In this document: in pieces, positions 1 through 64,000 of the stretch | How the letters are laid out: every line of letters starts with the position of its first letter | Position numbering within the stretch: the stretch's first letter is position 1 | NCBI RefSeq assembly: GCF_020382885.2 | Contig: NC_058495.1 | Location: 18,210,127 to 18,274,126, forward strand | Direction of reading: 5' to 3' | Length of the DNA: 64,000 nt | Source: Scatophagus argus | Lineage: Eukaryota > Chordata > Actinopteri > Scatophagidae | Made by a program: the position numbers and the translations under genes | The notes under the pieces: model-generated | Database searches by the model: none | What the model was told of the DNA's origin: nothing | Seen by the model: the letters and a program-made list of their open reading frames with translations, nothing else

Positions 1-1305
1 GGATCTTAACAACGTCTATGATATGCTAAAGCAAAAACTTTGGTTTAAAATAATTGTGTTTTCTGGTAGGCATGATCTCATCTGTTGACGTGTAAATTTA
101 ACAAGTGGGTGCATTTATAACTGAAGGAAGTACGAGAAGCATCGAACCGGCAAAGAATATTTGGTTTTTTGTTTATCAGTTAAGATCACAAAGCTTGTGT
201 GGTTTTACAGCGTGCGATCCTTCAAAGGTCTCACATGTTTCACAGTTTTATTGAGGTGAAAGACTGCATTCAATCTGCCTTTTATCAGGAGTATCAAAGG
301 ACAGCACTATTCACCAAATGTGCCCGAAAGCAGTCCAACAAAATTAAAACTCTCAACCAAAAGTTGACATCTCTTCAGATTTCACGGACCACAAATTCTT
401 TTGTTAAAACTGATTTGGAGCTGCATTGTGTTTACAGCATCTGGAGAAGCTGAAAGAAGGGCTGTAAATGAAGCTCATGCTGGTTTCATTACATGGCCTG
501 CTTCTTCTAAGGCCAGGACCTGCTTCAAGGTCCACTGTTGTTGGGTTCCTCAGTGACCCTTAGATGATGACTTCCATTCAAGTATGGGGGTTGCGAGAAT
601 GTTAAGGTATTCTCACAACAATTGCCCCATTGTGCAGCATGGAATAGGCATTGTTAAATGCCTCACAATAAATGACTATAATTCCCACTTCCCATAAAAC
701 AATGCTTCAGTATTTTAGTGTGAGAAAGAATAGTAAAATATTTTATGTGATCTTCTACATGAATGAAGTGATACTGTGGTGTGACATTGATTTTAAAAGT
801 CTTTACAGTAATGTCAAACCTTTGATTTTCAACTGTTCTGTGGTATGGAAATCATTTTTCATTTTATACAGAAAATCCTTCACATACATGTCACCATTGT
901 TAGGTATCGCAGATGGAAGTAGACTCTTCTGAAAGCTCTTCTTTGCTATTGTGTGACGTGAACCTTGTGCTGTCTAATTAGCACTTAAGCACACCAAGTG
1001 GTACACTTCTATGCAACAGCATAACCATGCAATGATGACACAACATGAAATAACAAAAACAGCTCTCTACATGTCACTGTGATGGATTGTCTTTATGAAG
1101 CAAGTCTCAAGACTGCAGATCTGGGCCTGAAGTGAAACCCATGGGACCCTGAAAATGTGGAAAATGTCAACATTCATTCATCAAAAAACAATGAAATACT
1201 ATATAATATGGATGAAAGCGATGTTATGTTATATAGATGAGCAGAAAAATCACACAGTATCATTTGTAATAATTTGCACTACTGTATTATATTATATTCT
1301 CTCAG
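1..1305. other. loxl2 intron (5' edge of window)
   Basis: AT-rich intronic sequence upstream of the first visible loxl2 exon. The acceptor is a short pyrimidine run ending CTCTCAG at 1305. A short open frame at 199-453 ends in a lysine-rich, coiled-coil-like stretch (NKIKTLNQKLTSL) but has no recognisable domain and no splice context. No other coding exon was seen. Confidence 0.6.
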
Positions 1306-4300
1306 ACTGCTGGCCAAGCGCCGTAAGAAGAACTACTGGGGTTTCTCTGTCAATTGCACCGGCAACGAGCCTGACCTGGCCAATTGTAAGCTGGGCCGAG
1401 AGATAGAGCTGAAGGGCAACCGCACCTGTGAGCAGGGCATGCCCGTGGTGGTCAGCTGTGTTCCTGGACGTACCTTTGCTCCCAGCGTCAGCCCCGGCTT
1501 CAGCAAGGCCTACAGGGTGGAGGTAGGTCAGATTGTGGGGATCAGCGTTTAGTTCCGTCACTCCGCAACATTAGAAATCCTGTGTTTTAAACTCAGCCGT
1601 CATCCCTTCTGCGTCATCCCTTTGCTTGTTATTTCAGTGTTTGTGGGAACAGCAGGCACTCGGCTGCTTAGCCAGGTTCAGTTAATGTACAAGAATCTGT
1701 CCTGGTGGCTTTTCTCAAAGGACAGACAACTTACTTGAATAAATAATGAGACTGGAAGGAAAACTGGGCTTTAAGTGCAATACAAACTATATTATGCATC
1801 AAATCGGTAAATCACTGAGCGAATACGGAAGGCATGTCATGTAGGAGGGCAGATCAGGTCAGCACTTGCATTTGATTTAGATGATTTTGTCAGAATAGTT
1901 ATGTATTCTATTGAAAGTAATCCCATCTGGTGGACTGAGTCTTCCCCTGTGGGAGAAGAAGTATGAACTGAAAAATATAAACAGACCGCTTGACACCTCA
2001 GCAAGTCGTTTTATGGCACCATATGGCTGACGTTAGTTTCACGCACACCATATGTTTGTGTTCTGTAGCAAATTCTTGAAGATTACTTCTGAATCAGCCT
2101 TGCGATGGCTGCATTATTACTCCATCATGAGAACCTCTCATATTTTTAATGTAAGCACAGGGATGAGTTTGTGTTACATTCCAGCATTGGATTACAGCAT
2201 TTCCTTCACCTGGAAGCATTTGAATGGATCAACGCTGAACATCTGTCATCCATACAATAAAATTATCAGAATTCCTGTTTGGTGTTTATTGGGGTTTTTT
2301 TTGTTAAGTAATTATAAAGGTAACACCCATTTTCTGTAGCCTGCAAAACAAGGAACAAATTATTTTTGTACTTTCAGGTCATTTTATTTGGATCTGCAAT
2401 GCTGTTATATTTAAAATATGACTGATTAAGAATATTACACATTTTACTGAAGTACCCCTGCTAGTCACATGATGCTGCACATTGCAATTATGTCTAAATC
2501 ACAAGAGCCGACTCACTAAAGTAAATGAATCAAGTAAAGTCAAACTTCTTCAACTGCTGTAGCTTTTAACAATAATAATTTGCAAGAGTGTTCCCTGAAA
2601 CATTTTCACTAATTTTAGTTTTCGGTGGACTGTTCCCATAGCAACCCTTGGTGCGTCTAAGAGGCGGAGCTATGATTGGCGAGGGGCGAGTGGAAGTGTT
2701 GAAGAACGGGGAGTGGGGGACGGTGTGTGATGACAACTGGAACATTCGAGCTGCCACCGTGGTGTGCAGAGAGCTGGGCTTCGGTAGTGCCAAAGAGGCC
2801 TTGACAGGCGCCCGACTGGGACAAGGTATGACTCTATGGATCAGTCAGTCACCCAGTAACACAGCATTGCTGCATACTCTTATATGGAGCCTGAAGCACG
2901 CAGAAATAAATTAGTTAAAAAGCATTGTTAGGAGTCTTACAAATCATAGACCAAAAGCATGTGTAATTTATTACATAATCCAATCAGATTTTTTATTTAT
3001 GTATTTATTGATATGATAGTTATAATTAAAGAACAACTTACCACACATTTAAGGTTAAGTTGATCGCATTGCCCTAACCAATTCAAAAACAGGCTGATAG
3101 ATGGATAGTGTGTTACTCCTCAAAATGTTTCCATTACATTGCTCACAGTGTCACAGTTCCTTATATCCTTGTGTCCAAACTTAAAGGATCCTCAGCAAAA
3201 CATGCTTATGTTATGGGTTTATTTAAGAAAAATATCGTGTTTTAAACAAGACCTCAAAAATCGATGACTGGTTGCTGGTCGTATCTGTACAGAGTAACTG
3301 TAACATTTCTTCCTCACATTCACCATCTCGAGACAGTATTGAACTTACCTGTTCACAGGTTTCTACCTGTGATGAGTCTTTACATTTATAGCACTTATGA
3401 CTCAACAAAAGTTGAAGCACAACTTCAGGCAGAACTCGTTCCCAGCTGTGAAAATGAGAGGTGTGGGCTGACACGAGAGACCTCCACCTCCACCTTATCT
3501 ATGGCTTCTTCTGTACCTGCTTTTTCTCTTACTTCAATCAGTCTAGACCTTAAGTCAGCATATGAAGGCACTGGGGATTGTACGGAGTAGCGCATTCATG
3601 TTTAAATCTTGACCCAGAACCTGATTCTGTGAAATAGAATATACCACCGCTTTATAAGAATCATATGTGCATTGGAACGAGTTTTTTTGGCTGACTCTCA
3701 CAGCAAAACACAAGAGCGCACAAAATGTTCCAGCAAAGAAAACAGCCTTTATGGGTTTCAGAGGTGGAATTCTTTGTTGAATAGTACACAAGGTTATTTC
3801 AGGGATTTCTTTATGCGTTGACCACTGGATCCAAAAGTGGTGCCACACACAGACTGTGGACTTGAAATAGCTGATTGTGTTTGTTTTCAGAAGCCCCTGA
3901 AGTGGGCCAAACAGGAATGCCAATAAAACTGAAAGTGATTTCCAGATTTGAAAGGGAGACCAGTGCTAGTTCTTGTAATCTATGTATTTCTATATGCTTG
4001 TATTTTTCACCTGATAAAGCATACAAACCAATTTTGAGAGATTTGCTTGCCCTATTATGACTTTTTTGTGTCACACATTTAATAAATAAGGTCAGTTTCT
4101 ACTTTGTTGAATTTATTATCATCATCCGTCGGAGCTGGAAAGCGACTGTGTGATTACGACAGCACTCTTCCTGTTTTCTGGATTTATTTTCCTCCGTTTG
4201 CCTGCACATGCGTCTCAGTGTGTAGCTGCAGAGCAGGCATCTCCATCGACATTCCTGACCAGTCACGTGGGAAGGAAAGCAGCATGGAGCTCGCACGTGT

Positions 4301-7300
4301 TATTGTGGAAACTCTGCTACACTGAGATGACTTTTTTTAAAACTTGTAAAAAAAAGAAGCAGGGGGAGATTTATTTATTTATTTATTTATTTATTTATTT
4401 TACAGGCCTCGAGTGTCACATTTTCATTTGACACAGCTGACTGCTTGCTTCCTCTGCGCTGTCATTGTTGTGAGCAGGAAATCTGACTTAGCATGGAGGC
4501 TGTTGTTCCAAGAAAACTCACAAGAAAGCGAGGCTACTGCTGTTTTGCTCAAGAACAGTGGGCAGTACAGGCAGATGTTTACTGATAACAACGTGTACCA
4601 TAAATATCAGCTTTCTTCTTCCCAGTTATGGAAATTGATGACAGTGTTTCAAGGATTATTTGTTGTATTTACACTATTGTATATGATGTTAATGCGTCAC
4701 AGCTTTACCCAGGTTATGGCTGCAGTAAATTAAGTCAGTGTTTCCAAACCTTTTTACCAACCTTTATATTTTACATTAAAAAGAAAGCGCGGCGTGTCGC
4801 CGGGCGAAAATGTTTGGATAAGTCGGCCGCTCCGCCCGCCCGGAGCGCCGATCGGGTGAAGCCGAACGGTTCCGCCGCGGCACAACCGACAACTGCCGCG
4901 AAAATCACTGGAGTTAAGTCATAAATTCATCACAATGACCATTTTGTATGTGTCTCCCTATAGGGATTGGACCGGTCCACATGAACGAGGTGGAGTGCTC
5001 TGGATTTGAAAAGTCACTGACCGAGTGCCACTTCAACCGTGACGCTCTGGGCTGCAGCCATGAGGAAGACGTAGCTGTCAGGTGTAACGTTCCCGCCATG
5101 GGCTTCCACAATAGAGTGAGTACCTCTTTGTACAGTACACAAAAAGACCTACAGATCTGTAGGGGACGGGAAGACCCATCTGTCTGTTTCTGTGCCCAGC
5201 TTCGCCTGAGTGGCGGCCGAAATCCCTACGAGGGCCGCGTGGAGGTGCTGGCGGAGAGGAACGGCTCTCTGGTGTGGGGTACAGTGTGCAGTGACAGCTG
5301 GGGCACCATGGAGGCCATGGTGGTGTGCAGACAACTTGGCTTGGGCTTTGCCAGCCACGCTTTCCAGGTAAGACCCGCAAGTGCCTCCAACAAATCATTT
5401 TTAAGATGTCCACGTCTTTACTGCGCAGGCTGTAAGCATTATGGAGATGGTTTTGGGATTTTGTTTGGACTCAACACTGACACACCAAACTGGACTTTTC
5501 TTAATTTATGCATTGGTTCCAGTTGATTTGATGTACGTATTGGTAATGTGTAGCAATCTTCTGTTAACAGGGAAAGCCCTTCTAAAATTGCGTTTCTATC
5601 AAAAACCCACATCAACACCACTGATCTTGTAGGGTTGGAATACGCCCCACCTGCAGAAACGGAGCTTTCAACAATTGAAAGACGTTATCGTAAATGACAG
5701 CTTAGATAGTAAACAAGTGTTAATAGATTCGTTAAGATGGACTTTCAGTTCGCAGGAGATTAGATGAAAGTTACAGCCGTGTGTAATATGGCTGAGACGA
5801 AGCCATTCTGGCAGTCTGTTTTAAAGCCTGTGTGTGTTTGTCCGTGTGCGTCAGTGGATGCCGTTAACTCTCACGCTAACGACCTTAAGCTTTATTGATC
5901 CCAGAGGGCAAAATAAGTAAGTCACCCTCTGAGAAACATCAAAAACACACACTCAGTGCAGAGAGAGGGTCGGGGATGGTAAACCTGTGACACACATGAG
6001 CTTTAAACTCCTCTGCGGGAGTGACGAGGAAAGCCGCGGCTTACTGTTTGAAGTTAAGTGGAGCTTTCCACCACTGAAGCCCGTGGCATGACTTGGCAGC
6101 GTCACGGTCCTGTCCCGCTTACGTTTACCTCTTCCTTGTTAAAGGCGACCCCGGTGCTCCCTTTATGTCATGGAGTGAGAGACTGGTGAAGTCAAGGAGA
6201 CCCCCTCCCACTCCCAGCCCCCCCAAGTTCTTTATATCTTTCTATTTTAAGGCTAAAACCAGTGTGTTATTTGTGCTTAAAGATGATACCAGTCTGGAAA
6301 GTATGTGTGAATCACAGGGACGTGTGTTGATAACAGCGGGCGGTTTTATGAGGGGAATTTGGACAGGATCTGTTTGAGACTGTTTATCTCACTGCAGTGT
6401 GTATAGGACAATTATGTGTAAACATGTTTTCACGTGTTTGTGGTCACTGCTTGAGCACTTGAGTCAAGTACAGTTCAACATTGTACTTTCCTGAACAAGC
6501 GCCGACGTGTGATTATAAGTAGATGTTTCACTTTATTCCGCTCCAAGTCAAATAATCAGGTGAAAGTATTAGAATAACATGTCCCTTTGTTACCACACAC
6601 CGGAAACTGCCACTACAGAAGAGTTCTCAACTAAACAGCAGGTTTAGGAGTAATGAATATTTCTTCTTTGTGATGGCAGCAGAGCAGGAGCTCATCCAAT
6701 CCAATCTCCAGACTCTTTCCGATCTGACCTCTAAAATAAATACTTAAATACTTCTCCAGGCAAACCCCACCACCATATGGAACAAATGACACAGAGTTTA
6801 AACTCTGCTGCTGTGTGTCTGTCCACCTCAACCCATCTGCATGCACTCCCACTTCCATATTCTCATGAATCCTCCTCTGCCTTGGAAGATGACGGAAAGT
6901 ATTTTTTTACAGGTCACGTCCCTGTGGTCTGCAAAATGCTGTAATAAGGCTGAGTCAGGACTTTGAGGACAGCAGAGCACCTCTTGCTGTGTCTGTGATG
7001 TGTAATAGTCTCTTTTACTAGATTTGTCTTGTGGGACAACTGGGATAATATTGCAGGAATTAAACGCAGGCGGAAAAAATTAAGATAATGTTTCTGCTTA
7101 AAACGCTCCCACACAAATTTCCAAAACAGCTTGAGGAGTATGATGTTTATCTGTTTGCGCAAAAACAGGAGGAAACACTGTCGGGAGGTAACAAAGTCTC
7201 TCTCATGCATTATGACGCATTAGACGCACAAACTAGAGCCAAGAGTAATATTTCAGTTTTTGTATGGATTAAAAAAACTGTGTTACTTTAATCAGAAAGA

Positions 7301-10300
7301 ATTATAGGGATTAGTAGTTTTTGTTACTGTTAGACGGAGCCGGACCGACTGTTTGTCCATCACTGGCACGGCATTTATGCTAAGCTATGCTAAGCAACTG
7401 CTGGTTTTGAATGTACCATACAGACATGAGAGTGGCATCAGTCATCTCTCAGCAAGGAGGATAACTGCATTAAGTCACACAAATGAAGACCTGAGAATGG
7501 ACTTGGACTTGATTCGCTTTTTTAACTAGTCTGCAGATCAGAGATGAAAAACTTTTAAGTATGATGTGACCTGGGAACTTCCCAGAACAATACAAAGACA
7601 GCAACATTTACAATACTTTGCTTATGCGTTGAAAGGTCTCGGTAATGTCAGATAATGCTGTTACATTTTAATAATCAGTTGCAGTTTACCTTGCAGTTTG
7701 CTCATGAAGGTGTATGGAAGCTTTATTTTTTTCTTTCAAAAATGTGTAGTTCCCCGCAACAAATTTATAATGTAACTACAAGTATATTTTCAGTTATTTC
7801 AGCAGCACTTGAGCATCCTCTGATTGCTTTCTGTGCTTCTCTTTTATTAGGAAACATCCTATTGGCAAGGAGACGCCTCGGCTGATGCAGTCGTGATGAG
7901 TGGAGTGAGATGTTCAGGAACCGAGCTAACTCTGGATCAGTGTCTACATCACGGGAAACACATCCACTGCCCCAGAGGAGGTGGACGCTTCGCCTCTGGG
8001 GTCTCTTGTACTCAGAGTAAGAACAGTTTTTTCGTGGAAGAAATTTTGAATTCCGTTTAGCTCTTTAAGTCTTGGCGTTGTGCATTGTGCAAATATTGTG
8101 TCACACTGTCATGGCTTCCTGCAGCGATTTAATATCTTTAACACACGTGCTATTCACAACAAGTCAAAATGCTGTGACGAATACCTATGAAATTAAAATA
8201 TATTTATGTTTTGATATTAAATATGTGGAAAATACTGTATTATCCCCGTTGGATACAAAGTCTGTGAAACTCTGGTAGTAAGAAATATTTCCTGTAAATA
8301 TTTTATGAAAGACTTCCCTGATGCTATACAGCTAACTGGGGAATTTTGAGGTTCTGTTGACGCGTGCTGTTGCTAACCATCACATCCCTTGTTGCTCTCT
8401 TCCTCCCAGCGGCCCCAGACCTGGTCCTCAATGCCCAGGCTGTGGAGCAGACCACCTACCTTGAGGACAGACCCATGTATATTCTGCAGTGTGCGCACGA
8501 GGAGCACTGTCTGTCCAGTAGTGCTGACAAAGCCGACCCCAGCTCCTACCGCCGCCTCCTCCGTTTCTCCTCCCAGATCCACAACAACGGCCAGTCAGAC
8601 TTCAGGCCGCGGGCGGCGCACCACTCCTGGATCTGGCATGAGTGTCACAGGTGAGACCCGCAGGTCGTAGTTTGCTGCAGCTGCTTTTTGTGATAGTGAC
8701 AGTATGATACCTGATCTGCTACTCTCAAATTATTGCACAGAGGTAAATATTGTTAACATTAATGCTAGAAGTGTAATGACGTTTTTGGGAAAACAGCAGA
8801 GAAGAACACAGCAAATTGAATACTGTATGTGTGAAACTGAGTCGAAACATATGGGATGAACATGAACCCTTAAGGCGTTATTATGGAAAATATATTTATT
8901 TGCTTGTTTTACAATTAAACAGTAAGTATTTACTGTCTGCCCTAAAAATCCATATATCCAGCTGACAAGAGTTTTTCTCTCCTTCTCCTGCTGTAAATGC
9001 TGTTTGCAGTGGTTCATGGATAAGAGCATGTTTGCTATTTTGGAACTGCTAAATATGGGTATATATGTTTCAACATTGTATTTTTCCTTGTCCAGACATT
9101 ACCACAGTATGGAGGTTTTTACCCACTATGACTTGCTGAGTCTGAATGGCACTAAAGTGGCAGAGGGACACAAAGCCAGCTTCTGTCTGGAGGACACTCA
9201 TTGTGACGAGGGTAAATGCAGCTTCCTTCCCTTCTCATTTTAAATACATACTGTGGCTATATGTAGAATTTTGCTACTGAGTTCTGGTTTAATATGCTTT
9301 CCTTTTGTAAGGAGAGGATACAGTAAAATTTCTTTAAATCTCTTTTGTCAAATATTAAAAAGAAACTATGTTGTTGAATGTTTGATTTGATGAAAATATC
9401 TGGATAAAGCCAAGTCTGAATGGCTTGATAGCAGCATATAAACTGCTCTTCACGCTGACAGGTATCCAGAAGAGGTATGAATGTGCAAACTTCGGGGCAC
9501 AGGGCATCACGGTTGGCTGCTCCGATACCTACAGGCACGACATTGACTGTCAGTGGATCGACATCACAGACCTGAAGCCCGGCGACTACATTCTCCAGGT
9601 AAAACATTTGGTCTGCCAGTCCAGCCACAGTAGATACAGCACATCTGCTGCTGGCTGGAATTTTTTTTTTCTCTCATCTCCAGCCAGCGTAGTCCTACAG
9701 ACAAAACAGATACCAAGACGCTTCATGTGTCTGCATCGGCTTCACTCTGGCATTCAGCCTGAGTATACTCTTATTCAGACTTAAAGAAACACGCAGAGGT
9801 TGTGAAAGGACACAGAGCCTTCTGGTGGACACTTTGGACGCTGAACACAATAAATTCACAGTCTCAAGGTTTTGAGACAAACGGACATCTTCCACTAGAA
9901 AACCGTCCTTCTGAATCAGTTATAGCAGTAACTTATTCCTTTTTATACAGTTTGCTCTGTTAAGTCACTGTGCTACCTTCTTAGCGTACTGCCAGTCACT
10001 AAATCAGCATTGTTTAATCGTCAGTAACACTACAAAAAAAAACAACATACAATGTGCATGTGTAAATGAAAGGCAACATTACCTTTCAGGCATTTTAACA
10101 TTTGTCTTTGCACTCCCAGATTGTGATAAACCCCAACTACGAGGTGGCAGAATCAGATTACACCAACAACATCATGAAGTGCCGCTCTCGGTACGATGGA
10201 CAACGGATATGGACATACAACTGTCATATAGGTGAGACCACTACCTGCGCTGTTTATCTTCATGTAAAATTTAACACCACCGATACAATCAATCACATTA

Positions 10301-11801
10301 AAAATCATGTATACTGGTAGTTTTCATATTTTCATGAATCCATGAGATCCCGTCTTCTCCTCCCTGAAAGTACTCAATGGTTGCATTTCAGTTCTACAGG
10401 TAACCAACATAAGCAATGCAGAGATGAAATGACAGAACAAGTCCTGTCACTCTCACAGCAGGCACAAAAGACAGTTTCAAGGAAACATCCAGTTTCAGTA
10501 TACAGAAAATAAAACACTCAACATCTTCTTGTACTATATACAAACTTATACAATTCTTTCTTAACGACATTTTAGACACCTTACATATGTAAAATTATCA
10601 AGTACAATATGTACATTATCAAAGTGACAAAAATACCAGTACAGTACAAGTACAGAAGACCTAACATTTCCAGTTAGTTTTCTGTAACGTAGAGTGAGAG
10701 ATAACTTGAACACTTTCCACAATCCAAAAGTAGTTTTGTGTTATTTAGAGGAAAAAATAAATATTAAAAATAACTGAACATCTTACAAGTTGCTTACGAA
10801 AAAATAAAACCATGAATTAAAACATTAAAAAATATCCAATAATGTCAAGCATAACATTACTGTTAAATGTGTCCCTCAACTGAAATGCTGGCTTATAATA
10901 TATAGTGTTATATCTTTAACAGATGAGATTCTGTTAATGGATCTACATTACATTTGTCAGTTGAAGTTGTGCCCTCCACATAAAAATCTGTCTGTGACTA
11001 CATCACAATGCAGTAACTTTATTTAACCACATCCTGAGAGTTAAACATTGTAGGAAATCAATATCAAGTTAAAAGAGAATTACTTCTTATGTATAATCAT
11101 GCCAAGAATCCTGTTTCACCTTGGCAAAAAAGAAACTTAACGTGCCTACCTGGAAATTAAACACACTTTAGTTTTAATTAAATGAAAACAAGCAAAGAGC
11201 TTCTTGGGAGCCTTTTCTATATGAAATTGCTCTTTTTCTCAGACTTATTCAACAATAATGTCCAAAGGGGTCAGATTCAGCTGCTTCTCTCACCAGTCAG
11301 CTTGCTGTAGTGATGAGTGAAGGAGGCAGACATTGCTCGTAATGCCTCTACAGAGGGACAGTGAATGGAGGCACACGTCTGCTGGACCTTTCTGTACAGA
11401 AACAGAAAGACTGTTAGATGATATTACAAAAAAGTATCACATCACAATGTGGAACAAAAGAAATCTTTTCCAAAAGCTTCTGCGTTTTTAGACAGACGTC
11501 TGCCTGATTTTGACATTTCACTCTCAATAACTCACAGTGTCCTAGTTGTGACACGGCCGCCTCATTACATCAGGAGTGGTTATTGTCAGAGTGGCTTGTT
11601 TGGATGGTGTAATTTTATCACTGCTACCATTTTAAGTTTAAACTTGTTTGTTTGACTGGGGGCTTCAGTTTTTGAATCACGTTACACAGTATTGCTGTCT
11701 TCATCATTCTGTCCCTGTCTGACTTCACAGGTGGCTCACTGAGTTCAGAAACAGAGGAAACCTTCCCCGGACTGCTGACCAACCAGCTTTCACACAGGTA
11801 G
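1306..11801 (+). CDS. loxl2: Lysyl oxidase-like 2 (3' part, 10 exons in window)
   Basis: Secreted copper amine oxidase that deaminates lysines of collagen and elastin in the extracellular matrix. Exons: 1306-1522, 2642-2825, 4964-5115, 5200-5367, 7851-8016, 8410-8650, 9096-9211, 9462-9598, 10120-10231, 11731-11801; phases agree at all junctions and give 520 residues to a TAG stop. Exon 1306 ends SRCR domain 2; 2642-5115 encode SRCR 3 ([26 protein letters not shown]); 5200-8016 encode SRCR 4 ([18 protein letters not shown]). The catalytic domain follows: copper site [11 protein letters not shown] over the 8410/9096 junction, and the two residues that form the LTQ cofactor, Lys in GHKASFC (exon 9096) and Tyr 36 residues later in [11 protein letters not shown] (exon 9462). 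Four-SRCR architecture excludes LOX and LOXL1; SRCR sequence and the R3HCC1 neighbour favour LOXL2 over LOXL3/4. The a or b fish paralogue cannot be decided. The 5' exons are outside the window. Confidence 0.95.
4372..4400. repeat. (TTTA)n microsatellite in loxl2 intron
   Basis: About seven uninterrupted TTTA units directly after a short A-rich stretch, in the intron between exons 2642-2825 and 4964-5115. Confidence 0.9.
4783..4915. other. CpG-dense patch in loxl2 intron
   Basis: Roughly 21 CpG dinucleotides in about 130 bp, within an AT-rich intron where CpG is otherwise rare. It contains an inverted repeat CGCTCCG / CGGAGCG separated by six bases. It ends about 50 bp before the acceptor of exon 4964. 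It is not open in the loxl2 frame through to that exon, and no gene is recognised. Confidence 0.6.
5885..5990. repeat. Fragment of a teleost interspersed repeat
   Basis: Contains the phrase CTTTATTGATCCCAGAGGGC, which resembles the ends of dispersed fish LINE/SINE-type repeats (typical form: TTTATTGATCCC followed by GGGGAAATT). Too short and diverged to assign to a family. Confidence 0.35.
7365..7500 (+). mobile_element. Diverged fragment of a teleost fold-back/MITE repeat
   Basis: Contains ATGCTAAGCTATGCTAAGC followed by TACAGACATGAGAGTGGCAT and CTCTCAGCAAG. The order matches the right arm of a very common teleost short repeat, also present at 48390-49185. Only one arm is seen here, so this is a truncated copy within a loxl2 intron. 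Confidence 0.6.
10232..11730. other. Last loxl2 intron, AT-rich
   Basis: A 1.5 kb intron. 10400-11270 is AT-rich and looks like 3' UTR sequence when read on the minus strand, including an AATAAA-type signal (complement of TTTATT at 11019-11024) downstream of the exon-like element at 11277-11391. No loxl2 coding sequence is seen in it. Confidence 0.5.
11277..11391 (-). CDS. Unassigned exon-like element nested in last loxl2 intron
   Basis: On the minus strand a good acceptor (pyrimidine run ending CTGTACAG) opens a 38-codon frame starting K-V-Q-Q-T-C-A-S and containing [11 protein letters not shown], ending in TGA at 11277. A strong donor, CTGACTG/GTGAGA, lies inside it with the exon edge at 11294, so it could be an internal exon of 98 bp or a terminal exon. 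I do not recognise the product. It lies downstream of the r3hcc1 stop on the same strand, so it could be an alternative 3' exon of r3hcc1, though the phase that joins to the last internal r3hcc1 donor does not give this frame. It could also be the tail of another gene or a pseudo-exon. Confidence 0.35.
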
Positions 11802-12869
11802 ACCAAAGCTGGACGGCACAAACGGATGGAGAACACTTGGGAAAGTATATATTAACATTCGACAACCACTAGAGGGAGCTGCACTGCTGTGTTTCCTTGA
11901 AGCAGTGCTGGATTGTTGTTGGGACTCAACCGGTACAATGGACAGTAATTCAATGGGAAAGTGAATTGCTTGCTTACTTAATCTAATAACCACATTCAGC
12001 TGTATAAAATTGTTCTTATTGCTTAGTGTCTTTGTGCCTTCATCAGTGAGATGAAGGTTTTGACCTGGTGCTTTTTTTGGGAGAGATGTCAGGGAGGGCT
12101 GCAGCCAAATAACTTATTAAATCAACAGAGCCTACAGATGACTTCCTAACCAAAGTTGAGAAAGCCTCAAACCAAAAAAACATTGGATCCAATCTTGACC
12201 CTGATGTTGAGTTTGCTTGGGATGGGTGAAAATAATTGACTGCTAAATCTGGTGCTATAACTGAAACTTGCACTATGTGTTTTTCCCCATAAACAGTTTA
12301 ACGACGTTGGATGGTTAAAGGCTTTAACTAAAAGCTGAAAACAAGTACAATGCATTATTATAATTATTGTAAGGTGACACGCCACAGTCTATGGTAACAG
12401 CACAACAGACTTTTTGTTTTGTTTAATAAATCTGGGTTTATTTTTACAGTGTCTGTCAGGTCCCCTCCAGTGCTGATTTAGTGCAGGATTTATTTCCTGG
12501 TAAAATTTTCAGTCATAAAATCTAAGAATTAAGCTGAGTGGGAAAGGGCTTTTTTCCTCCTAAAATATCCTGTTCCATATACTTGAACTCACAATGTGTT
12601 ATTTATTGATTGTTTTTCCTCTTGGTTGCTATGTTTGACACACATTTGCATCTAAATGATCTGTGTATCCCCTCAGCTTCTTTCTCTGTGTCTGAGTTTT
12701 GTTACATCATTACTATCAGGGACTACGAAAACATTGTGGATATACTGTAAAAGCCACAAATGTATGTGAAAATGCCTCCTCGTTGTTTTGTAAATTAGAT
12801 TTTTTTAATGTCACAAATTTAAGGATCCTTCTTTTTAAAGGGGTACTTGTTGCTTGCTGCTTGACTGTT

Positions 12870-12875
12870 TTTATT
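12870..12875 (-). other. Candidate poly(A) signal for r3hcc1
   Basis: TTTATT on the plus strand (AATAAA on minus), about 540 bp past the r3hcc1 stop. It lies within the possible loxl2 3' UTR, so the two convergent transcripts may overlap at their ends. Confidence 0.35.
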
Positions 12876-12916
12876 TGGTATGCATGAGTGATTGTGGAAA
12901 AACATTACATCTTTGA

Positions 12917-12922
12917 AATAAA
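12917..12922 (+). other. Candidate poly(A) signal for loxl2
   Basis: AATAAA about 1.1 kb after the loxl2 stop. A nearer AATAAA lies at 12425-12430; which is used cannot be told from sequence. The 3' UTR between 11802 and here shows no other feature. Confidence 0.4.
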
Positions 12923-13418
12923 AAAATGGTCAAAGCAGATCCCAATTTGATGAACTTTGATGAGCGGTAAAATGACATAAAAGTATTCTTCAGTTAATGG
13001 TTCTATCTGTGCTATGCCAGTCTTAACGTTCTGTTAGGTTATAATATAAACACGACTTAGGAACTGTTAATCTTTAATGGCTTTTTCCTCTATCCCTTTT
13101 TCCTTGTCCTATTTGCAATGGTTAATTAACAGTTAAAGAAATGTCTGAAATATGGTCCCTGATCTCTTTTGTAGTTACAGCCGGACGAAGACAAAACGGC
13201 AGTGTGTTAAGATAGCAATGCCCAAAACTTGCCAGAAAAATCATGTGAAACTCAGGCCAACCTTCAGTTTGCAAAAAAAGGAATTCATTTCCAACAACAC
13301 CAACCAAAGTCAACCACACAGACCTCACTATATGGACCTCATTGCAAACTTGTTAGCTTTTGTGTCAGTTGTGTTTTCTGTTTTCACCTGCATTAGCCAA
13401 CAGTGTTGTCAATTCCCT

Positions 13419-16280
<2,862 letters not shown>

Positions 16281-16636
16281 CGAAACAAGGAGGCGCCAGT
16301 GGTGGACAGATGAATACTGGCCCTGTGGACAGTGTGGCGAAATTAACTTACTATTGACGTAGGTTATACTGGTCAAGCCAATCCACCTTAAGCCAAACTC
16401 ATACTGATTTTGACCGGTAACGCTAACTAGCAACCATAGCTTGAAAAGTTAGCAAGAGGAACACTACACATTACAAGTTGAAGCTATGCTTAGCTCGTAA
16501 CCAACATAGGCTTTCTGGTTTTGATGTGTTTTCATTTATCAAACCAGACAACAAAAACTCACACAAATCTATCCGACTTTGGATAATGTTAACACACGTG
16601 AGTCAGGTAAGTTAGGTTAATGTGAAACTACCTGAT

Positions 16637-16651
16637 GTTAGCTAACGTTAG
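16637..16651. promoter_or_regulatory. Palindromic GTTAGCTAAC + GTTAG motif, r3hcc1 first intron
   Basis: GTTAGCTAACGTTAG lies about 35 bp inside the presumed first intron of r3hcc1. Closely related palindromes occur at the starts of golga7, rplp0 and the F-box gene. Confidence 0.4.
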
Positions 16652-18161
16652 AAATTGAGGTACCTTAATTCAAGCGGGCTTACCTTTAAGAATAAAGTAG
16701 CGTATTGTGACTAGAAGTCGTTTTCACAAGATGCTGCGCCCATAGAGAGCTCACAGCGTAGGTTACTACAGACAGCAGTGGTTCAATAGCTAGCTATCAT
16801 TATTTAGCTTCCGGAAGCAGAGGTTTTCTGTTTTTAGCCTTTCCTTTAGGAGCACATATCCGGTTTGAATTTGTCAGAATAAAAGCGCCGTTACTTCGTA
16901 CCTAGTCCAGCCAGACTCCAAGTAATCCAAGTAGTATCTGCATGTTTATGTCCTAATAACTATTCAAAAACCAAATACTGCTTTTGGAACTCATTAACCA
17001 CATACATTACCACAGCTGACTTTTCTCAAAGCCACACAGTATTATTGAAATAAGGTCAAATATAAGGAGCTCAACAGATTTCAGAAAACTGCTATTTATT
17101 TAGATAAAACAAAACAGTATTTGTAAGAAAGGTACACTGGTTGTATCAAACACAAACAACAGTAATCATCTGTGGAGCTTAGAGTGTTTAAGGTTTCTGT
17201 GGTGTTTGGTAATAGTGAAAAAAGGGATGACATTCGCAATACAGATTGTAAATCTTGTAATAAACAGAAGGACAGTTGAGCATGATTTGGGATATTTAGT
17301 GCAGATGTACTATAAGACGGTAGAGACGGACATTTCTCAAAATGTACTAGATCACATTATTGTGTGATAAGGGAAAATGTGCTCCATTTTTGAAGTCACA
17401 AAAAATTCCAGTTCAGATCTTCCAATATGCATTTCAAACAACATGATTTCCCACCCAAAATCACACTGATGCATGGATAAGAACACATTTGCCTCAACAA
17501 AGGCTACAACCAAGTTCAATCCTGACCTGTTTCTCTAACAGTTCTTGGCGACCACACATTATTTGACTTTATATTATTTGCAAAACAATACACAAGTCAA
17601 ATCACTTATACATGGTAAGAAAGTTGCATTTAACACAATGGCACTATTCATAATGACTGGTCTTGATCAACTAGAACCTGATTTATACATCACTGCATGT
17701 ATAAAAAGACATGAAAACACATTTACAAACACATAAGGGTAGGCAGACAGCAGAGTACTTATAAATAACAAAAAAAAGGATCAAATCAAAATTATATACA
17801 TCCATTCAGGTGATGCAGATGTTTAAATATGTGCCACCAGACAGATGAAGATTGTCTGGTCAGAGTCATCAGCCTATAGAGAGAGGCAGAAAGAAAGAAG
17901 AAAATTCTTTTACCATTAGGAATAAGAAATGGATATAGAGATTTTCAGTGCCATGGCTGATTTTATGATTTGACGAAATGGCAGTAAATATCCTCCTATG
18001 GTCAACGGTCAATTTCACTGTGCATAAATTGCAAAATCCTTTCACAGTATCCTGATATCTTGAGTTAATGTTGAAAATGTCACATCGGAGCTCCAATAAC
18101 GTTTCCAGTAGACTTCATTCTTCCTTAAAATATTTCAAAAGAATTCCATACCCCAAGTTTC
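16652..18161. other. r3hcc1 promoter region and golga7 3' flank
   Basis: 16684 to about 16900 is the probable first exon and promoter of r3hcc1 (minus strand). 17050-18161 is AT-rich and is most simply the golga7 3' UTR, with a possible poly(A) signal at 17095-17100. No other gene is seen. Confidence 0.5.
17095..17100 (-). other. Candidate poly(A) signal for golga7
   Basis: TTTATT on the plus strand (AATAAA on minus), about 1.06 kb after the golga7 stop and just before the r3hcc1 promoter region begins. Confidence 0.35.
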
Positions 18162-19557
18162 TTATCTTCCAGAGCCAATACTTCTATCTTCAAAAATTGT
18201 AATTTCAACCTATAAGACAGCAAGTTAAGGAAAATACACAGAGCAAGATGAACATTTTCTTATACAGTTAAGGTCAATGTTGAGTTTACGTCAAATTTAG
18301 AAGCTGCGTGTGCCAAACATGAAGATGTACATATTTATAGATAGTTGAAGGATACAACTCTGAGGCCTCTCTCTATGGGGTCAGTCAACAGCAAGCCCCT
18401 GGGAGCATAAACTTTCTCATTCTGGTCCTTAATGTATTTGGCAATCTTCTTTAACACCTGAATGCAGGCACATAAACAGACAGACAGGCAGGCAGAAACA
18501 CACTCATTTGAGATATACAATGATATATAGACACCAGAGATAAAATTATGAGCTGGAAAACTCTAAAAACATTTAGAAAAAAAATAAATGAAATATGTGC
18601 TGATGATATACACAGAGTAACAGTGAAACAGCTTTACCTTTTCATAATGTGTCTCCATACACAGGAAGATTGTATAGGCAGTTAGACAAGCCAAGCAACC
18701 CTCCAAATACGCCTTTCCCCCTAGTTTCTCTGCCTCTGCATACAGGTTGTTTAGAGTCTGGATGGTTTCCTCAAACTGCTGCTTATCAAGCTTAAAAACC
18801 ACACAAAGGTTTAGACGTTATATACAACCTGTTAACAGTCAATAAATAATCATAACAACGCTGCAAACACTGTACATACCCTTGATTCAAGTTCAGATGG
18901 GAACTTGGTCTGGAACTTGCAGATGGTTCCTGAGCTGTAGTCTCTCTGGATGAACACCTTGGAGGAAACAGCTGGCTGCTGGAGGTCTTGTAAACTGTGG
19001 GTCTGAAAACAAAATCAAAATTTTGGCGAGTGTCTGTCTGAAGGGTTGAAACAAAAGCGCATACTGTAAAGCTAGCTTTACTCAAGCTAAACTTAAATCA
19101 GGACGCTCAGACTAATTCTATTTACCCTAAAAGTGTACATAATTGACGTTATTTCTAAGCTAACAGCTAACGTTATCGTGTTTTCTGATATCTACCATAT
19201 ATGTGACGTTGACACTGTCGATGTTGACTACTACATAAAATCTCAAAGAGTGAGTGAATATGACCTGGATGACTGAGAATCTCCACGGACATACTACATA
19301 AAATAACAAAAATACATAATAAAAGACTTTAAGTACTACGGTGTATTTGTGGGATTACGATTACATTAGCTAACTAGCTAATAACACGTTAGCTGACGTT
19401 TGCTGACCTATCAACGCCGCTGTTGAGTATATAAATGCTGGTCTTTATCATCCCCCAAATCAATAAATCATCATAAACATGTTCAGCATTCAGACATCTA
19501 ATTAAACGTCTATCTTTAGAAGCGAATAAACCCCTTATACACCCTTACCTCAGCCAT
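18162..19557 (-). CDS. golga7: Golgin subfamily A member 7 (GCP16)
   Basis: Small Golgi-associated protein; the mammalian orthologue is an accessory subunit of the palmitoyl transferase DHHC9 acting on Ras. Coding exons: 19557-19549 (Met-Ala-Glu only), 19002-18880, 18790-18638, 18457-18356, 18209-18162; 144 residues, stop TAA. Diagnostic stretches are [52 protein letters not shown] and [14 protein letters not shown]. The palmitoylated cysteine pair of the family is present as Cys76 and Cys79 in GCLAC. The C-terminal exon reads [10 protein letters not shown], matching the human ending IEITIYEDR. The donor of exon 18457-18356 (GTATCC) is weak, but this is the only choice that keeps the frame. 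The tiny first coding exon places the start 9 bp before the donor. Confidence 0.95.
19166..19381. promoter_or_regulatory. GCTAACGTT / TTAGCTAACTAGCTAA motif cluster, golga7 first intron
   Basis: GCTAACGTT at 19166-19174 and TTAGCTAACTAGCTAA at 19366-19381 lie in the first intron of golga7, 170-390 bp from its start codon. Confidence 0.35.
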
Positions 19558-20244
19558 AGCGGACGTTAGCCCCGGAGGTGCTGCGCATCTGATCTATGCC
19601 ACAGTTCCACCAGTCTAATATGACTTCCGGCCTATCGTTTTCAGAATAAAAGTGACTGGATATCAGTAGTAGCAAACCGTGTCCATTCAGCATCACGCTT
19701 TACAGGACTTTTGCTTTATCTCCTTTGAAGCAGACGGGGATTTATATTTACGCTATCGTGTTAAGAAACGTGTACCAACAGAATTTCGCCATCTGTAGGA
19801 TATGCGTTGCAATTTTGCTAAATCGCTGTACGTAACATACATAACCGATCCGTCATGACTAATCACTATTATCTGCAAAATTCCTTCTATTACAGTGTAG
19901 TACTTTTATTGTGAAAGTTGACACGCCCAAATACATGTCCACCCATTCTATTGTCCCGGTTTCCAAAAGAAGGAAATATGACACAACACCACGTTCACTT
20001 ACAGTACAGCTGGACATCTCAGGAAGTTGTCAGGAATCTCAATTTTAAATGCAGATGTCAAAAGATTTAATGTACCCACTTCGCAAATCCATTCAATATC
20101 AAGGCTCTGAACAAGTCATGAACTTCCTCCATAGGTTGCCCCAAAACACATCAGTTATTGACAATATGTAACTGCAATTTCATCATCAGCAATCTACAAA
20201 TTTACTTAAAAAAAATTCACACAGGCAACATGAGTTTGAGAGTT
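19558..20244. other. golga7 promoter and rplp0 3' flank
   Basis: 19558 to about 19700 contains the golga7 5' UTR and promoter; no TATA box is evident. 19700-20227 is AT-rich intergenic DNA with no recognised feature. Confidence 0.5.
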
Positions 20245-20250
20245 TTTATT
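20245..20250 (-). other. rplp0 poly(A) signal
   Basis: TTTATT on the plus strand (AATAAA on minus), 46 bp past the rplp0 stop. A very short 3' UTR is typical of ribosomal protein genes. Confidence 0.75.
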
Positions 20251-20295
20251 GACTCAAGATATTATTTGAATCATGTTCTGTTCGCTGCATTTGTT

Positions 20296-22550
<2,255 letters not shown>

Positions 22551-22691
22551 CTTTGCAGTGCTTCCAAGGATCGCTTAACAGCTGGTTTAAAGACAAGGTT
22601 GTACCTACAAAGAATTAAAGAACATGTACTTCAGAAACGGAAAAACAACCGTAACACGATCCAAAGGGTGCAGGCCGACATGCGGTCGAAA

Positions 22692-22703
22692 GCTAACGTT
22701 AGC
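22692..22703. promoter_or_regulatory. GCTAACGTTAGC palindrome, rplp0 first intron
   Basis: Perfect 12-bp palindrome in the non-coding first intron of rplp0, about 200 bp from the probable transcription start. Confidence 0.45.
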
Positions 22704-22897
22704 CGTCTAATAGCAAGCTAGCACTATTTTAACAGGCCGCGCCAAACTATAATCACACCGCCGAACATTTACAGGACACAAAAAGACATGTTAAACGGCC
22801 ATAAGCGCGTCTGTTATGAGTTAAAATATCCAAAATGGCATATATTCGGTGAATTGTGAATCGAATAATCTGAAAGACTGAGGACAAATCTCCTTAC

Positions 22898-22940
22898 CTA
22901 TCACACGAGGGTCGCGTGAAAGAAAGAGGAAGAGGAAAGA
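22898..22940 (-). promoter_or_regulatory. rplp0 first exon with 5' TOP tract
   Basis: On the minus strand a long pyrimidine run (CTTTCCTCTTCCTCTTTC) leads to donor GATAG/GTAAGG. This has the look of the 5' terminal oligopyrimidine start of translation-machinery mRNAs, which places them under growth and mTOR control. A TATATA stretch at about 22951-22957 lies at TATA-box distance upstream. Confidence 0.65.
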
Positions 22941-23246
22941 CGTAAGAACAATATATACTGAGTGAGCGACCAATCACGGTTGAGGCAAGGACGCCAGCTG
23001 CAAAACTATTGGATCGTTGTTGTGCCAATCACCACTTCTGCTAGACTGTAGCCAGGAAGGAGAACCCGACCATGGAGGCAGGCGCTTTATAAAATAAATC
23101 CATATCAACATCAACTTCAAGCAACAAAACTTGGCGAAAATGAAGATGTTTCTCCTGGTGAACACATCTCATAGTGATGATAACTCGCAAAATTAACGCC
23201 ACTGTTAGCTAGCTAGCTAACAAGTACAGTAGCTAACAGTAAAATT
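22941..23246. promoter_or_regulatory. Bidirectional promoter rplp0 / F-box gene
   Basis: About 300 bp separate the divergent genes. It holds three CCAAT boxes: 22970-22974 (+), 23008-23012 (reverse) and 23025-23029 (+). It also holds the TATA-like element of rplp0 and an 18-bp perfect palindrome, GTTAGCTAGCTAGCTAAC, at 23204-23221, 25 bp before the F-box gene start codon. Confidence 0.6.
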
Positions 23247-24554
23247 ATGGCACAGCCGGCTCTACTACTTCCGCCAGAGGTGTGGAACCACGTTTTTCAG
23301 TATCTGTCAGCGACAGACAAGTTCGGCGTCCGGGCATCCTGCAAGTATTTTAAAAAACTTGTTGACCACGGATCTCTTTGGAAGGACTGGTCAGTTGTTC
23401 TGGGTTTTCAAAATGGCCCTTACAACAGTCAGTTCTGGACCACTCTTCGCCGCAGGAAAGTTACCAGTGTGGTTATGAGGAGCGCCAAAGCTAAGGATTG
23501 GAGACAGCTTGCCTTGTCCCTTCCTACTCTTACCACACTGGTACTGGACCCAAGCTCTAAAGCGAGCCTCGACTGCTTAAAGGACTTTCCACATCTGAAG
23601 CGTCTTGCTATCAGAAACAGTTGCACTTCTCTTTTGCTAGATGCGTCCACAGTGTGTCACCCCCAGCAGGTGACTCACCTTAACCTGTGTGATGTTAAGT
23701 TACCCACCACAGCACTGAGTCCCTTCATTTCTGCTGTCTCCCAGTTTGTAAATCTTACATCTCTGGTTTGTCATAAGATTGTAATATTTGAAGAAGCAAT
23801 TTTGATGCTTCGCTCCATACTTGCCTGCCTGCCTAAGCTGAAACATCTCTCACTGTCGGTCGTGCACACTCTCTACGCCAGTGCGAGACGCAGGCCAGGT
23901 TGCTTAGGAGTACACGGACAAGCTGGAGCTCCGTCCCTGTCCAGTTTGGAACTTATCGGTTGCATGGAGCATTCATTACCTGAAGATGCAATGAAGCTTA
24001 TGCCTGGCCTGAAGAGTCTTGCTGTTTTCTACAGGCAGGCCCACCAAGATATGTCAGAGAGATGGCCATCACCTGCGTGTCACCTGAAAACATGGCTGAG
24101 TGACCTCCCTCAACTGTCAACCCTGGTCATTGTCAAGGGACCACCTGTGAAGAAGTATGTCACCTCCATTCCAGCCACAGTGACCAGTCTCACATTGTGT
24201 GTTGCAGGGTTATCCTTACAGGACATGGCAGCCATAACGATGCAAGTACCAAATCTCCTGCACCTGCATATAGACCCCTGGCCTTCACATTTGGGATTTC
24301 ATGCAGCTCAAATCCCACAACTTTTTCCAAAGCTCAGAAGTCTCAAACTTCGCCATGAACATATACCAGAGAAGGATTTCTTAGCTCTTCACCAGCTGCA
24401 GGACCTGCAGTACTTGGAGATCCTGGATAGCCGCCCGCACCTCTCTGAGCTCACCAGAAAGCTCCAGGCTCTTACAAAGCATAGACTTCAGGTGAAAATC
24501 TCTCCACACCAGAGAGATGTTCTCTCTTGTTGTTGTCCTTATGAGGTGTATTGA
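23247..24554 (+). CDS. Intronless F-box / leucine-rich repeat protein
   Basis: Predicted substrate receptor of an SCF ubiquitin ligase: the F-box binds SKP1, the repeats bind the target. A single uninterrupted frame encodes 435 residues. The F-box is at residues 7-50 (LPPEVWNHVFQYLSATDKF, then ASCKYFKKLVDHGSLWKDW). About eight irregular leucine-rich repeats follow (for example LPTLTTLVLDP, FPHLKRLAIR, VTHLNLCDVKL, LPKLKHLSLS, LSSLELIG, VTSLTLCVAGL, VPNLLHLHIDP, FPKLRSLKLRH, LQYLEILDSR), then a short Cys-rich C-terminus with three adjacent Cys. A purine at -3 supports the start. The gene is head-to-head with rplp0 and convergent with pxn. Lack of introns could mean an old retrocopy, but the frame is intact, so it is likely functional. 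The exact FBXL family member is not recognised. Confidence 0.85.
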   Translation: MAQPALLLPPEVWNHVFQYLSATDKFGVRASCKYFKKLVDHGSLWKDWSVVLGFQNGPYNSQFWTTLRRRKVTSVVMRSAKAKDWRQLALSLPTLTTLVLDPSSKASLDCLKDFPHLKRLAIRNSCTSLLLDASTVCHPQQVTHLNLCDVKLPTTALSPFISAVSQFVNLTSLVCHKIVIFEEAILMLRSILACLPKLKHLSLSVVHTLYASARRRPGCLGVHGQAGAPSLSSLELIGCMEHSLPEDAMKLMPGLKSLAVFYRQAHQDMSERWPSPACHLKTWLSDLPQLSTLVIVKGPPVKKYVTSIPATVTSLTLCVAGLSLQDMAAITMQVPNLLHLHIDPWPSHLGFHAAQIPQLFPKLRSLKLRHEHIPEKDFLALHQLQDLQYLEILDSRPHLSELTRKLQALTKHRLQVKISPHQRDVLSCCCPYEVY

Positions 24555-25150
24555 ATCACTTTTGGCAGGCCAGTTGAATTTTTGACATGCTGTTGTTTGG
24601 CCAGTGAAGAACCTGTCACAATCAAATTCATGTGTGGGCTTTTGTTTGTCAGAATCATTTCAACAAGCTTTTATTTCAAATTAACCTATAGATCTATGCA
24701 TATGAAGATGTGATTTCTTTTATTGTTGTACTAATTTGTTGAATGAACCAGATGTTCCCAACCTGCGGCTCAACCTCTGACAAGGGATGACAAAATAAAT
24801 GTAGGAGGTTATGAGATAAATCTTTGGATTACTTGATTGAATAAGCATCTGTTTGCTTTAAGTGATCATCAGCCAAAAGATCAGTGTCTAACATTAACGC
24901 TGTCCGAAACTCTATATCAGATTTTATGTACAGAGTTTAATACAGCGTTTGATATACACACTTTGTTGGACTTTTTGCAGTTTGGATATTATCTTTTTTT
25001 TTTATTTTGTACCATTTTGCAAAACTGTCTGCTAGCACAGGGCTAGCAATAATTTGTATTATTTAACATAACCAAGGATAATAAAGGCATTGGGTGAAAA
25101 CTGAAACTACAAAATGACTTTTAGGACAAAGAAATGGCAGAAATAAAGTA
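24555..25150. other. F-box gene 3' UTR and gap to pxn
   Basis: AT-rich; a poly(A) signal AATAAA at 24794-24799 would end the F-box transcript about 240 bp after the stop, and a second candidate is near 25079. No other gene is seen. The pxn transcript probably ends near 25140. Confidence 0.55.
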
Positions 25151-27480
25151 TTTATTTCATTTGCAGCAGTTACAATAATCAGTCAGTAATCAGGACCCAC
25201 ATATGCTTACACCCCACCCAAACAAAGAGCCAGTAAAATGTGTGGCTCATGAGAAAATTCAAATGGTAGAAGATCACATGAACATTTCCATTTACAAAGC
25301 AAAAATTCATTTAATCTCATTAACAGTAAAATGTTTTGATTTCTTTCACAGAAGCAAAAAGTGTAAGCAGATAAATGGGGCAAAATTAACTTGCAAATCC
25401 TGTTCATTTCCCCCTGCTACTTCCTGTAAATCTGAATCTGCTACAAGTGTACACTATACTGTCTGCTGAATGACTCAGTACAGAAGGTTTCTCCTTGGCT
25501 TGTCTGATACAGTGTAAATCTTTGGGTGTTTGGAGTTAAGATGAACCACAGCAGATGGAGCCTCTCCCAGAGCTCAGCCCATATAGAGTCACATCACAGG
25601 AAAGGTTGGGAACTCCACAGTGTATAAGACCTTATTGCATTGACACGTTTGGCACAAGAGCAAAAATCTCAAAGTAAAAATAATCTTATTGTGGATACTG
25701 CCTAGTCACTCCTCATATTAAAATCAAAGACAAGCAATACTGAAAAAAGCAAAATAAAAACATAAAATCACACATTGTCTCATATGTGGCAAAACAGAGC
25801 TGGAAGTAAAATAAAAACATGAAATTAGTCATTATCTGCTAAAGGCTTGGCCCTGGCTTGGTGTTGTATTCTGATTCCTGACCAGCTAACACTGACATCC
25901 AGCTTCCATCAGTAAACCAAGCGCTGATTTCAACTTCATAACAAAAATAAAAGGGGCTGCTGTTTCTTCCAAGTCTCACACACTGGAACCCAAGCTGGTA
26001 CGTGTTGTGTGTGAGAGCAGAGTAAACTACTGTTAGCCTACATGCCAATAGAGCCAGCTCTTTGCATATCAATGTGAGCCCAAACTGCTCAAAAATATAT
26101 ATATTTTTCATCAAAACAGCGACAAAACACAGTTCTGTCACAAAGTTGAGCATATTACATGTATATAAATTTAGATTCTGATTGTAACAGCAACTGGCAG
26201 CGAGTGCTGAAAAAACAAAAGCATGCTTCTAAACCCAATGCACAACCATATTTTAAAATCTTTAAAAAGCCATATTAATACATTTTAATAGTGATAAAGT
26301 TGCAATAGTAAAACATGGAAAAATGTTTAACTGAGGCATTATTTATTCTGAATTTAACAGTTCAGATTAATTCTGTGTAGGTACATACAGCAGTAAAATC
26401 TCCTGATTGTTAAAACTGGAGTAAAGACAATCAACTTTGTTTTGGCTCCTTTAAAATTGCACCATGTTCAACATTAATAACAACAGTACATATTTTATTC
26501 TTATTGACCTAAGTTAATGTCAATGACACAATGCATACTCTGTAGTAAGAAAGTAAAAACAGAGTTGCTACAGGGGAAAAAAAATTAATATGGTTACTAT
26601 CTAATACTTGATTGGAGTTATAAGAGGTGAATGCAATGCATACTTCCATTGAAATATAATCTGGGTTCATTTTTGTAGTAAAACAGTAAAAATAAAAGTA
26701 AGGAATAGCTAATATCTTGGTGACACCTATAAAATGCATCTTAAGAAAGTCTCATCAAGAGATCAGTGGTGTGGAGTGTGCAACAGGTTTGAAATGAAGT
26801 GAAGAGGGAGGAGGAGTTCGGTGTGTCTGTGCGCATACATATTGAGTGTTTTCACTGTTTTTTTTTAGATGGCACCTTAATAGTTTCCAAAGCTAGAAAA
26901 ATACATCTTTTCATAGATTATACCAACACTCATTGGCCAAGCACAAGGTATTCAACACTCAACATATTTTAAAACTGCTTAAGTCAATTCTCCATGGTCC
27001 ATGCAATCACGCAGCTGTTTCATATCTGCATAAAACCACCATATGGTGCAAGGTCTTGCCCTGCTATGGAGGGGGGGAATAAAAACATTTACAAATCAGG
27101 GCTTGTAATTGAACAATCATCTGCTTATATATGTACACACACACAAAGGGGAAATTAACATATTTTCTTTGCCGCACACTCCAAATAAAAATCTCTTTGG
27201 GCTGTTAAAAATGTCTTTAGCAAAAGTGTAAAATGCCAAGCCTGAGAGGTTGGACAGCCAGTCCCTTCAGTGTCAAGGGTCAATAATAATCAGAGACATT
27301 TGTTACCCTCATGATCTGATCCCCCAGTGCATCAACACCCTTAGTCTCAAAGAAAAAAAAAAAAAATTCATTGACTCAGACATGCTAGACATGTGAGTGC
27401 ACACACATCCACACGTGCATTCGCACATGTAAATAACAGGCAGATGTGTGCACACAGACATTTATACACAAACGCACTTC
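25151..27480 (-). other. Probable pxn 3' UTR
   Basis: 2.3 kb of AT-rich minus-strand sequence after the pxn stop, with AATAAA (TTTATT on plus) at 25151-25156 as the most distal clear signal. No coding or repeat feature was recognised, apart from an A-tract near 27352-27366. Confidence 0.5.
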
Positions 27481-30400
27481 CTAGCTGAAGAGTTTAATAA
27501 AGCAGCTTTGGCAGTAGGGCTTTTCATTCTGCTCCTTGAAAGTGCCTTTGTTCAGCTGCTTGAGACAGAAAGCACACACAAAGTGCTCTGGGTGGAACTT
27601 CTTGCCCATGGCTGTGATGCAGCGGCCGGTGATGGGCTTCTGGCAACCGGAGCACAGCGAGCCCCGCCGCTCGTGGTAGTGAGACTCACAGTAGGGCTGG
27701 CCGTCGTGATCGAAAAAGCTGCCGTTTATGAATGGTGTGAAGCACTCCTGGAAAATCAGAAGGGAGAAGAGGTAGAATTTACGATGACAGGTTCACACAA
27801 AATGCCCATACTCATAACAGATAGAGTCGAGTGGCTCACCCTGCAGACGAAGCATTCAGGGTGCCAGAGTGAATTGAGGGCAGAGATGTAGTTCTCCAGG
27901 ATGGCGCGGGCACAGCCACCACATTTAGGGGCAAACATGTCAAAGTAGTCCTTTCTGCAGTATGCCTTTCCATCCTTCTCATGGAAACCTAGAGAGCAGC
28001 AAGGGCAAACTCACTCTGTATGCTTCTTTTGATAGAAAATTCAACATTGCTCTTTTGTCTACACAAGCCAGGTGTTGTGGTATAAACTGATGAGCAGCTG
28101 GTACCTTCCGGTCCAAAAAAGGCTCCACACTGGGCACAGAAGAAGTGCTCTGGATGCCAAGTCTTGTCCAAGGCAGTCACTACTTTCTGTGAAACAGAGA
28201 AAGAGATGATCAGTCATTCAACTTCTGCTTGCCATAAACGAAAGTGATAGATCAGCAAGTCAGAGTCCAGGAGAGGGCAGGCAAAGTCCACAGAGGTGGT
28301 TGTGGGAGGTGCTGGAATGCTATGACTGTTGCCTCATGTTTTCCAGGCCTGATAGCTTTTTTTCAGCAGCTTCAGCTGGAAGGAAATTGACTTGACTGTC
28401 TATGTAATACAAGATTTCGAAACACCCACTCCCACGCAAAGTCTTTGCAGCAGGGTAAGAATTTCTCAGTGTATTACTTTCAGAGCACAAGTTATTCTTC
28501 ACCTTGCCACCAGGGGGCGCAGAAACTTAATGACATTAGAAATTTAACCAAAAAAAAAGAAGTGAACAGGGAAACCTTGTCAGTGGTTCATTTTGGCTAT
28601 CATGAGGATAAGGCTGAGCGATGACAAGCAAGAGAGGACAGCAGCATGTAGTGAGACGGACATATGAATTACTCTGCATGCCCACAGCAACTAGAAGTCT
28701 CTTCAGTTATGCTACTTCTAGTACTGTGTATCCATGTGTGTGCGTGTGTCTTGAGAAATACGGCAATTTGCATGCAGTGAGTCTTCCAGAGTAAGTCGTT
28801 AGTCCATTATGTTATGAATAAATAAATATCATTGTCAATCCATCCATGGTACATATGCTTCTGTGTGTGTGTGTGTGTGTATGCTTTAACATTTGCATTA
28901 CTAACATCCAGTATGGGTCCATTACAGTAGTGGCATCGTGGTGAGAACAGGCTGTGGTAGTCTTTCTCACAGAAAGGCTGTCCTTCTCGCTCAAAGAAGT
29001 TCCTGGAGCCTATCTCCTCCTGGCAGTGGGTGCACACAAAGTGCTCGGGGTGCCACGTTCTGCCCATGGCAGTCACCACCTGGTGTGGGAAGACACAGTG
29101 CATTAAATTATAATGAGTTTCTAAGGAAAGTGGCTCAGTGGAGAGAATCATTGCAGCTTTGCATGCAAACCAGAAAGAGGATATTGCAAACGGCAGCAGA
29201 TGCAGATTTCTTAACTACAAACAGAACAATAAAGTTTGCACATTTATCTAATATATACTTGTGTGTGTAGGATTAAGTGTTATCATCACCTGGCCAACGA
29301 TGGGTTTCTTGCAGGCTCCACAGACACCTTTAGCCACCGTCTGGACTCCGAGTCTGTTGAGGTCAGACTGCAAGCTTCCCAGCATGTTGTCCAGTTTATT
29401 GGCTGCTTTGGGTGGACCAGTGGGGGAAGTCTTTCCCTGGGACTGGATCTGATGTGGACAGAAGACCAAAGTGGCTTCAGTATATAACAGGTTGAGAAAA
29501 ATAACAGAATTTGATGATTAATTACAATTAATTGTTCGACAGTTCATACTTCAAGAAGAAGCTCGTGATAAGCAGGTACTGTCTCCTGCCAGAAGTGTGA
29601 GAAATATGGATAACTGCACAACTAACTGAGCTAACTAGATAACAACATCCACAGTTAGCAGCACTTGGTTGTTACTTCAGCAATAGTCACTGTAAATCAT
29701 CTCAGTCAGTCATCTCAATCAGTGAATTGTACTCCAAAATTGTTGGGGCACTAAGTGGTACAAAATATCAATTCCTCCACAGAGTTGCATTAAGTTTTTC
29801 TGAGTCAGGGATATTTTCATAATTTTGTTTGATCTTTTTCTGGACTTACCTCATTGTAATGTTACAAACTTTGTAAACGTTATAGAATTTATTCATGTAA
29901 CCGCCTTTGTTGTCGCTCGTGACAACAGTCTCTACCTGAATTGCCGTTAGTACAACAAGCAATTAATCCAAGTGGTGGTCGGTTTTCTCCTCTTTCAGAT
30001 AAAAGAAATTACCTAGACAGGCAATGGACATATTAACCAGGACAAAATATGTTCTCATTAACGCTAAAACAAATCTGCAGGCTTGGATGATATCAGTAGT
30101 GTTTGTGAACGTGTGTGCAGATGAATCTGGCTACTGTAATGTAGGCAAAACCAGACCTTCTCAGATTGTGTGGTTATTGGAGCTTCATGACTCTTACATT
30201 CCTCTGTGAGGGAAAATAGCATCTCTCTCTTCTCTCTCTCTCACACACACACACTCACAAACACACGCACAAATGACCCAGCTTACCTTCAATCATCCAG
30301 TCTCCAACTCTACAAGCCGTTACCAAACCTACTTCAATAAAGACACTATGGATTCTAAAAGAGGTGATTGTACATGTATATGGTATTCAACTTCAACATC

Positions 30401-33400
30401 TAACCTAGCGACACGTGTTGACGGAAGTCCTGTGGGAGCTGCTATAATTGTGGTGGTAACTGTGCTGTCATGTGGCAGATTAGGTTTCAGTTGCAGTGCG
30501 AGCCTACCATTCCTATGCATGGCAGGACACTTTGTGTTATGGGAACGGGAGGGGGGCAGGGGGGTGGCACTCTTTTTGCATCTAAGCTCTTAAAGGCTCC
30601 ACTCTGAACACGCAGCCTTTGGCGCCGTCAGATGTCAGAATTAGAAAAGGGGCTCAGCCTCTCCAGCCTGAATGTCAGCACCACTCATAACCTGAACTGA
30701 CTGGGTCTCAGACAAAGCTTTCAAGAGGCTCCCTGCTGCAGCCTGGACACCAGAGGTCAAAAACAGAGCTAATTACAAGACAAACTACAAACCTCATGTA
30801 AATACAGAGATGCAGCTGCTTGGATCTGAACCAGATCAAAGTGTACAAAGTGTAAAAGACAGTGATGATAGAAAGTGGAAGGAGGATAAGAGGTCAGAGA
30901 AAAGGAGAGGTGAAGAAAGGTGAGTCGTGCCTGGATTGGTGAAAAGATGGGGTCATACTCGGTCTGACAACCCACTGACACAAAGACCTTGGGAGGCGGA
31001 GGTGGCGTGATGGGCTTGGGAGGGGGGCTAGGTGATGGAGGGGGCTGGACAGGTGGAGGCGTGGGTTCCCTGGGGGGAGGCGTGGGCTCCTTGGGAGGAG
31101 GAGTAGGCTCCTTAGGGGGTGGAGGAGTAGGTTCTCGAGGAGGGGGAGGGGTCGGTGGGGGAGGAGGCAGTGGTGGAGGAGTCTGCTTTACTGGGGGTGG
31201 CTTTTTGGGTGCAGGGGGAGATTGTGGAGGGGGGAGGACTTTTCTCTGTGGGGCAGGAGATTCTGGAGGGAGGACGATCTAGGGGGAAGAAGGAAACAGC
31301 AAAGAGAGGATAGCAAACAGATGATATACAAAAACAGGGGTCAGAATGAAGAAAAAGAAATGGTAACAGAAACAGAATTGGCACCACAAACTGAACTGCT
31401 TAGTGACTGCCAAAGACAAATAGAAATTTTATGGCAATGTGATGAAACATCATATATATTTAACATTTGCCAGTTAATTTCTTGGTCATAAGCCAAGCAA
31501 ACATAAGCTAAACCATCAGAGGGACATAACATCTGACTCTTGGTCTAACTTGGTCCAAGAATAGCACTGACTCCTGCAATGTGCCTCTAATGTCTACCTT
31601 ATCCACAGACGGTTGGGCCCCTTCTTCCCGCATTCGCTGTGGGTTGGACATGACGATGACTCCCTCTGTCAGCCAATCATCTGGCTGCTGTTTACGCCGG
31701 ATGTTTCGCTCAGCCCGCCCAATTCCCAGTTTCCCCTGCAGCTCCTCAATGAGTCGGTCTTGCGAGTTGCTCTTATTCACAATGATCGGTCCCATTTTAC
31801 GTCGCAACATACCCTCCCTATACATCGGATGCACATTGGGGGTCTCTTTGGTGCGGCGAATTACTGATTTCAGCTGGAAAGTAGATGATACAGGAGGTGT
31901 GGGAGGCTGGGGATGAGCCATTCATCAGAAAGCCCATGTTGGGTTACAAGCACAAGCAGGGCAGCACAGGATGTCTCATTCAAGCAGCAAAAGTGCACAA
32001 GCACTGGCTCCAGAATATACCTCCAACCAGGAACTCCAGTCAAATTTACCTTCTGAAGCTATGCACAGCCTTCCATTCCATTCAAATTCATTTTCCAATG
32101 TCAAACCTACTTTAAACTGCTCAGGTATCTGCAACACGGCATGCTGGATAGCTGAAGTCAAGACAACACAGGTCTATCACAAAATGCTTGCACACAAATC
32201 TGTGCCAAAGCAAGGCCCAAGAACAAAGAAGCAAACTTCCTGTATGTTTTTAACTACATGTACACATTCTTGGTGTATATATACTTTATATATGCAGCAA
32301 AAACGAAAAATATCCACCCTGGTGTTTTTGTATTTGGTGATTAAAAACACATTTTTTGCATCATCCATCCATTGCATAAACATGACAGGCCAGGCCCTGT
32401 GACTAATACAGCAATGCTGACTGAGGCAAGTAGGGGCGTGCAGAATCATCCTTTGAGAAAAGCTTTCAACATCAGCCACAAATTGTCTCTACGGGGAGAT
32501 TTCTCCCTCAAGCCAGTTTGCAATTGCTATGCAATGACACCACATGCATCACACCACATAGAGGAATAACTCTTCATGTTTCTTCACACTTTATGCTTTT
32601 GTACTTTTTTACAGCTCCTTTTGTTTGTAGGAGCTGCTCTCCCAAAATAAGATGATTTCAGCATCTAAAAATTTACTCTGCTTGAACCATTATGTGATGG
32701 TTCTAACATTATTGTCAGAGATAATTAATATCTTGGGCCACATGGCCAAATAACAGAAAGACCACATGGGGTACTAAAGCCTCTCTACCTTTATGCCAGC
32801 AGCTTATTTTGGGAGAGTCAGGTTGAGTGTCCTACTTGGCCAGAAGCGGATAGTCGCTCGACAGCAGAGGGCTGCTGTGTGGGCAGGTCCAGTGTTGCAT
32901 CTGGTGTCCCGGGGCAGGTGGAGGGGGTGAAACACTCATCCATCCAGCTGGCCTCAGTCATGGGAGTCAGGGTTCCCTCTCGGCTGAAATCAGGGTAAAT
33001 TCCATCCTCCTCGTCCCAAAATCGGTCTTCATCTCCAGGCATAACGGAGGCATGTGGCTGGTTCTCACTTTGTTGATTAGAGTCAGGGGATAGGACTTTG
33101 TCTAAAGCATTGTCCAGTAATGGCTCCCGGCATGGCCATGTTAAATCCAGTATTCCATTTCCCTGCTTTTCTGAAGTAGGGGAAGAGAGGCTACTTGATG
33201 GTATAGCAGCAAGTGGAACTGGGGAAGCTCTGGGGCTGCTGGTGCCTTTGACTGTGTGAGTTTTTCTGGTGGCTAAAGCAGGACTTTTGAGAACTGCAGT
33301 TTCACTCTTTGGAACAGTAACTGGGCTTGAAAGCCTTGGAAGCGTCACTGGACCGGCATTCTTTTGCAGTATTTCAGGAATCGAATTCTTGGGTACACTT

Positions 33401-36400
33401 GCTGAACTAGAGATATTAGGTACGGTCACAGGACTTGAAAGCCTTGGAATTGATACTGGACTAGCACTCTTGGAAACTGTTTCGGGACTAGCACTCTTTG
33501 GGACAGTTACTGGACTAGAGCTATTAGGGACTGTCACTGGACTGACACTTTTTGGAACTGGACTTGAAAGCCTAGCAACTGTGACAACTGTGTGTGGCGT
33601 AGCTGTCTTCACCTCTGGACTATGATTTATAGAAACCTGACTGCTACCTTTAGGAAGTGGGCTTGGACTCTTGCAAGGCTGACTTAGATTGGCACATTTA
33701 AGATCAGGAGGACTAGAACTCTTGGCTCTAAGAAGGGAACCAGGGTTCATAGACACAGTGACAGGACTAGGGCTCTTGGAACCAACTACTGGACTGAAGC
33801 TTCCAGTAGTGGTTACTGGACTAGAGCTTCTGCCAACAGTAACTGGACTTGAGACTTCAGTAACTGAAACATGTGTAAGGCTCCTGACTTGAGTTTGATG
33901 AGGCGACTTGGTGGTGCTAGAGATACTGAGGCTCTCCACATGAGAGAGCTCAGAGGTCTCAATGCCAACATCGTCTATTTGTTTTATATGGGAGTACTGA
34001 AGGCTCTTGGATGAGGAAATCACTACAGTGGAACTGGGTGATGACGTCGGGGCTGAACAACCATCTTCATCTATATGGAGTTCCAATGGAAGAGGAGTAC
34101 AGGCAGGAGTAGTGTAACTAGAAGGTAGAAGAGTGTCCACTGAACCAAAATTAGGATTTATAGATGCAGCAGTTACTGCTTGGACAACTGGTGTAGCAGC
34201 TACCAACAAAGGGTCTACTGCTTCCTGATTCACAGACAACTGAGACCCAGACTGAGTTGGGAGCAACAATGTAAAAATTGCAATGTCCAAACAAAGACAA
34301 GACATACACAGTGATAGAGAAAAGAGAAAAGAGACCGGGAAAATCACCATGAGAATGAAGGATATGAAGTGAAAGTTGAAGTGAAAGCCAAGCAAGGGTA
34401 GAGTCAACTGAAATGTTTTAAAGCAAACATTCCAAAATTACTACAAAAATTAAAGTAAAATAAATAATATATATATATTATTCATATCTTTCATATTTGT
34501 TGCCGACAGATATGCAGGACGTGGAGAGAACTACTTCAAATTTCAAAAGCGACTATAATTGACACTTTGACAACAAACTTGAACATTATAATCTTAACAA
34601 AGATAATATTTACTGCCAGAAACTGTATTTTAGTGCATTATGTTGATTTTGCAACCCGAAACCTCTATTGTTGCAAGCTTGCAACAAAATTGCAGATTAC
34701 TACAAATAAAACAAACAATCTAAACGTTATCTGGTATGTAATTTGGTGACTTGTGTGTGTGTGGGGGGGGGGGTACACTTTTTCAACTAAATTCTAAATT
34801 AAAAGTTGGTTGTTTGTTATTGGTCAGCTCTAAAATATTTTGTTGAGCAAATGCATTTGACATTCCAAAACCCCAAATATGCAAAAGACACTAAAGAAAA
34901 TTAGTCTGCTGATCCAACGCATTTCAACAATAAATTTAACACTGGTGCAAACCCCAACACGTCTGAAGTCTGACACAGCTGCAAGGTGCCAAATATAAAC
35001 ATCCTCCATCAAGTGTGCAAACCCTCACACTGACTTGTGAAACATACTCACATTGCTTTGGACTTTGAAGTCAGAAAGTGAGGCCATTAGCTCATCCAGC
35101 TCTCGTGTGGCAGAGGAGGCAGACATTCTGGTTTGCTGCTGTGCTGGTGTTTCCTCTTGTCCGTCTGTTTGTTCGTCTGACACAACTAACGGTGTGGGAC
35201 TGAAAAAGAAAAGAACACAAACACCTAAATTCATGACCTTTCCACACTAACTGTTAATATAAGATCCTTAACCACTAATTTAAACAACTACATGCAGTGG
35301 CATAATTTCTGTTTTGCCTTAATGAATTGCTGCTTACATGGGTGAGGGCACAGAGCTTTCCAGCTCATCCAGCAGGCTCTCTACACTTGGTCGTACATCC
35401 TCTATTGCTCGAGCGGCCACACTGCGTTTGGGCTTCTCCAGTGCAGGTGGTGCAGTCTTGCCTGCAGTGGAGACTCCATTCTCCTGGATATGGTGGGTGA
35501 TGCTGCTGGCAGGCAGTGGTGGAGCTGCTTCTTCTATAGTAGAAGATAAAAAACAAAATGAACTTTCTTCACTGCGTATTAGTTTATTATACTGCAACCA
35601 CCAAAAATGCAGCGGAGGGAAGGGACAATACCACAAAAACAGCAGCGCCAAATTTAGAAAGTGACATCAGAGTCACTTCAGAGAAGCATGAGCGTGTTTT
35701 TACTTATTGTAAAGTTATTTCTTTGTGTACCTTCTGTGGGGAAGGCAGGGGTGCTTTGCTGGACAGCGTTGAGCTCCAACAGCAGGCGGTCCAGCTCAGA
35801 CAGGTTGCTGCCCAAGGATGAGTTCATGGCAACAGTTGATGACTCACTGCTCTTCTGCTTATTAGGGAAACTGTACAGAGCAGGGATAAGACCCAGTATT
35901 TAGCATGAGCAGAGCTATGAGACTGTGGTTATATTTCAACACTGATATCATCTGAACAGTGTTTCTAGCTCACTGGTGAGTGACAAATCAAAAAGACCTC
36001 CAGTCTTATGTTTTATGTACGCGTCAACAGAAACATTATGTTCTCTCCTGGCAGATTTCACAATAAGGCTGAGGTTTCCCACAACCATGGTGCAAAGTTA
36101 TCTATAGTTCACTCACTTTTGTTGGTGCAAGTTACTGTGAGACTGTTTAGAAATGTTTGATCCAACTAACATGAGCAAAAGGCCTACCTGTATACGTGGT
36201 CCTCTTCACCAGTAGGTTGGGTCGGACTGCTGCTCTCTCCAGACCAGGGGCTTCTCTGAGCTGAGCTGAAAGACTGAGGACAGGAAGTGAGGTCAGTATA
36301 GATACATAGACACATTAGAGACACACATTACAGATACACATTCGTAAATGAAACACTTAATTTATGCTTTAATTCATGAGTAAATTAAACAATGTTTTTG

Positions 36401-39400
36401 ATCAAATAATAAGTTAACTTGCCAGGGGATTACACAGTAACATGCGCTCATGTGTTTACCTCAGTTTCATCTAGTCCGTTTTGCTCAGAGGAAGAGGGTG
36501 GGACTGGGGGTGGAGAGCAGATGTCTTGCTGGGTCTGACCCCCAACAGGGAAGGAGTAGGGGGTCTCGTCAGACAGGAAGAGCGGATGCTTGGAAATGTG
36601 GGATGTTGTGGACTCAAGGTCCGCCAACAAAGCATCTATGAAAATACAAAACACAGACTTTAACATCACGGCTGTGAAGCTAATTATACAGTCTATAGAG
36701 TGAGACAACAAGGATTTGTTGAATTATATTGCTGTGCATTTTCTAATGAGACGCCTATCAATTAAATCTCTCTCATTGTATCAGTTAACAAGAGCGCTTT
36801 AAGCCTATATTAGATCTACAGGATATTCGCATCAATGGCATGAAATAACTTAATTTTTCAGGTATCTAACAATTGGATTCTCAGTGAAAATTCCAGAAAA
36901 TGTACTTTACCATAATATTACCACAAACTCACCACAAAAATATAAAATTACATATCATGACAACAATCACCACTGACATATTAAATTCCAAATTTCTAGT
37001 GCATATCTACTATTTAGCACTGCAAGACATGCAGCTCATCGCCTGTTACATTTGCAAAGAGAATTAAATGATCGCAGTAATTGACCAAATACACATGTGC
37101 AGTGACATCAGAGTTGTAAAAGTTGAATCATGCAGGCTGTAATAGCCGCTCCTTTGGTTACTCATTGACTCCAATCTGCCTGGAGTCTTGACATGTCTTA
37201 AATCCAAGAGTCACTGTGAAATACGCAACCAGGTCATATATGCTCATATTTACACTGCACACACCGACAGCTACCATCTATGCGTGAAGGGGTTATTTAG
37301 TATCTTGGGAGGAACACAAGCCAAGAAAACAACTACTAATTTAGGAGGCCTAACCAGTAGGTAGAAGGACACATAACATTAAAGGGGATTTAATGAAGAG
37401 CGCAGGCTGTATTACTGAACACTTGGGCTTATTTTAGCACGCTCACTCATCACGACAGTGTTTAGTTTCTCTTGCAGACTTTCACAAGTCCTAACAAATA
37501 AAACCAATTCAGTAAAGTTGGCTCTAAAAAAACAGTCTAACCTGTGAGTACAAATTTACTGTATATACGTCTTTACATATTTTCCATTATGTCTGTTATT
37601 TGAAGCTGTACAATGACATGAATAAGTTCATAAACTAATGTGACCGAATAAACCACAGTTAGAAATACTCACAGAAAAGCTTACTGAAATTTACTCTGCA
37701 CTCAGCTGTGAGGTTTTTAATATTCTATACATAATCCTGCAATATTGTCGGCATGGCAAAGATGTACCAAAAACCAACTAATGCAAAACCTTAGCTAAAA
37801 ATAAGCAGTGGGGCAAGAAAGACTAAAACACAGCTAAAGTAACATGGGCATGAGACATACCTTAGTAAAAGACAAGATGAGACCCAGGGAAGTGAGGAGG
37901 AGATAACACAGAGAGAGAAAAAGAAGTGGAGGAGGAAGAGGGCAACCCAAACAGACAGTCTGCCAGGCAGGAACTGCCTTTCTTAACTCTACCATCAGCA
38001 TAAGAGAGAGCAGGAGGAGGGGGGTGCAACTGAGAGCAGAGGAGAGGGTCAGTATAGAGAAAATGAGGAGGGGTTCATATTAATGGCAGCCAGTTAAGTC
38101 AAACACCCCCACCCCCACCCCCACCCCCTCGTCATGCCAGTTCGAACCTAGCTGCCTGAAGGCTCAAGTAAGAGATACTATACTCACGCGAAATGACGAC
38201 CCGCTGAAAACAATCTCGGAGGACGGAGCTGTCCAATTTTGGCAAGCTGAGCACGTTACGGCGGATGAGGGAGGACTCAACAGTTTGAAATGAGAAAAGT
38301 TGAGAGCAAACAGAGTTCTTATCATCGGAGGCTTGCCCAACAAAGGGAGTGGTACCACAAAGGTATATAAAGGTATAATCAGCCCCTCCTTCGCACTGCC
38401 AGCACACACTCTGCTCACTCATAACTCACACTTACTTCTACATGATTTTAATGCTAAATGTTGCATTAAGTTTAGTTCTTCAGTCCAACAAGAATCAAAT
38501 TATTAAAATATGATATATGAATATAATCACAACCATCAGGTGCTGCATAGTATCATCAGCGCAGTATGTAACTTAGACTGTGATGTTTCTCCAGACTGAG
38601 AGGAGACACAGTGGAAGCAAAGACAGATCGATGCCAGGTCCACTTGGCCAAACTTTGTATTAGCATGGTAAGCGTGAGTAGCATGGTTAACATGCCAGGT
38701 GACTCGGTTTCACAGCAGAGACACCATTCTGGACCCACAAGCCCAAGCACATTCCTCAGCACTTCATTATGGATACAGCACAGGAGCTGTTTACACAACT
38801 GCAGCCAGCTCTGCACTTGGTAGTAGCCAAAGTGCATCCATAGAAGTATTAATAGTTCATATCAGGTATGATGTATGAAAACCTACCATTCTAAAATGGT
38901 GCACCAGACAGATGCATTCAAAACCGCAGTCTCTGGGCTCTACTTCTGTGCCGAGAGAAAGGGAAGTCAACAAGAGTGTGAACTTATTCTAGTTTTTCCT
39001 GTGCTGAAAATGTGGAAGCTGTGACTTATTTTTCACAACACTTCTCACTATGCAGCTGATTCTTCTCACAGTGACTCCGGCCACAACACAGACAGACAGG
39101 ATGATGTGAATGTACTTTGACTACATTTGCAACTAGAAATTTAAGTTTACAAACAAACAAAATAACTGGATCAGACAAGTCCAGGCATTCATCTAAGATG
39201 ATGCCAAAACATAAAACAGAATTTTTCCTTTCCAATTAATTTTTGCTGAGGCAATACATGCACATATTGTTTCCACCTAATTGTTGAGAACATCAAGTTT
39301 CTCCTGTAAAGGAAATAACATTGTAATTTCTACTGTAAGTTAGATTTCATCAGATATGTCTCTGAAATATGGCATATCTGAACGCTTCAGTACGTATCTG

Positions 39401-42400
39401 CTGCTGATGTCAGAACAGAAAGTTTTAATGCAGGCGGTGGAGACAGATGTTAGTCCAGATGGTTTACACAAGAGATATTAATCAACTTAGCTCTCGAGCT
39501 GAACTGGCTTTAACCCTGTTATAAAGAAACTGCCGCTCCAGAGCAGAACGACGCAAAAACCCTGCCCTCCAAGCTACAGGGATTACATATTCTGTTAGGC
39601 AGTGGCTTGTGGGAAATCTTACGCCGCCTTTAATGTCTACGAAGTCTTGCATTAAAATGAGGCAAGTTAATTGAAAATCAGCAGCTCCTTTCTCTCACTG
39701 AAGTGGTTTGAATATACTCCTATAATTGAGAGGATCCGGGCAAAACATAAAATGCAGAAACAAGCAGCTTGAGGGCTGCCTTTGTTCACTGAAAACTGTG
39801 TGCTAGGCATGCTCCAGCCCATCCACAAACTGCACAAACACAGAGGTGTGTCAGCCTCCTCTGCCAAGGGAACATACCGTGACACACAGACTCTGATTCA
39901 GACCACGGATTGCATCCCCAGTGACCAAAAATGGAACTACAATAAAATGAGGAGCTCATAAGAGACACCCAAGAGCTCAAGCTTAAAAATTAGCCTCCTG
40001 AATCATTCTTTGTAAGGAGAGGAAAGAACGTTTGAAAGATACTTTAGGATATATTTTTGGAAAATCCATAAAGGGAATCTCTTGAAATACTTTCATAAGG
40101 GATAAAACTTCTGTTTGATCTGTTGGAGGAACAAAGTTATGTAAAACCTGGAGAGACCCGACTTCCTCAGAAGGCAGCAGTTGGGTGACAGATCCACTCC
40201 TGCCTACGTAAAATAAGCTACATTCAGATCAAAGAAATTGCCTGCATCAACTAAGTCCAGTCTCTAAACCTACAGTTGGTGAACAACAACAACAACAACA
40301 AAAAAAGACCAGCATTCTTTTAGCGTCTACATGCACAACACCAAACGTGACATAGTAAGGCACAGCTGGGCTTAAACAATGAGGAATGGCGGTGGGCGTG
40401 CCGACAGAGATAGCGAGTAAAAGTGGGAAGTGTGTGTGTGTGTGTGTGTGTATGGCGCAGCAAGCAAATCCTCAGAGGCCAGAATGTGGGTTGACGCAGA
40501 TTAAGGAGCCTCCCTTCCTCCCAGATGAATGGTGTGCATTTTAATTACACAAACGCTGCTCGGCATGGGGCTCATTACAGGAAAGAGAGAGCGAGAGAGA
40601 TGAGAGGGACTGAGAAGATTGGGGTGGCAGAGGACAGGATGAAAAAGACAGGAAAATTAGAAATGAAGGGAGGGGGAGGCGTAAAAATGAGTGTGGAAAG
40701 AGTTTGGAAAGGAAACCATCTAAAGTCAAGTCAACAGCAACGGGAAGGAGAGATGTGTTGGATCAGAATTTAAATCGTGCTCCTTCATTGTCAAAATCAA
40801 CTTTAAAATTGATTACAGAGACAAAGCAATGCTGGAGCACGACTTTTACTCTGTGAGGCTTAATTGATAAAAGTCCTGAATGTCAATAGGGGCAAACCTC
40901 CGTCATCTCTGACAGGACTTCCTGCCTGCTTGACACCGCACACACTGCCTGAGCGCTTATCAGTGCCGACCAGCACAGAGAGTGAATCAATGCTGTCTGC
41001 TACTCAACGCATTTCTTGTTTATTTGGCCTTGGTGGTAGCGGTTCATTTCAGGGAAAAGGTCTTATCAAACATAACAGAACAAAACACAGCCTTTAACAT
41101 CCTGCAGGGGGTGATGTTGAGTCACATGTGAGAGCCATGCACACTCCCGGCTCCTTTCTTCTGAGGGCTGGTATACAAAGCAGGCTTTATCTGCGAGGAG
41201 CTCACAAATACCCAGGCATTTGCTGAAATATGAGCTGACACCAAAGTGTAAATTAAAAGGATGAAGATCAGGTGCGAGATTCTGTCTGTGCAGTGAGTTT
41301 ACCTGTGTTCCCTGACCTCCTTTCTGCATCTCCCCTTCCCTCATTCCTTTAAATTCATCCCTCTGTAACTGTGTTGCTGCAAGGTGCATGCTGGCTGATA
41401 TGAATTCCTAACATGCCACAGCTCGCCTTCAAAATATGAGAAACATCCTGAGATACGGAGAGAAATGTTAGATGAACGCCGGCTGAACAAGATAGTGTGA
41501 TGAGACAGAAAAGGAGGGTGTAAAAGCAAGATAGGACAGTTGAAAGAAAACAAAATGTCAGCTGTTAAGACATTTTGCATACAGTGCATTTTGAGTAAAA
41601 AGGAGTCTGAACATAATATTTGTAAAACAAACATGTAAAAACAATCTCTGCTATAAGGAACGACCTTGAGTCACTGGTCTGGGAGTGTGTGTCGACACGA
41701 AGCGACAGCCCTTCATGTTCTGTCGTGACAGAGAGATGGCCTTTTAATGTGACACAAGCTTCCACCAGAAGGGGTAGAAAAAAAGAAGAAATCGGGACAA
41801 GATGGGTTCACATGCACTCAGACTTTCCTCGCCGCTGGGCTCGTGTTAGACAGCAGAAGGCCTGTGCCTGTGCTCATTTGGAGCGCTTCAGCGGGCACAA
41901 AAGAATTAAATCACGCTAGAAACACGCACAGCAACACACAGGTGCAGCAGTAGGACGACAACACTGCACACAGGTGGCTCTCAGCTAGTCTGCCGACACA
42001 TACCAGAGGCAGACTAGGCTCACTATAAATACATTCTGGCCAGGCCCTGACCTGTGGGACATGAGACATACAGTAGATGATGGATGGCCGTGTCGGTCAA
42101 AGCAACAGTAGGACATTAAAGACCACCCAACCAGCCCATACCAAGGATTACATTACATTTACAGTACAGTCTTATGCACTTGTACGCAGTATAAAGAAGA
42201 GTCTGGTTGGAGTTTCCTTACGTTAACACCAATCGACTGCTACAAATGCTGTTAAATGGAAAAGGCACCACGGCTCACTCCTGCAATTAAGTCATAGACT
42301 GCTAACACAGCAGCTTGTATTCCACTCTAAAACGATTCAATACAGTCACAGCAAGTCTGTTTTGACACATGCAATCCAAAGCTTAATACGGCTCTCAGGC

Positions 42401-45400
42401 CAAGAAAGAGTCAATCCTAATGCAAACTGGTCAAATCCTTCATTAAACAGAGAGTAACTCCTGGTGAAAGACACTGCTGGTGATATTCTGAATATGGTCA
42501 TGTGAGCGTGTCTTAAAGTGCAACATCACGCTGCCTCAGCATGGCAATATTCAAGTTAAGGAAAACGACACTGAGCAAGCTGACACATGCTGCGAATAAA
42601 CAACGTCAACTTCACGACGCAGGGATCGTCCTGGTGCTTAAGATGTCCATATATGAGCTCATCTTCTCCAGCTTGATTCCTGCCTTTGTTTCAGGTCTCC
42701 TCTCTCATTTCCCATGTTTCCTTTCTGTGTCTACGCAGGCTAGATTCTGACAAAAGCCAAATGTTATCCTGGTGAAACAACTGTATAATACCAGCTCTGT
42801 GCCAAAATTCCTGACAAAGTTAGTGACTATCAGGTGAAGAAACTCAGGAGCCAAATATTTCTCTCAACAGCTGGCAGGGCTAAAGAGCTAGAGAGTAAAT
42901 GTTGGACTTACTTTGACCTGGTGACTTCAAAAGAATGACAATGTAGCTCTGTACATTGGCTGGATGAACAAATAAGCCACTGTTAAGGTCGCCGTGTCGA
43001 ATTAAAAAGTGATAAATGTCAGTGTTGTATTGAGAACTTTGAGGAATCATTCAACAAAACTGGTTGCCGAGAGTGAGATGATGCAACACTTACATCTGTG
43101 CTGAGCGAGGAGCCAGAGCCAAGAGGGAAAAGTCAGGCAGGGGGAACAGATTGCACGGCTTTGTCAAAAGTTAAAGAAAAAAAAAACATAGGCCTACCAG
43201 CATCTTCACAACTGCTTCACTCTGGTTTCACTCTTTATACTAAGCAAAGATAAGATAACCACTTCCTGGCTCAAACTCCACACTTGATGAACAGCCATGA
43301 GAGGGGTGTTGACGGTCTTATTTAAGCAAGAAAGTGATAATATTTCCCAAAATGTAAATTACAGGGTAACATTGAGAGCAAGCAATTAGTTTGGCTGATT
43401 AATCGTTCTTTCCACTATCAGCGGGCCTTTAGTAACATCACTGCTTTTTACAGAGCAGCCACTCTGATATTCACATTATTCACATTCTTTTCCACTAAAT
43501 GTATTATCAAACCAATTACAAGGTACTTAATATAGTTAAGCACTGACCTCACAAATGCTCTACTAAATGAATGGGCAAACATTCCCACAGAAACACTTGA
43601 AAATCTTGTGGAAAATCTTGTGGAAAGCCTTCACAGAAGAGTAGAAGCTGTTATAGCTGCAAAGCTGTAATATAGAATGCGATGTCGTTAAAGTTCCTGT
43701 TGGTGTAATGGCAAGGTGTCTCAACACTTATATTTAGTGTATGTCCCATATAGATAGACATTTTGTAGTGTAATATATGAAGAGATGTTGAAATGGATTT
43801 TTGCAAGGGTGCAGCCACCCAAACATGAGTGACAGCTGACAGAATTAGCCACAAGCCTGACACCTCATCGCTGTACATTTCCACCCAGTAAGAAATGGCC
43901 TTCAGCCTGCTGACGGGTCTGCCTTCCACAAAACTATTACGTGTTTGACCACAACACATGCGCAGAACAACGCTGCGGTCTACAAGGTGTGAAGCAAGGA
44001 TAACACACTCGTTTGTGACTCGATATGAACCTTCCCATGAGTACCATGTAGTCAGAGAAAAATAAGCATCGGTAAGTAGGTGCAGCTTATTATTTTAAGC
44101 AATTTTTGCAGGTATTCCGTAGTAAAGATTTATCTCCTTGGTCCAATTTGTTTTCCTTAGATTCTTCTATCCAACCATTCCAACATCTCTTCATATATTA
44201 CACTACAAAATGTCTATCTATATGGGACATACACTAAATGTAAGTGTTGAGACACCTTGCCATTACATCAACAGGAACTTTAACGACATCGCATTCTATA
44301 TATATTACAGCTTTGCAGCTATAACAGCTTCTACTCTTCTGGGAAGGCTTTCCACAAGATTTTGGAGTGTTTCTGTGGGAATGTTTGCCCATTCATTTAG
44401 TAGAGCATTTGTGAGGTCAGACACTGATGTTGGACCAAAAGGTCTGGCTCACAATCTCCATTCCAGTTCATCCCAAATGTGTTTGATGGGGTTGAGGTCA
44501 GGGCTCTGTGCGGGCCAGTCAAGTTCTTCCACACCGAACTCATCCAACCGTGTCTTTATGGACTTAGCTTTGTGCACTGGGGCACAGTCATGCTGGAATA
44601 GAAAAAAACCTTCCCCAAACTGTTGTTACAAAGTTGGAAGCATAGCATTGTCCAATATGTCTTGGTGTGCTGAAGCATTAAGATTTCTCTTCACTGGAAG
44701 TAAGGACAGCCCTTTACTTCCAGTGGAGGGAAATCCTTGAAACAAACCCAATCCTTGAAAAATAGCCCCATGAGGAGGTATGTCTGGATATTTTTGTCTG
44801 TATAGTGTAGTTATATCTGCTAAAGCAGTTTTGCTTCACAACTGAACCCAAGCCACACTGTATCTCTGCTGGCACTGATGGAGGTGGAGCAGTGATGGCT
44901 AAAATTGGGTGATGTGAGATTATGGATCACTTCTTTACTCTTATTTTAATGTCTTTTTTGTACCTGCCCAGAGTTACTGAAACACTGAGAGTGAAATTTT
45001 ACAGTCTAGGGCATAGCCTACACTGTGCTTTAATTTCTCTAAACCTGGAAAACATCCTCCCTACAAATTTTATCTATGATCACTCTGAAAAATAGCTGCT
45101 TTTACTCTTCTCTTTGTTTTTTTTAAACACTTGCTTCAAACCAGAGTGTCCGCAGAGCTGCTGAATTGAATCATTACATTTGAGTAAAATCATTAATTAA
45201 AGGATTTTCGAACATGTGAAAAACATATTAACCAATGATAAGAACAGAAAAGTCAGGAACAATACAAGTGAAGGGATAAAACCCTCTCCTCCTGCTGTCT
45301 CCCACCTCCCTCCCCTTTCTTACTCCCCTCAGCGAAAGGCTTACAGAGGAACGCAGCGGTAGTTTTGCAGACACAAAAGCTTTCCTGTTACAGGTTGCTA

Positions 45401-48400
45401 CCGTGGTTATTTAGATTTTCTGTGTGGTGAGGGTGCAATTATGAAAGACAATATAAACGAGTTTTGTTGAACTGCAAACAAAAGCAAAATGTGTTTTAGC
45501 AAACCAAATGTACACGGTTAGTCTGTGTTTTGGTCCAATTTTCTTTTCACAAAGAGGTATAAAAAAAAAAACGAAAGCTAAAATTGAAATAACTTCTCTT
45601 TTTTTGTGGTCAAAAGCTTGTGACAGCAATTTTAAAATGGTTTCATTTTCATTTTTTGTTTTTTTTATTAGATTAGAGATTAGATGTGTTTTCTGAATTT
45701 CACTCATCACTTTTTGACCACGAAAACAAAAAAAACGGCAAAAAGAAAATGGATTGTCCAACAGATGACTACACACACAGAACTCAATTAAACCTGTTCT
45801 CTGAACTGCTGATAAATTGAGGACATTTTCCAATTCATCCGCGATATTGTCCGTCTGAAAATCCTCTGCATCTGTCCTGTGGAGACGACAGGATGACTTT
45901 CTGTGTGCGAAAGAAAACTCAAGCTGTCAAACTACTATTTCTTAAGTCAAGAATGATGCTACTATCACAACCAAACCAAAAAAGTGACATAAAATGGATT
46001 TTCCCACATTCCTCTCATCAGTTCTGTCTGTTCTATCTTTGCTGGCTTGAAGTAGGTCACAGCAACAGAAACAAGCTGCTCTTTGTCCCCCTTCGGCAGG
46101 ACAAGGACAGAGGGAAGAGGATGCAGAGGAGGGTTTGTGAGGTCGGAAAAGCAGGCCAAATATTTCGACTGGGAAACAGTCAGCTCGGTGTGTGTGTGTA
46201 TGTAAACTCCTGTTAAACCCACACCCCTATAAACCTGTGGAATAGTAATCCCGGCCTAAGCAGCACTGATGGTTTCGTTAACCCGACTGGAGTCTAGATC
46301 AGGCATCCTGAATGATCCTCTTTAACAAGCCAGATGCTGATTGTAAATCCAACTGAAGCACAAGCGATCTGAAATACACACACACACACGCATATACATG
46401 CTAGGCTTCTCCCACGCATTCACTTCTTGTCCACCCCCACCTCCAAGCTCCAAAGGCATCAAAGGTCTTCATTGTGGTGGTTTTATATCCCAAATAGGGC
46501 AGTGTCAGCAGTGTGTGAGGGACTGTTTAAACCTGTACCGAGACCAAAGGAAACCTGCTGGGCACAAACCCATTTCCAAATAAAACATCAATGTGTTATC
46601 TAAGCCAGCAGCCGGGCCAACCGTACAGCCTCTTAGAAAAATGACATTTAGGAGCCAATTAGAGGAAAGCCTGAAAAGTCACGCAGGTGTATTTGAAAGG
46701 CCATCTGACATCTGCAAAGGCTCCAGTTAAAATGACAATTAAGAATTTATTAAACCAGAGCAAAGAGCCGTTATTTTCACAGCATTATTTTCAACCTTTT
46801 CAAACACTGTGCTACCAATCACAATTTTTCACATTACTGCAGCATCTTTAGCTTCTATGCGAAACTGTTACACCAGTTGTTTTCCCAGCACCGCTTGCAT
46901 CGGAGGATCACCAGCATCGTATCAACCGAGCTGTCAGTCACTGTCAGGCTCAGTGCTGGGATGAGTCTCACAGAGTCAGCAGGGGAGTCAGTTCATGTGG
47001 AAGGCTGCTAACGACTTCAGGCATACATGTGTAAGCCTGGCAAAATTAAACTAGCAAAGGACATAGAACTATTGGTTTGGAGTCATTATTCCGAACAGGA
47101 AAATGTGGTTTTCATATGAGTGGTGACAAGACAGTACACCACGTACACTGAATTCCTCACAAGATTGTTCGTACGCAATGTCTGCAAATCTTCAAAAACA
47201 GCCCATAACACACAGAAAAACATTACAGTCTAGCATGATGGCTTCCCTCATCCGGATCCATCTCCCCCCTGTTTCAGATTGTCATCTGTGCTCACAAGGG
47301 GCACCCAGACAGTGTCATCTGGCGGCTTTAATATTTATAGCCACATTTTCCCCATCCAGCTACATATGCATATATTACGAAACACGATATATCTGCATCT
47401 TATTTTCACTACATTTTACTTCTTTTCTTCATTACCCAAATGGAAAACAACAAAAAAAACCACAAGAAAGAAAAGTCAGGATTAAATGAGACCCAAAGCA
47501 AACCAGTTCCTCCTTCTCACATCAAGGAAGTTACCAAAAATAGGACGGGATGAGACACGTCCACAAGTTAGTATGACTAACATGATGTCTGGGGCTTACA
47601 GTGGGCTATTCTGTTGGTGAGCAGCAAAGAATCCTCCTGACCTCCTCTATGACAGAGAGGTCATTAGGGGCACTTCCTGCCACGACACACTTGTCTAGCA
47701 GGACGAGGAGTCGCCCAATGAAAAAGGGGCTCACTGAGCTCAGCTGACAAAAAAGGGGGGCACGGTAACGTGACTGGGGCGTGCAGTAACTTCACTGTAT
47801 GACATGCTGATTTTTAGTTAAAACCACACACATCCAGCCACAGCCTGAGTTTGCTTGAATCCTCGTGGGTCTAAATGTGTTTTTTGGCTTGAAGGCCTAT
47901 TTCTACATATACCCTGGTTGCCTACAGTAGCTGTTGGGGTATCGACCCCGCAGGCTGTTGTTACGCTGCGCTGGGCCCATGAGAGATGACATGACGGCTG
48001 GCTGAGTGCAGAGCTGTCGCTGCTTAGTCAGCTTCCCCTTCAGAGCTGCCTGTCCACAGGATCAGGAGTGTGTATGAGTGTTCTGTTTGTCCGAGTGTGT
48101 GTGTGTGTGTGTGTATGTGTGTGTTTTGTTTGTGTGCATGCACCATATGTCTCAAAGCCCCATAGCATTTTGATTTTAAAGTCAAACAGATGGACAAACG
48201 CTGGGGGAAAATACAGGGGATTCTCTCAAGCATTCAGATGCTACATTTATTCTGTGTGTGATTTATATGCATCTGTCACACACAACCGACGTCATCATCA
48301 TTGTTGCATTAAGCAGAGGGTTACTGAAGATGTCATTTGCAACAACAACTTGCCAGGTTTTTGAATTCAAGTTAAGAGGAAGTTAGCTAAAGGGGAGTTT

Positions 48401-51400
48401 TGGAAATGGGGACCTCACTGCCCAAACTGACTTTTCAGTTAACATAATATAACACCGGTTAAGTATTACACTTCCATCTAATCTAAAAACATGGAAGAGA
48501 AGGATTCACAAAAGAATGGTCATAAATGAAGCAACAAGTTCCAAAAATACCGGATTCTACACTTCCCATAACGAAATTCAACAGCATCTTTAATTGGACC
48601 CTACCTGCCAAGGTGTTACAAAAAAAAGTGCACCCTCTGTAACTCAGAGAGAAAATTGAGAAAACTGATACCACGCTCAAGAGTGCGGGCTACATATATT
48701 GCCAGAGCCAGCAGCTGGGCAGTTTAGCCTAGCAAACTGACTGGAAACAGGAATAAACAGCTAGCCATGCTCCAACCAACATCTGTGAAGATTGCTGATT
48801 AATAAACACACACACACACACTCGGAAACCAGAGTGCAAAACCAACGTGTCAGCTTTATGTGAGGTCCTATGCTGGAAAGGAAGCGGTAACTTTGAATCT
48901 TTGCAAACAGCCTGACACATAATCCCACATAAATGTGCTTTCACAGTCTGGATTTTGTTGCAATTAAACATATACATATAAACAGCATATATTAACATGT
49001 TAATTAGTGAGCTATATAGGTGCCGGTAGGCAGAATTTGTTGCCCTTAGAGGCTAGCTATTTCCCTCCGTTTCCAGTCCTTATGCTAAGCTAAGCTAATG
49101 ACTACTGGCTCTACCTTCATATTGGCATACATACATGGGGGAGACAACACATAATTCCCAAAATATCAAGCTATTCTCTTGATGAAAGATTATCATTAAA
49201 CACAAGTCATATATGTAAGTTATTACAGTGTACGCACTGTAGAGCATCACTACATCGTAATTAAAACAAAACAAGCAACAGTGACTGACAAGGCAGCTGG
49301 TAGGCAGAAGGAAATTCTTTAATAAACTGTGTAACTGTAAAAAACTACCACTTAAGCATAAATGACATCAGTTTTATAGTCTAATACAGAGTACGTCAAA
49401 TGTTCACATGTGTCTGATGTGTCTTTTAGTCTTCAACAAAGAACTAAATTTAAATTTAGACTTGGCTGAGTATCTAGGCTACATCTGATCTCATTTGGAG
49501 TAAGTAAAGAAACTGCTTGCCCACTCCATGAGAGACTGCTGTGCTGACAAGGCTCTGGGGAATCACTTCACATCAAATGATGCCACTAAGGCAACAGCAA
49601 AACAAATCAGTGAACAGTTAGCGTATTTGCAGACAAAAGAAAGAAACACTGAAAGGTACTGCGACTCAGAGTCAGTAAAAAGAAGTTAACTTTGGAGGCT
49701 ATTTGACATTCATGTCTTGTTGGTGCAGGCCCAGAGCAGTGAAGCAAGGAGCAACGCCTGGCAGCGCTGATAGCTGAGGAGGGGAGGTCAGTGAAAGCTT
49801 GCCTCAGAACATGCCCCAGCATCAAAACTGCAAAGACTGCTTAAATAAAGGAAGACACAAATGATATAAAGTCATGTCTTGCATGATAAAATAAAGTTTT
49901 GCATCCAATTTCCAATGCTGAGTTTGACTTTGACTCTGATTACTGAGTGGGGTTAGAAACCTGATGACCGCCAGAGATCAAACATCACAATGTGCCTTCA
50001 TCCAAATCTTCCTAAAGGCTGGTCTGCTCTCCAGCAAACTCAGTCAGCTTTAAACTGTCAATAGATTGCAGCCTGCAGCTTCCTATGTGGTTCACCACAG
50101 GAATTGAGGGGAGTGGGGAGAGAGGGAGAGGGTGGGGCAGTGCAGTGTTTAAGGAGGATAAATTTTGGCTGAGGCCCAATCCCTGCATGTGGGCCTGATC
50201 CACCCCGATGCCCTGCCTGCGAGTACTGCTAGTCTGCTCCCACGACTGGTGCTGAAGGAAGAGTGAGGATGTAGTAAACTGAGTGTGTGCGCACAAACGG
50301 ATTACAGCAATGATGCTTTTTTTTTTTTTTCTCTCCCTCTCTCCACAGAAAGCGAACCTGCTAGTCGGAGTCACTGCTTACACGTAACACGGGTTTGGGC
50401 AACATGGGAATAGAGAAGACTGTTAAACATGAGGGGAAATGGGAAAAAGAGAGAAATGTCTGCTGGTTGGTGGAGGGTTTCTAGATGCTGCTGGCTCTGC
50501 ACATAAGAAGAAGGGCTCCTCTGCTAAAAATACATGTAGGTTTCGTGGTAGTCTCTGGATCTGAGGGGGACTCTCCCTTGACTGCCTGACTGAGGGGGTG
50601 GGCTTCTTTATATCCACAACTGCACTTAAACCATTTTAAAACTTCATCACCTTCAATTTCCACAAACAGGTGAAGGGTAAAAAAACCTGCGAGTCCCATC
50701 CGGACACCATCTGTACAAGCAGAGCATACAGCATCGGACAGGGGAGTATCTGTGGCCTACATGTCTCTAAATCTGTGTGTCACATTTTTTTACAGGTCTG
50801 TGCCAAAACGATGACAGAATTTACAACCCTGTGACATGGTAATTACACTGGGTTGTGTAACACTCTTTTTTTAAGCAGCTACCTTAAGGAAAGCCCTTCA
50901 CCCGTGTAAGCTGAGAGGGTATCCATAAATATTGACTGGATATAGAATGACCAGTATTCTTGGTACAGTCTGAGCTCTCACCATCAAGATGTCGACCAGA
51001 GACATCTTTCGGCCCAAATTAGATACATCCAGGTGTTCTTCTATGAAGCACACATGATGGCAACGACTAACAAAACAACACTCAAATGTTTTGGGTTTTT
51101 TTTTTTTAAATGAACCGGTTCAACATGCAAAATAAAGCCAATCTGAAAAACCCTGTCCTGTATGGAATGAGAATGCTATGCCAAATCCCTTAATTAAATT
51201 AAGCCTACCTGCAGCTAACAGTAGGGGATAATTTTGGATGGCTTTTGCAACACATCTGCCATATTTGACTTTATGAATGCTTTTCTTTTCTTTTCTTTAG
51301 CATCCAGCGAAATCAACTCCTTCAATGCATTACATGGCTGTCCTGCTAAACTTATCCTTACAGTTGCCAGGGTGAGACTCAAAGCCATGTAAACTCAAAC

Positions 51401-52473
51401 TGCACAGTCAGTGGGTGTAAATGAATACAAAAAGCTCAGAGCCTGATAGCTCAGTGCAAGCTGTGTTACTTAAGTAGCTTCATTTTATTATTATAATTTA
51501 TTCCGCAAGGTTTGTAGCAGTCTGACTACATAGAGTGATAAACTAAAAGCTTGTCAGCCATAATTGTGAACAACTGAAATAATAGCAAAGGTACAGCTGA
51601 AGAGGGAACCTGGAGAACCACGCATTTGTGTGCATAAAGAACACTGTGCCTCCCCTGTTACCACAACCTGCACTGAGAAAATACATTTTCTGCTGTCACC
51701 AAGTGTGCCATAATTCACCGAGTTAATCTCGTCTCTACGGGCAGAAGTGCAGCACAGCTCTGAGCTGAGTTCATCTGCAACTCAATACCGACACAGCACT
51801 GCTGCCACAGCTGAAATCAGGGCTGAATTCAGGCTGAAAAATAGTCGCAAGGGGGCTTTAAAAGAGGCTACAGAGGTCGGTTTTTTTCAGCTGTTACTAT
51901 CCCACCTGCAGAAGAGGCGGTTATGTAATCCTGACAATGACCAGGAAGGGGTCAAATACTGTCTTATCAAATGGCAAATGCCACTGAGGACTGGTGGTCA
52001 AATTTATATATTTCTGCTAGTTTGGAGCTTGGAAAAAGTTACCGGATCCCTGCAGCGGTTAGTCCTGCCTAGTTAAGTGATGTGGAGGAACTGTGTGGTG
52101 AAACCCGCCCACGAACACTAACAATGAACCGGTCAAAGAACTACGTCCTCTCAAATACGATTTTTACTTTACACGTACCGGCTAACACACACGTTAAACT
52201 CGGCTAATTATCCCAGTCAGTGCGTTGCCAGTGATTCCTTGTGTCAGCACGCGGGGCCTTTCTGGGCACGTAAGCTCGCGCTGAGCTCAGCTCAAACCTG
52301 TTTAACTTCACCTACCTGGACGGGGTGCCGACCCAAACTACAGTCAAGAAACCCCTTAAAACGCCTCGTTTGGTTGTACACATCAGCACTACGTGTTTAC
52401 GCTAACAGCACACACGGGCGCGCGCAGGGTAAATGTTGCGTTCAAGGCGAGCGAACTTACCTAAATCATCCAT
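27481..52473 (-). CDS. pxn: Paxillin
   Basis: Focal-adhesion scaffold linking integrins to FAK, Src, vinculin and Rho-family regulators. Core coding exons: 52473-52461 (MDDL), 36635-36460, 36273-36188, 35870-35731, 35533-35338, 35199-35052, 29448-29290, 29079-28906, 28186-28105, 27988-27840, 27747-27481. These join in frame to 529 residues. LD motifs: LD1 3-13 (LDALLADLE), LD2 117-127 ([10 protein letters not shown]), LD3 189-198 (VESLLDELE), LD4 237-248 ([12 protein letters not shown]), LD5 271-283 ([13 protein letters not shown]). Four LIM domains run from Cys296 to the end, the last ending KLFS. FAK/Src sites are Tyr31 (ETPYSFP) and Tyr91 (DHVYSFP, human Tyr118). Three extra cassette exons between LD4 and LD5 (34251-32836, 31873-31598, 31278-30931) would raise it to 1209 residues. 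The first intron is 15.8 kb. Confidence 0.97.
28864..28880. repeat. (TG)n microsatellite near pxn LIM exon
   Basis: About eight uninterrupted TG units, 25 bp from the donor of exon 29079-28906. Similar runs lie at 40433-40452 and 48098-48114 in the first intron. Confidence 0.85.
30931..31278 (-). CDS. pxn: pxn cassette exon 3: proline-rich, EPTPPP repeats
   Basis: 348 bp, phase 0 at both ends (116 codons). After acceptor CCCCCTAG it encodes a run of proline blocks: [11 protein letters not shown], then four to five (K/R)EPTPPP repeats, then [20 protein letters not shown] and IFSPIQ. LPPPP blocks fit Ena/VASP EVH1 or profilin ligands and PPxP fits SH3 ligands (inference). The end is uncertain: the in-frame exon limit CCAATCCAG is followed by GCACGA, a non-consensus GC donor; an alternative GT donor at 30976 (TCA/GTGGGT) is also phase 0 but would drop the VGCQTE segment. 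It sits where human paxillin beta and gamma carry their insertions. Confidence 0.65.
31598..31873 (-). CDS. pxn: pxn cassette exon 2: basic segment
   Basis: 276 bp, 92 codons, phase 0 at both ends, acceptor CTACTTTCCAG and donor GATAAG/GTAGAC. It encodes a basic, well-folded-looking stretch: [34 protein letters not shown], then [15 protein letters not shown], whose DRLIEEL core looks like an LD2-type helix (compare DRLLLEL), then [21 protein letters not shown] do not recognise a named domain. High coding quality and preserved phase argue that it is a real alternative exon. Confidence 0.7.
32836..34251 (-). CDS. pxn: pxn cassette exon 1: giant Ser-Pro-rich exon
   Basis: 1416 bp, 472 codons, open throughout, phase 0 at both ends (acceptor CCCAACTCAG, donor GGCCAA/GTAGGA). 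The middle consists of about twenty degenerate repeats of the type SSPVTVPK, giving many SP/TP sites for proline-directed kinases. The C-terminal part is acidic ([18 protein letters not shown], then [18 protein letters not shown]). Predicted disordered. It follows LD4 in the gene order. No named domain recognised. Confidence 0.7.
38107..38128. repeat. (CCCCCA)n tract
   Basis: Four consecutive CCCCCA-type units followed by CCCCC. The complementary strand is G-rich in regular runs of four to five G and could form a G-quadruplex. Confidence 0.8.
43550..43800 (+). mobile_element. Tc1/mariner transposase 3' fragment, inverted copy
   Basis: Plus strand encodes the transposase C-terminus ([16 protein letters not shown], then [11 protein letters not shown]), followed by about 120 bp that is the reverse complement of 44170-44300. 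A 12-bp unit (AATCTTGTGGAA) is duplicated in tandem here but single in the partner copy. The region upstream of the C-terminus is missing. Confidence 0.7.
44165..44820 (-). mobile_element. Tc1/mariner element remnant with DDE transposase end
   Basis: Read on the minus strand, 44455-44522 encodes the hallmark [14 protein letters not shown] of Tc1-type DDE transposases; downstream is the family C-terminus ([19 protein letters not shown]). The N-terminal DNA-binding part is absent and the frame has stops, so it is a dead fragment. The right edge near 44800-44820 (TTTTTGTCTGTATAGTGTAG) resembles terminal sequence of fish Tc1-like copies. Confidence 0.8.
48390..49185. mobile_element. Teleost fold-back (MITE-like) repeat
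   Basis: Two diverged arms in inverted orientation. Left: GACTGGAAACAGG then AACAGCTAGCC at about 48735-48770, with AAAGGGGAGTTTTGGAAA at 48389 as outer end. Right: TTAATTAGTGAGC, GGCTAGCTATTTCCCTCCG, TTTCCAGTCCTTATGCTAAG and CCCAAAATATCAAGC at 48998-49170. This layout is that of a very abundant short non-autonomous repeat in percomorph fishes. No coding capacity. Confidence 0.7.
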
Positions 52474-53614
52474 GTTGGCCGGAAATCGTTCCAGTGAACC
52501 GGACCGGTCCTCTTCTGTCGATCACAGCAGCCGATTCGGTTCCCAACCGCCAAATCTCCGATCAAAGATCTCCCCTCAACGAACGCTGTCAAGTTTTCAA
52601 GTTCCCTGCTGCTCGACGAGCCTCAAACACACTCACAAGCACACACATACCCTGCTGCCCTCCTGGAGTCTCCAGCAGTCCACATCCAGCCCCCTGCCTG
52701 CCCACCAGCCCCTACACACAGGGACCAGCGACATCTAGCGACAGAGACTGGCACTGAAGATTATATGAGAACACCCCTATCACTTAATTAAAGTGCAGGG
52801 AGGAGACTGTTGTCTTCAATGCTTTCTCGAGTTCACAACAGGTTTTCTTTCCCCCAATAGTTGGAATCCAACACAGAGTCGTCATTTCTGCACATATATG
52901 AACAAATGAAACATCAGCAATATTTACACAAGTCATTTATGTAACGTCTACAGAATAGCAAAGTACACAATAGCCTCTGTAGGATAACATGACATAGATA
53001 GCTTTCATTTAAATTTCCTCAGGTTCAAGTACTGAACACTGAGCTGTTAGTTGGTAAAATAATGTAGACTATGTTTGTTCCAAGGTTAGAAAGGTTATTT
53101 CTTTCATGATTTGATTTTCTGTTGACAGCTGACCTCCAAACGTGACCTTTTGCAGGACTGCAAGAGCCTTCAAGCACTGCTCATACTGTGCACCGTATTT
53201 CACTGCAGATCAGCTGTTTTGGACAGAAAGTACTACTGTGGTGTAATACCGTGTGTGCAGCATGTGCAGTATTTTGCCTACTTTCCATGACGGTACTCCT
53301 GTCTGTTTCTCCAAATAGTGCAGATAGTAACCTGGGGTAGATAATGTAGATGACTTTATACTGAAGTTCTGTTTATAGGACCCTTTCATTTAAAATATAG
53401 ATAATTAAACTGAATTCAGTTATTATAATGATGTATTTTAATTAAAATAATAATTAAATCTAATATACATAGATGGGATTTTTTTTTTTACATTTTGTTT
53501 CTGGTTTTTATTATGAACATGCACCAAATGAAATATTAAAATGTATGTTTTTTTCTTTAAACATATAACTTGAATGAATTTCCAGGGGAAAAAAACAACA
53601 ACAATATGTAGACT

Positions 53615-53960
53615 CATACAAAAATCAACATACAAAAGCAAGTAGCCCTCCTGGAGCTGGGAGGAAAGGACTGAGGAGGCACAAGAGTACAAGCTTGGAA
53701 AATATCAGTTTCTCATGCTGGCAGGATGGAGGACCTGGAAACTCCCAGTGGGGTTCAACAAGGCAGTGATTTTGGAGAGCGTTGGGAATCCTGAGGGTCA
53801 GATGTCCAGCCTGCAAGGAACTGGTTGTGGACATCACCAGGCGGGCAGAGACAACATCCAAGTGGCTCTGGTTTAAGAGGAGTGAGCAACGGTTCAAACG
53901 GGTTGGCAGGCAAAGTAGAGGGCAGAGCTAAGTGGTGGGTAAACCTGAGGGACTGTGGGG
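53615..53960 (+). mobile_element. LINE reverse-transcriptase ORF C-terminal remnant
   Basis: In one plus-strand frame (53770-53925) it reads LGILRVRCPACKELVVD, ITRRAETTSKWLWFKRS. The pattern of a Leu-Gly-Ile block, a helix with RRAE and a final SKWLWFKR resembles the C-terminal end of fish LINE (L2-like) proteins. Flanking sequence is degenerate with stops, so it is an inactive 5'-truncated copy. Family assignment is from memory of the motif pattern only. Confidence 0.45.
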
Positions 53961-55659
53961 GGTGATTCAAGACCTATGGCTCAAGTTCAAGGCCACAAGG
54001 TCTGAGCCTGATGGCAGGCATGAGCAACACACTGTATACGCTCTGTGAGTTGGTTTAAAAGAGCATATCAGGATGCTAACTGGACTTAAAGTGGCTGTCA
54101 AATGGAGCAGAGAGGGAGAATGGACTTTTGCTTCCCTCAGTGAACACACACTCAGTACAAATCAACACTTCTCACAGGAAACTCATCCATTATTTCTCAG
54201 TGGTAGATATAGACTTAATGTCACTTAAGAACTGTATTAAATCCCAATATGAACCTCTGTGAGAGAGCATTAATTGCAACCTCAGCACACTGTAAAATGC
54301 TTTCACGGATCAATGATTGCTGTAATATTCCTATAATAATCCTACAGGGATTTGTTGAGTGGTGCTCAGCAGTGAAATGGTGACTTTAGTGAAGACTTAC
54401 ATCGGTTTCAATGTATTTAGGCAATTACAACAAAATATCTATGGAAGCTGTCATTTTTTTTTATTTTATTTTATTATTTTTTTTGTGGTTTGCTTTTGAA
54501 GAGTTGCTTGAGCTTTCAGATTTATTAGGCCTGTAGAGTTTATTTTTGAAAAGGACATATTGTAGACACCGAGAACAGTGGAGCCCATGTTGATCATTCT
54601 GGATGCCCATTTGATTTATTGTATTCCAGCTTTCATTCTCCTAAATGGCCACTAGGGGGTGTTCGTGCATAACCTTACACAGGCTTTCTAGTTTTGCTGT
54701 TGTGATATATCTGTTATACTGTTTCACTCAGCTCTGTTGATGCGGTTCTTTTAAAATAATAGCTGAGTTTTTATTGGCTGTCCACTTTTATTTCAACTTG
54801 ATTTTTTACTCTGGGATTTTAAGGTGTGATATCTAAACATATTACGTATAATATTGATATCATTACACATAGGATCCCAGCACTTCAACAGTAAATAAAC
54901 CCAAAATCTTTGAGACTGTTTGAAACCAAGAAATGGTGCAGTCAGCAGTTTTAGTACTACAAAAATATTAAGATCAATCTAAGTCAGATTTCCTCCCATG
55001 TTAGATTTATTTAGAATTTTACTGCATATTTGGCAAGTGAGTCGTTATCTTCAGAAGTGTTCATGCCAGAGCTTTACATAGTTATTCGCTAAACTACTTA
55101 TATGAGGAGTTGAGAGTAACCAAGAAATCACTAAGAAATCACCAAGAACAACACTAACACAACATGCACTGAAAGTTGTTTTGCTGATAGATCAAAATGG
55201 CAACCGGCATTTGAAAAGATAGGTACAACAATCTGCAGGGAGAAGATGATCGATATAAGCAGCTGGATTTGAATTCACCAATTGGTTTAGCATATGCCAC
55301 ATAAGTAGAAGTAATAGTAATAGTGTTATGTGCAGCAGACAAGGTAGTACTACGTGATGTACTAGTCTGTTCTATATAGACCAACAGACTGCTGTGCTTG
55401 CCATTTGATCAGGTACAGAATGGTCAGATATGTGCAGTAGCTGCCTTTAGCATTCAACCAAATCATTTAATGTCATTATTTCCTCAGTTAACAGCATGTT
55501 GGTTTGGAAAGGAAATTATGACGATGAAGTTAAAGAGGTTCATTTAACTTATGGAGGCTTGATGCTACAGCAGCCATGAAAGAAAATGTGTCACTTACCA
55601 TCTGTATATTTACTGAATAAGTTGTAGGTATTGTGTCTCCTTTCCTGTGTTGCTCCAGA

Positions 55660-56016
55660 TAAACCTGGCAGAGAGCAGGATTCAAGGCATGTTGGTTAGC
55701 CTCATAGCAAGAGGGTTCCAGGTTCGAATCCCGGTCTTCTATGTGGAGTTTGCATGTTCTCCCTGTGTCTGCGTGAGTTTTCTTTGGGTATCCGGCTTCC
55801 TCCTGCAATACCAAAAACATGCACAGTAGGTTATTTGGCTACTCTAAATTGCCCCTATGTGAGAGTGTGTGGTTGTCTGTCTTTGTGTGTTGGCCCTGTG
55901 ATTCACTGGCGACCAGTCCAGGGTGTACCCCGCCTCTCGCCCGTAGTCAGCTGGGATAGGCTCCAGCTCCCCCGTGACCCTGACGGATGAACAGTATAGA
56001 AAATGGATGGATGGAA
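55660..56016 (+). mobile_element. tRNA-derived SINE
   Basis: RNA polymerase III B box GGTTCGAATCC at 55721-55731, with A-box-like GGTTAGCCTCATAGC before it. Then come the typical body phrases GTGGAGTTTGCATGTTCTCC, CTGGCGACCAGTCCAGGGTG, ACCCCGCCTCTCGCC and CAGCTGGGATAGGCTCCAGC, and the 3' repeat GGATGGATGG. Orientation is plus. The body corresponds to a very common teleost SINE whose tail is shared with a LINE partner. Confidence 0.85.
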
Positions 56017-58356
56017 TAATTCACCAAGCTGGAAAACATACTTATTTTCTCTCTTGCCGAGTGTTAGACAGGGAGACTGATACCACTCACATGTCTGACT
56101 GAAATGACACAAAGCTGCAACCAAGAGAGGATTTTTAGATCCCCACAGCATGAAGACTGAAAGCACAGGGAGTTATGTCTGTAGGTCACATGTTTATTCA
56201 GATCGAACAGAAAAGCATTTTGCTCAGTTCAAACACATCAACGAGCTGCACAACAGAAGCGACTTGTTGAAGACAGAGCTTCAAGAAGTCAGAGCTTAGA
56301 GTAAGGATAATTTGTATGCATGTGTTTGTTCAGAGCGAGAGCCAGCTTCATTATGTAGAGGTGAGCCTCACGTAATACAGTGTATACACCATTTCACAGT
56401 TTCGAACACACTGTAAATATTATAACTGCAATCCTGGTGTATTTTCTGTCGCAGGGTTTGATAATTATGAAGCTGAAGTTCATAATTACATGTAATCATG
56501 GTATAATGCTGGGTAGCTCACAAGCTGTTTCCTAGCAACACGTTTTCAGGTTCAAACCTTGTATCTCCATGATGTTATCTTTTGCTGAGCTAAAGAAGAC
56601 ATGTCTGCTTGCTCGATAAAAATGATTTTCAACATTATCCGATCAACATACAGGGGTTTCATGAGCACAGAGCAGCAGAGAATTTTCTCAAGCCGTTGAT
56701 TCATCTAAAAATCTGCTAAGCATCAAATGTAAAGAAAACTGAAGCAACATTTGCGGATATACATCTACAGCTTGTTTATCGCTTTTTAATCATCACCTAC
56801 AGATCAGATTGTGGTTTAGTCTGAGCCTACATCTCCGAGATGATCCTGACAGAATATACCAATGTATGAAGCCTGTGATCAAAAGAATCATTCATTCTGT
56901 CATTGTGTTACTTACGGATAGAATTGCAATGAAAACAAATTATTCCCCCCCTTTTTTTTGTTGGGGGGCAATGTGGGGTCCCTGGACCACCAAAATGAAA
57001 ACCACCATGAGATATGAAAGTAACTCAGTCCCTTCATTTCCAACTTGGTCAGGCTTTGAAAACTCCCTTAATTGAAGCTGTGTGTGTGTTTATAGTTTAT
57101 ACAAAGATTAGATTTGTCAAAGTTGGAGAGGTATAGCAGTCTGGCTGACTCCCTGAAAAAGCAACTGGAGCAACTGAAGACTGTTGCCTTGTCAACGAGA
57201 TAATGAACGAAGCTGCCGTTACCACCTCTGACAACTTTATACACTTCATTAGTAGGTGAAATAGAATCAATGTACAAGACCCAAAGGATCCAGCATCCCA
57301 ATGCCAGTGACCACAAAATACCCCAAGAGGTCCTGTGTTCCTTCAGAGCTGTTTAGGCAGCACAAGTGGGACCTTCAAAACACCAAGCATGTGGTTTTAA
57401 TGCTGCAGCTGTTCTGGTGTACATTTCTCACATTGAAACACCTTTGTCGTCCATCACCTTTTCTCTGCTCCCTTGAGGAGAGTATCAATAACCTGCTGAT
57501 GCAGGCCAACAGTGTGGAGGATGAGTAGCTGGAATTGCCTCCTCAGAAACTGCTGTTGGCCACCTTTGACTTGCTGCCCGGTACCAAACACCTAACTTTT
57601 AATCCTGCAGAGAAACTGTATGACAAGTGGGAACATTTAAGGTCAAAGGGACAACTTTCTCCCAAAGTTCCCCTCCTTCAATGGCCACAGTCTGTTCTGT
57701 TAAAACAGGATGCATGATGTGAGCTCAAATGTCAAAGTTGATCCAAGCACTTATCCCTCACCATTCCCTGCGCGTCTTCTCTCCACAATGCAATACTTCA
57801 GTCTGGGTCTGACAAGCTGGATCCCCTCCCTTCCCTGCCCCAAAACCTCCTGCTGGAACAACCAGGGATTTTATCACCCTGCCAAGGTCTGGCAAGTGGG
57901 GAAGGTGAAGGCGGTAAGGATCACTTGGTGGCCTGTCACCCAAACTGCACAGTATAGCATTACCCTCTTCACATCATCGCAGCACTGAAATAACAACAGG
58001 GCTTTGTCTCACTAAAGTCCTCTGTTTCAGTAGCCAAACGCGTTAATACGTACACACAACACACACACATCCTGCTTACACGTTATACACACGTTTTGGA
58101 TTTAATCTCTTGGGGATAAGGAGGACCACCAACTGCACATCTGCTATTGTCACGGTCTGTCAAGTGGAATTAGCCATTAAAAGATGAGCTGGTCAAGCCG
58201 TGTTTTCAGTCGGTGATTTGATGATGCTATAAACATATGAGCACCACTTACGAGAATCTAACCTCTTTTGTTTCATCTCTATACTGTCTTTCCTTGCCGT
58301 CCGGATGATATTTTTCTAACATCAGAAGGAGAGGCTGACTACTGTCTTTGAAAACT

Positions 58357-58362
58357 TTTATT
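58357..58362 (-). other. myl2 poly(A) signal
   Basis: TTTATT on plus (AATAAA on minus), 269 bp past the myl2 stop codon. Confidence 0.6.
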
Positions 58363-58630
58363 AGATGAACATACGCAGACCTAAGTGGTTTTGAGTGTAC
58401 AAAATGATAAGGAAAAATAATTTAATTAGTCTCAGATGAATGTGGGAAAATACTGTGGGGGGAAAAAGATGAAAGGCAGAAAGACAGCTCGATATGTTGA
58501 TGCCGTTGATGCCGTCTGTTTGTGGGGCCTGGAAGAGAAAATTTTGCATTGTTCCTCTTGTGCTCGTGAGTGAGTACTGTATGGAGGCAATGCAGCTAAC
58601 AAAAAGATGTGCACACACACCACAGTCCAT

Positions 58631-61074
58631 TTACTCCTGATCCTTTTCCTCTCCATGGGTGATGATGTGAACCAGGTTCTTGTAGTCCAGGTTTCCTGCC
58701 ACATCTGGGGGGAAGGCAGTGAACATCTGCTCCATCTAACAAACAAACAAACAAAAAAAAATCTTTTTTTTTTTTTTTATCAGAGTCACCACATAGTTCA
58801 GTGTGCATGAAAATATGTCATGATGATTCAGGAGGGTTTTTATGTTTTTGTATGAAAATGTTTCTGATGTGGATGAGGATGATCGTCATGATGACGTTCA
58901 TCCTTCAGTCCTTTTTGGACTCACCCCCCCCCCACACACACACACAAAGGATGACAAAGCAATAACAATGATAATTAGTCTAACAGCACTGTGATGTACC
59001 TCTTCAGCGGAGAATCGGTCCGCTTGCGTTGTTAGCATCTGTGTCACACTGAAACAGGAAAGAGAGAAAGAATGACGTATGAGATGATGATGATGATGAC
59101 TGCGGTCACACCAGGAGGAAGTGTGCTCATCATAATGGCTTTCGCTTATTGTGGAGTTGTACATGGATGTGCGATTGCACTCAGACTCAGAGAAAAACTG
59201 AGTCATAATTTTCATATTGCAAATTGACGTGCTGTGAGGTCTGGAGTGCGTTTAAGCACTTACTAGTCCTTCCTCAGCACACCTTTCCCCTCAGGGTCGA
59301 AGACTTTAAATGCGTTGAGGATCGTCTCCTCTGGATCAGCACCTGGATGCATTAAAACATTCAGTACAGTTCTTCACATACATTTAAACTGATGACTCTA
59401 TTGCGTGACTGGGATTTAGTTTTCGTGATCAGACGTTCATCTTTAGCTCGTCTGTCTTTACCTTTCAGCTTCTCACCGAACATGGTGAGGAAGACGGTAA
59501 AGTTGATTGGGCCCGGAGCCTCTTTGAGCATGTCATCAATCTCTTCCTGTTTCACGTTGAGACGTCCTGTGATGGACATACGACACAAGCGGATTGAATC
59601 AGACCGAATTGCTGCACATCCACAAAAATATGGACCTTGAGTCACCATTATTACTCAAAGGCTGCAGCTGAATGCAGCTCATAACATCTTGCGAGGCTGA
59701 ATGATGTCAACATACCAAGAGCAGCAAAAGTGTCCCTCAGATCATTCTTGTCGATGAAGCCATCTCTGTTCTGGTCCATGATGGTGAAGGCCTGCGGTCA
59801 GCACATACAGAACATTTATACATTTATTTGCACTATGAAATTAAAGGCTGATTCCCTTCGTGCTACATACACGGAACATGTTCACAGATAATTTAGAACA
59901 GGGTGGGATGAAGCAAAAAAATAAAAAGAAGTGATAGTTGCTAACTGATTTCAACCACATGCTGTCGACCTACGTCTCAGAAAGTTAAAACCCAACCACT
60001 GTCACACACTGCTTGGATTCCTTTTCTTTACTTCAGTATTTTGTGCCATCTTTGTAGGTGAACACTCTTAAGTATTTATATCCTGCAAGCCCCCGGGATT
60101 TAGCGTGGCATCCAGGGCATGCCCAGCAGTTTATCTGTAGCCTAATCACTGATGACACAGTCTGGATGTCTGGGCACCGTGCACTCTCATACCAGCATAC
60201 CACAGGCCTCGCTGCTGCCAAGCAAGGGGCAGGAAAATAGACAGGTGGACATACTACAGAGATGAACAATGGAAATGAAAAGACAGAAGAGGACGCAGAG
60301 GCAAGAAGAAGCAGAGACTTCTGCATGTGTTGCCGTGCATGACAAGAAAGCACCTGGATCACAACACTCGACATGGTGAGCTAACATGCTAACATTCATA
60401 GACATTTCCTCAGCCAAATCAGAAAAATAATAATAATAAAAAAGGTTGAGCAGCTCTCACCTCCTTAAATTCCTGGATCTGAGCCTGCTCAAACATGGAG
60501 AACACGTTGGAGTTGGCTCCCTCTGCTGCCCTCTTCTTGGCTTTCTTGGGGGCCTTTTGGCACAGAGAAAGGAGATGAGGCAGACACTGTACGCTGCTTA
60601 AAGTAGAGCTAGATTTTATGGCTTAATAAAAGAAAAATGTTGGGCAAATGCTTTTTGAATATAATACTTCATTAAATGTTATGCTTAGAACACCAAAATC
60701 TGCAAAAATGAGCCGACTGTCTAAGCCAGTAACTATTTGACATTCATCACGTCAGTCTCCATTACCAAGTCAATAAATTGTGTTGTTGTTTTAGGATGAA
60801 TTAAATGCAGCCTGTACATGACAATGCATTCAATGTCTGGGGAAAAGTAGGTAAGAATTAAACCTGTGCAACAGCAACCCACAGCCCAAAGATTTTTTTC
60901 AGAAATTTTTTATATGATTTTCTTCTTATGAAGCTCATGTTTCATCGCAGAAAATATTGAGAAATATTAGTTTTATTAGTGGCTTTAAATTATATTATTG
61001 GACTCATCTGTGCAAAATAAATTTAGCATCCTTAAAGAAAACAAAGGACACACACACACACACAGGCTTACCAT
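58631..61074 (-). CDS. myl2: Myosin regulatory light chain 2, cardiac/slow type
   Basis: Binds the neck of the myosin heavy chain and tunes contraction through phosphorylation. Coding exons: 61074-61072 (Met only), 60553-60461, 59791-59716, 59566-59462, 59342-59264, 59048-59000, 58735-58631; 169 residues. It starts [20 protein letters not shown] with the phosphorylatable Ser16 (human Ser15). EF-hand 1 loop [12 protein letters not shown] (38-49) keeps all calcium/magnesium ligands; later EF-hands are degenerate, as in the family. Strong signatures are [40 protein letters not shown] and [20 protein letters not shown]. The [10 protein letters not shown] and [19 protein letters not shown] stretches match ventricular MYL2 better than fast-muscle MYLPF (EDVITGAFKVLDPEGKG). 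The a or b fish paralogue is undecided. Confidence 0.93.
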
Positions 61075-61174
61075 GGCTGAGCAGCTGGGAGGTCAGTCCA
61101 ACAATGATGCCAGTGAACAATGGGGAGACTGAGGGTAGCCTTTTGTAGCTCCAACCCTCAGCTCCACTGGACGA

Positions 61175-61182
61175 TATTTATA
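61175..61182 (-). promoter_or_regulatory. myl2 TATA box
   Basis: TATAAATA on the minus strand, about 100 bp before the start codon, placing transcription start near 61145-61150. A single strong TATA box fits a tissue-specific muscle gene. Confidence 0.65.
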
Positions 61183-64000
61183 AACTATGTCCTCTTTAGG
61201 AAGTGACAGGTAAATGATGCTTCCATACAGCACATACAGTATTGCATGCTGGCAAAAAATACACACACACACCCCTCTGTAGTAGCCGATCGCCCTGTGT
61301 TGTCATGACTGACATTGGACAAAGAGATTGGAATAACAGGTTTAGAATATCAAGAGCAGACTGAAGGTTAAAGCACTTAATCACTTTAAACTGTCCTCTA
61401 TCCACAACCATGGTATCAACTCAAAGAAAGTGTTGTATTGTAAGACAGAAGACAGAAGAGAAAATAAAATGTTCTGATTGCTTTTAAAATGTGCAGAATC
61501 TCTTTTCATTTTTGTCTAAATGACCTGATTGTTATTGCCACCGCAGATGGAATAAAGTTTTTTATTTTTGACTCCATCCAAAAACTGGGTAAAGGTTGAA
61601 GCTGAAATTGTGCCTCTACCTAATGCATTAAATATAATAAATATCACAGACAATATAATAGACAATGTGATGGTAATGGGTGTCCATGTGTAAATTGAAT
61701 TAATGTACAAATTTTGCAGAAATATAAATTATTGTACATACTGTACTTTGTAGGTAGTTCACAGGTAAAAGTATTTCACCTGTCCAACAGAGGACATGAT
61801 CTGGATTCTGAGGTTTTAAAGATCTTTGACCCATAGAGGTTTTGAAATCCTGAGCTTTTAAAGCCTGCATCCAAGAGAGTGAAAATATCCACTTTCACCA
61901 ACAACATCTCTACCATCTGCTTTTGATGTAATATTCTGGTCCGTGTATCAATCATTTCTTGTCCTCACTGGATACAAGACATGATGAGAGAGCGTGAAAA
62001 TCAGCAGCTCATTAAGTGTAATTTATTGACCTGTCAGAACTGTGTTACCACCAACCTTAGTCACATTTCTCACGTGGTTCTTTAAACGATTGGCGCCGGC
62101 TTACCTTTCCCCGACACTGTCACAGTACAGCGAGGCAAAGCACGCAGAGTGCACGCTATTTAAAAGATCTCATTTATTCTTTAAAGGTAAATGTGCTGGC
62201 TGACATTCATGCCAACGAAATGTGTGACTGGAACATTCACCGACTTCATTGGCCTCTTGTCTACTGGAGTCTGTAGATGCCAAAAAAAAAAAAAAAAAAA
62301 AAAGACCACAGCTCAAATTGCTCATTCATGAAACAAATTAACATGGGGAAAAACACTGATGCTTTAAATTCATAATAAAAAGGGACCAAGGAAGAAGCTG
62401 CATTAAAAGGCTGTCTTGCATCTACTTTGCAGGCTCCTCTGGCGTTAGCTTTAAAGAGCTTGTGAAACTAAGCTTAATGTTGTCAACAGCAGAAGGTGTG
62501 ACATACTCAAGTGCAACACTGCTGACACTGAACACGTCCTTACAATGCGCTACGTCTCTCTGCACCATTAACAAGTCATCCAGTATCACTTGTGGCGCCC
62601 AGGTCAAGAAAAGTGACAGTCCGTGAAAATGAGCTGAATGGGCCGGGGTTAGGAGGTGAGGCCATGAGTGGCTGATCTATATAAAGAGAGGCGCTGAAAG
62701 CCTCGCCGCGCTCGGTCCACTCACTGTCACATAAGATGCTGTTGATGAACTAACAGCAGATGTCAGTGGTGTCGTCTCACAGCTAGTGTGTACATGAAGG
62801 TCAGAATTAGAAGAGTTATTGTTAACCGATAGAGCAAATGCTATTGTTGAATCCTTTTCTCTTACGGCTCCTCTCAGTTTCTGATCCGAGCATCCAGTGC
62901 GGCTACCACGACTGGAATGGCGGTCCATCCAGTCTTTGGCTGAGCACAGGGATCAGAAACCTAAAAATAAACTACCCTCTCCTAAGACAATGGACACTGA
63001 CAAATGGCCGTTTCACAGGCAGCCTCAAGGGTGAGCGGTGAGTAGAGAGCACAAAGGAAAAGTTCTTCAAATGGGACCTTTTTCTCTCCCGTGTTTGCAA
63101 TATATGATAAAGAAACAACACTTGCTCAAGTAGAAGTGGAAGATGGTTATAATATTTAATATTCTGTGACAAAATCTCTACAGGGAACGCTAATAAAACA
63201 TTTGTTAGCAGACATCAATATCATATCCAGCGTTATGGCATTATGATTCAGGATCATGTGAAACGAATCAAATGAGAAAGAATAGAAAAATAAAACAGGA
63301 TGGGGAAACCCTTGTTGAATAGAGTCCTATAAAGACCTGTGCAATCAGTAGCATTGGGTGCTTTTTTTTTTTTTTTTCCAAAAACATTGTGACCAATGAA
63401 TCGGTTCCATCTCCTGGGCATGAATACATTCAGGAAGATTTTTGCGTCTAAAAACACTCATAGTGGATTCAGGGTTGGAGAAACATCTTCCTATCGGGTG
63501 CCCTACTGTTAACAGGCACACTGGGCTGGTTAAAAGTGTGTATGTATTCTAAGAACATGACTAAAAACCACAAAAATATTCTACTTCCACAAATCAAATG
63601 ATGATGTATAAATAAAATTAGTCAATCAGATTAGCCAAATGCAACTGCAATTGACAACGAACCAAAACATATGGACGAATTTCCGTATCCTTTAAGGTTG
63701 GACTGGCCTTGACAAAAAGAAAACGAAGAGATTTATAATCACATGAGTTAACTGTGCAAATAGGTGATTAGTTAAAAAAAAAAAAAAAAGGAGAATTCTA
63801 TTCACGTGCTTCGTTGGAATAAAAATATAACCCAAATGAGGAAGAAGCAGAAGACAACACTCCGTTTCATTTCAGATATACATATCCATGCCATTTACGA
63901 ATCAGAAACAGAACAAAGATTATTTTCATCTTCACCTTGAACTATTTTGGGTTATATACAATATAAGGGATAGTGTACAAAAGGAAATGCTCAAGTACGA
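61183..64000. other. myl2 upstream region, no recognised gene
   Basis: 2.8 kb of mostly AT-rich DNA with homopolymer tracts (A-run 62282-62302, T-run 63361-63377, A-run 63776-63790). Apart from the TATA-type promoter candidate at 62678 I see no supported gene or repeat. Confidence 0.5.
62678..62730 (+). promoter_or_regulatory. Candidate TATA core promoter of an unknown transcript
   Basis: TATATAAAG at 62678-62686, followed by a GC-rich stretch (GCCTCGCCGCGCTCGG) and an initiator-like TCCACTC at about 62715. The plus strand downstream has an acceptor-like pyrimidine run ending CTCTCAG at 62878, but no convincing frame. Confidence 0.35.

Follow-up and report, generated by a model that had tools for sequence, protein, structure and literature searches.

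Two paxillin genes of Scatophagus argus carry a large three-exon insert between LD4 and LD5

A paxillin gene with three large internal exons

The window, a 64,000-nucleotide stretch of contig NC_058495.1 of Scatophagus argus (RefSeq assembly GCF_020382885.2), contains a paxillin gene on the minus strand. The core of the gene matches the Pfam Paxillin family (8.2e-122) and, in four stretches, the LIM family (1.3e-71). Strict LD matches lie at residues 4, 118, 189, 238, and 952 of the 1209-residue predicted protein, so the five LD motifs and four LIM domains by which a paxillin is recognized are all present. Three exons, here called A, B, and C, separate the exons encoding LD4 and LD5:

52461..52473, minus strand: first coding exon, ATGGATGATTTAG, the sole match to the MDDL pattern on its strand
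35052..35199, minus strand: LD4 exon, upstream flank of the insert, ends in phase 0
32836..34251, minus strand: exon A, 1416 bp, 472 codons, Ser/Pro-rich, open, phase 0 at both ends, AG acceptor and GT donor
31598..31873, minus strand: exon B, 276 bp, 92 codons, basic, open, phase 0 at both ends, best conserved part of the insert
30931..31278, minus strand: exon C, 348 bp, 116 codons, proline-rich, open, phase 0 at both ends, with a conserved C-terminal end
29290..29448, minus strand: LD5 exon, downstream flank of the insert, starts in phase 0

An earlier note on this DNA had described exons of these sizes and phases at this position, and the description holds. Their lengths are multiples of three and they are free of stops. 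With phase 0 at both the end of the LD4 exon and the start of the LD5 exon, all eight combinations of including and skipping the three exons keep the frame, with products of 529 to 1209 residues. Inclusion of all three adds 680 residues between LD4 and LD5 and, computed with the first coding exon at 52473–52461, yields the 1209-residue product that the note had predicted, versus 529 residues without the insert.

Exon A lies in an open run of 539 codons that was matched in none of 1,000 dinucleotide shuffles of the 5603-nt LD4–LD5 interval (longest run of 222), and none of 1,000 shuffled versions of the exon itself was fully open (longest of 196). In-frame codon usage of exons A, B, and C (0.135, 0.179, and 0.427 bits per codon) is above the maxima of −0.077, 0.155, and 0.123 among intron 1 segments of the same lengths (1,000 segments per exon length, best frame taken, stops penalized). 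The margin is narrow for exon B, and all three forward frames of exon C beat the intron 1 maximum, as would be expected of a proline-rich stretch. We regard exons A, B, and C as confirmed to be real, frame-preserving, and coding.

Conservation of the insert in a second paxillin gene

The genome yielded one other close paxillin relative, on a contig we call C4, where its neighbor is a ctu1-like gene. The third-best LIM4 locus was used for a PDB search, which returned nothing at 1e-8. The C4 copy has counterparts of all three exons, likewise placed between LD4 and LD5, with equal strand, order, and phases and with the same GC donor. A search of the entire genome at E ≤ 1 gave two matches for exon B. 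A stretch upstream of both genes (about 55700–56019 in the window) is also shared; it is a putative dispersed repeat and was left out of synteny. Two parts of exon A stand out in the alignment of the copies:

32836..32964, minus strand: conserved end of exon A (...SASGQ), 29 of 43 residues identical to the C4 copy
34060..34086, minus strand: conserved island LELHIDEDG of exon A

In exon B, 68 of 89 aligned residues are identical while silent sites are saturated (pS 0.788, pN 0.149), so the three exons encode protein and evolve under purifying selection. Exon C is identical at 75 of 114 aligned residues; its last 20 residues include four differences, and third positions are changed in 15 of those 20 codons. 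The counterpart of exon A has 420 codons, and the conserved end of the exon shows 21 third-position versus 14 first- or second-position differences. Tests of silent versus replacement change (Fisher, rounded counts) gave P = 3e-20 for exon B, 7e-18 for exon C, and 9e-18 for exon A, the last less sure owing to a gappy alignment.

Four strong DNA matches connect the two LD4–LD5 intervals, namely exon B, the end of exon A, and two parts of exon C. They end within 3 nt of the exon B start and the exon A end, and one on exon C starts 42 nt ahead of the exon; nine additional weak matches (E of 0.004–0.65) fall outside the exon pattern. Identity between the copies is 74% over the length of exon B and 28% for exon A as a whole, compared with 80% for the LD5 exon, 71% for the LD1 exon (over 51 of its 58 residues), 57% for E3, 55% for LD3, and 87–98% for the LD2, LD4, and LIM exons. 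Sequence comparison thus shows that purifying selection has retained the insert, GC donor included, in both paxillin genes.

Inserts at this point have been reported in other vertebrates. In zebrafish, exons 7–9 of pxnb encode 625 residues between LD4 and LD5, and the inserted form is supported by RT-PCR, in situ, and Western analysis, with a ∼130 kDa band and the long protein at a low level only, in later embryos (PMC5091871). The window gene resembles zebrafish pxnb-ins in having three exons between LD4 and LD5 and in the size of the insert (680 versus 625 residues). However, the zebrafish study describes the insert as a feature of pxnb only, absent by loss from the pxna genes of teleosts (PMC5091871), whereas both close paxillin genes of S. 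argus carry it. The neighbors of the window gene, myl2 and a CNH-domain gene, are those given for pxna in the same study, and by its neighbors only the window gene looks like pxna. A large three-exon insert in fish paxillin is therefore already known; its presence in two genes is new.

Sequence comparison with the zebrafish insert covered one 18-nt primer only. Its match at 33953 covers 13 of 18 positions, reads ELSH in frame, and includes a run of 11 bases that occurs nowhere else in the window, but 13/18 is equally attained at two unrelated sites, 33232 and 62035. The best site in the C4 copy (14/18, in exon C) is not the homologous one. Window and C4 copy match the zebrafish pxnb E6 primer at 17 versus 14 of 20 positions and the pxna E2 primer at 19 versus 16 of 20. 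Of the seven remaining primers, including the insert primer, one has equal matches at homologous sites of the two copies, and another five differ by at most one position, though not always at homologous sites. Taken together, the primers do not assign either copy to pxna.

Splice signals and the use of the insert exons

Two short elements bear on how the exons are spliced:

30929..30930, minus strand: GC donor of exon C, CAG/GCACGA, score 1.0; CAG/GCAGGA, score 1.8, at the equivalent place in the C4 copy
32543..32548, minus strand: TGCATG in the A–B intron, the only one in the 5603 nt

Acceptors are ordinary, with pyrimidine contents of 70%, 80%, and 90% for exons A, B, and C and 70–90% for the ten other acceptors of the gene. 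Donors were scored with a splice-site matrix. Exons A (5.1) and B (4.8) lie within the range of 3.4–8.8 of the nine other donors downstream of the first exon. The splice signals claimed in the earlier note are thus borne out for the acceptors and for the GT donors of A and B; the donor of exon C is GC, which the note had left unmentioned. With their middling scores, the donors of A and B favor neither optional nor constitutive inclusion. TGCATG is an RBFOX-type element, and none is present in the LD4–LD5 interval of the C4 copy. We dropped such an element as a regulator of the insert because elements are few and TGCATG is not common to both copies.

GC donors are rare, and that of exon C scores low, as would be expected if a former GT donor had changed and exon C were no longer spliced, leaving the insert to decay or another donor to be used; a frame-keeping GT downstream of the exon, at 30793, scores 4.7. 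The C4 copy nevertheless has GC at the equivalent place and coding sequence is conserved up to the donor, which makes the GC donor appear ancient and still used; we consider decay of exon C very improbable. Constitutive inclusion, with the 1209-residue protein as normal product and no switch, is unlikely to a lesser degree. All three exons are conserved between copies, and this reading gained a little weight, at slight cost to the preferred one, because the A and B donors match or exceed those of LD2 (4.0), LIM1 (4.0), and LIM2 (3.4). In the C4 copy, LD4 too has a weak donor (3.4), compared with 3.6 for A and 4.6 for B. But the LD4 donor in the window (8.8) outscores those of all three insert exons, the last of which is GC. 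Moreover, alternative splicing is reported for the zebrafish exons, and a band of ∼60 kDa persists throughout zebrafish development, albeit detected with an antibody that recognizes both Pxna and Pxnb (PMC5091871).

Each of the insert exons exceeds every other coding exon of the gene (13–267 bp), which could suggest a separate gene nested in a paxillin intron. Against this, both copies keep the exons between LD4 and LD5 with equal strand, order, and phase, and a zebrafish primer pair in exons 7 and 10 gave products (PMC5091871); the exon 10 primer matches the LD5 exon of the window at 14/18. A nested gene is hardly credible.

Composition and proposed role of the insert

The Ser/Pro-rich, basic, and proline-rich character that had been assigned to the three exons is evident in their composition: 30 SP/TP and 91 Ser in the 472 residues of exon A, K+R of 19 versus D+E of 12 in exon B, and 57 Pro in the 116 residues of exon C. 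Searches of the three exons against Pfam (E up to 1) and of exon B (E up to 10) and exon C (E up to 0.01) against PDB returned no match, and in GTDB genomes the exon B pattern was matched 39 times with no confirmed relative. Three segments are candidate docking motifs:

33091..33117, minus strand: LDNALDKVL, weak LD-like segment of exon A
31736..31762, minus strand: QDRLIEELQ, LD-like segment of exon B, identical in the C4 copy
30958..30978, minus strand: SVGCQTE of exon C, conserved in both copies

When the whole protein is compared with its own five LD motifs, QDRLIEELQ ranks sixth. The strict LD pattern has no match in the insert, and a relaxed pattern yields this segment only. In single-sequence AlphaFold2 predictions, exon B has a low-confidence helix at residues 36–49 (mean pLDDT 55.5, block 41–50 at 73), compared with a helix at 18–42 of the LD4 exon (last blocks at 88 and 80). 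SVGCQTE we take to resemble an LC8 (DYNLL) docking site, as a candidate only. LDNALDKVL has a possible counterpart in LDEALDKLL of the C4 copy; the automatic alignment does not place the two opposite each other. LD motifs follow LDXLLXXL, and an inverse type is also described (PMC7703752); by that description QDRLIEELQ is like them in D at +1, L/I at +3/+4, E-L at +6/+7, and a helix predicted at low confidence, but has Gln rather than Leu at position 0. What the LD-like, SH3-like, and LC8-like segments may bind is guessed from sequence.

Longer paxillins are also known in mammals. The primary description of one, ePXN, is reportedly that of Zorn (2024). As described in two reviews, it is RBFOX1-regulated in cardiomyocytes and, like the window gene, gains length from an alternative exon, which adds disordered regions and kinase-related motifs (PMC12490864, PMC13024003); its numbering varies within one of these reviews between exon 6 and exon 7. 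Human paxillin beta and gamma have inserts of 34 and 48 residues downstream of LD4 (PMC5316197). The insertion point is thus shared, as had been noted, and the 680 residues are indeed far larger than the human inserts, but size has precedents in zebrafish pxnb-ins (PMC5091871) and extended paxillin (PMC12490864, PMC13024003).

We suggest, with a probability of about 0.8, that fish paxillin with a pxnb-ins-type insert is made as an optional long isoform with a phosphorylatable, proline-rich spacer and extra docking motifs. The exons would be included in some tissues only; skipping of A, B, and C as cassettes is inferred from zebrafish data, and the GC donor may make inclusion of at least exon C dependent on splicing factors. 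In the long isoform, a long distance would separate LD1–LD4 from the LIM domains, the SP/TP-rich region could be phosphorylated, PxxPx[KR] stretches could recruit SH3-type partners, and exon B would add a helical LD-like docking site and a basic surface. The flexible spacer proposed earlier fits the SP-rich and proline-rich parts; exon B and the ends of A and C are strongly conserved, so the insert is more than a spacer. More tentatively, the insert may be a long-standing functional part of vertebrate paxillins rather than a peculiarity of pxnb: an optional second set of docking sites, retained in both copies, with a conserved sixth LD-like helix in exon B, an LC8-like site in exon C, and the conserved GC donor as gate.

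Paxillin is a central adaptor of cell–matrix adhesions and is mostly studied as a form of ∼560 residues. Protein-level conservation between the two fish copies is an argument for a selected function of the extended isoform, and the insert offers a candidate docking segment and a conserved nonstandard splice donor. Its presence in both copies disagrees with the published evolutionary account (PMC5091871). Should mammalian extended paxillin prove to contain these same exons, the reported loss in tetrapods would be wrong as well.

Extra exons of the window paxillin gene

The complete coding region of a fish paxillin lies on the minus strand of the window, with coding exons running from 52473 (ATGGATGATTTAG) to 27481. 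Pfam places the LD1–LD4 portion of the protein in the Paxillin family (8e-122) and recognizes four LIM stretches at its C-terminal end. Three extra exons, together the insert, separate the LD4 and LD5 exons and agree in coordinates and size with those proposed in the earlier note:

35199-35052, minus strand: LD4 exon, upstream flank of the insert
34251-32836, minus strand: exon A (1416 bp)
31873-31598, minus strand: exon B (276 bp)
31278-30931, minus strand: exon C (348 bp)
29448-29290, minus strand: LD5 exon, downstream flank of the insert

All three start and end in phase 0, so eight of eight include/skip combinations remain open; the protein has 529 residues without them and 1209 with all three. 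The open run around exon A (539 codons) was reached in 0 of 1000 shuffles. Exon C is followed by a GC donor (CAG|GCACGA, 30929-30930). Exon A has 30 SP/TP sites and a 27-bp repeat array of four copies. Proline makes up 57 of 116 residues of exon C, which has five PxxPx[KR] matches; the motif of the opposite SH3 class was found nowhere in the window insert. Tandem arrays in exon C (31055-31183) and exon A (33454-33560) have periods divisible by three (15, 21, 24, and 27), and a short row in exon A (33528-33549) has two copies with a period of 11.

A second gene with an equivalent insert

The LIM4 exon was used as a query against the genome (571 Mb in 48 contigs; the window is on C3). Among at least 21 matches at E <= 0.001, the four best were the window (100% identity) and places on contigs C4 (90%), C21 (69%), and C6 (61%). 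The latter two are taken as putative leupaxin and Hic-5 relatives; a PDB search for the identity of the C21 place gave nothing at 1e-8. The C4 place belongs to a second paxillin gene:

C4:1027727-1030737: carries all three insert exons

Its exons A, B, and C (1260, 267, and 408 bp) are each in phase 0 and without a stop. Exon C again has a GC donor at the same position (CAG|GCAGGA). The two copies thus have in common a conserved GC-AG intron downstream of exon C.

Identical residues among those aligned between the copies are 134/392 for A, 68/89 for B, and 75/114 for C, with conserved islands in A. Silent change has reached saturation (0.79, 0.79, and 0.75 of sites differing in A, B, and C), whereas replacement sites differ much less in B (0.15) and C (0.25) and somewhat less in A (0.51). 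The last 20 residues of exon C show four differences, yet 15 of 20 third positions changed. Between the two LD4–LD5 intervals there are four strong DNA matches: one covers exon B, one the end of A, and two fall on C, of which one starts 42 nt before the exon. Nine more are weak (E 0.004-0.65). Exon B protein has two matches in the whole genome at E <= 1, both within paxillin genes. The proposed exons are real. Frame breaks in relatives, which the earlier note named as evidence against them, are absent from the C4 gene, a partial check with one relative compared. Its interpretation was broadly right, and inserts of this kind are known. This analysis adds a second gene with an equivalent insert, a GC donor common to both copies, and two conserved segments, one LD-like (exon B) and one containing QT (SVGCQTE, exon C).

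Within the window insert, only QDRLIEELQ in exon B matches a relaxed LD pattern; across the entire window protein it comes sixth, behind the five real LD motifs. In tests chosen after the motif was seen, its score was reached in 8/1000 and 17/2000 window-insert shuffles, 40/2000 C4-insert shuffles, and 4/2000 exon B shuffles. Single-sequence AlphaFold2 predicts a helix there with modest confidence; the known LD4 exon scores higher by the same method. On these predictions we call it LD-like, not an LD motif, because Gln at position 0 fails the strict consensus and helix confidence is modest and below that of the LD4 exon. A limited search, covering part of the literature, turned up no published mention of such a motif in this insert.

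Neighbours of the two copies

Two features lie upstream of window paxillin:

59361-59654: frame of a myosin regulatory light chain gene
C3:18278234-18280169: CNH-domain exons, 4-6 kb past the window end

The best four of 34 PDB matches of the light chain frame are cardiac MYL2. Coiled-coil frames beside the CNH-domain exons presumably belong to citron kinase; Pfam gave no such identity for them. The other flank has one gene each for golgin A7/ERF4, a 60S acidic ribosomal protein (presumably rplp0), an F-box protein, and a protein combining SRCR and lysyl oxidase domains. The F-box gene at 23250-24551 (plus strand), open, single-exon, and with weak leucine-rich repeat similarity, sits between the ribosomal protein gene and the paxillin 3' end. 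About 10 kb from C4 paxillin is a gene matching the NcsA family, which we take to be ctu1. A stretch of ~320 bp at window 55700-56019, perhaps a dispersed repeat, is highly similar in several reading frames to one near the C4 gene.

Excerpts of a published account state that, in teleosts except zebrafish, pxnb adjoins ctu1 only, and cit and myl2 accompany pxna (PMC5091871). By that rule, the observed neighbours would make the window gene pxna and the C4 gene pxnb.

Distribution of the insert

The same excerpts confine the insert to pxnb and state that the pxna genes of teleosts have lost it (PMC5091871). Both S. argus paxillin genes carry it, whatever their names, so these statements do not fit. 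The conflict concerns teleosts in general and not zebrafish pxna, which may well lack the insert. According to these excerpts, zebrafish pxnb exons 7-9 code a 625-residue insert, detected by RT-PCR at several stages and in situ in vertical myosepta and fin bud, not heart, with a low-level band of ~130 kDa in later embryos; partly homologous regions occur in gar, coelacanth, and elephant shark, and the insert was lost in tetrapods (PMC5091871). Portions of two reviews describe an RBFOX1-controlled alternative Pxn exon in cardiomyocytes that yields an extended, disordered paxillin (PMC12490864, PMC13024003). If this sequence is the same as the fish insert, the tetrapod loss also needs revising.
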